A stretch of 64,000 nt of DNA from NCBI RefSeq assembly GCF_004134825.1, contig NZ_SDPN01000002.1:124001-188000 (forward strand). Direction: 5' to 3'. Within the stretch, counting starts at the first letter, position 1. Each line of letters begins with the position of its first letter. Of the stretch, positions 1 to 64,000 are shown piece after piece. The stretch comes from Agromyces albus. Its GTDB lineage: Bacteria > Actinomycetota > Actinomycetes > Actinomycetales > Microbacteriaceae. The notes under the pieces were generated by a model. That model saw only the letters and a program-made list of their open reading frames with translations. It was not told where the DNA came from and did no database searches. The translations under genes were made by a program, and so were the position numbers.

Positions 1-701
1 GAGTGGGCCGCGCGATCGTCGATCGCCTCGCCGAGGCCGGGCACGTCGTCATCATCGACACGGGCATGGCGACGCACCTCCCCGAGAGCGTGCAGCTCGT
101 ATCCGGAAGCGCTGCCGATCCCGAGGTCGCGGCGGAGGCCGCTCGCAGAGCGGAAGACGCCGGCGATCTCGTCGGCTGGGTGAACAACGCCGCGATCTTC
201 CGCGACGCCGGCCTGCTGAACGCCGACGCCCGCGACATCCTCGAGCTCATCACCGCCAATCTCGCGATGGCGGTCACCGGATGTCACGCCGCCGTTCGTC
301 ACTTCGTCGAGCATCGCCGCAACGGGGCGATCGTGAACGTGTCGTCGCATCAGGCGCAGCGACCGGTGCGCGGAGCACTGCCGTACGCGACGGCCAAGGC
401 CGCGATCGAGGGACTCACGAGGGCGGTCGCCGTCGACCACGGCCCGGCCGGCATCCGCGCCAATGTCGTCGCGCTCGGCTCGATCGCCACCGAGCGCTAC
501 GAGTCGCTTCGGGCGGCGCATCCCGAGGTCGATGCCCAGATGGCGTCGCTCCATCCGCTCGGGCGCGTCGGCAGCGTGCGCGAGGTCGCCGACGTGGTCG
601 CGTTCCTGCTCTCAGGCGCCGCCGGGTTCGTGAACGGCGCCGTCATTCCCGTCGACGGCGGACGCTCGGTGCTGGGCCCCGACCCCGAGGCGATCTCCTG
701 A
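1..701 (+). CDS. SDR family oxidoreductase (5' truncated by window edge)
   Basis: This is a short-chain dehydrogenase/reductase whose beginning lies outside the window. The first full codons read V-G-R-A-I-V, the end of the glycine-rich TGxxxG(I/V)G dinucleotide-binding loop, so the GTG at base 3 is an internal codon and not a start. The NNAA motif, the catalytic Ser in VNVSSH and the YATAK Tyr/Lys pair all follow in the usual order. The C-terminus VNGAVIPVDGGRS is typical of classical SDRs of about 250 residues, so only some 10-20 residues are missing. The substrate cannot be told from sequence. The next gene starts 63 bp downstream with its own promoter. Confidence 0.9.
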   Translation, partial: VGRAIVDRLAEAGHVVIIDTGMATHLPESVQLVSGSAADPEVAAEAARRAEDAGDLVGWVNNAAIFRDAGLLNADARDILELITANLAMAVTGCHAAVRHFVEHRRNGAIVNVSSHQAQRPVRGALPYATAKAAIEGLTRAVAVDHGPAGIRANVVALGSIATERYESLRAAHPEVDAQMASLHPLGRVGSVREVADVVAFLLSGAAGFVNGAVIPVDGGRSVLGPDPEAIS

Positions 702-750
702 CCGTATGCACCCCGGCGAATATTCCTCACCGAGAGTCGGTGTTGCGCCT

Positions 751-756
751 TAGGCT
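751..756 (+). promoter_or_regulatory. -10 element, leaderless start of the PLDc_N gene
   Basis: The hexamer TAGGCT ends 7 nt before the ATG at 764, so transcription should begin at or next to the start codon. There is no Shine-Dalgarno sequence. The same hexamer and spacing recur before the histidine phosphatase gene at 60557. Confidence 0.55.
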
Positions 757-763
757 GGCGATC

Positions 764-1132
764 ATGGCCGTCATCTTTCCCGCCATCGTGCTTGCCGCCA
801 TGGTGTTCGCACTCGTCGACATCATCATGCGCGACGACTGGCAGGTGAAACACCTGCCGAAGTTCGGCTGGGTGATCCTCGTCGTGCTGCTGCCGCTCAT
901 CGGCACGCTGCTGTGGTTCACCATCGGGCGGGAGTATTCGGGCGCGTCTCCGCTTCAGGGGCTCGGCTCGCTGCGCCAATCTCGCGCCCAGCCGAGCTCC
1001 CCGCTGCCGAGCGCCGACACCAGCTCGACCGAGCAACAGCTCGCCGACCTCGATCGCGAGATCGAGTACTACCGGCGGCGCGCCGAGCTCGAGCGACTCA
1101 AGCGGGAAGCCGACGGCGATTCGACCCCCTGA
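764..1132 (+). CDS. Small membrane protein with PLDc_N domain
   Basis: A protein of about 122 residues. Residues 1-25 form one hydrophobic helix, followed by a short loop (RDDWQVKHLPKFGWV) and a second helix ending in the LLPLIGTLLWFTIGR signature of the PLDc_N (cardiolipin synthase N-terminal-like) family. The C-terminal half is Ser/Gln-rich and then a charged probable coiled coil (EQQLADLDREIEYYRRRAELERLKRE). No catalytic phospholipase HKD motif is present, as is normal for these short actinobacterial proteins. The function is unknown; a membrane-anchored scaffold with a cytoplasmic coiled coil is a guess. The start is chosen from the upstream -10 element. Confidence 0.8.
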   Translation: MAVIFPAIVLAAMVFALVDIIMRDDWQVKHLPKFGWVILVVLLPLIGTLLWFTIGREYSGASPLQGLGSLRQSRAQPSSPLPSADTSSTEQQLADLDREIEYYRRRAELERLKREADGDSTP

Positions 1133-1147
1133 TCGACGGGCTCCGAC

Positions 1148-1435
1148 TCAGGCGCGCACGGTGAGCCGCACGTCGACGATGTCTCCCACGTCGAGTGACT
1201 CGGCCTTCCGCACCCACGTCTTCACCGGAACGATGTACCCGCCGTTCTTCGGCCAGAGTGACGTCTCCCACGCGCTGTCTCCGATGCGCACCGCGACGGG
1301 GACCATTCCCCACCCGTAGGTGACCATCGCGGAGATCGACTCGAGCAGCTCCGACTCCTCATCGGGCACGGTGACGAAATGCCAGGGCGCCGGACCTCTC
1401 CAGAACCACAGCTCGCCGCTGAACGCCAGCTCCAT
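1148..1435 (-). CDS. DUF1905 domain protein
   Basis: A 95-residue protein matching the whole DUF1905 domain. The N-terminus MELAFSGELWFWRGPAPWHFVTVP and the later GWGMVPVAVRIGDSAWETSLWPKNGGYIVPVK are the usual conserved blocks. The fold is a small beta barrel and the biochemical role is unknown; longer relatives carry an extra bacteriocin-protection (OmdA) domain that is absent here. The gene is convergent with the PLDc_N gene, with 15 bp between the stops. The ATG is preceded by a -10-like TATCAT and no ribosome binding site, which decides this start over longer in-frame options. Confidence 0.8.
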   Translation of the reverse strand: MELAFSGELWFWRGPAPWHFVTVPDEESELLESISAMVTYGWGMVPVAVRIGDSAWETSLWPKNGGYIVPVKTWVRKAESLDVGDIVDVRLTVRA

Positions 1436-1441
1436 CCGCTC

Positions 1442-1447
1442 ATGATA
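1442..1447 (-). promoter_or_regulatory. -10 element, leaderless start of the DUF1905 gene
   Basis: On the minus strand TATCAT is followed by 6 nt and then the ATG at 1435. No Shine-Dalgarno sequence is present. Confidence 0.5.
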
Positions 1448-1504
1448 CGGCGGCGGTGCCTGCGCTGTCCCGTCGGGCCCGCGACATCCGCTCGCTCCAA
1501 CGCA

Positions 1505-1540
1505 GAATGCCCGGCCCCCGTTTCCGAGAGCCGGGCATTC
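1505..1540 (-). terminator. Hairpin terminator of the GH39-like gene
   Basis: A perfect 11-bp inverted repeat (GAATGCCCGGC at 1505-1515, its complement at 1530-1540) with a 14-nt loop lies just downstream of the GH39-like stop codon. It has no long U-tract, as is common for high-GC actinobacterial terminators. Confidence 0.75.
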
Positions 1541-1553
1541 GTACGGAGTGCCG

Positions 1554-4500
1554 CTACTTCTTCTTCGGCTTGATGCGCAGGTCGTCCCAGCCCACGAGCG
1601 TGCCGTCAGCGGTGTAGACCCCGATCTTGTGCTCGCCCACGGCATCGGGCGGAAGGGTGACCGAGATCTTTCCCTCGGCGTCGACCGTGTGGTCGCCGAG
1701 TGAGACGGGCGTCGAGAACAAGTACGCGGCGACACCCACGCCGACGTACTCGGCGGGCAGGGTGACCTTGACCGTCGACCCCGGCGCGACGGTGCCGGGC
1801 ACTGTGACGCCAGCCCGGCTTGCTTCCGTCAGGCTCGCGTCCGACGGAAGGGTCGAGACGGTCGTCGGCTCACCCAGCAGCACCGGCGCGATCGTGATCT
1901 TGTCGACGTCGGGGGCGTAGGCGGTCGGGTTTCCGAACGTCAGCGCTCCATCGGCGGTAGTGAGGGTGATCGGGATGGTGCGCTCCCAGAAGCTGTCCCA
2001 CGCGTACGTGTAGCGGAAATACTTCGCGGCAGCCGTCTCGGGCGAACCCTCCTCGGTCACGACGAGCCGGCGGTCGACGACCTGCGGGTTGTAGTCGTGG
2101 CGACCCGACAGCTCGGCGTTGGCGTAGTGCACCACGATGTCGTACTCGCCGGGAGCAGCGAAGGCCGCCTGACGGTCGACGCGCAGGGTGTTGCCCGCGC
2201 CGTTGCCGAGATAGCCGACCTTGGCCGAACCCGACGCGTTCGTGCCACTGCTCGGGCTGAGCTGGAACACGGATGCCGCGCCGGCGAGCGTCGCGCTCTC
2301 GGCCTCGATCGTCGTGGCCGAAGCATCGCCTTCAGCGGCGCGCACGGTCGTCAGCTGCTTGAGCAGCACGCCCTCGGGGGAGCGCAACTCGATCTCGTTG
2401 ATGCCCTGCGAGAGGTGCAGACGCGCGGTCGAGCGCCAGGCACCGGATGCCTCGGCCTCGAGTACCGCGACCGAGCGACCGTTGACCGACACGTCGATCG
2501 TCGAAGCGCCTTCGGTCGCGTAGTCGAGCGTGACGTCGTGGTAGCCCGATTCCCACGCATTCGCGTAGACGTCGGCGCGCTGCTCGCCCGAGAGCGATGC
2601 GAAGCCACGGGTCGTGAGGGATCCGTCGTAGCGCACGCCCGCCCCGCCGTCGTAGCGCAGCGTGCTGGCCGGGTAGACCGTCGGCTCGCCGTCGGTGACA
2701 TCCGTGAGCACGAACTTGTCGAGCGTGATGTCGGAGTTCGGCAGGCGGTTGACGCTGTCTTGGCTCGCGCGCAGCGAGAGCACGTGCGTGCCGGCCGTGA
2801 GCTCGACGACGACCTCGGCGCTGCCGCGGTACTGCCAGCGGCTCGTGTCGTTGAGCGCGAGGTCGGCCGTGTACTGCACGAGCTGGTTGTGCGCACCGTC
2901 GACGAAGAGAGCATGGCGGCCCGGGGTTCCCGGAGCGCCGCCGATCACCTGGAACCGATAGCGGCCGTCACGCGGCACCTCGACGGTCCAGTCGGCCTTC
3001 GAGCCCGCCTGGTTGAACGAACCGACATCGTGGCCGCCCGAGGCGAGGAACTTCCAGCCGCCGTTCGCGGTGGGGCTCTGCGCATAGACGGTCGCCGCCG
3101 TGAGCGCGGCGTTCTCCGCCTCGATGCTCGAGCTCCACACCGCGTCGACCGCGATGGCACGGCTCTGCTCGGGGGTGATGACCACTTGGTAGGCCGCGTA
3201 CCGGTCGTACGTGGGAACCGCGAGGTCGAGGGAGCCCGCGTCGACGGCGACGCCGTCGAGTGCCGCGATCACACGGGGGGTTCCCGCGAGACCCTCGGCG
3301 CCCGTGAGGGTGATCTCGCGCACCTCGACGTCGACGCGATCGCCGAACACTGCGGGGTCGAGACCGGTCAGGTCGAGGGTGACATCGTTCTCGGTGCCGC
3401 CGTAGAGCACCGTGGCCCGCTTGTTCGCGGTGTCGATCGCGCCGATGCCCTGCAGGGTGTCGGCCACGTTGAGCGCGGGCGGCGTGACCGCGACGGTCTC
3501 ACTGCCGGCGAGGTCGCCGTACCACTTGAACATCCACCATCCGCCGTTCGCGGCGTTGGTGCGTGCGCTGTTGTCGGAGAAATTGCCCGCGTAGTTCCAG
3601 TAGGCCGTCTGCGCGTCGACCTTGGCGTCTTCGAACATCGAGAACCACTGGATGAGCTGGCCGGGAACGCCCATGTCGCGCAGCATCCCGTACTCGGTGA
3701 TGTTGACGGGCAGGGGATCGATGCCGCGCGCCGCTTCCATCGCGCGGTACTCCGCGAGGTGTGAGCGGAAGGTCGCGAGGTTCTCGATGCCGAGCTCGTG
3801 CCAGATGAAGATGTCGGGCATCACGTCGTTCGCGAGCGCGTAGTCGAGGTAGTCGGCCGAGCGCTGGGCCCGCCAGCCGGCGTCGCCCGGGCCGCCGATC
3901 ACCGGCGCGTCGAGCCCGTTGCGTGCATAGACCTCGCGGATCTTGTCGACGGTGGCCTTCCAGTCGCCGAGGAACGTGTCTTTCAGCGCGTCCCAGTTGT
4001 TGTACCAGTTGCCGGCATCAGCCTCGTTGAAGGGGATGAACACGTAGTCCTGCGGATGCGACGACTGCGTCGCGACCGCCTCGGTGACGAACTCGACGAT
4101 CTCGAGGTAGTCCCAGATGCCGTTCGGCACCGAGGTGTACGAGCCGTCGGCCTGGTTGTAAGTGCGTGCGTCGCCTGGCCGAACTCCGCCGTTGTAGGCC
4201 CAGTCGGGGTAGTAGTCCTGGATATAGACGTACAGCTGGTCGCCGTGCTTGTCGAAGAATCCGTCTTCGATCTTCAAAGCGTCGCCGCTCGGATGCTGCG
4301 TTCCGTACGGCGCCTTCTGCGACGAGTTCGTGATGTGCGCCCCGTTGATCAGCGCACGTGTGGGGGTGTCGTCGTCGCCGAACCCGTAGAGGGTTCCCGT
4401 GGCCCCGCCGCGGAACTCGCCGGTGCGGTCTGAGAAGTCGACGGCCAGCACATCGGTGCCCTCCGCCGCGGTTGCAGTAGTGGCCGCCAGTGGCACGACC

Positions 4501-4562
4501 AGGCCTCCGATCATCAGTGCGGTGGCTGCGGTGGCAGCCACGCTTCTGCGGGCATTCTTCAT
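1554..4562 (-). CDS. Secreted modular GH39-like clan-A glycoside hydrolase
   Basis: A 1002-residue secreted enzyme with an Ala-rich signal peptide (about residues 1-33). The catalytic TIM barrel spans roughly 35-350: the general acid/base is probably E180 in IPFNEAD and the nucleophile E290 in NITEYGM, the clan GH-A arrangement. A beta-sandwich follows (350-470), then a CBM6/35-like domain beginning SIEAENAAL (475-620), another sandwich, a second CBM6-like domain beginning TTIEAESATL (about 740), and a C-terminal Ig-like domain ending GVYTADGTLVGWDDLRI. The barrel resembles GH39 enzymes acting on gum-arabic arabinogalactan, such as 3-O-alpha-galactosyl-alpha-L-arabinofuranosidase. That specificity is inferred from family impression and from the divergent GH36 gene. 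GH30 or another clan-A family cannot be excluded without profiles. Confidence 0.75.
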   Translation of the reverse strand: MKNARRSVAATAATALMIGGLVVPLAATTATAAEGTDVLAVDFSDRTGEFRGGATGTLYGFGDDDTPTRALINGAHITNSSQKAPYGTQHPSGDALKIEDGFFDKHGDQLYVYIQDYYPDWAYNGGVRPGDARTYNQADGSYTSVPNGIWDYLEIVEFVTEAVATQSSHPQDYVFIPFNEADAGNWYNNWDALKDTFLGDWKATVDKIREVYARNGLDAPVIGGPGDAGWRAQRSADYLDYALANDVMPDIFIWHELGIENLATFRSHLAEYRAMEAARGIDPLPVNITEYGMLRDMGVPGQLIQWFSMFEDAKVDAQTAYWNYAGNFSDNSARTNAANGGWWMFKWYGDLAGSETVAVTPPALNVADTLQGIGAIDTANKRATVLYGGTENDVTLDLTGLDPAVFGDRVDVEVREITLTGAEGLAGTPRVIAALDGVAVDAGSLDLAVPTYDRYAAYQVVITPEQSRAIAVDAVWSSSIEAENAALTAATVYAQSPTANGGWKFLASGGHDVGSFNQAGSKADWTVEVPRDGRYRFQVIGGAPGTPGRHALFVDGAHNQLVQYTADLALNDTSRWQYRGSAEVVVELTAGTHVLSLRASQDSVNRLPNSDITLDKFVLTDVTDGEPTVYPASTLRYDGGAGVRYDGSLTTRGFASLSGEQRADVYANAWESGYHDVTLDYATEGASTIDVSVNGRSVAVLEAEASGAWRSTARLHLSQGINEIELRSPEGVLLKQLTTVRAAEGDASATTIEAESATLAGAASVFQLSPSSGTNASGSAKVGYLGNGAGNTLRVDRQAAFAAPGEYDIVVHYANAELSGRHDYNPQVVDRRLVVTEEGSPETAAAKYFRYTYAWDSFWERTIPITLTTADGALTFGNPTAYAPDVDKITIAPVLLGEPTTVSTLPSDASLTEASRAGVTVPGTVAPGSTVKVTLPAEYVGVGVAAYLFSTPVSLGDHTVDAEGKISVTLPPDAVGEHKIGVYTADGTLVGWDDLRIKPKKK

Positions 4563-4674
4563 TGAATCGCTCTCCTGTCGTCAGTGCCAAGCGGCGCGCC
4601 CGACCGCCACACGGTCGAGGCGCGCACAGATCCGCAGTCACCACGACGTTCGCGGCCGGGGCGAATCGGTGTTC

Positions 4675-4702
4675 ATGATACCGCTTTCAAGCAATGCCAC
4701 AA
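4675..4702 (-). promoter_or_regulatory. Predicted promoter of the GH39-like gene
   Basis: Read on the minus strand, TTGTGG (4697-4702) and TATCAT (4675-4680) are separated by 16 nt. The operator at 4676-4689 covers the -10 element and half of the spacer, a position that would block RNA polymerase. Confidence 0.5.
4676..4689. promoter_or_regulatory. LacI-type operator O1 (TGATACCGCTTTCA)
   Basis: First of three 14-bp sites matching TGATAnCGnTTTCA in this divergent intergenic region. The central CG is typical of LacI-family operators. It overlaps the -10 region of the GH39-like promoter. Confidence 0.6.
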
Positions 4703-4765
4703 GTGGGGCTGTGGAATGCGGTACCGAGACAATGCGTCCGCAGAGTCGCGCCGAAGTAGTGCGTT

Positions 4766-4779
4766 TGATAACGGTTTCA
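4766..4779. promoter_or_regulatory. LacI-type operator O2 (TGATAACGGTTTCA)
   Basis: Second copy of the TGATAnCGnTTTCA motif, centred 33 bp (about three helical turns) from O3 and 90 bp from O1. It lies upstream of the GH36 -35 element, so it could support cooperative binding or looping. Confidence 0.6.
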
Positions 4780-4787
4780 GATCGGAC

Positions 4788-4816
4788 TTGTGGAAATCTG
4801 AAATCGCTATCATACT
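4788..4816 (+). promoter_or_regulatory. Predicted promoter of the GH36 gene
   Basis: TTGTGG (4788-4793), a 17-nt spacer and CATACT (4811-4816). The -35 is identical to that of the opposing promoter, and operator O3 sits within the spacer. Confidence 0.5.
4799..4812. promoter_or_regulatory. LacI-type operator O3 (inverted copy)
   Basis: TGAAATCGCTATCA is the reverse complement of TGATAGCGATTTCA, matching TGATAnCGnTTTCA in inverted orientation relative to O1 and O2. It fills the spacer of the GH36 promoter. Confidence 0.6.
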
Positions 4817-4882
4817 GATCGAGCCGCTACCCGACCCGGCCCAGAAAGACCCGACACCTCCGCGACGATGGGGAACCCTCGA

Positions 4883-7036
4883 ATGAACTCACTGCACTGG
4901 GGAGACGAATCCCTTGCGATCGAACTCGCATGGGACGACGCCTCTGCCGTGGGTGTCCGCAGCATCCGATCCGGCGGGGCGCACGTCGCCGTGACCGACG
5001 TGGTGCCCCTCGTCGAGATCCTCACCGTGGGTGCCGGGCATGAGCCGGCCTCCGATCGCCTCGACCACACGCAGATCGGGCGTTCGCTCCGGTACGTCGC
5101 GCACGTCGCCGAGAGCGACGCCACGCGTGCCCGCCTCCGAATCACCCAGCTCGACACGGCGCGCGGCATCGAGGCGACCATCACGCTCGAGTCGCCGAAC
5201 GGTTCCGGATGCATCCGCGCCGAGGTCGAGGTCGTGAACGTCGGCCGATCGACGGCGGTGCTGCGATCGGTCACGAGCTGGAGCTCGGGCTTCGGCGACA
5301 CGGTGGAAGACCGCGTCGAGGCATCCGTCGACGTCATCGAACCGACCGGCGCCGCAGGGCCCGCCGATCGCTCGGGCTTCGAGTCGTGGTCGCTCGTGAG
5401 CGGCACCGGCGAGTGGCTCGGCGAGAACCGCTGGAGCCGCCGCGGCATGCGCGAGGCGGGCATCGCGGCGATCCGCGAAGACCTCACCGGGCACGACCGG
5501 CGCTCGAGCCTCGGCGCGGTCTCGTACGGCACGTGGTCCACCGGCGGCGCGCTTCCCGTCGCCGGCGTCGAGTCGACCGAGATCGGGGCCGCCTGGCTCT
5601 GGCAGATCGAGCACAACGGCGGATGGCGCTGGGAGATCGGCGAGAACCAGAGCGGGGGAGTCTTCTCCCTCTCGGGCCCCACCGACCGCGACCACTCGTT
5701 CACGCTCGCGCTCGCGCCCGGCGAGCGGTTCACCACGGTGCCGGTCACGGTGGCGTTCGCGTCGACCTTCACGGCTGCGCTCGAGAACCTCACGGGCTAC
5801 CGTCGCGGCGCGCGACTGCCGCACCTCGACAACGAATGGCTGTCGGTCGTGTTCAACGACTACATGAACACGCTGAACGGCGACCCGACCACCGAACGGC
5901 TGCTCCCGCTCATCGACGCCGCGGCCGAGGTGGGCGCCGAGATCTTCTGCATCGACGCCGGGTGGTACGACGACAGCGGGTCGTGGTGGGGCAGCGTCGG
6001 CGAGTGGCAGCCGTCGACCGTGCGCTTCCCCGCCGGGCTCGACGAGGTCATCGAGCACATCCGCAGCCGGGGCATGACTCCCGGGCTGTGGCTCGAACCC
6101 GAGGTCGTCGGTGTGCGCAGCCCGCTCGTCGACCGCTTGCCCGACGAGGCGTTCCTGCAGCGATTCGGCGAGCGCGTCGAAGAGCACGATCGCTATCACC
6201 TCGATCTGCGGCATCCGGCCGTCATCGAACACCTCGACGCCGTCGTCGACCGGCTCGTCGACGACTTCGGCATCGGCTTCTTCAAGTTCGATTACAACAT
6301 CAATCCCGGCGCCGGAACCGACCTCGAGGCCGACAGCCCCGGGCACGGACTGCTGCTGCACAACCGCGCGCACCTCGCGTGGCTCGACTCGGTGCTCGGG
6401 CGCCATCCCGAGCTCATCATCGAGAACTGCTCCTCGGGCGCGATGCGCATGGACTTCGCGATGCTCTCGCGGCTCCAGATGCAGTCGACCTCCGACCAGC
6501 AGGACTTCCGCCTGTACCCGCCGATCGCTGCTGCGGCGCCGGTGTCGATGCTGCCCGAGCAGGCCGCGAGCTGGGCGTATCCCCAGCCCGAGATGACCGA
6601 GGAGGAGGTCGCGTTCTGCCTCGTGACCGGCCTGCTCGGCCGCTACTACCTCTCGGGCTACCTGAACCGGATGACTGCGGGCCAGCGCGCCCTCGTGCGC
6701 GAAGCGGTCGCCGCGGCCAAGCAGCTGCGCGGCGCAATCTCGCGGTCGACGCCGTTCTGGCCGACCGGCCTGCCCAACGGCGACGGTGCGGTCTCGCTCG
6801 GTCTCGCCGACGGCCAGACGCTCTACGCCTCGGTCTGGAATCGCGGCGGCAGCGAGCCGATCCGACTCGAACTCCCCAGGCTCCGCGGCCGCGACGTGGT
6901 CGTCGACACGGTGTTCCCGCGCGAGCTCGCGGAATGGACGACCCAGTGGAACGGAGAGGAGGGAATTCTCACCGTTCGTGCGGTCGATGCTGAAACATCC
7001 GCACGCACCTTCCGGATCACGACCAGCACCTCGTGA
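4883..7036 (+). CDS. GH36 alpha-galactosidase, cytoplasmic
   Basis: A retaining alpha-galactosidase of about 717 residues with no signal peptide. A beta-supersandwich N-terminal domain is followed by a TIM barrel with the nucleophile D470 in FFKFDYNINPG and the acid/base D538 in STSDQQDF; the intervening ENCSSGAMRMDFAML block is also family-typical. The C-terminal domain is short. It should remove terminal alpha-D-galactose from imported oligosaccharides. The ATG at 4883 is preferred over the in-frame ATG at 4868 because GGGGA lies 8 nt before it. The SBP gene follows 75 bp later, so GH36, importer and probably lacI form one unit. The GH39-like gene is divergent and shares the operator region, suggesting joint control. 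Confidence 0.9.
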   Translation: MNSLHWGDESLAIELAWDDASAVGVRSIRSGGAHVAVTDVVPLVEILTVGAGHEPASDRLDHTQIGRSLRYVAHVAESDATRARLRITQLDTARGIEATITLESPNGSGCIRAEVEVVNVGRSTAVLRSVTSWSSGFGDTVEDRVEASVDVIEPTGAAGPADRSGFESWSLVSGTGEWLGENRWSRRGMREAGIAAIREDLTGHDRRSSLGAVSYGTWSTGGALPVAGVESTEIGAAWLWQIEHNGGWRWEIGENQSGGVFSLSGPTDRDHSFTLALAPGERFTTVPVTVAFASTFTAALENLTGYRRGARLPHLDNEWLSVVFNDYMNTLNGDPTTERLLPLIDAAAEVGAEIFCIDAGWYDDSGSWWGSVGEWQPSTVRFPAGLDEVIEHIRSRGMTPGLWLEPEVVGVRSPLVDRLPDEAFLQRFGERVEEHDRYHLDLRHPAVIEHLDAVVDRLVDDFGIGFFKFDYNINPGAGTDLEADSPGHGLLLHNRAHLAWLDSVLGRHPELIIENCSSGAMRMDFAMLSRLQMQSTSDQQDFRLYPPIAAAAPVSMLPEQAASWAYPQPEMTEEEVAFCLVTGLLGRYYLSGYLNRMTAGQRALVREAVAAAKQLRGAISRSTPFWPTGLPNGDGAVSLGLADGQTLYASVWNRGGSEPIRLELPRLRGRDVVVDTVFPRELAEWTTQWNGEEGILTVRAVDAETSARTFRITTSTS

Positions 7037-7111
7037 ACGGATCCCCCCCACCTGCATTGCAGACTGTCAGCGTCGACCGACGATGATGGTCGTCACAGAA
7101 AGAGAAGTTCA

Positions 7112-8425
7112 ATGAAGAAAACTCTCATCGGCTTCGCGGCCGTCGCCGCAGCCGCAGCGCTCGTCTTGACCGGATGCAGCGACCCCACGACCGGTGGCGG
7201 AGGCTCCGCGCCCGCCGACTGGCCCGCCCAAGACGCCAAGCTCGACGGCGTCGAGCTCACCATCTGGGCCGCACAGAACTCGAACAAGGTGCCCGAGTCG
7301 GTCATCAAGGGCTTCGAGAAGCTCACCGGCGCCAAGGTCGACGTCGAGACCATCCCCGACCCCTACGAGCAGGGCGTCCAGACGAAGGTCGCCACAGGTG
7401 ACAAGCCCGACCTCGCCTTCTGGCAGCCCACCGGATCCCAGCTGACCGCGCTCAATGCCGCCACGAACCTGCAGTCGCTCGACGGCGCGCCGTGGCTCGA
7501 CGCCACGTCGGAAGACCTGCGCGACATCACCGGCTTCCTCGACGACACCCGCTACGCCGCGCTCATCACCACCCCCGCCGTCGAAGGGGTCTACTACAAC
7601 AAGAAGGTGTTCGCCGACGCAGGCGTCACCGACCTGCCGACCGACTGGGACTCGTTCATCGAACTCGGTCGTGAGCTCAAGGCCGGCGGAGTCACGCCGT
7701 TCTACGAGATGGCCGCCGATCGCTGGAGCACGCAGTGGTGGATCCACGTGCAGCTCGCCGACGCGGCAGCCGACGGACTCTGGGACCGCGTGAACGCCAA
7801 CGAGGAGAAGTTCACCGACCCCACGATCCTCAGCACGATCGAGACCTACAAGGGCCTCATCGACGAGGGGCTGTTCAACGAGGACATCAAGACGGCGACC
7901 TTCGAAGACCAGGGCGACGCGCTGCTCGCCGGCGACGCGGCCATGGTCGTGCAGGTCAACTCGTTCTTCGGCCAGCTGCAGGCCAAGGCCTCGGCGGAAG
8001 AGCTCGACGAGAAGATCGGCTTCTTCCCGATCGCCCCGTCGGGCAACATCGGAACCTTCATCCCCGACCAGAGCAACGCGCTCGTCGCCTTCAAGACCGG
8101 TGACGCGACCAAGGAGGCGGCTGCCCGTCAGCTCCTCTCCTACTGGCTGGGCGACGGATACCCCGACTTCGTCGAGGCGCAGAACACGGTGTCGCTGCAA
8201 GACGGCGTCGAGACGCCCGACACCGTGCCGAGCGCCCTCCTCGCGGTGAGCGACTCGCTCGGCTCAGCGGTCGGATCGATGCAGGTCCACGCGATCGCGA
8301 ACCCCGACCTGTACATCTTCCTCGCCGACATGATCCAAGGCACGAAGACTCCCCTGGAGGTGGCCGAGGCGACGCAGGAGCACTTCGCCGAGCTCGCCAA
8401 GGCTCAGGGCGCAGAAGCCTTCTGA
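7112..8425 (+). CDS. Sugar ABC transporter substrate-binding lipoprotein (system 1)
   Basis: A 437-residue family-1 solute-binding protein. Residues 1-20 are a lipoprotein signal peptide with lipobox LVLTGC, so Cys-21 should be lipidated and anchor the protein outside the membrane. The mature part begins ELTIWAAQNSNKVPESVIKGFEKLTGAKV, typical of MalE/UgpB-like proteins. The start has an AGAAAGAGAAG ribosome site. It lies between the GH36 gene and two permease genes, so its ligand is probably an alpha-galactosyl oligosaccharide, possibly galactosyl-arabinose; that ligand is inference. A strong hairpin follows the stop codon. Confidence 0.9.
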   Translation: MKKTLIGFAAVAAAAALVLTGCSDPTTGGGGSAPADWPAQDAKLDGVELTIWAAQNSNKVPESVIKGFEKLTGAKVDVETIPDPYEQGVQTKVATGDKPDLAFWQPTGSQLTALNAATNLQSLDGAPWLDATSEDLRDITGFLDDTRYAALITTPAVEGVYYNKKVFADAGVTDLPTDWDSFIELGRELKAGGVTPFYEMAADRWSTQWWIHVQLADAAADGLWDRVNANEEKFTDPTILSTIETYKGLIDEGLFNEDIKTATFEDQGDALLAGDAAMVVQVNSFFGQLQAKASAEELDEKIGFFPIAPSGNIGTFIPDQSNALVAFKTGDATKEAAARQLLSYWLGDGYPDFVEAQNTVSLQDGVETPDTVPSALLAVSDSLGSAVGSMQVHAIANPDLYIFLADMIQGTKTPLEVAEATQEHFAELAKAQGAEAF

Positions 8426-8433
8426 TCCGAACC

Positions 8434-8463
8434 GTGCGCCGGGCGGGCGACCGCCCGGCGCAC
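8434..8463 (+). terminator. Intercistronic hairpin between SBP and permease genes
   Basis: A perfect 13-bp stem (GTGCGCCGGGCGG at 8434-8446, complement at 8451-8463) with a GCGA loop. It sits inside an operon, so it more likely stabilises the SBP part of the mRNA or attenuates read-through than ends the operon. Confidence 0.65.
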
Positions 8464-8497
8464 GACCCCCGATTCCTCGAAAGGCGGCACGAGCCCC

Positions 8498-9445
8498 GTG
8501 ACCACCACAACGCGTACGATCGTCGTTCCCCGCGGCGTTCAATCGCCCAGCCCGTCGCCGATGTCGTCGCGACCGCGCGGCCGTCGACAGGACCACCCGC
8601 TCTGGTTCCTGCTGCCCGCCCTCGCGGTGCTCGTCATCTTCTTCTTCGTGCCGACGATCTTCAACTTCGTCTACGCGTTCACCGACTGGTCGAGCTTCAA
8701 GTCGGGCATCGGCTTCGTCGGGTTCGACAACTTCGTCTCGCTCTTCACGAGCGGCACCCTCGTCAACGCGTTGCGTGTGACGCTCGTCTACGCCGTGCTC
8801 GTGGCGGTCTTCCAGAACGTCTTCGGAATCGCGCTCGCGCTGCTCCTCGAGAAGGACACGAGGCTCAACCGCGCCGCCCGGGTCGCCTTCTTCGTGCCCG
8901 TCATCATGTCGGCGCTCGCGGTCGGCTACATCTTCCAGGCGCTCCTCAAGCCGGAGGGTGCGCTCAACGAGATCCTCGGCTTCGTCACCGGAACCGAGGT
9001 CAGCATCGCGTGGCTCGGCGACACCACGTGGACGATCGTCGTGGTCGCGATCGTGCACTCGTGGAAGTGGATGGGGCTCTCGATGCTCATCTACCTCGCG
9101 GGACTCAAGACGATCAGCGCCGACGTGCTCGAGGCGGGCCGCCTCGACGGTGCCAGCTGGTGGCAGACATTCCGACACATCCGGATGCCGCTGCTCGCCC
9201 CCGCCATCACGTTCAACGTCGCGACCGCACTGCTCGGGTCGATGAACGGCTTCGACATCGTGCAGGCGACGACCGAAGGCGGCCCCGGCGGAGCGACCGA
9301 GCTGCTCAACATCTTCATCTTCCGCACCTTCGGCCAAGGGCTCTTCGCGCAGGCGACGACCATGAGCCTCGTGCTCTTCCTGATGGTCACGATCCTCGCG
9401 TTCCCCGTCATCCGATTCCTTCGCAAGAGAGAGGACGTGCTGTGA
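8498..9445 (+). CDS. Sugar ABC transporter permease, MalF-like (system 1)
   Basis: A 315-residue inner-membrane permease with six predicted helices, starting with the LWFLLPALAVLVIFFFVPTIFNFVYAFTDW block usual for MalF-type subunits. The cytoplasmic EAA loop is visible as DVLEAGRLDGASWWQTFRHIRMPLLAP. A GTG start is used, with a weak GAAAGG site about 13 nt upstream. The gene overlaps the next permease by 4 bp (GTGA), implying translational coupling. No ATPase subunit is encoded nearby. Confidence 0.9.
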   Translation: MTTTTRTIVVPRGVQSPSPSPMSSRPRGRRQDHPLWFLLPALAVLVIFFFVPTIFNFVYAFTDWSSFKSGIGFVGFDNFVSLFTSGTLVNALRVTLVYAVLVAVFQNVFGIALALLLEKDTRLNRAARVAFFVPVIMSALAVGYIFQALLKPEGALNEILGFVTGTEVSIAWLGDTTWTIVVVAIVHSWKWMGLSMLIYLAGLKTISADVLEAGRLDGASWWQTFRHIRMPLLAPAITFNVATALLGSMNGFDIVQATTEGGPGGATELLNIFIFRTFGQGLFAQATTMSLVLFLMVTILAFPVIRFLRKREDVL

Positions 9446-10293
9446 GCGTCGCCGCCCCGAGGATGCGCCGGGCTCGCCCCGCCTCCGGCATCCTGCAGCC
9501 CATCGCCACGGTGCTCACGGTCGTGCTCCTGCTCGGCGTGCCGTTCTGGCTCGTGATCAGCACAGCCGGCAAGAACCAGGCCGAGGCGCTGAACCCGAAC
9601 CTCACGCCGCCCTCGGAGTGGCAGCTCTTCGAGAACTTCGCCCAGGTGTTCGGCGACGGGCGCATGGTGCTCGGCTTCTTCGGCAGCCTCCTCGTCATGG
9701 TGCCCGCGGTGCTCGGGGTGCTGATCCTCGGATCGATGGCCGCGTGGATCCTCGGCCGCCGCAGCAGCCGGGGCCTCGCCGTGATCTACGCCCTCGCAAT
9801 CAGCGGCATCGTGCTGCCGCCGGCGGTCGTCACGATCGTGCTGCTGCTCCGCCAGCTCGGCCTCGCGGGAACCCCGATCGGCATGATCGGCGTGTACATG
9901 GGCATGTACCTCTCGACGGTGATCTTCTTCGTCACCGGGTTCGTGCGCACGATCCCGCAAGAGCTCGAGGAGGCTGCTCGCGTCGACGGCGCCGGCCCGG
10001 TCAAGGTGTTCGTGCGCATCATCCTGCCGCTCCTGATGCCGGTGCTCGCGACGGCCACGATCCTCATCTGCCTCTACATCTGGAACGACGTCTTCTACGC
10101 GCTCTTCGTGGTCGGTGGCCGGCTCGACACCCTGCCGCTGAACCTCTACCAAGTCGCGAGTGCCGGCCTCTACCTGCAGAACTGGCACCTGATCTTCGCG
10201 TACATCATTCTCATGAGCCTGCCGCTGCTGCTCGTCTTCGTCTTCGCGCAGCGCAAGATCATCTCCGGCATCACCAGCGGAGCGGTCAAATAG
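9442..10293 (+). CDS. Sugar ABC transporter permease, MalG-like (system 1)
   Basis: A 283-residue partner permease. The EAA loop reads ELEEAARVDGAGPVKVFVRIILPLLMP, and the C-terminus (FAQRKIISGITSGAVK) is the characteristic MalG ending. The GTG start overlaps the stop of the upstream permease. An upstream in-frame extension exists but lies inside the MalF-like gene and is rejected. The lacI gene begins 107 bp downstream, in the same direction. Confidence 0.9.
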   Translation: MSVAAPRMRRARPASGILQPIATVLTVVLLLGVPFWLVISTAGKNQAEALNPNLTPPSEWQLFENFAQVFGDGRMVLGFFGSLLVMVPAVLGVLILGSMAAWILGRRSSRGLAVIYALAISGIVLPPAVVTIVLLLRQLGLAGTPIGMIGVYMGMYLSTVIFFVTGFVRTIPQELEEAARVDGAGPVKVFVRIILPLLMPVLATATILICLYIWNDVFYALFVVGGRLDTLPLNLYQVASAGLYLQNWHLIFAYIILMSLPLLLVFVFAQRKIISGITSGAVK

Positions 10294-10400
10294 ACGTGCC
10301 CGGGTCGTCGGTCGCGCAACAGGCCGACGGCCAGCCAGAATGGGTTCCGCGGGCGCGTGCAACGGTCGCGCGAGGTGCGGTTCTAGCGGCGAGGAGTGCG

Positions 10401-11426
10401 ATGGCGGCGAAGAAGGCCCCGCGTCCGGCCGTGATCGCGGATGTCGCGAAGCTCGCGGGTGTCTCCGTGCCCACCGTGTCGCGGGTGCTCACGGGCGCCG
10501 CGCGCGTGCGCCCCGAGAAGGAACGCCGCGTGCTCGACGCCATCGCGCAGCTCAACTACCGGCCCAGCGCGACGGCGCGAGCCCTCGCGTCGAGGCAATC
10601 GCACACGATCGCGATCATCGCGGGCAACACCTCGCAATACGGCTACGCCGAGACGATCCGCGGGGTCGAAGAGGAGGCGAGGGCCGACGGCTACACGGTG
10701 ACGATCACCGTCGTCGAGACCACCGACCCCGACGAGGTCGAACGCGCGGTCGCCCTCGTGCTCGACCAGAGCCCGGCCGGCGTCGTCGTGCTGAAGTTCG
10801 ACCCGCCGGGCGTCGCGGTGCTCACGAGCCTGCCCCGCGACATCCCGATCGTCGCCGTCTCGGGCGTGAAGTCGCGCGACGTGCCGCAAGCGGTGCTCGA
10901 CGAGAGCCGCGCGGCTGAAGCGCTCACCGAGCATCTGCTCTCGCTCGGGCATCGCACCGTGCACCATGTGCGGGTCCCGCCCTCACGGCGTGAAGACGGT
11001 CGCACCACCGGGTGGCGGCGCGCGCTGAAGCGCGCCGGTGTCGAGCCGCCCGAGCTCTACGAAGCGACCTGGGCGCCCGAATCGGGCCGCGTCATCGGCA
11101 AGGAGATTGCCCACAACCCCGGGGTCACCGCGGTGTTCTGCGGCAACGACGAGATCGCGATGGGCGTCATCAAGGGGCTCCGCGATGCGGGCCTGAGCGT
11201 GCCCGAAGACGTCAGCGTCGTCGGCTTCGACGATCACCCGCTCGCGGCGATGTGGTCGCCGGCGCTCACGACCGTGCGTCAGGACTTCGGTGGCCTCGGC
11301 GCCCGCGCGTTCGAGCTGCTGCGCGGCGCGATGAGCGGCGAAGTGGTGCGGCGCACGTCGTCGGCGCTTCCCGAGCTCGTCATCCGCGAGAGCTCTGCCG
11401 CGCCGCGCCCGCTCGCTGAATCCTGA
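10401..11426 (+). CDS. LacI family transcriptional regulator (system 1)
   Basis: A 341-residue repressor. The N-terminal helix-turn-helix is VIADVAKLAGVSVPTVSRVL, followed by the hinge RPSATARALAS, whose Leu normally intercalates at the operator's central CG. The periplasmic-binding-protein-like effector domain starts at HTIAIIAGNTSQYGY. The ATG has a GAGGAG site close upstream. It sits between the importer and the GH43-GH51 gene. It is the obvious candidate to bind the three TGATAnCGnTTTCA sites near 4.7 kb or the tandem sites at 11.5 kb; which of these it binds cannot be decided by reading. Confidence 0.9.
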   Translation: MAAKKAPRPAVIADVAKLAGVSVPTVSRVLTGAARVRPEKERRVLDAIAQLNYRPSATARALASRQSHTIAIIAGNTSQYGYAETIRGVEEEARADGYTVTITVVETTDPDEVERAVALVLDQSPAGVVVLKFDPPGVAVLTSLPRDIPIVAVSGVKSRDVPQAVLDESRAAEALTEHLLSLGHRTVHHVRVPPSRREDGRTTGWRRALKRAGVEPPELYEATWAPESGRVIGKEIAHNPGVTAVFCGNDEIAMGVIKGLRDAGLSVPEDVSVVGFDDHPLAAMWSPALTTVRQDFGGLGARAFELLRGAMSGEVVRRTSSALPELVIRESSAAPRPLAES

Positions 11427-11495
11427 GCGGTACACGCGATTCGGGCCGCATCGGGCTGCTCTCGAAACTTCCTCTAGCGCGAAACCGGCCCTCGC

Positions 11496-11523
11496 TGTTA
11501 GCGTTCACATGTTAGCGCTCACA
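11496..11523. promoter_or_regulatory. Two abutting LacI-type operators before the GH43-GH51 gene
   Basis: Two 14-bp sites, TGTTAGCGTTCACA and TGTTAGCGCTCACA, are directly adjacent and differ at one base. Both are imperfect palindromes with a central CG. A possible promoter (TTAGCG, 16 nt, CACAAT ending at 11525) lies inside them, so occupation should block transcription. Confidence 0.6.
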
Positions 11524-11610
11524 ATGCGAACGTGGCGTGGCGACGGCACTTGATGCCGCCGCCACGTTCGCATGAGCGCGCCCTCCTCGAAGACGAGAGA
11601 AAGGTCGAAG

Positions 11611-14600
11611 ATGACCAGGTCCAGCACCACTGCTTCACCTCCGGTGGCCGAACAGCCAGACCGGCGACGACGGATGAGCAGGCAGTCGGGCGTCGCACTG
11701 TGCGCCGCCCTCACGCTCGCCATCATCGCGCCGGCCGCCGCCGTCGCGATGCCGATCGTCGCGACCGCCGTCACCGCACCGGCTGACGTCGCAGCGAGCG
11801 ACGCGGCGGGCGTGAGTATCCCCAACCTCGACGACGTGCGCGGCAACATCACCCTTCCCGCGACCGGATCCGGCGGCTCCTCGCTCGCTTGGATCTCGAG
11901 CGACCCGGCCGTCATCTCCGCCGACGGACTCGTCGAGCGCCCGGCCAACGGGTCCGATCCCGCCACCGTCACGCTGCAGGTGACCGCGACCTTCGGCGAC
12001 TCGACCGCGACGCACGACTACGTCGCGACGGTGACCCCGGCGCCCCTCGACGAGCCGCTCGCCGCCTACTTCTTCCCGCACTTCGTCGGTGAGTCCACCC
12101 CCGACGGCGAGGAGATCTCCTTCGCCGCGAGCGTCGGCAACGACCCCGAGGAATGGATGAGCCTCAACGACGGCGAGTCCGTGCTCGCCTCGACCCTCGG
12201 CGAGCAGGGCCTGCGCGACCCGTTCGTCATCCGCTCGCCCGAAGGCGACCGATTCTTCCTGCTCGCGACCGACCTGAAGATCTACGGCGGTGGCGATTTC
12301 GGCACCGCCCAGGAGACCGGCAGCCGCTCGATCATGGTGTGGGAGTCCGACGACCTCGTGAACTGGTCGGAGCAGCGCGAGATCGTCGTGTCGCCCGAGA
12401 CCGCGGGCAACACGTGGGCTCCCGAGGCCTACTGGGACGAGGCGAACGAGGAGTACATCGTGTACTGGGCCTCGGCGCTCTACCCCGAGAATGTTCCCGC
12501 AGACCAGCGCGACATCGGCACGAGCTACCAGCGCATGATGTACGCGACCACCCGCGACTTCGTCACCTTCTCGGAGCCGCAGGTCTGGATCGACGAACCG
12601 CAGGGCGCAGGCCGCGGCATGATCGACTCGACCGTCGCCCTCGAGAACGGCGTCTACTACCGCTTCACGAAGGACGAGTCGGACTTCACGGTGCGCGAAG
12701 AGCAGTCGACCGAGCTGCGCCGAACCCAGGGCGTCGTCGACGGCGACGGCTGGGGGCTCATCGCCGAGCACATCGGCGTCGGCCAGCCGAACCCCTGGGG
12801 TGGCACCTTCACCAACGGTGAGGGACCTTCGGTCTTCAAGTCGAACACGGATGACTCGTGGTACCTGCTGCAGGACCAGCCGTCGTACCACGGCGGCGAG
12901 GGCTACATGCTCTTCGAGAGCTCCGATCTCGCGAGCGGCGCGTGGACCGCGGTGCCCGACGCCGAACTCCCCGAGAGCCCGCGCCACGGCACGGTGCTTC
13001 CGGTGACGGCGAGCGAGTACCAGCGGCTCCTCGAGACCTACCAGCCCGACGCGCTCGTCGACGGCGTGACCTTGACCCCGGATTCGGCGACGCTGTCACC
13101 GGGCGGGACGGCCGCCTTCGAGGCATCCGTCACCCCGGTGACCGCGGAAGACCGCAGCGTCACCTGGAGCTCGAGCGATGAGTCCGTGGCCACCGTCGAC
13201 GCCGCAGGCGTCGTGACCGCGATCGCCGACGGCAGCGCGACGATCACCGCACGCGCGGTGAGCGGCGCAGAGGGAACCGCGACGATCACGGTGGAGACGG
13301 CGGCGGCTCCCGAGCTTCCCGCCGACGCATGGGTCGACGAGTTCGACGGCGAGACGCTCGACGGTCGATGGGCGATCGAGGGCGAGGTGCCCGACACGTG
13401 GTCGCTCACCGAGAACCCCGGCGCGCTCACCGTGCACTCGCAGCGCGGCGACACCTACCAGGGCGACAACACGGCCAAGAACGTGTTCCTGGTCGACGTG
13501 CCCGCCGGCGACTTCACCGCGTTCACCTCGGTGACCGGCGCGGTCAGCCGCGACTTCCAGGGCGCGGGAATTCTCGTCATGAAGGACTTCGACAACTACG
13601 TGCGCGCGGGCCTCACCAACGTGAGCTTCGCGCCGGGTGGCCCCACCATCATCGAGAACGGCGTCGAGCAGGGCGCGGTCTACAGCTCGACCTTCACGGC
13701 CCGACCCGGATCGACGCACGAGTACCTGCGGGTGCAGCGCACCGGCGACGTGGTCGTGACGAGCTACTGGACGGGCCACGAGTGGGCCGAGGCCGCACGC
13801 GCGACCGTGGGCTTCGACGCCGCGCGAATCGGCCTCTATGCGCTGGCCGCCGGTTCCGCGCCGAGCCACGAGGTGACGTTCGACTACTTCGCGCTCGTGG
13901 CGCCCGAGGGTGCCGACATCGTGCCCGAGGGCATGTTCACGTTCGAGGGATCCGGCGACACCCGCCACCTCACCGCCGGTGACGGCGGCGCGCTCCGACT
14001 CGACGACACGCGGCCGCTCGAGCAGCTCGCGCTGACGGCGACCGAGGTCGAGGGTGACGCGGGCGGCGAGGCATCCGCTGCTCGTCCCGTGGTGATCCGC
14101 GACTCGGCGAGCGATCGCCCGCTCATCGTCGACGGCGACCGGCTCGCCCTCGGCGCTGACGGCGCGGAGGCGACCGAATTCCGTCTGACGGACGTCGGCG
14201 GGAGCAAGGCAGCCCTGCACACGGTCGACGGCCGCTTCATCGTGCTCGGCGACGGCGGCGCGCTCGTCATCGGCGACGAGTCGGATGCCGCACGGCTCAC
14301 GATCGTGCCGGTCGAGATCACCGATCACACGATCGAGATCGACACCGACGCGCCCCGCACCGAGATGAGCGATGACCTCTACGGCATCTTCTACGAGGAC
14401 ATCAACTACGCGGCCGACGGCGGAATCTACGCCGAGCTCGTGCGCAACCGCTCCTTCGAGTTCAACACCGCCGACAACCGGGCGTTCAACGGGCTGACGG
14501 CGTGGGAGAAGGTAGAGCGGGGCGCCACCGGCTCCATCGCGGTGGGCGCCGACCGTGCGCGCTGGCTGAACGACTCGAACCGCGCGTCGCTCACCATCCA

Positions 14601-17091
14601 GGCGAACGGCGCGGGCGTCGGCGTGCGGAACATCGGGTTCAACCGGGGCTTCGCGCTCGAGGAGGGCGAGAGTTACGACTTCTCGGTGTGGGCGCGGTCG
14701 GCGACGGCACAGCAGCTCACGGTCGCGGTCGAGAACACGGCCGGCACCGAGCAGTTCGCGCTCGGCACGGTCGAGGTGGCCGGCGACGACACCTGGCGCA
14801 AGGTCGAGGTGCGTCTCACGTCGAACGCGACGACGGATGCCGGGCGCCTCGTGCTGCTCGGCGGTGCCGCGGGTTCGCTGCAGCTCGACATGGTCTCCCT
14901 CTTCCCGGTCGACACCTGGGTCGGGCCGGTGAACGGACCGAGCGTGCTGCGCAAGGACCTCGCCGAGAAGGTCGCCGAGCTCGATCCGTCGTTCCTGCGC
15001 TTCCCCGGCGGTTGCGTCACGAACGTCGGCACGTTCAACACGTACCTCGAGTCCGACGGCCAGGACCGCCGTCGCACGTACCAGTGGAAGGAGACCATCG
15101 GCCCCGTCGAGGAACGCCCGACCAACTGGAACTTCTGGGGCTACAACCAGTCGTACGGCCTCGGCTACCTCGAGTACCTGAAGTGGGCCGAAGACCTCGA
15201 CGCGACGCCGCTGCCTGTGGTGTCGGTCGGCGCCAACGGCTGCGGCAGCACGATCCCCGAGATGACCGACCAGGCGCGCATCGATCGCTGGGTGCAGGAC
15301 ACGGTCGACCTCATCGAGTTCGCGAAGGGCGACGTGACGACCGAGTGGGGCGCGAAGCGCGCCGAACTGGGACATCCGGAACCCTTCGACCTGCGCTACA
15401 TCGGGCTCGGCAACGAGGAGAACACCGACACCTTCCAGGCGAACTTCCCGCAGTTCCGCGACGCGGTCGCTGCCGCCTGGCCGGATGTCACGATCATCTC
15501 GAACTCCGGGCCGGATGACACGGGGGCGCGCTTCGACGAGCTGTGGCAGTTCAACCGGGAGCAGGGCGTCGACATGGTCGATGAGCACTACTACAACGAC
15601 CCGTCATGGTTCCTGCAGAACTCCGAGCGGTACGACTCGTACGACCGCGAGGGTCCGCACGTGTTCCTCGGCGAGTACGCGTCGCGCGGCAACACCTTCG
15701 CGAACGCCCTCTCGGAGGCGGCCTACATGACCGGCCTCGAGCGCAACTCCGACGTCGTGGAGCTCGCCTCCTACGCGCCGATGTTCGCGAACGAGGACCA
15801 CGTGCAGTGGGCGCCCGACATGATGTGGTTCGACAACGACGAGTCGTGGGGCTCGGTGAACTACTACACCCAGCAGATGTTCATGACGAACGTCGGCGAC
15901 GAGGTGGTTCCGTCGACCCACACCGAAGCGGATGCCGCATCCGACCTCGACGGCGGGGTCTTCCTGTCGACGTGGAACACGAGCGCGGCCTACGACGACG
16001 TGCGGGTGACCGACAACACGACGGGCGACGAGCTCTACACCGAGTCGTTCGACGGCACGGCTGACCCGTGGGCCCCGGTCGCCGGATCGTGGGCGGTCAC
16101 GGGCGGCGAGTACGTGCAGTCGTCGGCCACGACGACGGATGCCCGTTCGCTCAGCCCCGACGCGTACGCGCGGGACTGGTCGAACTACACGCTCGAACTC
16201 GACGCTCGCAAGACGTCGGGTGCGGAGGGCTTCCTCATCGGCTTCGCAGCCGGCGGTCCGAACGACTTCTACTGGTGGAACCTCGGCGGCTGGAACAACA
16301 CCCGCTCGGTGTTGCAGCACGCTGCCGGCGGCTCGGCCGGCGAGGTCGCGGCGCTGGAGGGCAAGGGCGTCGAGACCGGGCGTGACTACCACGTGAAGAT
16401 CGTGGTGAACGGCTCGACGATCGAGCTCTACCTCGACGGGGTGCTGCAGCTCAGCTACACCGAGCCGGCAGCGAAGGGCCTCTACCAGGTGGTCACGCGC
16501 GATGCCGAGACCGGCGAGCTCCGGCTCAAGGTCGTGAACCCGACGGGTTCGACGGCGCGCACCCAGGTGTCGGTCGCGGGCAGCCTCGAGATCGCCGACG
16601 AGGTGGGCGTGACCGAGATGGTCGGTGCGCCCGGTGACATGAACACGAAGGCCGATCCCGAGAACCTCGTTCCCGTCGATCGCGAGTGGTCGGGAGGCGG
16701 GAACGAGTTCAGCTACGACTTCCCGGCGTACTCGATCACCTTCCTGTCGCTCAGCGAGAAGCCGCATCCGAGCTGCGAGGTGAGCTACACCCTGGAGGGG
16801 GACTCGAAGAAGGCCTTCTCGGCCGACCTCACGATCACGAACACGGGTGACGCGCAGTACACCGCGTGGGAGCTCGGGTTCGAGTTCGCCGAGAAGCAGA
16901 CGCTGCGCAACGGCCACGACGCGTGGTGGCAGCAGAACGGCGCTGCGGTCACGGCGAACAACCTGCCGTGGAACGGCACGATCCAGCCCGGTGAGACCGT
17001 CGAGCTCGGGTTCAACGGCAGGGTGAACGGGGGTGGGAACACCGAACCGGCCGCGTTCAGCGTGAACGGCGACGCCTGCACGGTGAAGTAG
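11611..17091 (+). CDS. Secreted multimodular GH43-GH51 enzyme with CBM2
   Basis: A 1826-residue secreted protein with two catalytic modules. After a signal anchor (about 22-50) come an atrophied Ig-like repeat (67-150), a GH43 five-bladed propeller (150-480; acidic blocks RDPFVIR, MIDST and GEGPS), a Big_2 domain (485-564), a DUF1349-like lectin fold (570-770) and a beta-trefoil-like segment (770-905). A GH51 alpha-L-arabinofuranosidase follows with CBM4_9-like N-terminal part, acid/base E1269 in GLGNEENTD and nucleophile E1355 in FLGEYAS. Its C-terminal sandwich is interrupted by a LamG-like insert (about 1470-1624). A CBM2 ends the protein (1721-1826, Cys near both ends). The ATG at 11611 is preferred to 11572 because GAGAGAAAGG precedes it. 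The likely role is arabinose removal from polysaccharides outside the cell. Confidence 0.85.
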   Translation: MTRSSTTASPPVAEQPDRRRRMSRQSGVALCAALTLAIIAPAAAVAMPIVATAVTAPADVAASDAAGVSIPNLDDVRGNITLPATGSGGSSLAWISSDPAVISADGLVERPANGSDPATVTLQVTATFGDSTATHDYVATVTPAPLDEPLAAYFFPHFVGESTPDGEEISFAASVGNDPEEWMSLNDGESVLASTLGEQGLRDPFVIRSPEGDRFFLLATDLKIYGGGDFGTAQETGSRSIMVWESDDLVNWSEQREIVVSPETAGNTWAPEAYWDEANEEYIVYWASALYPENVPADQRDIGTSYQRMMYATTRDFVTFSEPQVWIDEPQGAGRGMIDSTVALENGVYYRFTKDESDFTVREEQSTELRRTQGVVDGDGWGLIAEHIGVGQPNPWGGTFTNGEGPSVFKSNTDDSWYLLQDQPSYHGGEGYMLFESSDLASGAWTAVPDAELPESPRHGTVLPVTASEYQRLLETYQPDALVDGVTLTPDSATLSPGGTAAFEASVTPVTAEDRSVTWSSSDESVATVDAAGVVTAIADGSATITARAVSGAEGTATITVETAAAPELPADAWVDEFDGETLDGRWAIEGEVPDTWSLTENPGALTVHSQRGDTYQGDNTAKNVFLVDVPAGDFTAFTSVTGAVSRDFQGAGILVMKDFDNYVRAGLTNVSFAPGGPTIIENGVEQGAVYSSTFTARPGSTHEYLRVQRTGDVVVTSYWTGHEWAEAARATVGFDAARIGLYALAAGSAPSHEVTFDYFALVAPEGADIVPEGMFTFEGSGDTRHLTAGDGGALRLDDTRPLEQLALTATEVEGDAGGEASAARPVVIRDSASDRPLIVDGDRLALGADGAEATEFRLTDVGGSKAALHTVDGRFIVLGDGGALVIGDESDAARLTIVPVEITDHTIEIDTDAPRTEMSDDLYGIFYEDINYAADGGIYAELVRNRSFEFNTADNRAFNGLTAWEKVERGATGSIAVGADRARWLNDSNRASLTIQANGAGVGVRNIGFNRGFALEEGESYDFSVWARSATAQQLTVAVENTAGTEQFALGTVEVAGDDTWRKVEVRLTSNATTDAGRLVLLGGAAGSLQLDMVSLFPVDTWVGPVNGPSVLRKDLAEKVAELDPSFLRFPGGCVTNVGTFNTYLESDGQDRRRTYQWKETIGPVEERPTNWNFWGYNQSYGLGYLEYLKWAEDLDATPLPVVSVGANGCGSTIPEMTDQARIDRWVQDTVDLIEFAKGDVTTEWGAKRAELGHPEPFDLRYIGLGNEENTDTFQANFPQFRDAVAAAWPDVTIISNSGPDDTGARFDELWQFNREQGVDMVDEHYYNDPSWFLQNSERYDSYDREGPHVFLGEYASRGNTFANALSEAAYMTGLERNSDVVELASYAPMFANEDHVQWAPDMMWFDNDESWGSVNYYTQQMFMTNVGDEVVPSTHTEADAASDLDGGVFLSTWNTSAAYDDVRVTDNTTGDELYTESFDGTADPWAPVAGSWAVTGGEYVQSSATTTDARSLSPDAYARDWSNYTLELDARKTSGAEGFLIGFAAGGPNDFYWWNLGGWNNTRSVLQHAAGGSAGEVAALEGKGVETGRDYHVKIVVNGSTIELYLDGVLQLSYTEPAAKGLYQVVTRDAETGELRLKVVNPTGSTARTQVSVAGSLEIADEVGVTEMVGAPGDMNTKADPENLVPVDREWSGGGNEFSYDFPAYSITFLSLSEKPHPSCEVSYTLEGDSKKAFSADLTITNTGDAQYTAWELGFEFAEKQTLRNGHDAWWQQNGAAVTANNLPWNGTIQPGETVELGFNGRVNGGGNTEPAAFSVNGDACTVK

Positions 17092-17100
17092 CAGCGAGCA

Positions 17101-17138
17101 GCGACGGCCCCGAGCGGAATCCCGCTCGGGGCCGTCGC
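17101..17138 (+). terminator. Strong hairpin terminator after the GH43-GH51 gene
   Basis: A perfect 17-bp stem (17101-17117 with 17122-17138) around a 4-nt AATC loop begins 9 bp after the stop codon. Confidence 0.85.
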
Positions 17139-17179
17139 ATGCCGTCGGCCCGGAAGTCCCGCATGTCGGATGCCGGTGG

Positions 17180-17185
17180 CAGACT
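17180..17185 (+). promoter_or_regulatory. -10 element, leaderless start of the DNA ligase gene
   Basis: CAGACT is followed by 6 nt and the GTG start at 17192. There is no Shine-Dalgarno sequence. Confidence 0.45.
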
Positions 17186-17191
17186 GGCCCC

Positions 17192-18715
17192 GTGCTGCTC
17201 GACGAGCTCGTGGTGACTGCCGACGCCGTCGCGTCGACCCGGTCGCGACTCGCGAAGGTCGACGCGCTGGCCGAGCTGCTGCGCCGGCTCGAGCCAGATG
17301 AGATCGCGCCCGCCATTGGATTCCTCGTCGGCAAGCCGCGCCAGGGGCGCGTGGGAGTCGGCTGGCGCTCGGTCGGCGCCGCGATGGGGCAGCCAGCGGA
17401 TGCAGCGACCGTCACCGTCGCCGAGCTCGACGCGATGCTCGATCGGCTCGCCGCGACCTCCGGTGCCGGGTCGGCGGGCGGCCGCAGTCACGAGCTCCGC
17501 GAACTCACGGCGCGGGCCACCGAGCGCGAGCAGGGCTTCATCGCTCGCGTGCTCCTCGGTGAGATGCGAACCGGCGCCCTCGAAGGGGTGCTCACCGATG
17601 CGATCGCGCGGGCGGCCGATCGACCCGGCCCCGTCGTGCGGCGCGCGGCGACGCTTTCCGGCGACCTCGGTGAGACCGCCCGGCTCGCGCTCACGGCCAC
17701 CGAGGCCGAACTCGAGGCGGTCGGGCTCGTCGTGGGCAGGCCCGTGCTGCCGATGCTCGCGGCCACCGCGTCGAGCGCGGCGGCGGCGCTCGAGACCACC
17801 GGCGAGGCATCCGTCGAATACAAGCTCGACGGCGCGCGCATCCAGGCGCATCGTGTGGGCGACGACGTGCGCATCTTCACCCGCAACCTTGCCGACGTGA
17901 CCCACCGATTGCCCGAGGTCGTCGAGGTGGTGCGGGGCCTGCCTGTGCACGACGTGATCCTCGACGGCGAGACCCTCTCGCTCGACGAAGATGGCGTGCC
18001 CCGGCCGTTCCAAGAGACGATGTCGCGATTCGGAGCGGATGCCGCGCGGGCGACCCTGCTGCATCCGTGGTTCTTCGACGTGCTGCACGTCGACGGCCGC
18101 GACCTGCTCGACGAGCCGCTCGCGACGCGCCTCGCCGAGCTCGAGCGCATCGCAGCCGCATATCGCATTCCCGGCGAGGTGACCACCGACCCCGAGGTCG
18201 CCGAGCGGGTCTCGCGCGAGGCCCTCGCTGCTGGGCAGGAGGGCGTCGTCGTCAAGGCGATCGGGTCGACGTATGCCGCGGGCCGGCGCGGTTCGAGCTG
18301 GATCAAGGTGAAACCCGTGCACACCTACGATCTCGTCGTGCTCGCGTGCGAGTGGGGTTCGGGGCGGCGCACCGGCTGGCTCTCGAACCTGCACCTCGGC
18401 GCGCTCGACCCGACCGGCGAGTTCGGAGAGCCCGGCGGCTACGTGATGGTGGGCAAGACGTTCAAGGGCCTCACCGACGCATTGCTCAAGTGGCAGACCG
18501 AGTACTTCCCGCAGATCGAGCAGCGCCGCACCGAGAACACCGTGTGGGTCGAGCCCACCACCGTCGTCGAGATCGCGATCGACGGCGTGCAGGCCTCGAC
18601 CCGCTACCCGGGAGGCATTGCGCTTCGCTTCGCGCGCGTCAAGCGGTATCGCGACGACAAGCGCCCCGAGGAGGCCGACACGATCCAGACGCTGCGCGGG
18701 CTGCTGCGCATGTGA
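17192..18715 (+). CDS. ATP-dependent DNA ligase (LigB type)
   Basis: A 507-residue ATP-dependent ligase of the archaeal/actinobacterial LigB type, which seals nicks through a covalent lysyl-AMP. The N-terminal alpha-helical DNA-binding domain spans about 1-190. The adenylation motif EYKLDGARIQ gives the active lysine K211. Later nucleotidyltransferase motifs include DVILDGETLSLDEDG, EGVVVKAIGSTYAAGRRGSSWIKVKP and the OB-fold with FARVKRYRDDK. This is an accessory repair ligase, not the essential NAD-dependent LigA. It is flanked by an unrelated sugar locus and a convergent acdS gene 30 bp away. Confidence 0.93.
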   Translation: MLLDELVVTADAVASTRSRLAKVDALAELLRRLEPDEIAPAIGFLVGKPRQGRVGVGWRSVGAAMGQPADAATVTVAELDAMLDRLAATSGAGSAGGRSHELRELTARATEREQGFIARVLLGEMRTGALEGVLTDAIARAADRPGPVVRRAATLSGDLGETARLALTATEAELEAVGLVVGRPVLPMLAATASSAAAALETTGEASVEYKLDGARIQAHRVGDDVRIFTRNLADVTHRLPEVVEVVRGLPVHDVILDGETLSLDEDGVPRPFQETMSRFGADAARATLLHPWFFDVLHVDGRDLLDEPLATRLAELERIAAAYRIPGEVTTDPEVAERVSREALAAGQEGVVVKAIGSTYAAGRRGSSWIKVKPVHTYDLVVLACEWGSGRRTGWLSNLHLGALDPTGEFGEPGGYVMVGKTFKGLTDALLKWQTEYFPQIEQRRTENTVWVEPTTVVEIAIDGVQASTRYPGGIALRFARVKRYRDDKRPEEADTIQTLRGLLRM

Positions 18716-18745
18716 GTCGTCCGGCCCACTGCTCCGCGCGACGCC

Positions 18746-19768
18746 TCAGTGGTACCGCCCGCTGTACGCGTTGATCGCGGGCTGGCCGCCGAGGTGGGCG
18801 TAGAGCACGTTCGAGTCCTTCGAGATCTTGCCGCTCGACACCAGGTCGATGAGCCCGGCCATCGACTTGCCTTCGTACACCGGGTCGAGGATGACGCCCT
18901 CGAGCCGCCCCGTGAGGCGCATCGCCTCGTCGGTCGACTCGACCGGGATGCCGTACTCGTCGCCCGCCCAGCCCCCGAGCACGGTGATCTCGTCGTCGCG
19001 CAGGTCGCGGCCGACGTCGATGAGCTTCGCGGTGTTGCGCGCGATGCGGGCCACCTGGTCGCGGGTCTCGTCGATCTTCGCCGACGCGTCGATGCCGAGC
19101 ACGCGCCGCGGCCGGCCGCCGAAGTTCTGCTCGAGGTCGGCGAAGCCCGCGATCATGCCGGCGTGCGTCGATCCGGTCACCGAGCACACGACGATCGTGT
19201 CGAAGAACACCCCGAGTTCGCGCTCCTGCGCCGCCACCTCGTGCGCCCAGTTCGCAAACCCGAGACCGCCGAGCCGGTGATCGGATGCGCCGGCGGGGAT
19301 CGGGTACGGAGTGCCGCCCGATTCCTCGACATCCGAGATCGCCTGGCGCCACGACTCCTTGAACCCGATGCCGAACCCGGCGGGGGAGAGCCGCACGTCG
19401 GCGCCCATGAGGCGCGACAGCAGGATGTTGCCGACGCGGTCGTTGACGGCATCCGGCCAGTCGACCCAGTGCTCCTGCACGAGCACGCACTTCAGGCCGA
19501 GATGCGCGGCGACCGCCGCGACCTGGCGGGTGTGGTTCGACTGAACGCCGCCGATCGACACGAGGGTATCGGCGCCCTTGGCAAGCGCATCGGGCACGAG
19601 GTACTCGAGCTTGCGGGTCTTGTTGCCGCCGAAGGCGAGACCGCTCGAGACATCCTCCCGCTTCATCCAGACGCGGGCGCCGCCGAGGTGAGCGCTCAGT
19701 CGGTCGACCGGGTGCACCGGGCTCGGGCCGAACGTCAGCTGGTGGCGGGGGAAGTCGGCGAGGGGCAT
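18746..19768 (-). CDS. acdS: 1-aminocyclopropane-1-carboxylate deaminase
   Basis: A 340-residue PLP enzyme that opens the ring of ACC to give 2-oxobutyrate and ammonia. The PLP lysine is K50 in [10 protein letters not shown]. The block [10 protein letters not shown] carries the Tyr-Glu pair, and the C-terminal VLYAHLGG keeps the Leu that separates true ACC deaminases from D-cysteine desulfhydrases, as known from the Pseudomonas enzyme. Length matches the family (about 338). A GGAGACC site precedes the ATG. Breaking down ACC, the ethylene precursor, is a common trait of plant-associated bacteria. No Lrp-type acdR regulator is adjacent. Confidence 0.9.
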
Positions 19769-19787
19769 TGGGGTCTCCTTCGGATCG

Positions 19788-20108
19788 CTACGGCGTGATC
19801 GAGTCGACGTAGGCGTACGCCTCGTCGGTGATCGTGCGCCACCGATCGACGCCGTCGGCGAGCGGGACGACCGCCCACTCGCGCCTCGGGCTGCCCGCCA
19901 TCATCATGTTGTCGAGCCCGAGCGCCTCGATGCGCTCGACGGGCAGCTTCACGACGAGGTCGCCGGACTTCGAGGCGAAGGCGAAGATCTTGCCGCGCAC
20001 CGAGAGGCCCTCCGAGTTGAACATCCGGCTCATCGCGGTATCCGGCTTCGACAGGATGTCGCGCGCGATCTCATCGAGTACCTCGCGTCCGCGCGCTCGA
20101 TCGTCCAT
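19788..20108 (-). CDS. TfoX N-terminal-like small protein
   Basis: A 106-residue protein. The pattern [36 protein letters not shown] resembles the TfoX N-terminal/YjbR-like fold, where MFGxxGL...GKxFA...LxLKLP is conserved. No enzymatic residues are evident and the role is unknown. It ends 19 bp upstream of acdS in the same direction and may be co-transcribed with it. The start follows a -10-like TACCGT by 6 nt, with no ribosome binding site. Confidence 0.75.
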
Positions 20109-20114
20109 GGGTCG

Positions 20115-20120
20115 ACGGTA
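20115..20120 (-). promoter_or_regulatory. -10 element, leaderless start of the TfoX-like gene
   Basis: TACCGT on the minus strand, 6 nt before the ATG at 20108. It may also serve acdS downstream. Confidence 0.4.
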
Positions 20121-20176
20121 CGGCTGCGGATGCCTCGCCCACAAGAACGCGACGCGGCATCCCCTGATGTTCCGGC

Positions 20177-20800
20177 CTACTCGCGCTCCGCCTCGAGCTT
20201 GGAGATGTCGATTCCGGTGACGGGCTCGCCCGCGGGCTCGTACACGAGTGAGATCGCACCCTTCGGGAAGACCTTGGGCGGCTCGACGAGCGTGAAGGCC
20301 GACGGAACGAGGCCGTCGGTCCAGAGTCGCTTGCCGGTGCCGAAGGTGATCGGGTAGACCCAGAGGTTCAGCCGGTCGACGAGGTGCTCCCTCAGCAGGG
20401 TCTGCACGAGGTCGCCGCTGCCGAAGGTGTGGACCTCGTCGAAGCGGTCTCGGAGCGCAGCCACCTCGGTCGCGACATCCGTCACCACCGTCGTTCCGGC
20501 CCAGCTCGGGTCGGTCAGCGTGCGCGACGCCACGAACTTGGGCACCGCGTTGAACTTCTCGGCGATCGGGTCGTCTGCGTTCGGCCAGAAGCCGGAGAAG
20601 ATGTCGTAGGTCTTGCGACCGAGCAGCAGCGCCTGGAGGCGATCGATGCCGGCGCCGATCGACTCTCCCGACTCGTCGTCGAAGTAGGCGCCCTGCCAGC
20701 CGCCGAACTCGAAGCCGCCCTCGCGATCCTCGTCGGGGGCGCCTGGCGCCTGATATACCCCGTCGAGGGTGATGAAGAGGTCGACGGCGATGATTCCCAT
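20177..20800 (-). CDS. Dihydrofolate reductase/RibD C-terminal family protein
   Basis: A 207-residue protein of the RibD C-terminal/DHFR-like family. It begins MGIIAVDLFITLDGVYQAPGAPDED, has LLLGRKTYDIFSGFWP in the position of the NADPH-binding loop, and HTFGSGDLVQTLLREHLVDRLNLWVYPITFGTGKRLW, all hallmark blocks of stand-alone actinobacterial members. It probably acts as an NADPH-dependent reductase; the substrate is unknown. The ATG at 20800 has GAAGGAG upstream, and this rules out the long extension of the same frame across the esterase gene. Confidence 0.88.
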   Translation of the reverse strand: MGIIAVDLFITLDGVYQAPGAPDEDREGGFEFGGWQGAYFDDESGESIGAGIDRLQALLLGRKTYDIFSGFWPNADDPIAEKFNAVPKFVASRTLTDPSWAGTTVVTDVATEVAALRDRFDEVHTFGSGDLVQTLLREHLVDRLNLWVYPITFGTGKRLWTDGLVPSAFTLVEPPKVFPKGAISLVYEPAGEPVTGIDISKLEAERE

Positions 20801-20908
20801 GAGCTGCTCCTTCGCGTGCGCGGGATGGCGGAATCGACATCCGCCTCCATACATGTTTCGCGACTTGCCTGAATATGCAAGCCCTGTCGTGCAACCGGCA
20901 ACCCGTGC

Positions 20909-20914
20909 TGCAAT
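20909..20914 (+). promoter_or_regulatory. -10 element, leaderless start of the carboxylesterase gene
   Basis: TGCAAT is followed by 6 nt and the GTG start at 20921; no ribosome binding site is visible. Confidence 0.35.
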
Positions 20915-20920
20915 GGGCGA

Positions 20921-22531
20921 GTGGACAAGGGTGCGGAAGTCATCGCACCGAACCGCTCGCTCGACGAAGAGCTCGACGTTTACGTCACTGGGGGAATGGT
21001 TCGCGGCGTACTCGAAGACGGCCTGCTCGCCTGGCGCGGCATTCCGTATGCGGCTCCGCCCGTGGGGGAATTGCGATTCGCGGCCCCGGCCCCGGTCGTG
21101 CCCTGGGAGGGTGTCCTCGATGCGTCCGAGTTCGGCCCGATCGCGCCGCAGCCGTTCTCGTATCGGCTCATCCGTCCACCTTCGGCCGTGGTCCCGAGCG
21201 ACGAGGACTGCCTCACCGTCAACGTGCGGGCGCCGATCCGCGACGCGGGTGATTCCACGCTGCTGCCCGTGCTGGTCTTCATCCATGGCGGCGGCTACAG
21301 CGCGGGGTCGTCGCGCGACTTCTCGGGACAGGGCGAGGGGTTCGTGCAGAGTGGACGGATCGTGTTCGTGAGCTTCAACTATCGGCTCGGGGCGCTCGGC
21401 TACCTCGACTTCACCGCCTACTCGAGCGCGGAGCGCTCGTTCGTGAGCAATCTCGGATTGCGCGACCAGCTGGCGCTGCTGCAATGGGTGCAGGACAACA
21501 TCAGCGGCTTCGGGGGAGACCCCGACAACGTGACGGTGTTCGGCGAGTCCGCGGGCGGCAATGCCGTCACCACGCTCATGGCGACGCCTTCGGCACGGGG
21601 GCTGTTCGCTCGCGCGATCGCGCAGAGCCCACCGCCCACCGCCGTCTATTCGCAAGCGGTGACCTCGCGATGGGCGCAGGACTACGTCGACATTCTGCGA
21701 GACGTCGTCGGCGCGCGGAAGACAGCCGACGGCGACGCGGCAGCCGACGGGCTCGCACTGCTCCCGCCGCAGCAGTTATTGACGGAGGCCCCGGTCGACG
21801 ACCTGGTCGCGGCATCCGTCACCCTGCAAGCGAGCATTCCCGATGCCTACCCCGGCGCCTTTTGCTTCGCGCCGGTCGTCGACGGGGAGTTGCTGCCGGA
21901 GTTGCCGATTCGGGCGTTTCGCGACGGCCGTGCGCATCGCGTGCCGCTCATCATCGGGACGAACGATCGCGAGGGCTCGATCTTCCGCGGCCGCGTCGAC
22001 ATCCTGCCGCGCACACCGGAGCGGATCGACGCGTTATTCGAACGCGCGCCCGTCAGCTCGCAACAGGCGATGCGCGACGCCTATCCGGGCCTGCCCGGGC
22101 TGCGAGCGGGCGCCGACTTCGGCGGTGACTACGGCTTCTGGTACCCGAGCACCCGGGTGGCGGACTTCCACTCGCGGTACGCGCCCGTCTGGTCGTACCG
22201 GTTCGACGTGGCGCCGCGCCTACTCGAGATCCTCGGTCTCAACGCAACGCACGGGATCGAGATGTTCACCCTGTTCGACAGCACGGAGGAGCCGCTCGCC
22301 CGCATCATGACGTCGCTCGGCGGGCAGGAGGCCTACGCGGCGGCCGGCGAGCGGATGCGCGCGTTCTGGCTTCAGTTCGCCGAAGACGGGATCCCGGCCG
22401 AGACGTGGCCGCGCTACGAGGAACGCACGAGGTCGACGCTCATCGTCGACGCCGAGGATCGCATCGAATCAGACCCCCGGCGCGAGCGACGGCGGGCGTG
22501 GAATCGGTTCATCCCGTCGCTCGCGGGCTGA
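20921..22531 (+). CDS. Carboxylesterase, type B
   Basis: A 536-residue alpha/beta hydrolase of the type-B carboxylesterase family. The N-terminal VRGVLEDGLLAWRGIPYAAPPVGELRF and SDEDCLTVNV blocks, the oxyanion HGGGYSAGSS and the nucleophile elbow VFGESAGG are all present. The acid and His (in NATHGIEMF) follow in order. There is no signal peptide, so it is probably cytoplasmic and may hydrolyse small esters, possibly acetyl or feruloyl groups from imported sugars, though nothing specific shows this. It is divergent from the RibD-like gene. A dispersed inverted repeat begins 2 bp after the stop. Confidence 0.9.
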   Translation: MDKGAEVIAPNRSLDEELDVYVTGGMVRGVLEDGLLAWRGIPYAAPPVGELRFAAPAPVVPWEGVLDASEFGPIAPQPFSYRLIRPPSAVVPSDEDCLTVNVRAPIRDAGDSTLLPVLVFIHGGGYSAGSSRDFSGQGEGFVQSGRIVFVSFNYRLGALGYLDFTAYSSAERSFVSNLGLRDQLALLQWVQDNISGFGGDPDNVTVFGESAGGNAVTTLMATPSARGLFARAIAQSPPPTAVYSQAVTSRWAQDYVDILRDVVGARKTADGDAAADGLALLPPQQLLTEAPVDDLVAASVTLQASIPDAYPGAFCFAPVVDGELLPELPIRAFRDGRAHRVPLIIGTNDREGSIFRGRVDILPRTPERIDALFERAPVSSQQAMRDAYPGLPGLRAGADFGGDYGFWYPSTRVADFHSRYAPVWSYRFDVAPRLLEILGLNATHGIEMFTLFDSTEEPLARIMTSLGGQEAYAAAGERMRAFWLQFAEDGIPAETWPRYEERTRSTLIVDAEDRIESDPRRERRRAWNRFIPSLAG

Positions 22532-22532
22532 G

Positions 22533-22632
22533 GGTGGTTGAGTAGCCAGCGAAGCAGGTGTATCGAAACCACTTCAACCCGGGCGGATGGTTTCGATACG
22601 CGTCGCGCTGCGCGCGGCGCTACTCAACCACC
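22533..22632. repeat. Dispersed intergenic repeat, two copies head to head
   Basis: The left copy (22533-22572) starts GGTGGTTGAGTAG and ends GTATCGAAACCAC. The right copy (about 22587-22632) is the reverse complement with a different GC-rich centre. Together they form a long stem that could act as a terminator after the esterase gene. Single relatives occur at 30481 and 56608. Confidence 0.75.
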
Positions 22633-22703
22633 GGTCTGCGTTGGGACTGTACGCTCGGGACCGGTCCCGCCGCCGGCGGACGCTGAGGGAGAGCGCGGTT
22701 CGA

Positions 22704-23267
22704 ATGTCGTCGGTGTGGGAGCGCTATGGGATCGTGATCTCGGCGACCGTCCTGCTCGGCGTGCCCCTCGGTGCGCTCGTGGTCCTCTGGCTGGTGCGGC
22801 GTCGAATCAGACGTGGCTGGTCGCCGGCGTGGGCCTGGCGCGCGACGGTGGCCGAGGTCTGCCTCGTCGTGGGCACGGCGCCCTGGGTATGGATGATCAT
22901 GACTCCGACATCCGGCCCTCGCGGCCTTCAGCTCATCCCACTGCACGACCTTCAGGCTGTGCTCACGGGGGACGACAGCGTCGTGCAGGTGATCGGGAAT
23001 CTCCTGGCCTTCGCCGCACTCGGATTCGTTCTGCCGATCCGGTTCCGCCTCGCCGAGGCCAGGCGGGTTCCGGGTGTGGTCGCGGTCGTGGTCGCCAGCT
23101 CGTCGCTGCTCGTCGAGGTACTGCAGTTCACGCTGCGTCTCGGTCGGGTGTCCTCGGTCGACGACATCCTGCTGAACACGGCGGGAGCGGTTCTCGCGGC
23201 CCTCGCGTCGGCGCGATGGTGGCGCTCACGCGCCAGCGCCCCGGGCCCGAGCCCGTCACCAGGGTGA
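22704..23267 (+). CDS. VanZ-like family membrane protein
   Basis: A 187-residue membrane protein with about five hydrophobic helices. The C-terminal signature LLVEVLQFTLRLGRVSSVDDILLNTAGAVLAAL matches the VanZ-like family, and the middle block FIPLHD-like LQLIPLHDLQAVL with VIGNLLAFAALGFVLP is also typical. VanZ relatives are linked to low-level glycopeptide tolerance, but most genomic copies have unknown roles. The ATG at 22704 has GAGGGAGAG upstream. The last 12 bp overlap the 3' end of the convergent cupin gene. Confidence 0.8.
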   Translation: MSSVWERYGIVISATVLLGVPLGALVVLWLVRRRIRRGWSPAWAWRATVAEVCLVVGTAPWVWMIMTPTSGPRGLQLIPLHDLQAVLTGDDSVVQVIGNLLAFAALGFVLPIRFRLAEARRVPGVVAVVVASSSLLVEVLQFTLRLGRVSSVDDILLNTAGAVLAALASARWWRSRASAPGPSPSPG

Positions 23268-23684
23268 CGGGCGGTCGTTGTCGCGCTGGCTGTCGTCGGG
23301 GAGGTGCGGCAGCTCGGAGCCGCCCGCTCGGATGCACAGCCACCGCAATTGCTCCGGACTGTCGGGCACGCAGCGCCATGTGCGCCACACTCCTTGACCG
23401 ACTCGCACGACGGTGCCAGGACCGACGTCGACGACCTCGTCGTCGAGCCCCATCTGCCCACGCCCGGCGAGGAACACGTAGAGCTCCTCGATGCGAGCGT
23501 GCGTGTGCCAGTAGCCTGCTTGCTCGCCCGGCTCATACGCGTTCGCCGTCATGCCGATGTACTGCATCGTCAGGTCATGATCGACGACCCGTCGACCGTC
23601 ACGCGAAGTGTCGGGGCGGAAGCCGCCATAGTGCTCCCGCCACTCGTCGGGGCCGCCCATCTCCAACACCTCGTAGTCGCTCAC
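23256..23684 (-). CDS. Cupin domain protein
   Basis: A 142-residue single-domain cupin. Motif 1 is GYWHTHARIEELYVFLAGRGQMGLDDEVVDVGPG (two His and a Glu for metal binding). Motif 2 is degenerate, around GTVVRVGQGVWRTWRCVPD, with no metal His. The substrate is unknown; sugar isomerase or storage roles are possible. The GTG start follows TACAGT by 6 nt, so it is probably leaderless. Its tail overlaps the convergent VanZ-like gene. Confidence 0.82.
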   Translation of the reverse strand: MSDYEVLEMGGPDEWREHYGGFRPDTSRDGRRVVDHDLTMQYIGMTANAYEPGEQAGYWHTHARIEELYVFLAGRGQMGLDDEVVDVGPGTVVRVGQGVWRTWRCVPDSPEQLRWLCIRAGGSELPHLPDDSQRDNDRPSPW

Positions 23685-23690
23685 GACGTC

Positions 23691-23696
23691 ACTGTA
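23691..23696 (-). promoter_or_regulatory. -10 element, leaderless start of the cupin gene
   Basis: TACAGT on the minus strand, 6 nt before the GTG at 23684. Confidence 0.45.
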
Positions 23697-23712
23697 GCGG
23701 GCCGAACAAGGA

Positions 23713-23749
23713 GAGCGGATGCCGCGGGCGCTCGCCGCGGCATCCGCTC
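23713..23749 (-). terminator. Hairpin terminator of the GH59 gene
   Basis: A perfect 15-bp stem (23713-23727 with 23735-23749) and a 7-nt loop directly after the GH59 stop codon. Confidence 0.8.
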
Positions 23750-23753
23750 GACC

Positions 23754-26504
23754 TCACTTCAGCACGTCCACACCGTCGAGCGTGAACGTGCCGCTCACCA
23801 CGGTGACCGCGATCGTGTGCTCGCCGCTCCCGAGGCCGCGCAGCCAGTGCGAGGTCTGTCGCACGCCGGTCGCGCCCACCGTCACTCGCGTCGGCGGCGC
23901 CCCGTCGACGGAGACGTCGATCGTCGCGGCAGCCGTCGCCCCGAAGAGGTTGATCCCGCTCCCGCTGAAGGGCAGGGAGACGGATGCCCCGGCCGCGAGC
24001 TCGTGGTTCGTGCGGTTGTAGTGCGCGAACCCGACCTGGCGGAACGTGACCGGCCCGTTGTACGCGAGCGACGCCGTGTCGTCGAGCTTCGTGGACTCCC
24101 ACGCGAGCCCGTCGACCGGGGTGATCGCGAGGTTGTCCCAGTTCGTCTCGTAGTATCCCGAGACGAGTGAGATGCGGCCCGTCATGACCGGGCTCACCGA
24201 GGTGTCGGTCCACGTCGTGAGCTCGGTGCCGTCGACCGACGGCGTGAGGGCGTTCTCCGCGGCCGTGAGCGAGATCCGGTGCCACGCCCCTGCGTCGAAG
24301 TCGGCGATGGTGCCGGATGCCACGACGGCGTCGCGCTTGCGGAGCTCCCACGCGCCGGCAGGCGACACCCGCACCGCGTATGCCGCGAGGTCGGAACCCT
24401 GCGTCACCACCTGTCGCACGCCGAGGCCGGCGAAGTTCGCCAGCGTGGCATCCTTCACCTCGGAGTCGAACTTCACGTCGACGGCCGCGGTGTAGTTCGC
24501 CCACGTGTGGTCGCCGAGGATCGTCGCGGGCGCGTCGGTCGCCAGCTTGTTCTGGCTTCCGTCGCCCCAGACGTTCCAGGTGTAGGGCCGGTTGTCGGCG
24601 GTGATGCGTTGCTGGAGCACGTTGTCGTGCCCGGCCTCGGCGGAGCCCACCACCTCGAAGGCGCCGTTCTGGTCGGCCGTGTAGCGGGGCGTGCCGCCGC
24701 GACGCTCGAGGTACGACATGCTCACGCCGCCGACGTCTTCAGCGGGGTAGCCCGCGTACTCGAAGTCGTCGGTGTAGGGCAGTTCGAGCGGGCTGTTCTC
24801 GGCGGTCGAGGCGTAGTCGCCGCTCGCGTACGCCGTCGTCGAGTCGGTGAGCCCGTCGGCGAGCGACGAGATCGTGAGGATCGAGTACGGCGCGACCTCG
24901 ACGCGGTAGACGACGTAGCTCGTGCCGTCGGCGCCGGTCTCGGTGCGCACCGGCTTGATGTAGCCGATCTGCTGGAACCAGTCCGCATCGTAGGGTTCGC
25001 CGGACTCCGGGCCTGTCGTCTCCCACAGGTGCAGGGGAGTGTTCTTGGTGACCCCCAGGTCGGCGACCTTGACCTCGAAGTGGCGGGGCTTGGCGGTGTT
25101 GTTCGCGTGCACCTGGGTGAAGTCGGGCTTGTGCGCTCCGCGGCCCGGGTCGTCGGCTGCGGCCGGGTCGAGTGGCTCGCGCAGCGTCAGCACGGTGCGG
25201 GTGCTCGACCCGACGGCGGTGCCGCCGTCGGCGAACGTGCCGTCGCCGCCGCTCGCGCCCTCGATGTACTCCCAGCCCTGGTCGATGAACTGCATGAAGT
25301 GGCGCACCAGCACGATGCCGACGCCGCCCTCGTAGTAACCCGACCACGGGTCGGAGGCGCGGATGAGGTGCTTCGGCGAGTAGGAGGAGCCCTCGTACAG
25401 GGCGCTGACCGCCGGCTGGAAGAGGAACGAGGTCATATGCGCGGGGTTCGCGCCCGACCCCGACCACTTGTACGCGTTGATGAACCGGTCGGCGATGTCG
25501 ACCGCGCCGACCGTGCCGCCGATGCCGCCCATCTCGGGTTGTGCGGTGAGCCGGTACTCGGGGTCGATCATCGGGGCCACGCCCTCGGAGTAGATGACCT
25601 CCTTGCCGAACTCCTTGTTGAGCCGGGTCAGGTTGGGGCCGCCGCCGATCGTGTAGTGGATGCCGATGGCGTCGACGTGCTCGAGGGCCTCGGGGCTCGC
25701 GAGGATCGCTCCCGCGACGCCCTCGCCGTTCCGGTAGGAGTCGAGCGCGACGATCTCGATGTCGCCGTAGTCGTATCGGGCGTCGGATGCCGCTGCGTCG
25801 GCCTCGAGGCGCTTGGCGACCTCGATCGTCCACGCGAGCTCGCTGGCGATGTACTTGGCGTTGACCTCGTTCTGCGACGGGCTGATGTAGTCGAACTTCA
25901 CGCCGTAGGTGTCGTACGCGGCGTCGATGGTCTCCTTGTACCACTGGTACCGCGCGTCGGTCTGATTGCCCGTCCACGAGGGCTCGGCCCACCGCAGCGC
26001 CTCGACCTTGAGGTCAGGGTTGATCGTCTTCGCGTCGGCGATCAGCCGGAAGCCGGCGCCGCGCAGCACGTTGGCCGGCTCGTCGGCGCTGCGCTTCGTC
26101 GCGGGCTCCGCGCCCGACGACGTGTTCACGTCGGCGCCGAGCTCGACCTTGATGTGCATCAGCCCCGCACCGGTGTCGGTGTTGAACAGCATGTTCAGGA
26201 TCCGCCAGTACGCCTCGGGGTTCTCCTCGCGGTAGTCGAGCAGCAGCCGCGACGTGTTGTTGCACGACACCGAGCCGAACCCGCCGAACACGTTGAAGGC
26301 GCTCCCGTCGGGCGCGCGTTCGACGTCGTCGCCGTCGACGATGAGCTCCTTCCAGTCGACGGAGTCGTCACCGAACTCGAGCTTGGGGGGCTCCGGGTCA
26401 CTCGTCTCGAGCGCGATCGCCGACGGCGCCGCTGCGAGCGACGCGGCGATCAGCGCCCCTGCGGCGGCGGCGGTGGCGAGCCTCCACCTGGATTTCTGGG
26501 TCAT
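23754..26504 (-). CDS. Secreted GH59 galactocerebrosidase-family beta-galactosidase
   Basis: A 916-residue secreted enzyme with an Ala-rich signal peptide (about 1-30). Its plan matches animal galactosylceramidase: TIM barrel (about 45-330) with acid/base E213 in SPSQNEVN and nucleophile E307 in VIYSEGVAP, a beta-sandwich, and a lectin (LamG-like) domain from about 640 to 810 that ends ISLVSGYYETNWDNLAI. A galactose-binding-like domain (about 815-916) is added at the C-terminus. Family members release beta-linked galactose. With its secreted location and GH30 neighbour, arabinogalactan or galactolipid are both plausible substrates. A GAAAGGA ribosome site precedes the ATG. Confidence 0.87.
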   Translation of the reverse strand: MTQKSRWRLATAAAAGALIAASLAAAPSAIALETSDPEPPKLEFGDDSVDWKELIVDGDDVERAPDGSAFNVFGGFGSVSCNNTSRLLLDYREENPEAYWRILNMLFNTDTGAGLMHIKVELGADVNTSSGAEPATKRSADEPANVLRGAGFRLIADAKTINPDLKVEALRWAEPSWTGNQTDARYQWYKETIDAAYDTYGVKFDYISPSQNEVNAKYIASELAWTIEVAKRLEADAAASDARYDYGDIEIVALDSYRNGEGVAGAILASPEALEHVDAIGIHYTIGGGPNLTRLNKEFGKEVIYSEGVAPMIDPEYRLTAQPEMGGIGGTVGAVDIADRFINAYKWSGSGANPAHMTSFLFQPAVSALYEGSSYSPKHLIRASDPWSGYYEGGVGIVLVRHFMQFIDQGWEYIEGASGGDGTFADGGTAVGSSTRTVLTLREPLDPAAADDPGRGAHKPDFTQVHANNTAKPRHFEVKVADLGVTKNTPLHLWETTGPESGEPYDADWFQQIGYIKPVRTETGADGTSYVVYRVEVAPYSILTISSLADGLTDSTTAYASGDYASTAENSPLELPYTDDFEYAGYPAEDVGGVSMSYLERRGGTPRYTADQNGAFEVVGSAEAGHDNVLQQRITADNRPYTWNVWGDGSQNKLATDAPATILGDHTWANYTAAVDVKFDSEVKDATLANFAGLGVRQVVTQGSDLAAYAVRVSPAGAWELRKRDAVVASGTIADFDAGAWHRISLTAAENALTPSVDGTELTTWTDTSVSPVMTGRISLVSGYYETNWDNLAITPVDGLAWESTKLDDTASLAYNGPVTFRQVGFAHYNRTNHELAAGASVSLPFSGSGINLFGATAAATIDVSVDGAPPTRVTVGATGVRQTSHWLRGLGSGEHTIAVTVVSGTFTLDGVDVLK

Positions 26505-26515
26505 GCGGGATTCCT

Positions 26516-26527
26516 TTCAACGTTGAA
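26516..26527. promoter_or_regulatory. Palindromic operator-like site at the GH59 start
   Basis: TTCAACGTTGAA is a perfect 12-bp palindrome with a central CG. It overlaps the GH59 ribosome binding region, 12 bp before the start codon, so it could act as an operator on a short leader. Confidence 0.4.
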
Positions 26528-26721
26528 GGGAGCGTGGATGCCTCGATCAGCACTGACCTGGGCGATCCAGACCTACGCGACGCGAACGTATCGACCCTCG
26601 AACACGGCGCACAACGAAAGGAACGCATTCGCTCGCACTCGAGCCCAAGCGAACATTCGGGCGGAGCGGAGCTGCACTGCCGAGGAATGTGCAGCCCGAA
26701 ACATCCGTCATCCTCTTCCCA

Positions 26722-26737
26722 ATGTTGACGTCAACAT
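26722..26737. promoter_or_regulatory. LacI-type operator 1 before the GH30 gene
   Basis: ATGTTGACGTCAACAT is a perfect 16-bp palindrome with a central CG. It contains a TTGACG that could serve as a -35 element. Confidence 0.6.
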
Positions 26738-26756
26738 GTAGCCTCGGGACTCGAGC

Positions 26757-26772
26757 GTGTTGACGTGAACAC
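26757..26772. promoter_or_regulatory. LacI-type operator 2 before the GH30 gene
   Basis: GTGTTGACGTGAACAC repeats the first site with one mismatch in the dyad. The two centres are 35 bp apart, and this site lies 36 bp before the start codon. Confidence 0.6.
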
Positions 26773-26807
26773 GCGCGATCTTCCAATGGCGAAAGAGGAC
26801 GACGTCA

Positions 26808-29800
26808 ATGACGATGTACGGCAGACGGCTCACCGCGCTCCTGACGAGCGCGGCACTTGCAACCGGCGCCCTGCTGGCGGCCCCGATCGGCGAGGCCGCG
26901 CCAGCCGCCGCCGCGGACGGCGTCACCATCACGCCGAATCCCTGGTACGCGGGTGAGGCATTCGAGGGTTGGGGGACGAGCCTCGTCTGGTTCGCGAACG
27001 CCACGGGCAACTACCCCGAAGAGCTGCGCGAGGAGCTCTACCAGGCGGTCTTCGGTGAAGACGGCCTCGACCTCAACATCGCGCGCTACAACATCGGCGG
27101 CGGCAACGCCTCCGACGTGCAGGACTACTTGCGTCCGGGCGGCGCGGTCGAGGGCTGGTGGGCACCGAACCCCGACGGCGACGCCGGCACGCACGGGGGC
27201 GTCTCCACGAAGTACGCCGACCGCAACGCGCTTCTCGCGGCCTGGGATGCCGACGACCCCGCCTCCTACGACTGGTCGGCCGACGAGACGCAGCGCTGGT
27301 GGGTCGAGCGACTCGCCGCCGAGGGTCAGATCACGCACTGGGAGACGTTCGCCAACTCCGCGCCGTACTTCATGACCGAGAGCGGCTACGTCTCGGGTGG
27401 CTTCAACTCCTCTGCCGAACAGCTGAAGCCCGCCGCCGAGGCGCAGTTCGCGAAGTACCTCGTGAACGTCACGGAGCACATCGAAGACGAATACGGGATC
27501 GAGGTCGACACCCTCGATCCCTTCAACGAGCCGAACACCAACTACTGGGGCACGACGCTGAGCAACGGCAAGCCCGTGGGCGGGCGCCAGGAGGGCATGC
27601 ACATGGGGCCGGCCCGTCAGGTCGCGCTCATCGACGACGTGCGCGCCGCCCTCGACGACGCGGCATCCACGACTGAGGCCGGACTCTCGGCGATGGACGA
27701 GACGAACCCGGGCATCTTCGCGACGAACTGGGCGGGCTACCCCGCCGCCACGCGCGACAAGGTCGACCGCATGAACGTGCACACCTACGGCACCTCGGGC
27801 CGGCTCGTCGTGCGCGACCTCGCGAAGCAAGCCGACACCGACCTGTGGATGAGCGAGATCGAGGGCAACTGGGTCAGCGGCTACAACCCCGTCAACATCG
27901 AGAACGGCCTCGGCATCGCCGGCCGCATCATGGACGACCTGCGTGAGCTCGAGCCGAAGGCCTGGGTGCTGTGGCAGCCGGTCGAAGACCTCTACAACAT
28001 GGAGCCGCAGGGCGAGAACCTGAACTGGGGATCGATCTTCATCGACCTCGACTGCCAGCCGTATGAAGAGGCGGAGGGCACCGTCTGGAAGTCCGCTCGC
28101 CGCGTCGCCGACGCGGGCGGCAACTCTGCCGCGGTCGCACCGTGCGGCGTCGAGATCAACTCGAAGTTCAACACGATCCGCAACTTCACGAAGTTCATTC
28201 AGGAGGGCGACCACCTGATCGCGATCGACGACGTCTCGAGCACCGCGGCCGTGCGGGCCGATGGCACGGGAGCCACGATCGTGCACCGCAACACGTCGGC
28301 ATCCGAGCGCCAGGTCACGATCGACCTCTCCCGCTTCGGTGACATCGCCGAGGGCGCCACGGTCACCCCGGTCGTCACGACGCAAGCCGAGTCGGCGGAT
28401 GCCCCGACCTCCAATGCACTCGTCGAAGGCGCTCCCGTCACGATCGACCGCACGGCGCGCACCGCCACCGTGACGGTACCGGCCAAGTCGGTCACGACGT
28501 TCGTGATCGACGGGGTCTCAGGCGTCGCGGCGGATGCCCCGGCGCTCGTCGACGGGCACCGCTACCAGCTCGTCGGCACGCAGAGCGGCAAGGCGTTCAC
28601 CGCCGCCGGATCCACGACGGCCACGTCGATCACGGGTTTGACGACGGATGCCGCGAAGGCCGCCAAGCAGGTCTGGACGGTGCACGAGGTCGCCGCCGGA
28701 GAGCGCGAGGCGACGAAACGCGTCGTGCTCGAGGCATCCGACGGCCGTGTGCTCGGCGCCACGAGCGCTGGCACCGACCTCCGCCAGGTGGCCCCGGATG
28801 CCGCGGCGCTCGAGCCCGCCACCCGCTGGATCGTGAGCACGACCGACGGCCGCCGCTACACGCTCGTGAACGAGAAGCTCGCGCTCTCGCTCGACGTGAA
28901 CGGCCAGTCCACCGCCGAGGGCGCCGGAGTCGGCGTCTACGGCTCGAACGGCGGTGGCAACCAGTCGTGGGCGCCGCGCGATCTCGCGCCGCTCGCCGAC
29001 CAGACGGTCGCGGCACGCACGCTCGTGGGGGTGCCGCCCGTGCTGCCCGAGACAATCGTGCCGCGCTACTCGTGGGGCGCCGGCGCACCGGTCGCCGTCA
29101 CGTGGCAGCTGCCGGATGACGCGGCGTGGGCCGAGAGCGGTCGGGTCGAGGTGCCCGGCACGCTGACCGACATCTTCGGGCAGGCCATCGAGGTCACCGC
29201 GCTCGTCGACGTCGGCGGGCTCACGGCCACCGATCCTGTCTCGATCACCGTGGCCGAGGGCGCGTCGCTCAGCGGCGTGCAGTCGGAAGCCCCCGCCACC
29301 GTGCCCGCTCGCGTGGGTGCCTCGGAGAACGCCTTCGACGTGCCCGTGGTGTGGGACTGGACCGGGGTTTCCTCCGATCAGTTCGCGTCGGTCGGCGTCG
29401 TGCACGTCGCCGGCGTCGCGACGGCCGACGGAGCCGAGCTGCCCGCGCAGCTCGCCGTGCTCGTGACCGAGGGGACGCTCCGCAACTTCAATCCCGATGC
29501 CGGCACGACGGCCTCGGCGAGCTCGACCGAGTCGGGCTACCCCGTCGACCGCACGCGAAACGGCGACATCGGCGACAAGGGCTGGTCGAACTGGGTGTCG
29601 AGCAACAAGCCGACCCAGAGCACGCTGACCTACCAGTACGCGGCCGCCCACCAGGTCGAGCGCGTCGCGGTGCACTTCTACCGCGACGGCACGACGAGCT
29701 GGGCGCAGACCATGAAGGTCGAGGTGCGCGGTGCGAACGGCGTGTGGGCTCCGGCCCCGGGTTGGGAGACGGCGCAGCCAGTCGTGTCGCCGGCCGACGG

Positions 29801-30461
29801 CAGCGCACCGGTCGTGGTCGCGGAGTTCCCGCCGATCACCGCCACGGGCGTGCGCGTCGTGATGAACGCCTACGCGAACACGCACCTCATCGTCTCCGAG
29901 GTGCAGGTGTTCGAGTCGGCGGAGTCGCCCGCGGCCGTCAGCGACCTCGCGGCGCTCCGGCTCGACGGCGCGCTCATCGACGGCTTCGACCCGGCGACGA
30001 CCGCGTACGAGCTCGACGTCGACGGCGGCCGCCTGCCGCTCGTCGATGCGATCGCCGTGGACTCCGCCGCGAGCGTGCGGATCACCCAGCCGACCACGGC
30101 CAACGGCGGCGTCGCCACGATCGTCGTGACGTCGGCGGATGGCTCGACCGAGAGCCGGTACACGGTCACGATCCGGCGCCACGCCGTGATCGCCGACCTC
30201 CAGATCGTCGAACGGCCGCGCGTCGGGTCGCCCGCGCACGCGACCGCGACGATCGATCCGGGCGACGGCGAGATCGCGTGGCAGTGGTACCTGAACGGCG
30301 AGCCGATCGCCGGCGCCACCGAGCAGAGTTTCACGCCCGAGACGAACGATGCGGGCAAGGAGCTCAGTGTGCGAGTCACGGTGTCGGCCGACGGTGTCGA
30401 GGGTGCGTCGGCTGAGACCGAGCGCCAGCGCATCGTCTCGCTGCACTCGCGCCAGCCCTGA
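26808..30461 (+). CDS. Secreted modular GH30 enzyme, endo-beta-1,6-galactanase-like
   Basis: A 1217-residue secreted enzyme (signal peptide about 1-37). The GH30 barrel and side sandwich span about 40-570, opening with EGWGTSLVWFANATG; the acid/base is E241 in DPFNEPN and the nucleophile E350 in MSEIEGNW. This resembles GH30 subfamily 5, which cuts beta-1,6-galactan side chains of arabinogalactan. Then come a ricin-B-like trefoil (575-725), two Big_4-type domains (733-885), an F5/8-type-C-like domain (893-1036), a cadherin-like sandwich (1045-1125) and a C-terminal Ig-like domain. AGAGGA precedes the ATG by 8 nt. No LPxTG or membrane anchor is seen, so it is probably released or held by its binding modules. 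Confidence 0.85.
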   Translation: MTMYGRRLTALLTSAALATGALLAAPIGEAAPAAAADGVTITPNPWYAGEAFEGWGTSLVWFANATGNYPEELREELYQAVFGEDGLDLNIARYNIGGGNASDVQDYLRPGGAVEGWWAPNPDGDAGTHGGVSTKYADRNALLAAWDADDPASYDWSADETQRWWVERLAAEGQITHWETFANSAPYFMTESGYVSGGFNSSAEQLKPAAEAQFAKYLVNVTEHIEDEYGIEVDTLDPFNEPNTNYWGTTLSNGKPVGGRQEGMHMGPARQVALIDDVRAALDDAASTTEAGLSAMDETNPGIFATNWAGYPAATRDKVDRMNVHTYGTSGRLVVRDLAKQADTDLWMSEIEGNWVSGYNPVNIENGLGIAGRIMDDLRELEPKAWVLWQPVEDLYNMEPQGENLNWGSIFIDLDCQPYEEAEGTVWKSARRVADAGGNSAAVAPCGVEINSKFNTIRNFTKFIQEGDHLIAIDDVSSTAAVRADGTGATIVHRNTSASERQVTIDLSRFGDIAEGATVTPVVTTQAESADAPTSNALVEGAPVTIDRTARTATVTVPAKSVTTFVIDGVSGVAADAPALVDGHRYQLVGTQSGKAFTAAGSTTATSITGLTTDAAKAAKQVWTVHEVAAGEREATKRVVLEASDGRVLGATSAGTDLRQVAPDAAALEPATRWIVSTTDGRRYTLVNEKLALSLDVNGQSTAEGAGVGVYGSNGGGNQSWAPRDLAPLADQTVAARTLVGVPPVLPETIVPRYSWGAGAPVAVTWQLPDDAAWAESGRVEVPGTLTDIFGQAIEVTALVDVGGLTATDPVSITVAEGASLSGVQSEAPATVPARVGASENAFDVPVVWDWTGVSSDQFASVGVVHVAGVATADGAELPAQLAVLVTEGTLRNFNPDAGTTASASSTESGYPVDRTRNGDIGDKGWSNWVSSNKPTQSTLTYQYAAAHQVERVAVHFYRDGTTSWAQTMKVEVRGANGVWAPAPGWETAQPVVSPADGSAPVVVAEFPPITATGVRVVMNAYANTHLIVSEVQVFESAESPAAVSDLAALRLDGALIDGFDPATTAYELDVDGGRLPLVDAIAVDSAASVRITQPTTANGGVATIVVTSADGSTESRYTVTIRRHAVIADLQIVERPRVGSPAHATATIDPGDGEIAWQWYLNGEPIAGATEQSFTPETNDAGKELSVRVTVSADGVEGASAETERQRIVSLHSRQP

Positions 30462-30480
30462 CGTGCGGCGCCCGGGCGCC

Positions 30481-30520
30481 GGTGGTTTCGATACGCGCCA
30501 CGGGCGCTCCTCGACCACCG
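30481..30520. repeat. Dispersed intergenic repeat, single copy
   Basis: It starts GGTGGTTTCGATACGCG and ends CGACCACCG, matching the ends of the copies at 22533-22632 with a different centre. Confidence 0.7.
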
Positions 30521-30599
30521 GTGCTCGGGCGCTCTCTCGCGCCGTCCGCGCCGCGGCACATCACGGGTCATTGCTCGTGGTGATTTCCTTCCGGGAGTG

Positions 30600-30629
30600 C
30601 TCGGCATCGACGCGAGCGTCGATGCCGAG
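30600..30629 (+). terminator. Possible terminator hairpin after the GH30 gene
   Basis: A 14-bp perfect dyad (30600-30613 with 30616-30629) with only 2 nt at the centre. It is 138 bp after the stop, so it may serve the GH30 transcript or be part of the repeat cluster. Confidence 0.4.
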
Positions 30630-30657
30630 ACGCCCGTGACTCCTGTACCCGCCCCGT

Positions 30658-30715
30658 GACTCCTGAAAACAAGGACGCGTTTCGCCGTGAATCGGCGTCC
30701 TTGTTTTCAGGAGTC
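30658..30715. repeat. Perfect 21-bp inverted repeat
   Basis: The left arm (30658-30678) begins GACTCCTGAAAAC; the right arm (30695-30715) is its exact complement, with a 16-nt loop. The 10-mer GTGACTCCTG also occurs 20 bp upstream at 30636. The right arm ends about 85 bp past the stop of the convergent oxygenase gene, so a terminator role is possible. The AT-rich core in such GC-rich DNA is notable. Confidence 0.75.
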
Positions 30716-30800
30716 TCTCCGCCGTGAACATGGCTGCTCGGCCGAAGATGGGGGCGAATGGATCCGTCGCGGGTCGGAGATGCCGTCGCCCTTGGTCGGT

Positions 30801-31853
30801 TCAGGAGCGACTCGCGAGCACCCGCTCCGCCTCACGCTCCGTGTCGCTCGTGTTGTTCACGAGCCCGCGGGAACCCCGGAGCTTCGCCTCGATGTGCTCG
30901 CCGATCGTGATCGGACCGTACAGCTCCTTCTCGCCCTCGGCGACGCATCCGGGGAGCGTCGTGATCACCGCGTCGACGTTGCCGTCGAAGAAGAACGCGG
31001 CGGAGCGGCGTCGCTTGATGCGTCCGCCGATCACGGGCGGCTTCACGCGGTGCAATGTCGACTTCCAGCGCTCGTTGGTCCACCGCGCCGTGAGGTCGCC
31101 GAGGTTCACGAGCAGCGCGCCGGGCAAGGGCGAGACGTCGTTCCAGCCGCCGTCGGCGTCGAGCACCTGGAGCCCTTTCACGTCGTCGGCCCAGAGCAGC
31201 GTCACGATGCCGAAGTCGGTGTGCTCGCCCATGCCGATGAGGTCGCCGTCGAGCTCGACGCGCTCCCCGTCGGGCAGCGCGTAGTTGTTCATGCGCAGCA
31301 CGTCGAGCGAGTGGTCGGTGTATGAGTCGAAGTACCCGGCCGGCAATCCGAGCGCGTCGGCGAAGATCTGCATCATGATCTTCGCGACCGAGGTGGCGTG
31401 CGACATCCAGAGCTCGACATCTTCTTGGAAGGTTTCGCTCTCGGCGGGCCAGATGTTCTCGGAGTACATCGCGGGATCGACCTCGACGTGGCCGTAGTCG
31501 GCAGCGGTCGCGCCGAGGTTGAAGGCCTCGAAGAAGTCGTTCATGCGTTCGGCCTTCTCGACGCCGAGGCTGAGGCTGAGGCGCTCGGACTTCGGTGGGC
31601 TGTAGCCGCGGTTGACGCCGGCGGGCGCCTGGTACTGCTTCTTCACGTCGAGCGGCAGCTCGAAGAAGCGGTCGCTCGCGCGGCCGAGGCGCGCCCAGGC
31701 CTCGAGGGGGATCCCGTGACCGAGGATCTGCATGAAGCCGACCGTGCGGGCCGCCTCGTCGAACTGGTGGGCGACCTGGGCCCGCTCGGCGTCGGTGCCG
31801 CCCGCGATGTATGGGGCGATGTCGATCGCCGGAACATGGAATGCAGCTGACAT
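30801..31853 (-). CDS. Isopenicillin N synthase-like 2OG-Fe(II) oxygenase
   Basis: A 350-residue non-haem iron oxygenase. The N-terminal DIOX_N domain includes GFMQILGHGIPLE and YQAPAGVNRGYSPPKSER. The catalytic 2OG-FeII_Oxy domain supplies the iron triad as HTD in MGEHTDFGIVTLL plus the His in STLHRVKPP, and the downstream Arg that would bind 2-oxoglutarate is in the RRRSAAFFF region. Related bacterial proteins oxidise small molecules of many kinds; the substrate is unknown. It is divergent from an XRE-cupin regulator that probably controls it. Confidence 0.9.
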   Translation of the reverse strand: MSAAFHVPAIDIAPYIAGGTDAERAQVAHQFDEAARTVGFMQILGHGIPLEAWARLGRASDRFFELPLDVKKQYQAPAGVNRGYSPPKSERLSLSLGVEKAERMNDFFEAFNLGATAADYGHVEVDPAMYSENIWPAESETFQEDVELWMSHATSVAKIMMQIFADALGLPAGYFDSYTDHSLDVLRMNNYALPDGERVELDGDLIGMGEHTDFGIVTLLWADDVKGLQVLDADGGWNDVSPLPGALLVNLGDLTARWTNERWKSTLHRVKPPVIGGRIKRRRSAAFFFDGNVDAVITTLPGCVAEGEKELYGPITIGEHIEAKLRGSRGLVNNTSDTEREAERVLASRS

Positions 31854-31916
31854 GCCGGTCTCCTTCGGTGTTCGGATATCTTCGTCCTGTTCCCCACGCC
31901 CGTTGCCGGACCCGAG

Positions 31917-31935
31917 TGATAGGTATTGGTTATCA
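31917..31935. promoter_or_regulatory. Possible operator at the XRE regulator start
   Basis: A TGATA...TATCA inverted repeat with a 9-bp spacer lies directly before the XRE-cupin ATG, between the two divergent genes. The arms are short, so this is a tentative autoregulatory site. Confidence 0.3.
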
Positions 31936-31937
31936 AT

Positions 31938-32573
31938 ATGGACGAGAATCGAGCTCCTCGGGTGAACACCGTGTTACAGGATCCGGATGCCGCAGCCGAC
32001 GTCAGCGCCGCGGTCGGGCGAGCCATCCGTCGTGCCCGTGAGGCGGCGGGGCTCTCGATGCGCGCCCTCGCACGCTCGAGCGAGATGAGCCAGCCGTTTC
32101 TCAGCCAGGTCGAGAAGGGCGCGACGAGTCCCTCGCTCTCGAGCCTCTACCGGCTCGCCCATGCGCTCGGATTGCCACCGAGCGAGCTCATGCCACCCGT
32201 GAGCGGGCCGCACGGCGTGTCGGTGCTGCGCCGGGGGGAGGGGCGAGAGCTCCCCGTCTCCGACGCGCCAGACGCAGCGAGCGGACGACTCCTCTCGGCG
32301 GGCGCCGGTCACGTGCTCGAGGTGGTCGAGTACCGCGTCGCGCCGGGGTCCGACCTCGGCGGCTGGTTCGAGTCCGACGGCGAGATGACGGTCTACGTCA
32401 TTGACGGCGAGGTCGAGGTGACACTCGAGAACGAGGGCTCCTGGCGACTCGGAGCCGGCGAGGCGATCAGCCATCCGGCCGACATCCGGCATCGCTGGGC
32501 TGCGGCCGGCGAGAGGGAGGCCCGAATCCTGCTCTCGATCGCGCACACGCGCCCGGCTGCGGCGCGCCAGTAG
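31938..32573 (+). CDS. XRE family regulator with C-terminal cupin
   Basis: A 211-residue regulator. The helix-turn-helix covers about 25-80 (IRRAREAAGLSMRALARSSEMSQPFLSQVEKGATSPSLSSLYRLAHALG), and a cupin_2 domain covers about 125-200 (GGWFESDGEMTVYVIDGEVEVTLENEGSWRLGAGEAISHPADIRHRW). This architecture is common in regulators that sense small polar metabolites. The ATG at 31938 is chosen; a TTG at 31926 is in frame and no clear ribosome site decides between them. Its divergent partner is the 2OG oxygenase gene. Confidence 0.87.
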   Translation: MDENRAPRVNTVLQDPDAAADVSAAVGRAIRRAREAAGLSMRALARSSEMSQPFLSQVEKGATSPSLSSLYRLAHALGLPPSELMPPVSGPHGVSVLRRGEGRELPVSDAPDAASGRLLSAGAGHVLEVVEYRVAPGSDLGGWFESDGEMTVYVIDGEVEVTLENEGSWRLGAGEAISHPADIRHRWAAAGEREARILLSIAHTRPAAARQ

Positions 32574-32577
32574 GCTG
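32572..32577 (+). promoter_or_regulatory. -10 element before the ROK regulator gene
   Basis: TAGGCT overlaps the end of the XRE gene. Unlike the leaderless cases, it leaves a leader of about 25 nt that carries a GAGAGGGGGAG ribosome site. Confidence 0.4.
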
Positions 32578-32607
32578 GACCGCGCGATACGGGAGAGGGG
32601 GAGCGGC

Positions 32608-33732
32608 GTGCGAGCGTTCGATCCCACGGCGATGCGCGAGGCGAACTCCTCGCTGACCCTCCGCTCGCTGTACCTCGCGAGCGGCCCGGTCACGATGACC
32701 GAGCTGAATCGCACGACCGGCCTGTCGCGTCGCACGATCGAGCTCATCCTCACCGACCTCGTCACCGAGGGCTGGGTCGAGCCGATCGAACCCGGGCCGG
32801 CGTCGGGCGTCGGGCGCCCGCCGCGTCTCTACGCGTTCCGGCCCGAGCACGCCCTCGTCGGAGCGGTGCAGTTCGACACCCATTCGACCGAGGCGCTCGT
32901 GGCCGACCTCAGTGGCGCCGTGCTCGGCCGATCCCGGCGCAAGCTCACGAACTCGACGAACCCCGACCTCACCCTCGCCGAGGCGAGGGCCGCGTTGCTC
33001 GCCGCGGTCGACGAATCCGGCAGGTCGCTCGAGGACTTCCGGGCGGTCGGCGTGGCGATGGGAGGCGCCGTCGACGACGACGGCACGGTCGTCACCCTCG
33101 TCAACGCCCCGCGGTGGGCGGGTGTGCGCGCCGCCGACGCGCTCAGTCTTCCGGCCGGCGTGCGCGTCATCATCGACAACGACGCGAACCTCGCGGCGCT
33201 CGCCGAGGGCGCGCTCGGCGCGGCGACCGACCACGCGAGCTTCACGTGGCTGCTCGCGGGCAATCGCGCGGGCTCCGGCATCATCATCGACGGACGCATC
33301 CATCGGGGCTTCCGCGGGGCGGCCGGCGAGATCGTCGAGGCGAACCTCCTGGGTACGCGAGCGATGGAGCACAATCCGTTCGGCCTGCTCACCTCGCCCG
33401 ACCCGGCCGAACGAGCGGCGGGCGAGGCCATCGTCGAGGGCGTGCGTCGCGGCGACGCCGAGGCGATCGCCGAGCTCGACGCCTTCGTCGCGCCATTCGC
33501 GCAACTGCTCGCCGTGTTCGCGTGGACCATCGCCCCGCCGCTCATCGTGCTCGGCGGCGGTCTCGAGGCCGGCGCCGACGTGCTCATTCCGAGCCTGCGC
33601 GCCGCCCTCGAGGCGGCCGGGGCGCCCGCCATGGAGTTGCGCGGTTCGGCGCTCGGGCGCGAGGCCATGCTGCAGGGCGCACTGCGGGTCGCGATCATGA
33701 GCGTCGAGCAGGAGCTCTTCAGCTCCGCCTGA
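32608..33732 (+). CDS. ROK family transcriptional regulator
   Basis: A 374-residue NagC/XylR-type regulator. A winged helix-turn-helix (about 20-75, PVTMTELNRTTGLSRRTIELILTDLVTEGWVE) is fused to a ROK sugar-kinase-like domain (85-360) with DNDANLAALAEGALG and GHRIHRGFRGAAGEI-like blocks. The Cys-rich zinc motif (CxCGxxGC) normal after GE(I/F)GH is absent; the region reads TRAMEHNPFGLLTSPD. It is therefore unlikely to have kinase activity and should only sense sugar. A GTG start is used. It precedes the GMC oxidoreductase/importer cluster, which it probably controls. Confidence 0.88.
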   Translation: MRAFDPTAMREANSSLTLRSLYLASGPVTMTELNRTTGLSRRTIELILTDLVTEGWVEPIEPGPASGVGRPPRLYAFRPEHALVGAVQFDTHSTEALVADLSGAVLGRSRRKLTNSTNPDLTLAEARAALLAAVDESGRSLEDFRAVGVAMGGAVDDDGTVVTLVNAPRWAGVRAADALSLPAGVRVIIDNDANLAALAEGALGAATDHASFTWLLAGNRAGSGIIIDGRIHRGFRGAAGEIVEANLLGTRAMEHNPFGLLTSPDPAERAAGEAIVEGVRRGDAEAIAELDAFVAPFAQLLAVFAWTIAPPLIVLGGGLEAGADVLIPSLRAALEAAGAPAMELRGSALGREAMLQGALRVAIMSVEQELFSSA

Positions 33733-33819
33733 GCGAGGCGCTGAGGGCGACATCCCGGTGAAACATCCCGCAGTTATGCTGCAAAGTAGCAATACTTCGC
33801 CGAGTCTCGGGAGTTCCGA

Positions 33820-35379
33820 ATGTCGCACGTTCCACGCCCTGTCGACGTCCTGATCGTGGGCAGCGGCCTCATGGGCGCCGCCGTCGCGCGGATCGTGCGT
33901 GAGGGGTCGCCGGGTGCCCGCATCCACATGGTCGACGGCGGCGTGCCGATCGGGAGCGCACCGGGCCAGCATCTCCACGACCTCCGCGATGAAGCGCTGC
34001 GTGGCGCCTACATCGAGCAGGCGTCTCCCGGCATCCAGTCCCTCTACCTCGGCGCCGCTGTCACGCCGGCGGTCAGCTCCGAGCTCCGCAGCGTGACGCC
34101 CGGCATGTACCACCTCTCGTCGTTCGACGAGGACGCGGCCGGGATGCCCGCGAGCGCATTCGCGTGGAACGCGGGCGGCATGGGGGTGCACTGGACGGCG
34201 GCGACCCCGCGCCCCTGGGGTGACGAGGTGTTCGCGTTCGACGGGCCCGACATGTGGGCGCGCGACCTCGGCGAGGCCGAGCGGCTGCTCGGCGTGCACG
34301 ACGCTCCGTTCGGCGTCACGAACGTCGGCGGCCGCATCCTCGAGGTGCTCGACTCGGTCTTCGGCCCGGTGAGCGCGCCGGGCCGGCATCCGCGAACGAT
34401 GCCGATGGCGGTGGCCCCGAGGGAGGACGGCCGACTGCCGCGCACCGGTCCGAACCGGATCCTTCCGCGCATGACCGCGCCGAACGGTGAAGACTTCACG
34501 CTCTCGACCGGCACGCTCGCCGTGGCGCTCGTGCACGACGGCGCAACGGTGCGCGGTGCCCGGGTGCGCGAGGTCGCAACTGGCGACGAGTACGAGATCG
34601 AGGCGGGAGTCACGATCGTCGCGGCCGACCCCATCCGCACGCCGCAACTGCTCTTCGCCTCGGGCATCCGGCCCGAGGCTCTCGGCCGCCACCTGAACGA
34701 GCACGCCTTCCTGACCGGGCAGGTGATCGCCGACCTCGAGCGACTCGAGGTCGCGCTCGACGAGATCCCCGACCCCGGACCCGACGAGTGGGTCGCCGGC
34801 TCGTACTGGCTGCCGCACAGCGGCGCCGCGCAACCGTTCCATGGGCAGATCATGGACCGGCTCTACTTCGACGCGACGGGCGCTCGGCTCGCGTACTCGG
34901 TGGGCCTCGCGCTCTATGTGCCGACCGAGATCAACCCCGAGAACCGGCTGGTCTTCGATGACACGAAGCCGGATGTCGCGGGCCTGCCGCGAATCACGGT
35001 GCGGTTCACGCACTCCGAGGCCGATCTGGCCCTCATCGAACAGGCGCGCGCGTCGCAGCGAGCCGCGGGGGAGGCGCTCGGCGACTTCGACCCCGAGCGC
35101 GATTCCGCCCTGCTTCCTCCTGGCTCGTCACTGCACTACACCGGCACGGCACGCTCGGGAGCGACCGATGACGGCACCTCCGTCTGCGACCCCATCGGGC
35201 GCGTGTGGGGGTTCTCGAATCTCTACCTCGCGGGCGGTGCCACCGTGCCGACGGCCGTCGTCGGCAACTCCACGCTCACCGGCATGGTGACCGCCGTGCG
35301 GGCCGGCCGAGCGGTCGTCGGCCGACTCGGCGGAGGCCGCGCCCACGGCCACGCCGCGGCACTGAATATTTCTAGGTAG
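33820..35379 (+). CDS. GMC oxidoreductase, pyranose/C-glycoside 3-oxidase-like
   Basis: A 519-residue FAD enzyme of the GMC superfamily. The FAD-binding loop is VDVLIVGSGLMGAAVARI. The block GGMGVHWTAATPR matches the flavin-attachment region of pyranose 2-oxidase and bacterial C-glycoside 3-oxidases. The catalytic pair is seen as His in SLHYTGTARSG and Asn in VVGNSTLTGM. Related Microbacterium and Arthrobacter enzymes oxidise the sugar C3 (or C2) hydroxyl of glycosides. There is no signal peptide, so it should act on imported sugar. GGGAG precedes the ATG. A sugar importer and a TIM-barrel epimerase-like gene follow in the same direction. Whether it uses oxygen or another acceptor is unknown. 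Confidence 0.85.
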   Translation: MSHVPRPVDVLIVGSGLMGAAVARIVREGSPGARIHMVDGGVPIGSAPGQHLHDLRDEALRGAYIEQASPGIQSLYLGAAVTPAVSSELRSVTPGMYHLSSFDEDAAGMPASAFAWNAGGMGVHWTAATPRPWGDEVFAFDGPDMWARDLGEAERLLGVHDAPFGVTNVGGRILEVLDSVFGPVSAPGRHPRTMPMAVAPREDGRLPRTGPNRILPRMTAPNGEDFTLSTGTLAVALVHDGATVRGARVREVATGDEYEIEAGVTIVAADPIRTPQLLFASGIRPEALGRHLNEHAFLTGQVIADLERLEVALDEIPDPGPDEWVAGSYWLPHSGAAQPFHGQIMDRLYFDATGARLAYSVGLALYVPTEINPENRLVFDDTKPDVAGLPRITVRFTHSEADLALIEQARASQRAAGEALGDFDPERDSALLPPGSSLHYTGTARSGATDDGTSVCDPIGRVWGFSNLYLAGGATVPTAVVGNSTLTGMVTAVRAGRAVVGRLGGGRAHGHAAALNISR

Positions 35380-35607
35380 TAACAAAACCGGGTAGGCGCG
35401 TTTCCGAGCCGTAAACTCTCCCGCGTGAACCCACTTCGGGCGGGCTATCCCTCTACTCTCAGGGAACAAGCCCGGCCAGGTGAGCATCCTCGACCACAGC
35501 ATCGAGTACTTCCATCAGATCCGCGATAACGAAACATCCCCTCAGAATCGCCGGATCGCTCCAACTTCAGAACCGCACCGCTCTTCCTTGCCCCGAAAGG
35601 AATCACC

Positions 35608-36912
35608 ATGTTCACCACCTCACGAGCACGACGCCGGGCGCTCGCCGTCGCCGCGCCGGCACTTGCCGCCGCGCTCCTCCTCAGCGGCTGCGGACGCGGC
35701 GACGGCGCCACCGATGCCGCGGCCGACATCGAGATCGACGACTCGCCCGCCACCGGAACGCTCAGCCTCTGGATCGGTTCGGGCGAAGCCGATGCCCTCG
35801 AAGGCTTCCTCGACGACTTCGCGGCCGAGAACCCCGATGTCGAGCTCGAGCTCACGAACGTGCCATCCGACTCGCTCGACACGAAGCTCACCACCGCGAT
35901 CGCCTCCGGTGAGGTGCCCGACCTCACAATGCTCTACTCGCAGACGCAGAGCACGATGCTCGCCACGGGCGGCTTCGCCCCGGTGCCCGAGGGGCTCGTC
36001 GACAGCGACGCCTTCTTCGATTCCGCCTACGACGGCACGCTCGTCGACGGCGTCTCGCACGCGGTGCCGTGGTACGCCTACGCGAACGTCTGGTACTACC
36101 GGAAGGACCTCGTCGAGGCCGCGGGCGCCACGCCGCCCACCACGTGGGAGGAGACGAGCGCCTTCGCCGAGCAGCTGAAGGCGGCGGGTCATCCAATGCC
36201 CCTCGGACTCGACGTCGGATACGACGCGTACAGTGCGCAGGCCCTCGACGCCCTCGTGCACCAGAACGACGGCAGCCTGATCAGCGACGACCTCACATCG
36301 TGGACGATCGACGCCCCCGAGAACGTCGAGGCGCTCGAGTTCTGGGGCTCGCTCTTCGCCGACGGTGACGCGAGCCCCGACGGCCCGCTCTTCCTCGACA
36401 CGGTGCCGTGGTTCACGTCCGGCCAGACCGTCGCCGGCGGCAACGGGCCGTGGTTCCCCGGGTTCCTCGACGGCGCCAACGGCGAAGGCTGGTCGGCCGA
36501 GCACCTCGGCGCGATCGTGCCGCCCGCCGGCCCCGGCGGCACCGTCGCGGCGAACTTCGGCGGCGGCAGCCTCGCCGTGCCGAAGGATGCCGAGAACGCC
36601 GACGCCGCATGGAAGCTCGCCCGCTACCTCGCCCAGCCCGACGTGCAGGTCGCGTGGTACGAGACGTTCGGCAACCTCCCGACGACGGAAGCCGCCTGGG
36701 AGGAGCCGGTCATCGCCGACGACCCGCTGCTCGGGGCGGTGCGTGATGCCCTGCCGCACGCGGTCGCCGTTCCCGCGGTGCCGACCTGGAGCGAGGTCGG
36801 TGCGATCATCGGCGAGCAGATGGAGCGGGTCGCCCGCGGCGAGGCATCCGCTGAAGCGGCGCTCGCCGAGGCGCAGGTGCAGGCCGAGGCGATCGGCACG
36901 GGAATCGAGTAG
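35608..36912 (+). CDS. Sugar ABC transporter substrate-binding lipoprotein (system 2)
   Basis: A 434-residue family-1 solute-binding protein with an Arg-rich lipoprotein signal (lipobox LLLSGC). The mature start GTLSLWIGSGEADALEGFLDDFAAENPDVELEL is typical. GAAAGGA stands 7 nt before the ATG. The 228-bp gap after the GMC gene may contain a separate promoter, but no clear -35/-10 pair was found. The ligand may be a glycoside that the GMC enzyme oxidises after uptake (inference from context). Confidence 0.9.
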   Translation: MFTTSRARRRALAVAAPALAAALLLSGCGRGDGATDAAADIEIDDSPATGTLSLWIGSGEADALEGFLDDFAAENPDVELELTNVPSDSLDTKLTTAIASGEVPDLTMLYSQTQSTMLATGGFAPVPEGLVDSDAFFDSAYDGTLVDGVSHAVPWYAYANVWYYRKDLVEAAGATPPTTWEETSAFAEQLKAAGHPMPLGLDVGYDAYSAQALDALVHQNDGSLISDDLTSWTIDAPENVEALEFWGSLFADGDASPDGPLFLDTVPWFTSGQTVAGGNGPWFPGFLDGANGEGWSAEHLGAIVPPAGPGGTVAANFGGGSLAVPKDAENADAAWKLARYLAQPDVQVAWYETFGNLPTTEAAWEEPVIADDPLLGAVRDALPHAVAVPAVPTWSEVGAIIGEQMERVARGEASAEAALAEAQVQAEAIGTGIE

Positions 36913-36915
36913 CCG

Positions 36916-37860
36916 ATGACCCTCGAGACCACGCCGGCGGGGGTGGCGGCCATGAGCCGCCCCCTCCGCTGGGGCATCCTCCGGCGATGGACGCCGGGGC
37001 CCACGGGCGTCGCCTGGCTCTTCGTGATGCCGTTCCTCGTGATCTTCGCCGTGTTCACGGCGGTGCCGGCCGTCATGGCCGTCACCCTCACGATGACCGA
37101 CATCGGCGTGGCCGACCTGCGCGACCCGCTCGGCGTGAACTTCGTCTTCCTCGACAACTTCCAGGCGGTGCTCACCGCCCCCGCGTTCCTTCGCTCGGCG
37201 CTCAACACCGTGGTCTACGTGGGGATCGGCGTGCCGGTCACCATGGCGATCGGCTTCCTGCTCGCACTCGCGCTCGACAGCGGCATCCGTCGTGCTCGCC
37301 CGGTGTTTCGGGCCGTCATCTACCTTCCCGTGATCGCGAACATCGTCGCGGCCGCGATCGTGTGGCAGTACGCCTTCACCCTCAACGGGCCGATCAACAG
37401 CTTCCTCGCCGATCTCGGCATCGCGGGCCCGAACTGGCTCGGCACGCCGACCACGGCGATGATCGTCGTGCTCCTGCTCACCATCTGGCGCACCACCGGC
37501 ACGTGCATGGTGCTCTTCCTCGCCGGCTTGCAGGCAGTGCCCGAAGAGGTGCACGAAGCGGCATCCCTCGACGGCGCGGGCTACTGGCGGCGCGTCTTCC
37601 AGATGACTCTGCCGCTCCTGCGCCCGACGACCCTGCTCGTCACCGTGCTCATGAGCGTGATGTTCCTCAACATCTTCGAAGAGCCGTTCCTCCTGACCGA
37701 GGGCGGGCCGCTCGGCTCGACGAAGTCGGTCGCGCAGTGGGTCTACGAGCAGTTCGGGTTCGGCAACATCGCCAACGCGATGACCGGCTCGATCGTACTG
37801 CTCCTCGGCGTGCTCATCGTGTGCGTCGTCCAACTCCGAGTGCTGAGGCCGAAGCAATGA
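36916..37860 (+). CDS. Sugar ABC transporter permease, MalF-like (system 2)
   Basis: A 314-residue permease, only 3 bp after the binding-protein gene. It has six hydrophobic helices (first WLFVMPFLVIFAVFTAVPAVMAV) and the EAA loop EVHEAASLDGAGYWRRVFQMTLPLLRP. The stop overlaps the next permease start by 4 bp (ATGA). Unlike system 1, there is no hairpin between the SBP and permease genes. Confidence 0.9.
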   Translation: MTLETTPAGVAAMSRPLRWGILRRWTPGPTGVAWLFVMPFLVIFAVFTAVPAVMAVTLTMTDIGVADLRDPLGVNFVFLDNFQAVLTAPAFLRSALNTVVYVGIGVPVTMAIGFLLALALDSGIRRARPVFRAVIYLPVIANIVAAAIVWQYAFTLNGPINSFLADLGIAGPNWLGTPTTAMIVVLLLTIWRTTGTCMVLFLAGLQAVPEEVHEAASLDGAGYWRRVFQMTLPLLRPTTLLVTVLMSVMFLNIFEEPFLLTEGGPLGSTKSVAQWVYEQFGFGNIANAMTGSIVLLLGVLIVCVVQLRVLRPKQ

Positions 37861-38687
37861 ACCGACTCCATGTCGTGCGCGCGTCGGGGCTCTACCTGGC
37901 GCTCTGCCTCGTGAGTGCCCTCATGCTGCTGCCGTTCGCCTGGGTGGTCTTCGGGTCGTTCAAGACCCAGGGCGAGTTCACCGCGAACCCGGGCGGCTGG
38001 CTTCCCGAGAGCTTCGCGAACCTGCAGAACTTCGTCGTGCTCTTCACCGAGGAGGCGTTCGGCGGATTCCTCGTGAACAGCATCATCGTCTCGGCGGTGA
38101 CCGTGCTCGCGAACGTGCTGTTCTGCTCGATGGCCGGCTATGCGCTCGCGAAGCTGCCGTTCCGCGGCCGTGGGCTCCTGATGGGCTGCGTGCTCGTCGC
38201 GATGACCGTGCCGTACGTCGCGCTGTTCGTGCCGCAATTCCTCATCACCGTGCAGCTCGGCCTCGTGAACACCCTCGCCGGCATCATCGCGCCGATGCTG
38301 GTGATGCCGCTCGGCGTCTTCATCATGCGCCAGTTCGCGCTCTCGATCCCCGACGAGCTGCTCGAGGCGGCACGCATCGACGGCGCGGGGGAGTTCGGGA
38401 TCTTCTTCCGCATCTTCCTGCCGCTCCTCGGCCCGGCGATCGCCACCGTGTCGATCTTCACCTTCCTGGCATCGTGGAACTTCTTCCTCTGGCCGCTCGT
38501 CGTCGCCCAGACCGAAGACGTGTTCACGCTTCCCGTCGGCCTCGCGATCGCCTCGCAGCAGGCGAACACGACCGCCTACGGGTTGCTGCTCGCGGGCGCG
38601 ATCGTCGTGCTGCTGCCGGTGCTCATCCTCTTCCTGTTCCTCCAGCGGTACTTCATCCAGGGCATCGCGACGGCAGGACTCAAATGA
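37857..38687 (+). CDS. Sugar ABC transporter permease, MalG-like (system 2)
   Basis: A 276-residue permease with EAA loop ELLEAARIDGAGEFGIFFRIFLPLLGP and the MalG-type end LFLQRYFIQGIATAGLK. It overlaps both neighbours by 4-bp ATGA junctions, so the two permeases and the epimerase-like gene are translationally coupled. Confidence 0.9.
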   Translation: MNRLHVVRASGLYLALCLVSALMLLPFAWVVFGSFKTQGEFTANPGGWLPESFANLQNFVVLFTEEAFGGFLVNSIIVSAVTVLANVLFCSMAGYALAKLPFRGRGLLMGCVLVAMTVPYVALFVPQFLITVQLGLVNTLAGIIAPMLVMPLGVFIMRQFALSIPDELLEAARIDGAGEFGIFFRIFLPLLGPAIATVSIFTFLASWNFFLWPLVVAQTEDVFTLPVGLAIASQQANTTAYGLLLAGAIVVLLPVLILFLFLQRYFIQGIATAGLK

Positions 38688-39676
38688 CCATGGCATCGGA
38701 TGCCGCAGAGAGAGGAACTCGCTTGACGATCGCGCGTGCGCAGCTCGCACTGAACCCCATCCAGTGGATCAACATCAAGGAGGACCCCGACGACCCGTCG
38801 AGCGCGGATCTCTGGCTCTTCGCCGACCCTGCGTTCCGCGCCGACTACCCCGCGGTGCTGGGCAAGGTGAAGGCCGGCGGGTTCGACACCGTGATGATGC
38901 AGGTGCTCGACACGCAGACGCTGCAGGACTATGAGCGGATGGTGCGCGAGGCGGGCCTGAACCTGGCTCCCGGCTACTGCCACGTCGGGCTGCCCGAGGA
39001 TCACGGCCACGCGTTCGCACCGGGGAGCGCGGAGTGGGTGCGCTGGTTCGACGGGATCCGCCGCGCTGCCGAGGAGTCGAACTACTTCGGACTCGAGACG
39101 GTCTTCCTCGCGCCCGAGATGGCGTGGGACGGCGCCGCGCGCACCGTCACCAAGGCGGCGGTCGGCGCTGCCTTCGACCAGGGCCGCCTCGACCGGGTCG
39201 TCGACGTGCTCGCCGAAGCCGCCCGGATCCTCACCGACGAGGGTGTGCGGCCCGGACTGCACAACCACGTCGGCACGTGGGTCGAGACCGAGTACGAGAT
39301 CGACTACGTGCTCGACCACATCGACGAGGCCATTCTCGGCGCGTCGTTCGACGTCGGCCACCTCGCCTGGGCGGGCGTCGACCCCGTCGCGATGCTCGCC
39401 AAGCACCGCGATCGCCTCGTCGACGTGCACGTGAAAGACCTCGACCTCGCGGTCGCCGCCGCGAGCCGAGCAGAGCCGACCGACTACGCGTCGACGGTCG
39501 ATCGGGGGCTCTTCCTCGAGCCGGGCCTCGGCGACCTCGATCTCGACGGATGCCTCGGCGCACTGCCCGATGGCTTCGGCGGCTGGGTCATCATCGAGGT
39601 CGACCGGGCCTCGATGGATCCCGACGAGAGCGTGCACGTGAGTCGCCGCTGGGTCGAGCGGGTCTTCCCGGCCTGA
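38684..39676 (+). CDS. Sugar isomerase/epimerase TIM-barrel (AP_endonuc_2 family)
   Basis: A protein of about 330 residues with the xylose-isomerase-like TIM barrel. Metal-ligand candidates occur in order: Glu in FGLETVFLAPEM, His in GLHNHVGTWVETEYEIDY, Asp-His in ASFDVGHLAWAGVD, the HVKD block and the final Glu in VIIEVDRASMDP. It could epimerise, isomerise or cleave a 3-keto sugar made by the GMC enzyme; relatives act as the large subunit of C-glycoside lyases, but no small-subunit (DUF6379) gene is present here. The ATG overlapping the permease is chosen; a TTG at 38723 with AGAGAGGA upstream is a good alternative start. Confidence 0.83.
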   Translation: MTMASDAAERGTRLTIARAQLALNPIQWINIKEDPDDPSSADLWLFADPAFRADYPAVLGKVKAGGFDTVMMQVLDTQTLQDYERMVREAGLNLAPGYCHVGLPEDHGHAFAPGSAEWVRWFDGIRRAAEESNYFGLETVFLAPEMAWDGAARTVTKAAVGAAFDQGRLDRVVDVLAEAARILTDEGVRPGLHNHVGTWVETEYEIDYVLDHIDEAILGASFDVGHLAWAGVDPVAMLAKHRDRLVDVHVKDLDLAVAAASRAEPTDYASTVDRGLFLEPGLGDLDLDGCLGALPDGFGGWVIIEVDRASMDPDESVHVSRRWVERVFPA

Positions 39677-39685
39677 CGCGCGGTC

Positions 39686-41269
39686 TCAGGTGGTGACGGC
39701 AGAACTCGGGACCGGAATCTCGGTGCCGGCCGGCTCAGTGTCGGCGCGCTCCGCTGCGGCGAGCCCGTCGCGGGCGACCTCGCTCTCGTGCTCACCGAAG
39801 CCCACGCGCGGAAGCTCCACGATGAATCGCGTTCCGGCGGTGCTCGTCACGACCGACACCGACCCGTCGTGCGCCTCGACGATCGACCGCACGATCGCGA
39901 GCCCGAGTCCGGTGCTGCCGTGAGCCCTCGTGCGTGACGGGTCGCCGCGCACGAATCGCTCGAAGAGCACCGGCACGAGCTCGTCGGCGATGCCGTCGCC
40001 GTCGTCGGAGACGGTGAGCTGCACGCGCGGGCCATCCGATCCCATGGCATCGCGGGTGTTCACGCCGACGGTCACGTGCGTGCCGGCGGGCGTGTGGGTG
40101 CCGGCGTTGGCGAGCAGGTTCGCGACCATGCGGTGCAACTGCTCGGCATCACCCTGCACGAGCACCGCCTCGTGCGGCACCTCGACCGCCCACTCGTGCG
40201 ATCGATACGCGGCTTGGGCGTCGCTCGCCGCCGCCGTGACGACGTCGGCGAGATCGACCTCGTCGGACTGGATGTCCTGCCCCTCGTCGAGGCGCGCCAG
40301 GAGGAGCAGCTCGCCGACGAGGGCGCTCATGCGGCCCGCCTCCGCTTCGATCCGCGTGAGGGCGAACTCGGTCGTCGCCGGCAGCTCGGCGCTGTCCTGT
40401 CGTGTGAGCTCCGCGTAGCCCAGGATCGACGCCAACGGGGTGCGCAGCTCGTGGCTCGCATCGGTGATGAACCGCCGCATGCGCCGATCGGTGGCGGCAC
40501 GCACCTTGAGCGCGTCGTCGACGTGGCGCAGCAACAGGTCGAGCGCGTGTCCGACCCGGCCGACTTCGGTCTGGTCGCTGATGTCGCGGGCGTCGAGGCC
40601 GTGGGGCACCGAGACGTCGCCCGAGTGCAGCGAGACCGCGGTGACGGCGGCCGCGGCATCCGCGACTCGGGACAACGGGCGAAGCGCAGCCCGCACGAAG
40701 ACGGTCGCGCCCAGCACCGCGAGGGCGATCGCGAGGATCGTGATGGCCACGTTCGCCGCCGTGTTCGCGAGCGCCGCCTCTTGCGCCGCCGCCGTGCTGG
40801 CCGCGACGAAGTACGTCGTGCCGTCATCGCCGTCGACGACGGTGCCGCGAAGGCTGCCGAAGTCGGCGAGCTCGAGGTCGCTCGGTTCGCCGGCCGAAAG
40901 GGTCGCGACCGTCGCTTCGATGGAATCGACCTGGGCTTGATCGAGGTAGCGGCCGCCCGACTCGGTGAATCGTGCGGCATCGACGACCTCGCCGTCGTCG
41001 AGCATCGCGATGATCGTGTCGGGCGCGTAGCCGACGTAGTCGACGAACGGCTTCTGGAACTGCGGCTTCGCGCGGTACTTCTCGACGGTCTGCTCGAGCA
41101 TGCCGACGGATGCCGCGAGCTGCGTGTCGATCATCGAATACGAGGTCGCGTGCAGGGTCAGGGAGCTGATGAGCGTCACCGTGAGCAGTGCACCGGCGAG
41201 CAACGCCGCGGTGCCGACGACGAGTTGCTGCCGAAGAGAGATGCGACGCGTCATCCGGAGCCCTCTCAC
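39686..41269 (-). CDS. Sensor histidine kinase (OmpR-system type)
   Basis: A 527-residue membrane kinase. Two transmembrane helices (about 15-37 and 170-192) flank an extracytoplasmic sensor domain; then come HAMP (about 195-255), the H-box FITDASHELRTPLASILGYAE, and a HATPase domain with N (NLLANAGTHTPAG), G1 (DDGDGI) and G2 (STGLGLAIV) motifs. The C-terminal about 35 residues are acidic and extra. The GTG start overlaps the response regulator stop by 4 bp. The signal is unknown. Confidence 0.92.
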   Translation of the reverse strand: MRGLRMTRRISLRQQLVVGTAALLAGALLTVTLISSLTLHATSYSMIDTQLAASVGMLEQTVEKYRAKPQFQKPFVDYVGYAPDTIIAMLDDGEVVDAARFTESGGRYLDQAQVDSIEATVATLSAGEPSDLELADFGSLRGTVVDGDDGTTYFVAASTAAAQEAALANTAANVAITILAIALAVLGATVFVRAALRPLSRVADAAAAVTAVSLHSGDVSVPHGLDARDISDQTEVGRVGHALDLLLRHVDDALKVRAATDRRMRRFITDASHELRTPLASILGYAELTRQDSAELPATTEFALTRIEAEAGRMSALVGELLLLARLDEGQDIQSDEVDLADVVTAAASDAQAAYRSHEWAVEVPHEAVLVQGDAEQLHRMVANLLANAGTHTPAGTHVTVGVNTRDAMGSDGPRVQLTVSDDGDGIADELVPVLFERFVRGDPSRTRAHGSTGLGLAIVRSIVEAHDGSVSVVTSTAGTRFIVELPRVGFGEHESEVARDGLAAAERADTEPAGTEIPVPSSAVTT

Positions 41270-42039
41270 GAGGCGGCCCGGAGGATGTAGCCGACTCCGC
41301 GGACGGTGTGGATCAGGGGAGAGCGGCCTCGGTCGACCTTCTTCCGCAGATACGAGATGTAGAGATCGACGATGCTCGCCTTGCCGGCGAAGTCGTACTG
41401 CCAGACGTTCTCGAGGATCTGCGCCCGGCTGAGCACCCGGTTCGGATTGCGGAGCAGGAAGCGGAGCAGCTCGAACTCGGTCGTCGTCAAGGACAGGGGC
41501 TCGTCGCCGCGGAACGTCTCGTAGCTGCGTTCGTCGAGCACCAGGTCGGCCACCTGCAGGCGGCTGCCGTCGTCGGGGGCGAGCACGATGCGCCGGAGGA
41601 GGCCGCGGAGCCGAGCGACGAGCTCCTCGAGGCTGAAGGGCTTCGTCAGGTAGTCGTCGCCGCCGGCGGTCAACCCGATGATCCGGTCGTCGACCGAGTC
41701 GCGTGCCGTCAGGAACAGCGTGGGCGCCGAAGACCCGAGTTCCCGCATCTGCCGGAGCACGTTGAGCCCGTCGATGTCGGGCAGCATGATGTCGAGCACG
41801 ACCGCGTCGGGGCGCGACATCTTGAACGACTGGAGTGCCTCACGACCGGTGTGCGCGACATCGACCACCCAGCCTTCGTACGACAGGGCGAGGCTCACGA
41901 GTCGAGCGAGCGTCTGCTCGTCGTCGACGAGCAGGATCCGGATCGGACTTCCGTCGGGCCGGTACATCTTGGGGAGTTGGGCGAGCATGGCTCGCCGTCT
42001 CGGGGAACCCTCGACCGGGAGCTGATCGGGTGAGTGCAC
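41266..42039 (-). CDS. OmpR family response regulator
   Basis: A 257-residue two-domain regulator. The receiver (about 33-145) has the acidic pair in LLVDDEQ, the phospho-acceptor Asp in AVVLDIMLPDIDG, the Thr in LFLTARD and the Lys in YLTKPF. The winged-helix DNA-binding domain follows (LSLTTTEFELLRFLLRNPNRVLSRAQILENVWQYDF). The GTG at 42039 is chosen because a CATAAT -10 sits 5 nt upstream; a TTG at 42045 would overlap that element. The N-terminal 30 residues before the receiver are longer than usual. Confidence 0.9.
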   Translation of the reverse strand: MHSPDQLPVEGSPRRRAMLAQLPKMYRPDGSPIRILLVDDEQTLARLVSLALSYEGWVVDVAHTGREALQSFKMSRPDAVVLDIMLPDIDGLNVLRQMRELGSSAPTLFLTARDSVDDRIIGLTAGGDDYLTKPFSLEELVARLRGLLRRIVLAPDDGSRLQVADLVLDERSYETFRGDEPLSLTTTEFELLRFLLRNPNRVLSRAQILENVWQYDFAGKASIVDLYISYLRKKVDRGRSPLIHTVRGVGYILRAAS

Positions 42040-42044
42040 GCTCA

Positions 42045-42050
42045 ATTATG
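42045..42050 (-). promoter_or_regulatory. -10 element, leaderless start of the response regulator gene
   Basis: CATAAT on the minus strand, 5 nt before the GTG at 42039. It is one of the better -10 matches in the window. Confidence 0.45.
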
Positions 42051-42151
42051 CGGTGCGGCAGAGGCGGGCGACCGGAAAGTGAGCGTCATTCATAGAGACC
42101 TCACATGATCGCATGTCCCAGTCAATTGTCGAGGGATTAGCGTCGAGTCCC

Positions 42152-42838
42152 ATGACACGAGCTCTCGCCCCGACCCACCGGGTGCCGGCGCAGCCTCTCG
42201 TCTGGCGCCGGCCCTCGTCGCAGCTCATCGACCTGTTGCGTCGCCTGCCGCTCCGAAGGCCCCGTTGGATGCGCGGCCTCCGCCTCGAGCGTGTCGTGAC
42301 GGCGCCGCGAATCGAGACCCCGCGACTCAAGTTGCGTCCCCATCGCTCGGCGGACGCGAGCGCCTGGTATGCCCTCCAGTCGGACCCGAACGTGCTCCGG
42401 TACCTGCCGTGGCCGCCCCGATCGCGCCGAGCGTCGCGTCGCCATCTGCGCCACCGCACCCGCCACATCCGGCTCGAGCAGGCGGGCGACTTCATGGCGC
42501 TCGCCGTCGAACTCGACGGTCGTCTCATCGGCGACGTCTCGCTGCACCTGCGCGAGGTGGACCCCCGTGGCCGTCGTGCGGAGATCGGCTGGCTCATCGG
42601 CACGGAATGGGCCGGCCACGGATACGCGACGGAAGCCGCGCGTGCGATGCTCCAGTTCGCGTTCGACACGCTCGAGGCGCGCTATGTGACCGCGGTCATG
42701 GATTCCGGCAACGAGCGCTCGCACCTCCTCGCGCGCCGCCTGGGCTTCCTCGACATCGCCGACACGGGAGGCGAGCGAACGCTCCTGCTCAGTCGCGAGC
42801 AGTTCCGGCGCAGCTCACAGCGGCGCGACTCCCTCTGA
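42152..42838 (+). CDS. GNAT acetyltransferase (RimJ/RimL-like)
   Basis: A GNAT-family N-acetyltransferase of about 228 residues. The catalytic fold begins at IETPRLKLRPHRSADASAWYAL. The acetyl-CoA region is RRAEIGWLIGTEWAGHGYATEAARAMLQFAF, and the fold ends with the MDSGNERSHLLARRLGF block usual in RimJ/RimL and related small-molecule acetyltransferases. The first 45 residues are Arg/Leu-rich and have no domain. The ATG at 42152 follows TAGCGT by 8 nt; an in-frame ATG at 42113 has no supporting signal. It is divergent from the two-component operon. Confidence 0.85.
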   Translation: MTRALAPTHRVPAQPLVWRRPSSQLIDLLRRLPLRRPRWMRGLRLERVVTAPRIETPRLKLRPHRSADASAWYALQSDPNVLRYLPWPPRSRRASRRHLRHRTRHIRLEQAGDFMALAVELDGRLIGDVSLHLREVDPRGRRAEIGWLIGTEWAGHGYATEAARAMLQFAFDTLEARYVTAVMDSGNERSHLLARRLGFLDIADTGGERTLLLSREQFRRSSQRRDSL

Positions 42839-42858
42839 GACGTTCGACGGTCCAGCCG

Positions 42859-42875
42859 GAGTCGCCCGGCGACTC
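42859..42875. terminator. Weak hairpin between convergent genes
   Basis: GAGTCG and CGACTC pair around CCCGG just after the GNAT stop. It is short and could serve both converging transcripts. Confidence 0.3.
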
Positions 42876-42879
42876 GGTC

Positions 42880-43074
42880 TCACCGGCCGGCGAACAGCCG
42901 CAGGTCGCGAAGCCCGAATCCGCCCGGCTCGGGCAGGGCGCTGCGGATCCGCTCGGCGGTGAACCGTCGGCGGGGCATCAGGTCGTCGGGAACGGATGCC
43001 GCGGGCGGGGCCGCCTCGACGACGCCCTCGGCGAGCATCCGCACCTGGGCTTTCGCGACGAGCGGCACCGTCAT
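42880..43074 (-). CDS. Small protein of unknown function, possibly a gene remnant
   Basis: A 64-residue reading frame starting 7 bp after the PRC-barrel stop, in the same direction. The sequence (MTVPLVAKAQVRMLAEGVVEAA... then RFTAERIRSALPEPGGFGLRDLRLF) has normal amino acid composition for this genome and reads like the C-terminal tail of a longer oxidoreductase. I cannot name the parent family with confidence. It could be a decayed gene or a true short gene in the glycosyltransferase/PRC operon. No clear ribosome site is present. Confidence 0.4.
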   Translation of the reverse strand: MTVPLVAKAQVRMLAEGVVEAAPPAASVPDDLMPRRRFTAERIRSALPEPGGFGLRDLRLFAGR

Positions 43075-43081
43075 CGTGTCT

Positions 43082-43528
43082 TCACGCCTGATCCGGCGGC
43101 AGCTGCTTCGGATCTCGAGGCAAGCCCGGCGGGGCGATATAGCCAGGACCCCAGAACGGGATGAACCCGTAATACCCGTAGATGCTTTCGAGGTAGCTCG
43201 GTTCGGCAGTCAGGTCGGGGTCGTACGCGGGCGCGCCGGCCACGTTCTCGCGCGTGAGGTCGACGGTCACGACCTCCTCGTCGATCCGGCTGACCGCATC
43301 GACGGGAATGAACGACTGCTGTTCGCCGAGGCCGAGGAAGCCACCGGAGCCGACGACGAGGAATCGCACCCGGCGCTCGTCGGGATCGATGAGCAGGTCA
43401 TCGACCCTCCCGAGATCTTGCCCGGCCCTGTCCTTGACCGAACGACCGCGAACGTCGGCCTCCTCTGTTGCGACGCTCAGTTCGCTGTCGCTGAGCATGA
43501 TGAGTCTGGGGTTCGATCGAGCTGGCAT
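43082..43528 (-). CDS. PRC-barrel domain protein
   Basis: A 148-residue protein. The PRC-barrel covers about 25-95, with VRGRSVKDRAGQDLGRVDDLLIDPDERRVRFLVVGSGG and FIPVDAVSRIDEEVVTVDLTRE. The C-terminal tail is Pro/Tyr/Gly-rich (YGYYGFIPFWGPGYIAPPG). Stand-alone actinobacterial PRC proteins are often stress-induced, but the role is unknown. The start ATG overlaps the stop of the glycosyltransferase gene by one base, so translation is probably coupled. Confidence 0.85.
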   Translation of the reverse strand: MPARSNPRLIMLSDSELSVATEEADVRGRSVKDRAGQDLGRVDDLLIDPDERRVRFLVVGSGGFLGLGEQQSFIPVDAVSRIDEEVVTVDLTRENVAGAPAYDPDLTAEPSYLESIYGYYGFIPFWGPGYIAPPGLPRDPKQLPPDQA

Positions 43529-45117
43529 CAGAGGCTCCCTTCCGACTCTCCGATCCGCGCTAGGAAGATGGCGCGATCGGCTTCAACCCGTTGCGTCGTG
43601 CGCTCGTACACCGTCACCACGTCGGACACGAGTTCCAGCCGCTCGACCTCTTCGAAGCCCTCTCGTCGAAGCGTCGCGGTGTCGTCGTCGACGCCGTTGG
43701 CGCTCCGCGACACGACCACGACCCGATCGACCCCGTCGAGCCGCTCGCTGACCTCGGCGAGGGGCGCCGTGACATCCCACAGCTGGGCGGTCTCGTCGTA
43801 GGGGCGCACGAGACCGAGGTCGACGAGACCCTCGAACCCACTCGGGTAGGTATGCATCGCGAGGCGGGGCCGGCGTGACGGGCGAACGCTCTCGTCGAAG
43901 ACGATGCCGTCGCCCGGCTCGGCCAGTTCGCCGACGACCTCGGCGACCCTCTGCCAATCGGTGCCGTCGTTCTTCCAGTAGGGGCTGCGCTGATCCAGGT
44001 AGGCGGGGATCGCGAGCGCCGCGATGACGGCGACCGAGGTGACCTGCATCCATCGGCGCGGGAGCGCGGAGACGGCGATCGCGATCAGGATCGCCGCGCC
44101 GGGCGCGCAGATCGCCAGATAGCGCGGGGTGTAACCGAGGGAGGCGAGCGCCGCAACGAGGGTCAGTGCGGCCGTCGGCACGATGATCCATGCGGCCCCG
44201 AGCACGAGCAGCTGACGGTTCGCGATCCAATCCGGCTCGAGACGCCCGGCGGTGACGGTGGCGACTGCCGACACGACGATGAATGCCAGGGCCACGAACC
44301 CGACCGTCTCGAGCATGAACCACTGCTCGACGAGCACTCCCTGCACCGTGACGGCCCGCCACGGCCTGCTGAACGCGATCTGGTCTCGCTGCAGCACGGC
44401 GATGACGGCGATCGGGGCCGCGAGGACCGCGGCGGTCGCCCAGGCGAGCAGGAAGGGACGCAGGCGGATGCCGCGCAGTCGCCCCTCCCGACGCTGCTCG
44501 AGGGCGACGACGACGGCATGCACCGGGATGAGCAACGCGAGGTACAGGAAGAGGTAGGTGCCGAGCGCGAGCCCGAGCGCGTACACCCACCACCAGCCCC
44601 GGTGCATCCGCGCATCGAGCAATCGCAGCATGAGGAGGGTGAGCCAGACGGCTGCGGCGGTCGCGAGCGCCAGCGATCTTGCCTCGGTCGCGAGGAAGGT
44701 GACCCGCGGCAGCACGGCGAAGACGATCGCGGCGATGACCGCCGTCTCGCGTGTCGCGCGCCTGCGCACGAGCAGGTAGAGCCCAGCGGATGCCGCGCCC
44801 ACGGCGATCCCCGAGGGCAACCGCACGGCCAACGGCGAGGTGCCGACGACGTCGATCCACACGTGCAGCACCGCGTAGTAGAGCCCGTGCACGGCGTCGA
44901 CCGTGCCGAGCAGCGCCCAGAGCGACGTCCAGTCCCGACGCGCCGACATGATGCTCGCCGCTTCGTCGCCCCAGAACGAGGGGATCCACGTTCCCGCGAC
45001 GGCGACGAGGGCGGATGCGCCGCCGATCACGACGGCGACCCGTCGGTCGCTCCAACGGGCGGTCGACGGTTCGATGGTTCTGGAGCCGGTGCGTCCGGCC
45101 CCGCCGGTCACAAGCAT
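43528..45117 (-). CDS. GT-C fold membrane glycosyltransferase
   Basis: A 529-residue integral membrane protein with about ten hydrophobic helices. The first extracytoplasmic loop holds the acidic pair (SFWGDEAASIMSARRDW) typical of GT-C enzymes that take sugar from polyprenyl-phosphate donors. A soluble C-terminal domain (about 400-529) follows the last helix. It resembles actinobacterial mannosyltransferase-like proteins of the PMT_2/GT39 type; the acceptor is unknown. The ATG at 45117 is 7 nt after a -10-like CAAGCT; longer in-frame extensions upstream are rejected. Confidence 0.85.
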   Translation of the reverse strand: MLVTGGAGRTGSRTIEPSTARWSDRRVAVVIGGASALVAVAGTWIPSFWGDEAASIMSARRDWTSLWALLGTVDAVHGLYYAVLHVWIDVVGTSPLAVRLPSGIAVGAASAGLYLLVRRRATRETAVIAAIVFAVLPRVTFLATEARSLALATAAAVWLTLLMLRLLDARMHRGWWWVYALGLALGTYLFLYLALLIPVHAVVVALEQRREGRLRGIRLRPFLLAWATAAVLAAPIAVIAVLQRDQIAFSRPWRAVTVQGVLVEQWFMLETVGFVALAFIVVSAVATVTAGRLEPDWIANRQLLVLGAAWIIVPTAALTLVAALASLGYTPRYLAICAPGAAILIAIAVSALPRRWMQVTSVAVIAALAIPAYLDQRSPYWKNDGTDWQRVAEVVGELAEPGDGIVFDESVRPSRRPRLAMHTYPSGFEGLVDLGLVRPYDETAQLWDVTAPLAEVSERLDGVDRVVVVSRSANGVDDDTATLRREGFEEVERLELVSDVVTVYERTTQRVEADRAIFLARIGESEGSL

Positions 45118-45124
45118 CACGCCC

Positions 45125-45130
45125 AGCTTG
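45125..45130 (-). promoter_or_regulatory. -10 element, leaderless start of the GT-C gene
   Basis: CAAGCT on the minus strand, 7 nt before the ATG at 45117 (4 nt before an in-frame GTG at 45120). Confidence 0.35.
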
Positions 45131-45155
45131 CGCCACCGGGCATCGAAACACGAAG

Positions 45156-45186
45156 GAACGCCCGACCCTTGACGGGCCGGGCGTTC
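45156..45186 (-). terminator. Hairpin terminator of importer operon 3
   Basis: A 9-bp stem (GAACGCCCG at 45156-45164 with 45178-45186) and an inner CCC/GGG pairing, 20 bp after the binding-protein stop codon. Confidence 0.7.
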
Positions 45187-45206
45187 GGTGCCTCCGGTTC
45201 GTGAAC

Positions 45207-46469
45207 CTACTCGCCGGACTCCTGGGCGAGCCGCGCATCGAGGGCGGCGCCGACGTCGGCGGGGGTCGCCTGGCCTTGCGCCATCAGCTGGATCTGCGCG
45301 ACGAGGTCGGTGTAGAGAGCGTCCTGATACTTGGGCCACGAGATCATCGGCAGGTAGAACTTGCCATCGAGCAGCGCCTGGAACGGCACTTCGAGCGACT
45401 CGTCGATCACCGGTGTGTAATTCGAGGTCGTCGTCATGTCATTCGTCTTCTCCTGGAAGATCCGCACGCCCTCCTCGCTCGCGAGGAACTCGAGGAACGT
45501 CTTGGCCGCCTCGGGCTCTTTCGCCTTCGAGTTGATCGCGTAGCCGGGAGAGGCAGCACCGGTGAAGAACGGCTCGCCGCCCTTCTGCGGCACGCCCGCG
45601 AACGTGAACTCGAGATCGGGGTTCGCCTCGCGGATCGCCCCGATGTCCCACGGTCCGGCGGTCATCATCGCGACGCGGCCCGCGGCGAACTCGTCACGCA
45701 CCTGCTCGCCCTTGAGCCCGACGACATCCGGCGACATGAGTCCGTCTTCGAAGAGCTGCTGCCACGGCGTGAGCGGCTCGGTCCAGAGCTCTTCGAACGT
45801 CGACTCGCCGGCGAAGATCTCGGCGTCGACCGTGCCACCGGCCTCGAAGTTGGCGAGCCCGACGCTCGAGCCGAGCGACGTCGGGAAGCCCTGCCAGGAC
45901 TCGAGGAACGGAACGACACCGGCGTCCTTCAGCGTCGTGAGGGTCTCGACGAATCCGTCCCACGTCGTGGGGAACTCCGTGATGCCGTGCTCGGCGAGCA
46001 GGTCGACGTTGTAGACGATGCCCGACGCCCACGACGAGAGCGAGAGGCCGTACGCCGCTCCGTCGGGGCCCGCGTAGGTGGCGGTGTTGAACTCCGACGC
46101 GACCTCCATGAACGGCTCGTCGGTGAGGTCGGTCACGAAGCCGCCCTCGATGAGGTTCGTCTTGTTCTCGGCGGCGATGACGAACACGTCGGCCGCGGTG
46201 TTGGAGCCGAGTCGGTTCTGCAGCGTCGAGATGTACTCGGCCACCGGGGGAGCGTTCGAGAACTCGATGCGGATGTCGGGATTCTCCTTCTCGAACGCGG
46301 CGATGACCGGCTCCATCGTCTCCTCGTTCGACCACGAGAAGAACGTGAGCACGGTGCGGTCGTCGGCCTCACCGGCGGTGCATCCGGCGAGGGTGGCTGC
46401 GGACATGACGGCGATGGTCGCTGCGAGGGCTCGCAGCGCCCGTGACCGGGTGGGGAACGGATGCTTCAT
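45207..46469 (-). CDS. Sugar ABC transporter substrate-binding lipoprotein (system 3)
   Basis: A 420-residue family-1 solute-binding protein. The signal peptide ends in lipobox TLAGC. The mature start is RTVLTFFSWSNEETMEPVIAAFEKENPDIRIEF. AGGAAAGG precedes the ATG. Here the binding protein is last in its operon, after both permeases, the reverse of systems 1 and 2. The upstream cytoplasmic GH51 gene, which has the same operator, suggests an arabino-oligosaccharide ligand (inference). Confidence 0.9.
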   Translation of the reverse strand: MKHPFPTRSRALRALAATIAVMSAATLAGCTAGEADDRTVLTFFSWSNEETMEPVIAAFEKENPDIRIEFSNAPPVAEYISTLQNRLGSNTAADVFVIAAENKTNLIEGGFVTDLTDEPFMEVASEFNTATYAGPDGAAYGLSLSSWASGIVYNVDLLAEHGITEFPTTWDGFVETLTTLKDAGVVPFLESWQGFPTSLGSSVGLANFEAGGTVDAEIFAGESTFEELWTEPLTPWQQLFEDGLMSPDVVGLKGEQVRDEFAAGRVAMMTAGPWDIGAIREANPDLEFTFAGVPQKGGEPFFTGAASPGYAINSKAKEPEAAKTFLEFLASEEGVRIFQEKTNDMTTTSNYTPVIDESLEVPFQALLDGKFYLPMISWPKYQDALYTDLVAQIQLMAQGQATPADVGAALDARLAQESGE

Positions 46470-46500
46470 TGCTGGCCTTTCCTGTTGGTGGTGATGGTGG

Positions 46501-47328
46501 CTACCCCTTCACGCTGCCGGCCACGAGGCCGCGCACGATGTAGCGCTGCATGAAGATGAAGAAGACGACCATGGGGATCAGCACGACGACGCTGAGGGTG
46601 AGGAACATCGGCCAATCCGTCGTGAACTCGCCGACCGCCTTATAGGTCTGCAGCACGAGCGTCTGCTTCTCGGTCGAGCTGATGAACACGACGGGGGTCA
46701 GGAAGTCGTTCCACACCCACATCGTCTGGAAGACGCCGACGGTGATGAGGATCGGGCGGATGAGCGGCAGCGCGATGCGCCAGTAGATCTGCCACGGCCC
46801 GGCCCCGTCGATGCGCGCGGCCTCGATGACCTCGCCGGGCAGCGTGCGCATGTAGCCGACGATGAGGAAGTAGCAGAAGACCGAGCCACCCGAGTAGAGG
46901 ATGATGAGGCCCTCGAGCGTGTCCACGAGTTGCGCCTGGCTCAGCATCCGGTAGAGCGGGATGAGCGTCACCTGGCCCGGAACGAGGAACGCGATCACGA
47001 GCAGCACCGTCACCAGTCGCGATGCGCGCAGGATGACGGAGAACGCCGCCATCGAGCCGATGAGCAGCATGAGCAGGATCGCCGCCGCCGTGACGTACAC
47101 GGTGTTCAGGAAGGACTGGACCACGGGGATCTCGCTGAACACCGTCAGGTAGTTGTCGAGGTTCAGGGTCGTCGGCAGTGCCAGCGGCGCCATGGTGGTC
47201 TCCGCTTGCGTCTTGAACGTGTTGACCACCACGTAGTAGAAGGGGAGGCCGACCACCGCGGCGAGCGGGATCATGATGAGGCTCGTCGCGATCGCGCCCG
47301 GGCGGGTGAGGATTCGTGCTGCACTCAT
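46501..47328 (-). CDS. Sugar ABC transporter permease, MalG-like (system 3)
   Basis: A 275-residue permease with six helices, EAA loop EVIEAARIDGAGPWQIYWRIALPLIRP and C-terminus FIFMQRYIVRGLVAGSVKG. The start overlaps the stop of the MalF-like gene by 4 bp (ATGA). The binding-protein gene follows after 31 bp. Confidence 0.9.
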   Translation of the reverse strand: MSAARILTRPGAIATSLIMIPLAAVVGLPFYYVVVNTFKTQAETTMAPLALPTTLNLDNYLTVFSEIPVVQSFLNTVYVTAAAILLMLLIGSMAAFSVILRASRLVTVLLVIAFLVPGQVTLIPLYRMLSQAQLVDTLEGLIILYSGGSVFCYFLIVGYMRTLPGEVIEAARIDGAGPWQIYWRIALPLIRPILITVGVFQTMWVWNDFLTPVVFISSTEKQTLVLQTYKAVGEFTTDWPMFLTLSVVVLIPMVVFFIFMQRYIVRGLVAGSVKG

Positions 47329-48308
47329 GAGAGCCGCCCTTCGAGTCGGCGGGAGACGATGAGCTGCGCCGCGACGATCGCACCGACCGCGAGCATGAAG
47401 ATGACCGCGAGGGCGGAGGCCTGGCCGTACTTCGCCTGGGAGACGCCGTTCTGGATGATCGTCTGCGTGATCGTGAAGGTCGAGAATCCCGGCCCGCCCC
47501 TCGTCAGGGTGATCGGCAGGTCGTAGACCTTGAGGCCTCCCGTCATGAGCAGCAGCCAGCTCACGGTCATCGCCGGCATCAGCAGCGGCAGGGTGATGTA
47601 GCGGAATCGCTGGACCGCGGATGCCCCGTCGATGCGTGCGACCTCGTAGTAGTCGTCGGGGATCGACTGCAGGTAGGCGAGGTAGAGGATGGCGTGCCAT
47701 CCGGTGCTCGTCCACACGCCGACGGCGATCACGCTGAGCTGGGCGAGCGTGCTGTTCGAGAGCCACGGAACCGGCCCGATGCCGACGACCGACTGGAGCA
47801 GCGAGTTGAGCGCTCCGGAGCCCAGGGGGTTGAGGATGAATCCCCACACGAGCCCCAGGATGGCGACCGACGGGATCGCGGGGAAGAAGTAGATCGCTCG
47901 CACGAAGTTGCGCCCGATGAACGCGCGGTCGAGGGTGACCGCGAGCGGGATGGCAAGGGCGGTGATGAGCACCGTCGTCGCGAGGGTGAAGAACAGCGTG
48001 AACCCGAGCCCTGCGAGCATCGACGGGTCGGTGAAGACGTTCTCGTAGTTGCGCAATCCCACGAACGCTGCGTCGGTGCTGTAGCCGTTGAAGTCCGTGA
48101 AGCTCCACCAGATCGACTGCACGAGGGGGACCAGGAACAGCACCACGAAGACGACGAGCATCGGCACCAGAAAGAGGCCGATCTTGAGTCGATCCGCTCG
48201 GAACGTGGGGCCGTTCGTCGACATCGGGGCCGTCCACCATCTCGACACGCGGGTGCGCGTCGAGATGGCACGGGTCTCCGTCGTCGGACGCTCGTCGATG
48301 AGGGTCAC
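47325..48308 (-). CDS. Sugar ABC transporter permease, MalF-like (system 3)
   Basis: A 327-residue permease, first gene of importer operon 3. It has a 50-residue N-terminal tail before the first helix (KIGLFLVPMLVVFVVLFLVPLVQS) and the EAA loop DDYYEVARIDGASAVQRFRYITLPLLMP. The GTG at 48308 is chosen because AGGAG lies 5 nt upstream; a start 36 bp further up has no such site. The operator at 48350-48363 lies within the probable promoter. Confidence 0.9.
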   Translation of the reverse strand: MTLIDERPTTETRAISTRTRVSRWWTAPMSTNGPTFRADRLKIGLFLVPMLVVFVVLFLVPLVQSIWWSFTDFNGYSTDAAFVGLRNYENVFTDPSMLAGLGFTLFFTLATTVLITALAIPLAVTLDRAFIGRNFVRAIYFFPAIPSVAILGLVWGFILNPLGSGALNSLLQSVVGIGPVPWLSNSTLAQLSVIAVGVWTSTGWHAILYLAYLQSIPDDYYEVARIDGASAVQRFRYITLPLLMPAMTVSWLLLMTGGLKVYDLPITLTRGGPGFSTFTITQTIIQNGVSQAKYGQASALAVIFMLAVGAIVAAQLIVSRRLEGRLS

Positions 48309-48342
48309 CTGATCTCCTTCGATCGGCGGATTCGTGGTCCGC

Positions 48343-48372
48343 ACTCTACCTGTATCGATATAGACGCGACAA
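48343..48372 (-). promoter_or_regulatory. Predicted promoter of importer operon 3
   Basis: On the minus strand TTGTCG (48367-48372), an 18-nt spacer and TAGAGT (48343-48348). The palindromic operator fills the spacer. Confidence 0.5.
48350..48363. promoter_or_regulatory. LacI-type operator before importer operon 3
   Basis: CTGTATCGATATAG is a near-perfect palindrome with a TATCGATA core, 42 bp from the first start codon. It differs at one base from the site before the GH51 gene. Confidence 0.65.
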
Positions 48373-48404
48373 GAGCGAGGATGACGAATGGGGGAACAGC
48401 ATGC

Positions 48405-49406
48405 TCAGGCCGTCGACTCTCGCGCGACGACGCGGAACGAGCTCACGAACTCGCGCGGCTGCCACTCGGTGTCGCCGGCGATCCGCCGCAACACGAGGTC
48501 GACCGCGAGGGCGGCGACCTCGTCGTGGTCGGGATCGACGGTCGAGAGCCGGGGGATGCTGTACTCGCCCTCCTCGATCGCGTCGAAGCCGATCACGCGC
48601 ACGTCGTCGGGCACCCGCACCCCACGGTCGGCGAGCCCGCGCATGACGCCGAGCGCCACCGTGTCGGTGATGCAGACGACCCCGTCGAATGCGGCGCCGG
48701 AATCGACGAGTCGCTCGGCCGCGCTCCGGCCGCCGGACATCGTGAGCTCGGGGATCCCGACGGAGAGCGCCGGATCGAATTCGACCCCGGACTCCCGGAG
48801 GGCCCGGAGGTAGCCGCCGTGGCGCAGGCTGCTCACGTTCGGGGGCAGCAGGTCGTCGCCCTCGACGATGGCGATGCGCCGGCTGCCTCGCGCGATGAGA
48901 TGCCGCGTCGCCGCGAACGTGCCCTCGACATTCGGGAGGGCGATGTGATCGACCGGGCCCTCGAAGACGGTCTCGCCGAGGATCACCATCGGGAAGTCCA
49001 CTCGCAACAGCTCGCGGTCGGCGGTGCCGAGCCCGACCGCCGAGAGGATGAGGGCGTCGTACATCCGGTTGCGCGACGACACGATCGCGCTGAGCTCGGT
49101 CTCGCGATCGGCGCCCGTCTGCTCGATGACCACGCGGTATCCCGCCGCCGAAGCCCTCGCGATGATGCGGGAGGCGAGCTGGCCGAAGTACGGCCGGTCT
49201 ACCTCGGGCACCGCGAACCCGATCGTGTTCGTTCGCCCGGCCCGGAGGTTCCGGGCCGCGACGTTGACGCGGTACCCGAGGTCGTCGATCGCACGGAGCA
49301 CACGGTCGCGTGTCTCGTCGCGCACGTGCGGATAGTGGTTCAGCACGTTCGACACGGTCATCGTGGAGACGCCCGCGGCCTTCGCGACATCCTGCATCGT
49401 GACCAT
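48405..49406 (-). CDS. LacI family transcriptional regulator (system 3)
   Basis: A 333-residue repressor. The helix-turn-helix is MQDVAKAAGVSTMTVSNVLNHYPHV, the hinge VNVAARNLRAG, and the effector domain begins NTIGFAVPEVDRPYFGQLA. It lies between the GH51 gene (20 bp upstream) and importer operon 3, and two near-identical operators flank the unit, so it almost certainly regulates both. A TAGAGT element 6 nt before its ATG suggests an additional leaderless promoter giving basal repressor. Confidence 0.92.
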   Translation of the reverse strand: MVTMQDVAKAAGVSTMTVSNVLNHYPHVRDETRDRVLRAIDDLGYRVNVAARNLRAGRTNTIGFAVPEVDRPYFGQLASRIIARASAAGYRVVIEQTGADRETELSAIVSSRNRMYDALILSAVGLGTADRELLRVDFPMVILGETVFEGPVDHIALPNVEGTFAATRHLIARGSRRIAIVEGDDLLPPNVSSLRHGGYLRALRESGVEFDPALSVGIPELTMSGGRSAAERLVDSGAAFDGVVCITDTVALGVMRGLADRGVRVPDDVRVIGFDAIEEGEYSIPRLSTVDPDHDEVAALAVDLVLRRIAGDTEWQPREFVSSFRVVARESTA

Positions 49407-49412
49407 GGCGGA

Positions 49413-49418
49413 ACTCTA
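49413..49418 (-). promoter_or_regulatory. -10 element, leaderless start of the LacI gene (system 3)
   Basis: TAGAGT on the minus strand, 6 nt before the ATG at 49406, in the 20-bp gap after the GH51 gene. Confidence 0.4.
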
Positions 49419-49426
49419 TCGCCGAC

Positions 49427-50959
49427 TCATCCGAGCGTGAGTGAGACGGTCGCGAAGGAGTGCGGCGGAAGCGTGACCCGCAGGCCGCGGTCGTCGGTCT
49501 CGATCGCGGTGAGCTCGGTCGGTGCGACGGCGTCGGGGTTCGACGCGGAGTTGTGCGCCTGGAGCTGGGCCCCGGTCAGCACCCGACCGGTGTGCGCCGT
49601 GACGGCGCGACCCCGCAGGTCGAGCACCACCTCGAGCGGATGCTCCGCATCGAGGTTGCTGAGCGAGATGAGTGCCGTGTCGTCGCGCGTGCTCGCCGAG
49701 GCCGAGAGCACGTCGAGTGGCCGGCCGGCCTCGGTGCGGGTCTCGGGCCGTTCGACGACGTGCACCGAGAGCGACGTCGCGTCGTGGTGCCCACGGTTCA
49801 TCTCGAAGACGTGGTACGTCGGGGTCAGCACGAGCTCGCCCGTCGCCTCATCCGTCAGCAGCATCGCCTGCAGCACGTTGACGGTCTGCGCGATGTTCGC
49901 CATGACGAGCCGGTCGGCGTGCCGGTGGAACACGTCGAAGTGCACGGATGCCACGAGGGCGTCGCGCATCGTGTTCTGCTGGTACAGGAACCCGGGGTTC
50001 GTGCCCGGTTCGACGTCCCACCAGGTGCCCCACTCGTCGAGCACGAGCCCGACCTTCTTGCCGGGATCGTAGGCGTCCATGACCGTCGCATGCGCCGAAA
50101 GCACGCGCTCGACGTCTTGCGCCTTGCCCATGGTCGCGTAGTACTCCTCGGTCGTGAAGGCCGTCGCGCTGCCCTTCTCCGCCCACGTGCCGGCCACCGT
50201 GTAGTAGTGGAATGAGATCGCCTGGAAGATGTTCGTGGGCTCCCGCTGGCAGCCGAGGCAGTTCAGCGACTCCATCAGGGTCCTCGTCCACTTGACGTCG
50301 TCGTCGGACGCCCCCGCGGCGATGCGGTAGAGCGTGTTGCCTCCGTGGTCGCGGCAGAAGGTCGCGTAGCGGCGTGCCTCGTTGGCATAGTGCTCGGCGG
50401 TCATGTTGCCGCCGCAGCCCCACGCCTCATTGCCGATGCCCCAGAACGGCACCTTCCACGGCTCGTCCCGGCCGTTCTCGCGCCGCAGCCGCGCCATGGG
50501 GCTGTCGCCGGCGCGAGTGAGGTACTCGACCCACTCGCTCATCTCCTGCACGGTGCCGCTGCCGACGTTGCCGTTGACGTAGGCGTCGGCGCCGAGCAGC
50601 TCGCAGAGCGCCATGAACTCGTGCGTGCCGAAGTGGTTGTTCTCCTCGACGTCGCCCCAGTTCGTGTTCACCATGCGCGGGCGGTCGGCTTTCGGGCCGA
50701 TGCCGTCGCGCCAGTGGTACTCGTCGGCGAAGCATCCGCCCGGCCACCGGAGGTTCGGGATGTCGATGCGTCGCAGCGCCTCGACGACGTCGGAACGGAT
50801 GCCGCCCTCGTTCGGGATCGGCGAGTCCTCGCCGACGTAGAAGCCGCCGTAGATGCAGCGGCCGAGGTGCTCCGCGAAGTGGCCGTACAGATGGCGACTG
50901 ATCTGGGGTCCTGGCACATCGAGATCGACGACGGCGCGGGCGGTGAGTGGTTCGGTCAC
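49427..50959 (-). CDS. GH51 alpha-L-arabinofuranosidase, cytoplasmic
   Basis: A 510-residue intracellular arabinofuranosidase with no signal peptide. It opens [31 protein letters not shown], typical of the AbfA-like branch of GH51. The acid/base is E178 in WGIGNEAWG and the nucleophile E309 in [10 protein letters not shown]. The length is normal for the hexameric bacterial enzymes. It should release L-arabinose from imported arabino-oligosaccharides. The GTG at 50959 has AAAGGAGAG 8 nt upstream; longer in-frame extensions cross the LysR gene and are rejected. It heads a GH51-lacI unit. Confidence 0.93.
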
Positions 50960-50998
50960 TGCGGGTTCTCTCCTTTGAAACCTCCGGTGGACACCTGA

Positions 50999-51012
50999 CT
51001 GTATCGATAAAG
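50999..51012. promoter_or_regulatory. LacI-type operator before the GH51 gene
   Basis: CTGTATCGATAAAG, 13 of 14 bases identical to the site at 48350-48363. It lies 40 bp from the GH51 start codon, nearly the same distance as in the other operon. Confidence 0.65.
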
Positions 51013-51060
51013 GAGTCGGAAGGGAACTGCGTGCCGGGGGAAGTGAGCCGGGGCGCCGGC

Positions 51061-51984
51061 CTAGGCCGATGGCTGCAGTTGCCGGGGGTCTGCATCGACC
51101 ACCGGCCGGCGCAGCTCCGCCTCGAGGATCTCGAGCAGGAGCGGAGCGGATGCCGCCACAGGGCTGCCCGTGATGGCCGACACGACCCATTGCGGCATCG
51201 AGCCCTGCGGAAGCTGCACCGAGACGAGCCCGGCCGCTTGCGGCTTCGCCGCGACGTGCTGCGGCACGAGCGCCACGCCGAGTCCGCGGTGGATCAGGTC
51301 GAGCAGCGTGTGCACGTCGTTGACCGTGCAGCGCACTCGCCGGCCCACGCCCTGGGCGGCGCACGAGGACTCGTTGAGCGAGCGCACCGCCCACGACTCC
51401 TGGAAGTCGATGAAGTCGAGGTCGCGAAGGTCGGTCCAGTCCACGCGCGCCGAAGCGGCGAGCGGATGCTCCGGCGGGCACAGGAGCACGACCGGCCACC
51501 GGCCGAGCTCGGTGCTCGACACGCGGGTGAGGTGATCGGTGGTGGCGACGAAGGCGACGTCGAGCTCGCCGTCGCGCACCTGCGTGACGAGGTCGTGCGA
51601 ACCGGCCTGGGTGAAGTGGATGTCGACGAGCGGGTACCGACGGCGGAACCGCTCGAGGAGCGACGGCACATCGACGATGCCGAGGCACTGCTCGGCGCCC
51701 ACGCGCAGTGCACCCGAGAGCTCGTTCGTCGCGCGCACGACGGCATCGCGGCCGGCGGTGGCCTGGGCGAGCATGGCGCGAGCGAAGGGGAGCAGCGCGA
51801 GTCCGGCATCCGTCGGCTCGACTCGTCGGGTCGTGCGTGCGAACAACGTGGTGCCGAGCTCGTCTTCGAGGCTGCGGATCGCGGCGGAGAGGCCCGATTG
51901 CGAGACGCTGCACACCGCGGCCGCCCGGGTGAACTGCTGCTCGTCGGCGAGGGCGACGAGGTACTCCATCTGGCGCAGATCCAT
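51061..51984 (-). CDS. LysR family transcriptional regulator
   Basis: A 307-residue LysR regulator. The winged helix-turn-helix is at 1-60 ([44 protein letters not shown]), and the substrate-binding domain runs from about 90 to 295. GGAG precedes the ATG. It is divergent from the first of two aldo/keto reductase genes and probably controls them. Two Cys residues (in ESSCAAQG and RRVRCTV) lie close together in the effector domain, which might allow redox sensing; that is only a suggestion. Confidence 0.9.
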
Positions 51985-52086
51985 TGATCACTCCGGCTTC
52001 TGAATACCATCACTGGTAGTTGTTGGACTTCTAGCTTGGGGCTGCCTAGGGTGAAACGCAACCCACACGACAGGAAAGGCTCATCC

Positions 52087-52959
52087 GTGCAGCAACGAAC
52101 CATCGGAACCCGTTCGGTCAGTGCGATCGGACTCGGCGGCATGCCCATGTCGATCGAAGGACGTCCTGACGAGGCCAGGTCGATCGCGACCATCCACGCA
52201 GCACTCGACGCAGGGGTCACCCTCATCGACACCGCCGACGCGTACCACCTGCATGCCGACGACGTCGGCCACAACGAGGAGCTCATCGCCCGTGCCGTGC
52301 GCTCGTACGGCGGCGACACCTCGGCGGTGCTCATCGCCACGAAGGGCGGACACCTCCGCCCCGGCGGCGGCAGCTGGACGCAGAACGGCCACCCCGACTA
52401 CCTGAAGGACGCCGCGAAGGCCTCGGCACGTCGCCTCGGCGTCGACGCCATCGGCCTGTACCAGTTCCACCGGCCCGACCCCAAGGTGCCGTATGCCGAC
52501 TCGATCGGCGCCATCCGCGACCTGCTCGATGAAGGCGTCATCGAGATGGCCGGAATCTCCAACGCGAACGTCGCGCAGATCGACGAGGCGAACGCGATCC
52601 TCGGCGGGCGCCTCGTCTCGGTGCAGAACCAGTTCTCGCCCGCGTTCGGCTCGAGCCTCGGCGAGCTGGAGCACTGCGCCGCGCTGGGCATCGCGTTCCT
52701 GCCGTGGTCGCCGCTCGGCGGCATCCGTCGCGCCGCTGACGTCGGCCAGCACCACTCGGCGTTCCAGGATGTCGCGGACGCGCACGGCGTCAGCCCGCAG
52801 CAGGTGGCCCTCGCGTGGGAGCTCGCACTCGCACCCGTGGTCATCCCGATTCCCGGTTCGTCACGACCCGAGAGCATCCGGGACTCCGTGCGCGCCGCCG
52901 AGCTCGACCTGACCGACGACGAGCTCGACGAGCTCTCCCCGCTCTCGCGGGCTGCATGA
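52087..52959 (+). CDS. Aldo/keto reductase
   Basis: A 290-residue NADPH-dependent aldo/keto reductase. The catalytic tetrad is visible: Asp and Tyr in LIDTADAYHLHADDVGHNEELI, Lys in VLIATKGGHLRPGG and His in IGLYQFHRPDP. The NADP-binding end is IPIPGSSRPESIRDSVRAAELDLTDDEL. The GTG at 52087 has AGGAAAGG 7-8 nt upstream, ruling out the longer in-frame start. It overlaps the frame before the next reductase (ATGA at its stop) and is divergent from the LysR gene. Confidence 0.9.
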   Translation: MQQRTIGTRSVSAIGLGGMPMSIEGRPDEARSIATIHAALDAGVTLIDTADAYHLHADDVGHNEELIARAVRSYGGDTSAVLIATKGGHLRPGGGSWTQNGHPDYLKDAAKASARRLGVDAIGLYQFHRPDPKVPYADSIGAIRDLLDEGVIEMAGISNANVAQIDEANAILGGRLVSVQNQFSPAFGSSLGELEHCAALGIAFLPWSPLGGIRRAADVGQHHSAFQDVADAHGVSPQQVALAWELALAPVVIPIPGSSRPESIRDSVRAAELDLTDDELDELSPLSRAA

Positions 52960-52982
52960 CCACGCCATACATGAGGAGCAAC

Positions 52983-53939
52983 ATGAAGACCGTGAAGAAC
53001 ACCATGAAGACCTTCACCCTGCCGGGCACCGAGATCGTCGTTCCCAACGTCGTGCTCGGCGTCATGCGCATCCCCGACAAGACCGACGACGAGGTGCGCG
53101 AGCTCGTGCGCACTGCTCGTGACGCGGGCATCGACTTCTTCGACCACGCCGACGTCTACGGCAACGAGCTGCACGGCTGCGAACGCCGCTTCGCCGAGGC
53201 GATGCAGCTCAGCCCGTCCGAGCGCGCGGAGCTCACGATCCAGACGAAGGCGGGCATCGTCAGGGAGGGGCCGTACTTCGACTTCTCGTACGAGCACATC
53301 ATCGAATCGGTCGAGGGCTCGCTCGCCGCGCTCGACACCGATTACATCGACATCCTGCTGCTGCACCGCCCCGACGCACTCGTCGAACCCGAGGAGGTCG
53401 CCAAGGCGTTCGACGAGCTCGAGGCCGCGGGCAAGGTGCGCGCGTTCGGGGTGTCGAACCACACCCCTCGGCAGATCGACCTGCTGAAGAAGTACGTGCG
53501 CCAGCCGATCGTGGCCAACCAGCTGCAGCTGTCGATCACACACGCGCCGATCATCGCCCAGGGCGCCTCGGCGAACATGCTCGCCGAGAGCCAGTCGATC
53601 TCGCTCGACGGCGGCGGAATCGTCGATTACTGCCGCCTCAACGACATCACGGTGCAGGCGTGGTCGCCGTTCCAGGCGGGCTTCTTCACGGGCGTCTTCC
53701 TCGACTCGCCCGAGTACCTCGAGCTGAACGCCGTGATCGACCGGCTCGCCGCTGCCTACGACGTGCCGCCGATCGCGATCGCGACCGCGTGGATCACGCG
53801 CCACCCGGCGAACATGCAGGTCGTGCTCGGCACGACGAGTCCCGAGCGCGTCGCCGGCGCTGCGCAGGGCTCCGACATCCCGCTCACCCGGGCGGAGTGG
53901 TACGAGCTCTTCCGCGCGGCGGGGCACATCGTTCCCTGA
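52983..53939 (+). CDS. Aldo/keto reductase (YdhF-like)
   Basis: A 318-residue reductase related to YdhF/YcsN. It keeps Asp and Tyr in DFFDHADVYGNELHGCERRFAEAM, Lys in ELTIQTKAGIV and His in IDILLLHRPDAL. The C-terminal block VVLGTTSPERVAGAAQGSDIPLTRAEWYELFRAAG is typical. Three in-frame ATGs compete (52956, 52971, 52983); 52983 is chosen because GAGGAG lies 5 nt upstream, although the first would overlap the previous stop. It forms a two-gene unit with the other reductase. Confidence 0.9.
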   Translation: MKTVKNTMKTFTLPGTEIVVPNVVLGVMRIPDKTDDEVRELVRTARDAGIDFFDHADVYGNELHGCERRFAEAMQLSPSERAELTIQTKAGIVREGPYFDFSYEHIIESVEGSLAALDTDYIDILLLHRPDALVEPEEVAKAFDELEAAGKVRAFGVSNHTPRQIDLLKKYVRQPIVANQLQLSITHAPIIAQGASANMLAESQSISLDGGGIVDYCRLNDITVQAWSPFQAGFFTGVFLDSPEYLELNAVIDRLAAAYDVPPIAIATAWITRHPANMQVVLGTTSPERVAGAAQGSDIPLTRAEWYELFRAAGHIVP

Positions 53940-53987
53940 CGAACTGACGTGCATACGAGATCGTCGCCGACCCGACGCGTGCTCACG

Positions 53988-54641
53988 CTAGGAACGGCGG
54001 CGGCTCTCATGCGCCCAGATCGCGACGTCCACCCGGTTGCGAGCCCCGATCTTCGTCATGAGGCTCGAGATGTGCGTCTTCACCGTGCTGAGCGAGATGT
54101 GGAGCTCGTGGGCGATCTCGGTGTTGCTGAGCCCGCGTGCCACCGTCGCGAGCACCTGCTCCTCGCGCTCGGTGAGCGGTTCGATCGGCTGTGGCGGCGG
54201 CCCGGCCGGGGCGGAATCGGCGAAGGCCTCCAACAGCCGGAGCGTGACGTTCGGGGCGATGAGGGCATCGCCGCGTGCGGCGGCGTGCACCGCCTCGGTG
54301 AGCAGGGCCGGCCCGGCATCCTTCAGCAGGAAGCCGCGAGCGCCGGCGCGGAGCGCCGCGTAGACGTACTCGTCGAGATCGAAGGTCGTGATGACGACGA
54401 CGGGGATCGGGTCGGCGACGCCCGGCCCCGCAAGGGCGCGCGTCGCCTCGATGCCGTCGGTGACGGGCATCCGGATGTCGAAGAGGCACACGTCTGGCCG
54501 GATGCTCCGTGCAAGCGCCACGGCCTCTGCGCCGTCGACGGCCTCGCCGACGACCTCGATGTCGGGCTGGGCGTTCAGGATCATCCGGAGCCCCATGCGC
54601 ACGAGCTCCTGGTCGTCGGCGATGAGCACGCGCACGGTCAC
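53988..54641 (-). CDS. NarL/LuxR family response regulator
   Basis: A 217-residue regulator. The receiver holds DDQ near the N-terminus, the phospho-acceptor Asp in VCLFDIRMPVTDG, and the Lys in GFLLKDA. The LuxR helix-turn-helix is at the C-terminus (LTEREEQVLATVARGLSNTEIAHELHISLSTVKTHISSLMTKIGARNRVDVAIWAHES). The GTG start overlaps the kinase stop by 4 bp, so the longer in-frame start inside the kinase gene is rejected. Confidence 0.93.
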   Translation of the reverse strand: MTVRVLIADDQELVRMGLRMILNAQPDIEVVGEAVDGAEAVALARSIRPDVCLFDIRMPVTDGIEATRALAGPGVADPIPVVVITTFDLDEYVYAALRAGARGFLLKDAGPALLTEAVHAAARGDALIAPNVTLRLLEAFADSAPAGPPPQPIEPLTEREEQVLATVARGLSNTEIAHELHISLSTVKTHISSLMTKIGARNRVDVAIWAHESRRRS

Positions 54642-55768
54642 GTCGACCAGCCGCTTCGCGGGAGCACGGCCGTGACGACCCATCCGCCGTCGGGCGCCGG
54701 GGCGGCCTGGCAGGTGCCGCCGAGGAGGGTCGCGCGTTCGATCATGCCGGTGATGCCGTAGCCGGGCGCAGCGGATGCCGCCGGGTCGCCGTCGTCACGG
54801 ACGTCGAGCCGGATGCCCGCGGCGTCGGCGTGCACGAGCACCTCGATGCGCGTCGTATTCCGTGCGTGTCGCCGGGCGTTCGTCACCCCCTCCTGCGCGA
54901 GGCGGTACACCGTGGCGGCGATCGTCGGCGGAACCGCCTCGATGTCGCCGGTGAGCTGCAGGTCGACGACTGGACCGCCGGACTCCGGCTGGACGAGCTG
55001 TCGGAGGTCGGCGATGGTCGGGCTCGGCGCCAGTTCGTGCCCATCCTCGCGTCGGAGCACGCGGACGATCGAGCGCATCTCGGCCAGGGTGCGGGATGCC
55101 TCGCGCTCGATGACCCGGAGCACCTCGACCGCGGCATCCGGATCCGTCGCGGCGACCGCCGTGCCGGCCTGCGCCTGGATCGCGATCGCCGAGACGTGGT
55201 GCGCGACGGTGTCGTGGAGGTCGCGCGCGAGCTGCTCGCGTTCCTGCAGTTTCACGCGGTCGAGCTCGCGTGCTCGTGCGGCGGCACGCCCGCGGAAGGC
55301 CACGCCGAGAGTGGTCGTCATGGCCAGCACCGCGACGGAGCCGATGACGTCGCTGAGCAGCAGCGGCCCGAGGAGGAGTGAGAGGAGGAAGCTCGCCAGC
55401 ACGATCGCCGAGCCGAGCAGCATGGCCCGGCCCGAGCCCCAGCGCACGACCGCATAGATCAGGATGAGGAAGTACGCGGTCGTGGCGAATTGGGAGTCGG
55501 CGCCGGTCAGCACCGTGACGATCGCGGTGGTCGCGAACGCGATCGCGAGCATCGGCAGCGGGTGGGTGCGACGCCAGAGCAGCGTCGGCACGACCGCGAT
55601 GAGCACGACGACCCAGAGCACCCGCCACGGCAGGTCGGGCCGGGCCAGACCCTCGAGCAGCGCGATCACGGGGATGACGCCGACGAGCACCCAGTCGCGC
55701 CAGACGCGGCGCGGTGGTGGCGGCTGGGCGGCCGGAGCCTCCCACACCGAGCGGAGGGGGCTCGTCAT
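54638..55768 (-). CDS. Sensor histidine kinase (NarL/DesK type)
   Basis: A 376-residue kinase with an N-terminal membrane part of about five helices (25-165) and no obvious extracytoplasmic domain. The HisKA_3 H-box is REQLARDLHDTVAHHVSAIAIQAQ, and the ATPase domain has VTNARRHA and GYGITGMIERATLLGG. Such kinases often sense membrane state. The ATG at 55768 follows TATCAT by 7 nt; a very long in-frame extension upstream crosses the DUF2306 gene and is rejected. The DUF2306 gene ends just upstream, in the same direction. Confidence 0.9.
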   Translation of the reverse strand: MTSPLRSVWEAPAAQPPPPRRVWRDWVLVGVIPVIALLEGLARPDLPWRVLWVVVLIAVVPTLLWRRTHPLPMLAIAFATTAIVTVLTGADSQFATTAYFLILIYAVVRWGSGRAMLLGSAIVLASFLLSLLLGPLLLSDVIGSVAVLAMTTTLGVAFRGRAAARARELDRVKLQEREQLARDLHDTVAHHVSAIAIQAQAGTAVAATDPDAAVEVLRVIEREASRTLAEMRSIVRVLRREDGHELAPSPTIADLRQLVQPESGGPVVDLQLTGDIEAVPPTIAATVYRLAQEGVTNARRHARNTTRIEVLVHADAAGIRLDVRDDGDPAASAAPGYGITGMIERATLLGGTCQAAPAPDGGWVVTAVLPRSGWST

Positions 55769-55773
55769 GCCCC

Positions 55774-56508
55774 TCATGATAGGCGTGCACTCGCCGCCGT
55801 GGATCGGCCGGAAGTACGGGATGCGCGTCCGGAGCGCACTGCGCGGCGGCGGATGACGAGCTCGGCCACGACGAGGTTGATGACCCATCCGGCCCCCATG
55901 AGCACAGCGTGAGTGCCCACGTCGGGCGGTCCGGCGATGAGTGCCCACGGCAGGAGTGTGAACACCTGGGTCCCTGCGCCCATGCCGATCGCGTAGGCGC
56001 GCGTCATCCACGCGCTGTGCGTGCGCACGTCGCCCTTGCGGATCGCGATGAACGCGACGACGATGCTCGCGGCCATCGCCGTGCCGAACACGAGCCGCAG
56101 CACGAGCAGCGCCTGGCCGTCGTGTGAGGGGAGAGTGTAGAACAGCGCCATCCAGATGCCCGTGAGCGCCGTCAGCAGGCCGGCCGGCGCAACGATGCGC
56201 CCGGCTCTGCGATGCCAGCGGTGCCGGCGCAGCGACGGCGCGAACTGGAGCGCACCGAGCAGGCTGAAAACGGTGACGCTCACGATGTGCACCACGACCG
56301 GCACGGGCGAGTCGAAGAACCGCGTGTTGTCGGCGCTGACGGCGCCCGTCGCGAGTTGGGTCAGGCGCGATGCCCCCGCCGCGACCGGCACGAGGGCGAG
56401 CAGGATGAGCCCGGTGGGGGCGAGCCATTCGTGTCGCGGTTTCACGGCCGGTCGGGCCGGGAGCGGCGGACGGATGCGCTCCCACTGATGCGTGGAGGAT
56501 TCGGTCAT
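55774..56508 (-). CDS. DUF2306 family membrane protein
   Basis: A 244-residue membrane protein with about seven hydrophobic helices. The blocks FSLLGALQFAPSLRRHRWHRRAGRI, FRKGD-like VAFIAIRKGDVRTHSAWMTRAYAIGMGAGTQVFTLLPW and the conserved His/Arg pattern match DUF2306. The function is unknown. It ends 5 bp before the histidine kinase start and may be read through into it. The start is not supported by a good ribosome site. Confidence 0.82.
   Translation of the reverse strand: MTESSTHQWERIRPPLPARPAVKPRHEWLAPTGLILLALVPVAAGASRLTQLATGAVSADNTRFFDSPVPVVVHIVSVTVFSLLGALQFAPSLRRHRWHRRAGRIVAPAGLLTALTGIWMALFYTLPSHDGQALLVLRLVFGTAMAASIVVAFIAIRKGDVRTHSAWMTRAYAIGMGAGTQVFTLLPWALIAGPPDVGTHAVLMGAGWVINLVVAELVIRRRAVRSGRASRTSGRSTAASARLS
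55776..55781 (-). promoter_or_regulatory. -10 element, leaderless start of the NarL-type kinase gene
   Basis: TATCAT on the minus strand, 7 nt before the ATG at 55768, overlapping the end of the DUF2306 gene. Confidence 0.4.
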
Positions 56509-56607
56509 GACTCCATGCTCGGGAGCACCGCCGGTGCCCGGCATCCGCCGATCGGCCCGAATCGTCTCGGCCGATCGGCCATCGTGCACGCTGCTTCAGC
56601 GTCCCCC

Positions 56608-56647
56608 GGTGGTCGAGTAGGACGCGAAGCGCCCGTATCGAGGCCAC
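56608..56647. repeat. Dispersed intergenic repeat, single copy
   Basis: It starts GGTGGTCGAGTAG and ends GTATCGAGGCCAC, matching the ends of the copies at 22533 and 30481. It lies between the TetR stop and the DUF2306 start. Confidence 0.65.
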
Positions 56648-56668
56648 ATCGCGACCTCCCGAGCAGCC

Positions 56669-57367
56669 TCAGCCCCGCGTGTGGTGCCGCTCGAGGCCGT
56701 CGAGGATGATGTCGAGCCCGAACTCGAACTCGAACTGGTCGTCGCACCAACCGAGGGTGGAATCGGGGTCGTCGTGGCGCACGACCGAGAGCATCTCGGC
56801 GAGGTGCGGCACGAGGGCGGCCATCTGCTCGAGCGCACCCGAGTCGCTCGAGTCGCCGCCGCCCTCGCCTTCGCCGAGCTCCTGCGAGAATCCGTACATG
56901 CGGCTTCCGAGCGCGTGCATCGCGTGGTGAATGAGGTCGTACGACAGTCCTCCCGACCGCAGCGTGCCCACGACCGAGTCGACGTGGCGAGCGGTCGTCA
57001 GGCTGAGCTCTGTGCGCGTGTCCATCACCGCGGGGGTCCAGGGATGCCGCAGCATCACCGTGCGAGCGGCGAGGATGCGCGCGCGAAGCGTCGCCCTCCA
57101 CGCGGCATCCGTCTCGGAGACGGCGAAGCCTCCGACTGCCTCCTCGATCTCCTGGAAGACGAGGTCGACGATGCCGTCGAGGATCGCCTCCTTGTTCGGC
57201 ACGTGATAGTAGAGCGACATCGGCTCGACGCCGAGTTGCTCGGCGAGGCGGCGAATGGTGAGGGCGTCGATGCCCGATGTGTCGGCGAGGTCGACGGCGG
57301 TTCGGAGCACGCGGTCGCGGGTCAGCGGGGCGCGACGGTCGGCTTTCCGTTCGGTCGTCGATGACAT
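56669..57367 (-). CDS. TetR family transcriptional regulator
   Basis: A 232-residue repressor. The helix-turn-helix is at 18-60 (RVLRTAVDLADTSGIDALTIRRLAEQLGVEPMSLYYHVPNKEAILDGI), with the SLYYHVPNKE recognition region common in the TetR_C (tetracycline repressor-like) subgroup. The effector domain follows. The ATG at 57367 has GGAGG 7 nt upstream. It is divergent from the oxidoreductase gene, with a perfect inverted repeat in between that is surely its operator. Confidence 0.92.
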   Translation of the reverse strand: MSSTTERKADRRAPLTRDRVLRTAVDLADTSGIDALTIRRLAEQLGVEPMSLYYHVPNKEAILDGIVDLVFQEIEEAVGGFAVSETDAAWRATLRARILAARTVMLRHPWTPAVMDTRTELSLTTARHVDSVVGTLRSGGLSYDLIHHAMHALGSRMYGFSQELGEGEGGGDSSDSGALEQMAALVPHLAEMLSVVRHDDPDSTLGWCDDQFEFEFGLDIILDGLERHHTRG

Positions 57368-57452
57368 CTGGTCGCCTCCCTCCGTGCTCCACGGTACAAG
57401 CGTGGGTGGATTTCCTCGTCGCTGACTCTCGACAATTCCTCGTTCACAGCGT

Positions 57453-57483
57453 ACCTTACGTTGTAAGTCGTACAACGTAAGGT
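57453..57483. promoter_or_regulatory. TetR operator, perfect 13-bp inverted repeat
   Basis: ACCTTACGTTGTA (57453-57465) and its exact complement (57471-57483) are separated by 5 bp. It lies 86 bp upstream of the TetR start and 13 bp before the oxidoreductase start, so it can repress both. Confidence 0.8.
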
Positions 57484-57495
57484 GGGAGACCTGAG

Positions 57496-58500
57496 ATGAG
57501 TGAAACACGGATGAAGACCGGCACAGTGATGCGTGCCGCCGTCGCACGCCGGTTCGGCGGACCCGAGGTCGTGCAGGTCGAGGAGGTGCCGAGACCGGTG
57601 CCGAACGCCGATGAGGTGCTCATCAGGGTGGAGGCGAGCACGGTGAGCGTCGCCGATCATCGCACGAGGAGCCGCGACCTGCCCGATGGCATGTGGTTCT
57701 ACATTCCGCTCGCACTCGGCGTCCTCCGGCCTCGGAAGCGAGTGCTCGGCATGGACGTCGCGGGCGTCGTCGAAGCAGTCGGCGACGAGGTCACCGGGTT
57801 CGCGCCCGGCGATGAGGTCATCGCGATGCTCGGCGCGGCCTTCGGCGGTCACGCCGAGTACGCCTGCGTGCCGCAGTCCAACGCGATCGCGCGGAAGCCG
57901 CGGAATCTCACCATGGAAGAGGCCGTCACGCTCGTCTTCGGCGGGTACACCACGCTGGCGTACCTGAACCACGTCGACTTCGCACCCGGCGCCGAGGTGC
58001 TCGTGAACGGGGCATCCGGAGCGGTGGGCACGGCAGCCGTGCAACTCGCCAAGCTCCGTGGCGCGCGGGTCACCGCCGTGTGCAGCGGCGGCAACGCCGA
58101 GTTCGTCCGGTCGCTCGGAGCCGACCAGGTGATCGACTACACGGTGGAGGACTTCACCCGCAGCGGCGAGACCTACGACGTGATCGTCGAGTGTGTTGGC
58201 AACGCCCCGTTCTCACGCGTCGAGGGTTCGATCAAGCCCGGGGGCGCGCTGCTCCTGGTCATCACGAGCTTCGCCGGCATGCTGCGAGCGTCGCGCGACC
58301 GCAAGCGCAGCGGCAAGCTCGTGACCTTCGCGGGTGCACCCGTCACGGGCGACGACCTCGCCTCGCTCGTGCGGCTCGCCGAGTCGGGCGAGTACCGGCC
58401 TGTGATCGACCGCACGTTCGACCTCGATGAGATCGTCGAGGCCCACCGCTATGTCGACACGGGCCGCAAGAAGGGAAATGTCGTGTTGCGCATCGCGTAG
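57496..58500 (+). CDS. NAD(P)-dependent MDR family oxidoreductase (quinone reductase-like)
   Basis: A 334-residue medium-chain dehydrogenase/reductase. The N-terminal domain has GGPEVVQVEEVPRPVPNADEVLIRVEASTVS and VLGMDVAGVVEAVGDEVTGFAPGDEV. The catalytic zinc ligands of classical alcohol dehydrogenases are absent. The Rossmann domain carries VLVNGASGAVGTAAVQLAKLRGARVTAV, and the end is EIVEAHRYVDTGRKKGNVVLRIA. It should reduce quinones or enones with NAD(P)H. GGGAG precedes the ATG. It is controlled by the divergent TetR gene. Confidence 0.92.
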   Translation: MSETRMKTGTVMRAAVARRFGGPEVVQVEEVPRPVPNADEVLIRVEASTVSVADHRTRSRDLPDGMWFYIPLALGVLRPRKRVLGMDVAGVVEAVGDEVTGFAPGDEVIAMLGAAFGGHAEYACVPQSNAIARKPRNLTMEEAVTLVFGGYTTLAYLNHVDFAPGAEVLVNGASGAVGTAAVQLAKLRGARVTAVCSGGNAEFVRSLGADQVIDYTVEDFTRSGETYDVIVECVGNAPFSRVEGSIKPGGALLLVITSFAGMLRASRDRKRSGKLVTFAGAPVTGDDLASLVRLAESGEYRPVIDRTFDLDEIVEAHRYVDTGRKKGNVVLRIA

Positions 58501-58509
58501 ACGGGTCGG

Positions 58510-58532
58510 GCGGATATCCACGGGATGTCCGC
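58510..58532 (+). terminator. Weak hairpin after the MDR gene
   Basis: GCGGATATCC (58510-58519) pairs with GGATGTCCGC (58523-58532) at 9 of 10 positions with a 3-nt loop. Confidence 0.45.
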
Positions 58533-58590
58533 TTGGTAACAGTGCGGCTGCGACCTCGGCTTGTCGCCCCTGTTCCGTGCTGAACAGCAG

Positions 58591-58596
58591 TAAAAT
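58591..58596 (+). promoter_or_regulatory. -10 element, leaderless start of the unknown 178-aa gene
   Basis: TAAAAT, close to consensus, 6 nt before the ATG at 58603. No ribosome binding site. Confidence 0.55.
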
Positions 58597-58602
58597 CTGA
58601 AA

Positions 58603-59139
58603 ATGGAGCCACCGGGCAGCACCACCCTGGTGATGGTGGGTGAAGAGACGACGAGCGCGATCCGTTCGCTCGAGCGGTACGCCAACGTGCAGGCCGCCTC
58701 GTTCTCCGGCGAGTCCGATGCCGAGGTGGCGCGCTGGTCCGTCTCCACGAGCGCCCCCTACGTGGTGCACGATCATGACCCGCTCGGGCATGTCGCTGCG
58801 GCCTGGGTCGAGTTCTACGACGACCAGTCGACCTACGGCGTGCTCGAGCTCGAGATCGAGCGGGCGGTCGAGGCCGCCGAGCGGCACATGATCAGCGTGC
58901 CCGACTACTACGTGGTGCTGCATCCCGAGTCGCTGCCCACGACGTGGATGCACTGGTGGCTCGGCGTGCTCGCCGATGCGTCGCCGAACCGCGTCATCCC
59001 CTGGCCCGACGCCGACGACTCTCTCGCGAGCCTCCTGCGCCATCTGCCCACCGGTCGCCCGTGGCCCGAGGTCGAGTCCTGGCTGCCCGGCGTCGCCGGA
59101 AGCGTGCCCGACCGGATCGGCCTGCACGGCTCGCGGTAA
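58603..59139 (+). CDS. Hypothetical protein, unrecognised
   Basis: A 178-residue soluble protein with no signal peptide or membrane segment. It is rich in acidic residues and Trp (TTWMHWWLGVLAD, GRPWPEVESWLPGV). The middle is strongly patterned (VEFYDDQSTYGVLELEIERAVEAAERHMISVPDYYVVLHP), suggesting a folded alpha/beta domain. Codon use matches neighbours, and the -10 element plus start argue it is real. I do not recognise a family. It is followed by a convergent secreted-enzyme gene. Confidence 0.75.
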   Translation: MEPPGSTTLVMVGEETTSAIRSLERYANVQAASFSGESDAEVARWSVSTSAPYVVHDHDPLGHVAAAWVEFYDDQSTYGVLELEIERAVEAAERHMISVPDYYVVLHPESLPTTWMHWWLGVLADASPNRVIPWPDADDSLASLLRHLPTGRPWPEVESWLPGVAGSVPDRIGLHGSR

Positions 59140-59156
59140 GGCTCCCTCCGTGGCGG

Positions 59157-60410
59157 TCAGCCGTGCACGCGCACGTCGACCCACACGAGTCGGTGGTCGC
59201 TGCTCGGGAACGGGAAGCTGCCCGTGAGCGCCGAGAGCGGGTCGGCTTGCACCGGCCAGAACACGCCGGCGTCGGTGACGCGAAGGTCGCGTGAGGGCAG
59301 CACGTAGTCGGCACGCAGGTTGCCGGGAGCGGGGTTGTCGTTGAAGTCGGCGGTGTCGTAGCGCGGGTCGCCCTCGTGCGTGAGGTTCGCGCCGCCCTGC
59401 ACCTGTGCCGCTTCGACGGCGCCGTCCGATGTGGGCAGCGGGTCGGTGATGCGCGGATGCCCCAGTAGCTGGTCGATCGCGGCATCCACCGAATCGCCGT
59501 CGAGCGGGTCGGCGTTCTGGTCGCCGAGGATCACGAACGACTCACCCGGCTTCAGCCCGCCGCTGTCGCCCGCGTCATCCGTGATGTACCGCGACGTCTG
59601 ACCGGGCGTGACGTAGTCGGCCCAGAAGCGGATCTCGTCGTGGTTGCGCAGGCCGTTGCGGTCTTCGGCGCCGTCGAAGGTGGGCGGGGTCGGGTGCGAG
59701 GCGAGCACGTGCACGGTGTTGCCGCCGACCTCGACCGGCACGTCCCAGTGCGACTTGCTCGAGAGGCGCATCACCTCGAGCTCCTCGGCGGAGTACCAAT
59801 CGGCAGGCTCTGCCGTCGCGGGGTCGTCGGGCAGTAGCGCGCCGGGCATGTCCTTCCAGAGGAAGTTCTGGAACGTGCGCACTTCGGAGGTGTCGATCGG
59901 GTGCTTCGAGAGCACCGCCATGCCGTACTGGCCCTCGAACACGCCGAAGCCGAAGGCGTCGTCGCCCCCGCCGATCACGCCGTTGTTGTTGAGGTCGAAG
60001 CCGCTCGGAACGCCGGTGTTCGACGGCGCCACATACGCGTAGGGGTACTCGACCGGATCGGCGCCGCCCTGCGACACCTCGAGGTAGTTGTCGCGGAACA
60101 GGTCGGCCGCGAGCCCGTCGGGCACGTAGTCGAACTCGTTCAGCAGCACGATGTCGGGGTTCGCGCGCTGGATGATCTCGGCGACCGTCTTCGCCTGCGC
60201 ATTGGTGCCCGTGCTGAGGTCGGCCACGAGCTGGCCCGGGGCGTTGCGATTGAGCGAGAGGTTGAACGTCGCGACGCGCAGGTCGGTCGTGCCGCTCTGC
60301 TCTGCGCTCCCGGCAGGGGTCGCAGCGGCGGCGGTGACGCCGAGGGTCGCAGTCGCGATGGCGCCGACGACGACGGCGATCACGGCGGTGGCGGGGCGTC
60401 TCCTGGACAT
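59157..60410 (-). CDS. Secreted endonuclease/exonuclease/phosphatase family protein
   Basis: A 417-residue secreted protein with an N-terminal signal peptide (about 1-35). EEP-fold motifs: LRVATFNLSLNRN, IVLLNEFDY with the metal Glu, VHVLASHPTPP, ILGDQNADPLDGD and the terminal SSDHRLVWVDVRV. A Ca-binding-like loop (DLNNNGVIGGGDDAFGFG) is inserted before GQYGMAVLSKHPI, as in related actinobacterial proteins. It may be an extracellular nuclease or phosphodiesterase, perhaps for phosphate scavenging. The ATG at 60410 has GGAGAGC upstream; an in-frame start 42 bp earlier has no such site. Confidence 0.88.
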   Translation of the reverse strand: MSRRRPATAVIAVVVGAIATATLGVTAAAATPAGSAEQSGTTDLRVATFNLSLNRNAPGQLVADLSTGTNAQAKTVAEIIQRANPDIVLLNEFDYVPDGLAADLFRDNYLEVSQGGADPVEYPYAYVAPSNTGVPSGFDLNNNGVIGGGDDAFGFGVFEGQYGMAVLSKHPIDTSEVRTFQNFLWKDMPGALLPDDPATAEPADWYSAEELEVMRLSSKSHWDVPVEVGGNTVHVLASHPTPPTFDGAEDRNGLRNHDEIRFWADYVTPGQTSRYITDDAGDSGGLKPGESFVILGDQNADPLDGDSVDAAIDQLLGHPRITDPLPTSDGAVEAAQVQGGANLTHEGDPRYDTADFNDNPAPGNLRADYVLPSRDLRVTDAGVFWPVQADPLSALTGSFPFPSSDHRLVWVDVRVHG

Positions 60411-60543
60411 GCGCTCTCCTTCGTTGGCGGCTCGAACGACCGACGTGTCCAAGTTAGGGGTGCCGGGTGACGTTGGGAAGAACCGGAGGTTGCCGGATGC
60501 CGCACACCGGATGCCGCGGATGATCCGTCCAGCTCACGCGCTC

Positions 60544-60549
60544 TAGGCT
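60544..60549 (+). promoter_or_regulatory. -10 element, leaderless start of the histidine phosphatase gene
   Basis: TAGGCT, then 7 nt, then the ATG at 60557; same hexamer and spacing as at 751. Confidence 0.55.
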
Positions 60550-60556
60550 GGAGCGC

Positions 60557-61171
60557 ATGGTGCTTTCTCTCATCCGCCACGGACAGACCGACTGGAACCT
60601 CGCGGGCCGCATGCAGGGTCGCACCGACATCCCGCTCAACGCCACCGGACGGGAGCAGGCGCGGGCCGCTGCAGCGCTGCTCGCCGATCACGAGTGGTCC
60701 GCCGTCGTGAGCTCGCCCCTCGGGCGTGCTCGCGAGACCGCGCAGATCATCGGTGAACATCTGGGCGTGCCGTTCGGCGAGACCTACGACGAGCTCACCG
60801 AGCAGGACTTCGGCGTCGCCGAGGGCACGCTCGTGTCCGAGCTCGACGCCCGCTGGCCGAACCGCGACTTCGAGGGCATGGAGCTCGACGAGGAGGTCGG
60901 GCCTCGTGGCATCCGCGGCCTCGAGCGGATCGTCGAAGACCACGACGGCGGGAACGTGCTCATCGTCGCCCATGGCACGCTCATCAGGCACACGCTCGCC
61001 ACGATCACCGGCCACGAGCCGCGGCATTACCCGAAGCTCGAGAACGCCTCATCGTCGCTCGTCGAACGCGGTGACGTGGGCTGGAACGTGCGCTCGGTTG
61101 CCGGCGTGGACTTCGCCGAGGTGCTCCGCGGCATCGAAGAGCGCGCGACGGAGCTGCGGCTCGCGAGCTGA
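60557..61171 (+). CDS. Histidine phosphatase family protein (phosphoglycerate mutase-like)
   Basis: A 204-residue branch-1 histidine phosphatase. The phospho-His is in LSLIRHGQTDWNLAGRMQGRTDIPLN; the second catalytic region is SSPLGRARETAQI, then the Glu in LTEQDFGVAEG and the His in LIVAHGTLIRHTL. It may act on 3-phosphoglycerate, phosphosugars or nucleotides (CobC/PhoE-like); the sequence alone does not decide. It is convergent with the WYL gene. Confidence 0.92.
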   Translation: MVLSLIRHGQTDWNLAGRMQGRTDIPLNATGREQARAAAALLADHEWSAVVSSPLGRARETAQIIGEHLGVPFGETYDELTEQDFGVAEGTLVSELDARWPNRDFEGMELDEEVGPRGIRGLERIVEDHDGGNVLIVAHGTLIRHTLATITGHEPRHYPKLENASSSLVERGDVGWNVRSVAGVDFAEVLRGIEERATELRLAS

Positions 61172-61192
61172 CCTGCCGTGAATCGACCGACG

Positions 61193-62158
61193 TCAGGCAT
61201 CGTCGACGACACGGGCCGCGCGAACATATCGCTCGGCATACCTGAGCAGCACCGGCCGTAGTTCGGCCGGCGAGTCGACCGTGAAGTCCATGCCGAGCAT
61301 CCCGATGTACGCGGCGATCGTGTCGAGGCTGTCGGCGCCCGTGACGAGCACCGACGTCTCGGCGTCGATCGACTCGACGACGCCGACGGCGGGATTGATG
61401 CGAGCGAGCACGGCCTCGGCGGGGGCGGCGATACGGAGGCGCGCGTGCACCTTCCAGCCGCTCGCCGCGATCGAACGCATCGCGAAGGCGGTGTAGTCGT
61501 CGCCGGGCAGCGGAACGGGGGAGAAGCGTCGGCGCGTCGGCATCCGTGGCTCCATCCAATCGGCGCGGAACGTCTCCCACGTGTTCGCCGACGGGTCGCG
61601 AGCCACGAGGTACCAGCGGCGCTGCCAGTTGAGCAGGCGATACGGCTCGACGAGACGCGCAGCGCCCTGGTAGTCGAAGCGAAGCCACTCGACGTCGCGG
61701 ATGGCGCCGGCGATCGCGCTGAGCACGGCAGGGTCGACCTCGGGGTCGGGGGCATCCGTGCCGGTGTTCTCGGGCGCGTGCTCGGTGGTCGACGTGAGTG
61801 CCGTCACCATCGGCTTGAGGCGCGACGGCAGCACTTGCTCGAGCTTCGCGAGAGCACGAGCGCTCGACTCCTCGATGCCGGTGATGCCTCGGGCGGCGCG
61901 CAGCCCGATCGCGACGGCGACCGCCTCCTCGTCGTCGAGGAGCAGGGGCGGCAGCTTGCCGCCGGCGCCGAGGCGGTAGCCGCCGGTGGCACCGCGTGTG
62001 GCGTCGACCGGGTAGTCGAGCTGCCGAAGGCGGTCGATGTCGTTCCGGATGGTGCGGGGCGAGACGCCGAGTCGAGCCGCGAGCTCGGTGCCCGACCAAT
62101 CGGGCCGCGACTGGAGCAACGACAAGAGGGCGAGCAGGCGCGTGGCGGTGTCGGCCAT
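61193..62158 (-). CDS. WYL domain transcriptional regulator (YafY-like)
   Basis: A 321-residue regulator. An HTH_11 domain is at 1-60 (RLLALLSLLQSRPDWSGTELAARLGVSPRTIRNDIDRLRQLDYPV), then the WYL domain (about 140-220, WLRFDYQGAARLVEPYRLLNWQRRWYLVARDPSANTWETFRADWM) and a C-terminal WCX-like part. WYL domains bind small ligands or nucleic acid. It starts 2 bp after the HxlR gene, so the two regulators are co-transcribed. Confidence 0.92.
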   Translation of the reverse strand: MADTATRLLALLSLLQSRPDWSGTELAARLGVSPRTIRNDIDRLRQLDYPVDATRGATGGYRLGAGGKLPPLLLDDEEAVAVAIGLRAARGITGIEESSARALAKLEQVLPSRLKPMVTALTSTTEHAPENTGTDAPDPEVDPAVLSAIAGAIRDVEWLRFDYQGAARLVEPYRLLNWQRRWYLVARDPSANTWETFRADWMEPRMPTRRRFSPVPLPGDDYTAFAMRSIAASGWKVHARLRIAAPAEAVLARINPAVGVVESIDAETSVLVTGADSLDTIAAYIGMLGMDFTVDSPAELRPVLLRYAERYVRAARVVDDA

Positions 62159-62160
62159 CG

Positions 62161-62595
62161 CTACGCCTCGGCCGACACCTTGGCCGAGTCGTACCGGTTG
62201 CGCGCCTCGATGATGCGCTCCTGGTGACCCTCGGTCCACTCGACGAGCGCCTGCACCGTGCTGCCGAGCGATTCGCCGAGCTCCGTCAGCGCATAGTCGA
62301 CGCGGGGCGGCACGACCGGGAAGACCGTTCGCGAGACGAGGCCGTCGCGTTCGAGGTGGCGTAAGGTCACCGCGAGCATCCGCTGGCTCACGCCGTCGAT
62401 GCGCCGGCGCAGTTCGGAGAACCGCAACGGGCGCTCGGCGAGCAGGGCCAGCACGAGCAGCGACCACTTGTCGGCGATGCGGTCGAGGATCTGCCGCACC
62501 TCGCAGTCTTCACGCGTGTCCCACTGGTGGGCATCGCTCCAAGCGCTGACGGTGCCTTCGGGGTAACCGAGTGACGTTGAAGTGCCTTCTTCCAT
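62161..62595 (-). CDS. HxlR family transcriptional regulator
   Basis: A 144-residue winged-helix regulator. CEVRQILDRIADKWSLLVLALLAERPLRFSELRRRIDGVSQRMLAVTLRHLERDGLVSRTVFPVVPPRVDYALTELGESL is the entire HxlR domain, including the N-terminal Cys often used for redox or electrophile sensing. The ATG at 62595 has GGGAAG upstream. It is divergent from the MFS exporter gene, which it probably controls. Confidence 0.92.
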   Translation of the reverse strand: MEEGTSTSLGYPEGTVSAWSDAHQWDTREDCEVRQILDRIADKWSLLVLALLAERPLRFSELRRRIDGVSQRMLAVTLRHLERDGLVSRTVFPVVPPRVDYALTELGESLGSTVQALVEWTEGHQERIIEARNRYDSAKVSAEA

Positions 62596-62675
62596 ACTTC
62601 CCAATGGTGACCCAAGATGAGGTCAGTTACAAGAGATAACCGTGAGTGGCCATCAGCCGACCTGGGAGTGCAACC

Positions 62676-64000
62676 GTGTCTGTCGAGACCGAAACCCGCC
62701 CGAGCACCTCGATCACCGGGCGGTCGCTCGCCGTGCTCCTCGTGATGTGCGGTGCGATCTTCCTGGAGGGCATCGACGTCGGCATGTTCAACGTGGCCCT
62801 GCCGTCGATTCGCGCCGACCTGCCCATGGAGACCGGTGAACTGCAGTGGATCATCAGCGCCTACATCCTCGGCTACGGCGGATTCGTGCTCCTCGGCGGC
62901 CGCGCGGCAGACCTTTTCGGGCGGCGACGGGTCTTCCTCATCGCGCTCACGGTCTTCCTCGCGTTCACGGGTCTCGGGGCGCTCGCCACCGATCCGTGGA
63001 TGCTCATCGTCGCGCGCGCCGCGACGGGAGTGGCGGCCGCCTTCATGGCTCCCGCGGGCCTGTCGATCATCACGACGACCTTCACCGGCGCGACTCGCGA
63101 CCGCGCGGTGCTCATCTACTCGGGCGTCGGCGCCGGCGGGTTCTCGGTCGGGCTCGTCGCGGGCGGGCTGCTCACGATGTTCGGATGGCGCTGGGTCTTC
63201 ATCGCGCCGCTCGTGATCGCCGCCGCACTGCTCGCGATCGCGGTGCCGTTCATCCCGCGCGCCGCGAACGCGCTCGCGGCGCTCAGCCGCGGCCGCCTCG
63301 ACGTGCTCGGCGGGCTCACGGTGACGACGGCACTCGTCGTGCTCGTGGCGGGCATCGAGGGCGCACCGCACCGGCCGCTGCTCACGACCGTCGTCACCTT
63401 CGCGATCGGCGCGCTACTGCTCCTGGCCTTCGTCGTCGTCGAGCGCCGCGCCGCGCAGCCGCTCGTGCGCTTCGGCATCTTCCGCCACGCGAACCTCGTG
63501 CGGGCGAACCTCGGCGCTGCGCTCCTCGCCGGCGGATTCCTGGGGTTCCAGTTCGTCGTCGCCCTCTACCTGCAGGAGGAACTCGGCTGGTCGGTGCTCG
63601 AGACGTCGCTCGCGTTGCTCGTCTCCGGCATCGACGTCATCATCGCGCCGCTTTTCACTCCGCGGCTCGTGGCCCGGTTCGGCACCCGGCGCGTGATCCT
63701 CGGCGGCCTCGTGCTCGCGGCCCTCGCCTACGCGCTCTTCCTGCCGGTGGCTCCCGATTGGACCTACGCGATGATGTTCCCGAGCTTCCTCGCGATCGGG
63801 CTCGCCTTCGCGTTCGCCTATGGCCCGCTCACGATCGCGGCCACCGAGGACGTCGAAGACGACGAGCAGGGGCTCGCCGGCGGGTTGCTCTACACGGGCT
63901 TCCAGTTCGGCGGTGCGATCGGCCTCGCGGTGGTCTCGGGGCTGCTCGTCGCCCTGGAGTCGACCGAGGCCGAGGGCGTCGAGGCCTACCGCGGAGCGCT
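62676..64000 (+). CDS. MFS transporter, DHA2-like (3' truncated by window edge)
   Basis: The first 441 codons of a major facilitator superfamily exporter, open to the window end. It starts with a GTG preceded by GGGAG 7 nt upstream. Helix 1 is SLAVLLVMCGAIFLEGIDVGMFNVALPSIRADL, followed by WIISAYILGYGGFVLLGGRAADLFGRRRVFLI, the MFS loop 2-3 signature. The GARD-like VARAATGVAAAFMAPAGLSIITT block (motif C region of drug:H+ antiporters) follows. About 12 helices are already present, so a 14-helix DHA2 protein is likely. It is divergent from HxlR-WYL, a usual layout for inducible drug efflux. Confidence 0.9.
   Translation, partial: MSVETETRPSTSITGRSLAVLLVMCGAIFLEGIDVGMFNVALPSIRADLPMETGELQWIISAYILGYGGFVLLGGRAADLFGRRRVFLIALTVFLAFTGLGALATDPWMLIVARAATGVAAAFMAPAGLSIITTTFTGATRDRAVLIYSGVGAGGFSVGLVAGGLLTMFGWRWVFIAPLVIAAALLAIAVPFIPRAANALAALSRGRLDVLGGLTVTTALVVLVAGIEGAPHRPLLTTVVTFAIGALLLLAFVVVERRAAQPLVRFGIFRHANLVRANLGAALLAGGFLGFQFVVALYLQEELGWSVLETSLALLVSGIDVIIAPLFTPRLVARFGTRRVILGGLVLAALAYALFLPVAPDWTYAMMFPSFLAIGLAFAFAYGPLTIAATEDVEDDEQGLAGGLLYTGFQFGGAIGLAVVSGLLVALESTEAEGVEAYRGA

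Follow-up and report, generated by a model that had tools for sequence, protein, structure and literature searches.

A GH43–GH51 protein from Agromyces albus with a LamG-like domain nested in its GH51 sandwich, most likely in circularly permuted order

An 1826-residue protein of Agromyces albus is probably a secreted α-L-arabinofuranosidase with two catalytic centers, in which a LamG-like domain, most likely permuted, is nested inside the GH51 module. Its gene is a single open reading frame at positions 11611–17091 of the forward strand in the window, the stretch of 64,000 nucleotides that was analyzed, and these are the limits proposed in the initial annotation. The domains, the catalytic letters, the nesting and the distribution of the insert were computed, and the strand order of the insert was addressed by profile tests. 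The frame could also start earlier, at 11572, although ATG 11611 seems, by eye, better served by a ribosome site (AAAGG).

Modular organization and gene neighborhood

All features of the gene lie on the forward strand. After a hydrophobic stretch resembling a secretion signal (about residues 26–50, by eye), from which secretion is predicted, the chain carries an aBig_2 domain (residues 72–142, 11824–12036; Pfam, 67.8 bits), a GH43_22-like module (151–476, 12061–13038), a Big_2 domain (483–557, 13057–13281; Pfam, 59.2 bits) and a GH43_C2/DUF1349 concanavalin-like domain (576 to about 762, 13336–13893; Pfam). The latter matches 3o12 with Z 21.8 and an rmsd of 2.6 over 176 aligned residues (model 515–708). 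Residues 770–905 (13918–14325), in which no Pfam family scored above its cut-off, were assigned by profile search to a fascin-like β-trefoil. The corresponding profile (A7) matches designed β-trefoils with a best E value of 1.1e-6, and also weakly matched unrelated immunoglobulin chains; Fascin was touched by 5 of 21 members. Then come the GH51 barrel with the first sandwich strand (906–1436, 14326–15918; Pfam, alignment and structure match), which includes a CBM4-like domain (942–1082, 14434–14856; CBM_4_9, 38 bits), the LamG-like insert (1437–1623, 15919–16479) and the resumed C-terminal sandwich (1624–1716, 16480–16758; Pfam, MgGH51 alignment and model). The chain ends with a CBM2 (1722–1823, 16774–17079), for which PF00553 scores 79.8 bits, above its gathering cut-off of 24. 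Pfam, NCBIfam and the profiles thus bear out the description of two catalytic modules joined in one chain with Big_2, lectin-like, trefoil-like and CBM2 domains. Relatives show the same architecture again, so that a chance reading is dismissed.

A genome scan confirmed at least 575 of 594 stretches as relatives. The 80 best were kept, all actinobacterial according to their records; being the most similar relatives, they form a biased set. Among them, the C2 domain occurs without an N-terminal GH43 in 44 and with one in 11, while 13 have an N-terminal GH43 without detected C2 and 12 have neither. The C2 domain is mostly present without N-terminal GH43 and therefore goes rather with GH51; counting the GH43_C2-like domain with the GH43 enzyme is not favored by this distribution.

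The GH43 module, predicted from its family to be inverting, is best described by NCBIfam model NF052546 (BAD_1527, GH43_22), with a score of 196.8 bits against a cut-off of 500 for this model. A profile of the module (A4) retrieved no PDB sequence at E 0.01. The fold match rests on structure comparison, for example with 3qef (Z 20.7, rmsd 2.9, 237 residues aligned); the top structure rows, with an rmsd near 31, span two domains. In BaAbf43C, D58 is the base, D194 the modulator and E259 the acid (PMC11264647). D203, D339 and E404 were equated with these residues by motif and equal spacing rather than by direct alignment with BaAbf43C. All 24 aligned relatives whose GH43 is N-terminal conserve these three residues; the 25th GH43-bearing relative (L058), where the module is C-terminal, lies outside this alignment.

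In the GH51 part, ASD1_dom (1121–1357, 190.8 bits) and Alpha-L-AF_C (1357–1708, 103.3 bits, profile positions 15–165 read across the insert) both score above their Pfam cut-offs. The barrel and the C-terminal β-sandwich of GH51 are hence both present, as seen by Pfam and by the match to 6zps. The CBM4-like domain is the extra domain that defines GH51 clade II, or subfamily 2 (PMC6087011, PMC10461819), to which the module belongs. E929, E1269 (acid/base) and E1355 (nucleophile) align with MgGH51 Glu23, Glu351 and Glu429, of which Glu351 is reported as acid/base and Glu429 as nucleophile, Glu23 being also named (PMC7604909). The GNE and GEY strings are found in all 80 best relatives. At the sequence level no dead catalytic site was seen, and both the GH43 and the GH51 center look intact.

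It could nevertheless be that a single center matters in nature, the other being carried along with no useful activity on the substrate encountered there. A hybrid GH51–GH43 enzyme from termite gut, with 22.22 U/mg on pNP-Araf versus 22.85 for the stand-alone GH51 from that clone (PMC3662619), lends itself to such a view. The unbroken retention of the GH43 triad and of the GH51 motifs among relatives, together with the occurrence of the fusion in more than one lineage (see below), makes it unlikely.

Upstream of the gene, two exact copies of a LacI-type operator-like site, TGTTAGCGTTCACA and TGTTAGCGCTCACA, stand in tandem at 11496–11523 (+). With up to two mismatches the pattern has four matches against 0.42 expected, one of which is the second site read on the opposite strand; as the pattern was derived from the same sequence, this count is descriptive. 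A LacI-like sequence, recognized by eye, lies in the reading frame that ends at 11426, and control of the gene by such an upstream regulator is predicted. On its 5′ side the gene has a melibiase-type gene, a solute-binding protein and a permease as neighbors, while GH59 and GH30 enzymes are encoded downstream, past other genes. These GH59-type and GH30-type genes (23754–30461) are divergent, the GH30-type one having RicinB, Big_4 and F5/8C domains, and the expected role of the pair is likely galactan degradation. Overall, the neighborhood would fit local control, uptake of the freed sugars and galactan-bearing polymers as likely substrates. The window also holds a second GH51-type enzyme (49427–51991, reverse strand; Alpha-L-AF_C, 161.1 bits), adjoining a LacI regulator (48405–49406) and a permease.

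Nesting and strand order of the LamG-like insert

MgGH51 (6zps), the nearest solved relative, aligns on both sides of the insert: its residues 10–527 correspond to 916–1436, and 535–624 to 1624–1714. Where the Agromyces protein has about 187 residues (1437–1623) in the C-terminal sandwich, MgGH51 has seven. The insert starts directly after VVPST. In MgGH51 (alignment) and in four insert-less relatives (by eye), the VVPST-like strand runs straight into a YQVVTRD-like strand. An AlphaFold2 model of residues 906–1715, built on 56 sequences, has a mean pLDDT of 87.7 and a pTM of 0.86. By blocks of ten residues, pLDDT is at least 83 over 1446–1625, 76 in the linker block 1436–1445 and below 50 in four short stretches of the barrel. 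The best PDB match of the model is 6zps (Z 41.2, rmsd 2.4, 586 of 627 residues aligned), and the Foldseek and VIA lists contain mostly whole GH51 enzymes and related barrels.

Since the chain returns to the GH51 sandwich at 1624–1716, the LamG-like domain is nested inside this sandwich and not placed in tandem. A plain tandem arrangement, with a LamG domain separating two pieces of GH51, is rejected, because a single MgGH51 chain accounts for both pieces and has seven residues in between. The split of the GH51 C-terminal sandwich by a LamG-like domain, proposed in the initial annotation along with structure prediction as a check, is hence supported by the alignment and by a confident model. 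The two observations named there as contrary, a tandem LamG and a dead site, were not made at the sequence and model level. The boundary, on the other hand, has to be moved. FLSTWNTSAAYDDVRVTD and YQVVTRDAETGELRLKVVN had been taken together as one domain. As MgGH51 resumes at about 1624, the stretch from 1437 onwards belongs to the insert, and with it FLSTWNTSAAYDDVRVTD, which matches the last strands of the inserted fold and is best read as its displaced C-terminal strand segment.

The insert is LamG/DUF1080/CBM66-like and, as judged from profiles, most likely circularly permuted, the last strands of the fold coming first. Segment GGVFLSTWNTSAAYDDVRVT (residues 1448–1467, 15952–16011) would then represent the C-terminal strands. 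In the whole protein, the Pfam family 3keto-disac_hyd (DUF1080, PF06439) matches residues 1477–1640 with 28.3 bits (cut-off 26.8). In its native order the insert reaches 27.0 bits and covers profile positions 3–156 of 187, short of the whole domain; once permuted, it reaches 32.9 bits and positions 3–186. Permutation likewise raises the score from 34.0 to 41.7 bits in one relative (L099) and from 29.9 to 38.4 in another (L088), and in the three permuted sequences the end of the match shifts from about 156 to 186. Shuffled tails had no such effect: six on the window's insert gave 27.2–28.3 bits, five on that of L099 gave 31.5–33.0, and none extended past position 160.

As a single sequence the insert has no significant match in the PDB, and a profile, made in native order from 29 inserts, was needed. 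The nearest solved sequence relative is then the CBM66 of levanase (4b1l, 4b1m, 4azz), with E values of 1.2e-5 to 1.6e-5 for the native order and 3.8e-7 at best for the permuted one. CBM66 binds fructan. The insert lacks the canonical strand order of CBM66: native profile positions 45–184 fall on chain residues 6–140, followed by positions 12–30 on residues 144–162, that is, in swapped order, the small piece scoring −1.0 bits alone. The permuted profile matches in one piece up to residue 162, and scores rise from 28.3 to 33.1 bits (4b1l) and from 28.0 to 33.3 (4b1m). A Paenibacillus domain of canonical order (L167), found by similarity to the insert, behaves in the same way: the native profile splits into swapped pieces of 53.7 and 1.8 bits, while the permuted one matches in one piece with 56.6 bits.

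As a control, the tail columns were shuffled in 300 profiles. The permuted score was reached by 4 of the 300 on CBM66 (one outlier at 39.0 bits), by 1 on the Paenibacillus domain and by 2 on another domain, L123; on two further domains, L124 and L019, it was equalled by 29 and 27. Laminin_G_3 (PF13385) does not discriminate on the window's insert (native 22.4 bits, permuted 24.0, shuffled 24.0–26.3), and PF21708 and PF12248 on L099 each had a shuffle equal to the permuted order. These non-discriminating profiles make the permuted reading slightly less sure and an ordinary strand order slightly likelier.

A search of 5134 open stretches in 168 records gave nine matches outside the GH51 filter. 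Two of them turned out to be GH51 inserts, L148 and L128 (Niallia), in which the native order is better, as expected (30.7 versus 18.5 bits for L128). Among the seven other domains, the permuted profile is better in three (L167, L124, L019), equal or slightly worse in L121 (29.2 native, 29.0 permuted) and L120 (29.7 and 27.8), and the native one is better in L122 (30.0 versus 24.5) and L123 (25.4 versus 15.2). The matches of L120, L121 and L122 stop short of the tail. In L123, the junction LFDDVKVTDHRTGEVILSESF is of the same kind as the junction inside the insert. There, a LamG-like unit is joined to a second start by a short linker, VTDHRTGEVIL, like the linker inside the permuted insert. 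L123 could thus be a possible intermediate, hinting at how the permutation arose.

If the insert had an ordinary strand order, FLSTWNTSAAYDDVRVTD would be a strand of the GH51 sandwich, as first annotated. Superficially, it does resemble the genuine GH51 strand found in relatives that lack the insert (LFASAVYDKNKNELIVKVAN in L129), and part of the profile tests fail to discriminate. Such a reading is nonetheless very improbable: in MgGH51 and in the insert-less relatives the VVPST-like strand is directly followed by the YQVVTRD-like one, segment 1448–1467 completes PF06439 when placed at the end but not when shuffled, and shuffles rarely equal the permuted score on CBM66 or on the Paenibacillus domain. 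The completion of PF06439 and the improved CBM66 match are what make circular permutation the most likely reading.

Distribution of the insert and of the fusion

An insert lies between the two GH51 pieces in all 80 of the best relatives (out of at least 575). In a survey of the class, ASD1_dom matched in 34 of 296 genomes and 30 loci were examined, a set that leaves out two matches of 117–120 bits and several weak ones. The insert is present in 24 of the 26 strong loci (about 130 bits or more), the exceptions being L161 and L162; none was seen in the four weakest loci (24–27 bits). The insert is therefore not peculiar to the 1826-residue protein. In a sample of the phylum, 5 of 198 genomes have a strong match to the insert and 12 have any match. 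The gene itself is patchy in the genus, with 4 of 37 genomes, the window's included, matching the whole GH51 query at E 0. In one relative, 98% identical (L136, genome G020), the LamG-like insert is interrupted by an in-frame TAG, corresponding to a broken gene or a sequencing error.

Outside Actinomycetota, where the sample consisted of plasmid records, eight regions were examined, namely seven GH51 relatives and one Paenibacillus protein that resembles, by eye, a pectate lyase. From the alignment, inspected by eye, the Parabacteroides and Niallia relatives (L127, L128) have the insert in the same order, one Curtobacterium relative (L131) has a degenerate insert and L129, L130, L132 and L133 have none. 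The counts of 80 of 80 and 24 of 26 argue for the insert as a trait of the GH51 lineage and not of the GH43 fusion.

GH43 is N-terminal in 24 of the 80 best relatives and C-terminal in one (L058); two have the set of GH43, C2, trefoil, GH51 and CBM2. A quick tree was built from 81 GH51 rows, with SH-aLRT as its sole support measure and with the columns of the insert retained. It explains the N-terminal fusion by two changes, one for a clade of 23 rows (SH-aLRT 100) and one for two Demequina rows, and the three fusion states together need three. Compared with the window's GH43 module, that of Demequina L104 shows 63% identity and that of L058 62%. In the Curtobacterium plasmid pC1a (L131, 973–4193), the unfused counterpart is a pair of separate GH43 and GH51 genes that overlap by 4 bases, the GH43 being 39% identical. 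The insert would hence be an old part of the GH51 lineage, and the GH43 fusion a younger one whose state changed more than once. The recurrent pairing of GH43_22-like and GH51 modules, fused in both orders or encoded by adjacent genes, suggests that both activities are needed together. The same genome also encodes a paralogue of 1532 residues (L134, 1282–5880, contig C24), whose GH43 module is 50% identical to that of the window; by eye, its LamG-like, aBig-like and second GH43-like parts give the layout of BlArafE.

Putative function and comparison with known systems

The inverting GH43_22-like and retaining clade II GH51 centers would strip differently linked or crowded arabinofuranosyl groups from one plant polysaccharide, for which arabinan and type II arabinogalactan are the likeliest candidates. 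As reported for BlArafE (PMC8939339), one center may trim the groups that block the other. CBM2, perhaps helped by the C2 concanavalin-like domain and the trefoil, would anchor the enzyme to the cell wall.

In the insert, all 56 of the 56 rows share E1539, W1555, W1556, N1557, G1559, G1560 and N1563 without variation; the single Bacteroidota relative and the single Bacillota relative that were aligned lack the WWN motif in their inserts. Sugar binding by the insert is plausible, with chances that we rate somewhat above even on the strength of these residues and of analogy with other LamG domains, and an active positioning of the GH51 center by the insert is less likely than binding. Speaking against binding, the CBM4-like domain of MgGH51 showed no binding site. 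By analogy, the N-terminal LamG domain of a GH146 β-L-arabinofuranosidase raises activity 5.8-fold on larch arabinogalactan and 1.7-fold on arabinan; on gum arabic the gain is 1.1-fold, and on an oligosaccharide activity falls 1.6-fold (PMC10850190). The insert may also be a spacer or stabilizing domain devoid of sugar site, targeting being left to CBM2, C2 and trefoil. Its almost constant length (183–190 residues in 56 of 56 rows) would suit this role, whereas the dense invariant motif suggests a site in the actinobacterial group and the gain of the GH146 enzyme on polysaccharides points the same way; a spacer thus has a real chance of being right, though below even. We also consider, more tentatively and as rather unlikely, an undescribed carbohydrate-binding family: a permuted LamG/CBM66-like sandwich, excised out of register from an array of tandem LamG units and grown into the GH51 C-terminal domain, whose invariant E..F..WWN.GG.N would bind an arabinofuranose-decorated chain and present it to the GH51 pocket.

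Sugar-binding accessory domains are, as a rule, arranged like beads on a string. In this protein, such a domain seems integrated into the scaffold of the enzyme with its strand order rotated, an arrangement that appears to have become fixed across a large GH51 lineage of actinobacteria. Should the insert bind substrate, it would be a natural design for the rigid fixing of a binding module to a catalytic core.

In titles and abstract openings of the open-licence literature, we found no description of a LamG-like or permuted insert in GH51, and the permuted insert is, within that scope, undescribed. GH43 and GH51 domains are tabulated in PMC11921329, and the GH51 enzymes reported from Cellulomonas fimi have no bearing on the insert (PMC5892457). 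One small subfamily of GH51, with 55 sequences, is described as carrying a CBM66, with mention of GH127 fusions, while for subfamily 2 an N-terminal domain is the only one reported (PMC10461819). This small subfamily resembles our protein in combining GH51 with a CBM66-type module; the description available gives neither its position nor any permutation.

The termite-gut hybrid CBM4–GH51–GH43 (clone G12) is active on pNP-α-L-arabinofuranoside, its two centers not having been separated (PMC3662619). Like the Agromyces protein, it combines a GH51 with a CBM4-like domain and a GH43 in one chain; unlike it, GH43 follows GH51, the authors assign it to Bacteroides, and the available part of its description mentions neither an insert nor a CBM2. 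BlArafE (BLLJ_1850), a surface protein with LamG and Ig-like domains, also has two arabinofuranosidase centers, one of them GH43_22, that act cooperatively on gum arabic arabinogalactan protein, but its second center is GH43_34 and not GH51 (PMC8939339). MgGH51 shares the CBM4-like domain, in which no binding site was seen (PMC7604909), the aligned catalytic residues and a fold that superposes over 586 of 627 residues; it has neither the LamG-like insert in its C-terminal sandwich nor the fusion. The levanase CBM66 resembles the insert in sequence and has the canonical strand order. Compared with these systems, the fusion and the nesting are each variants of already known kinds.
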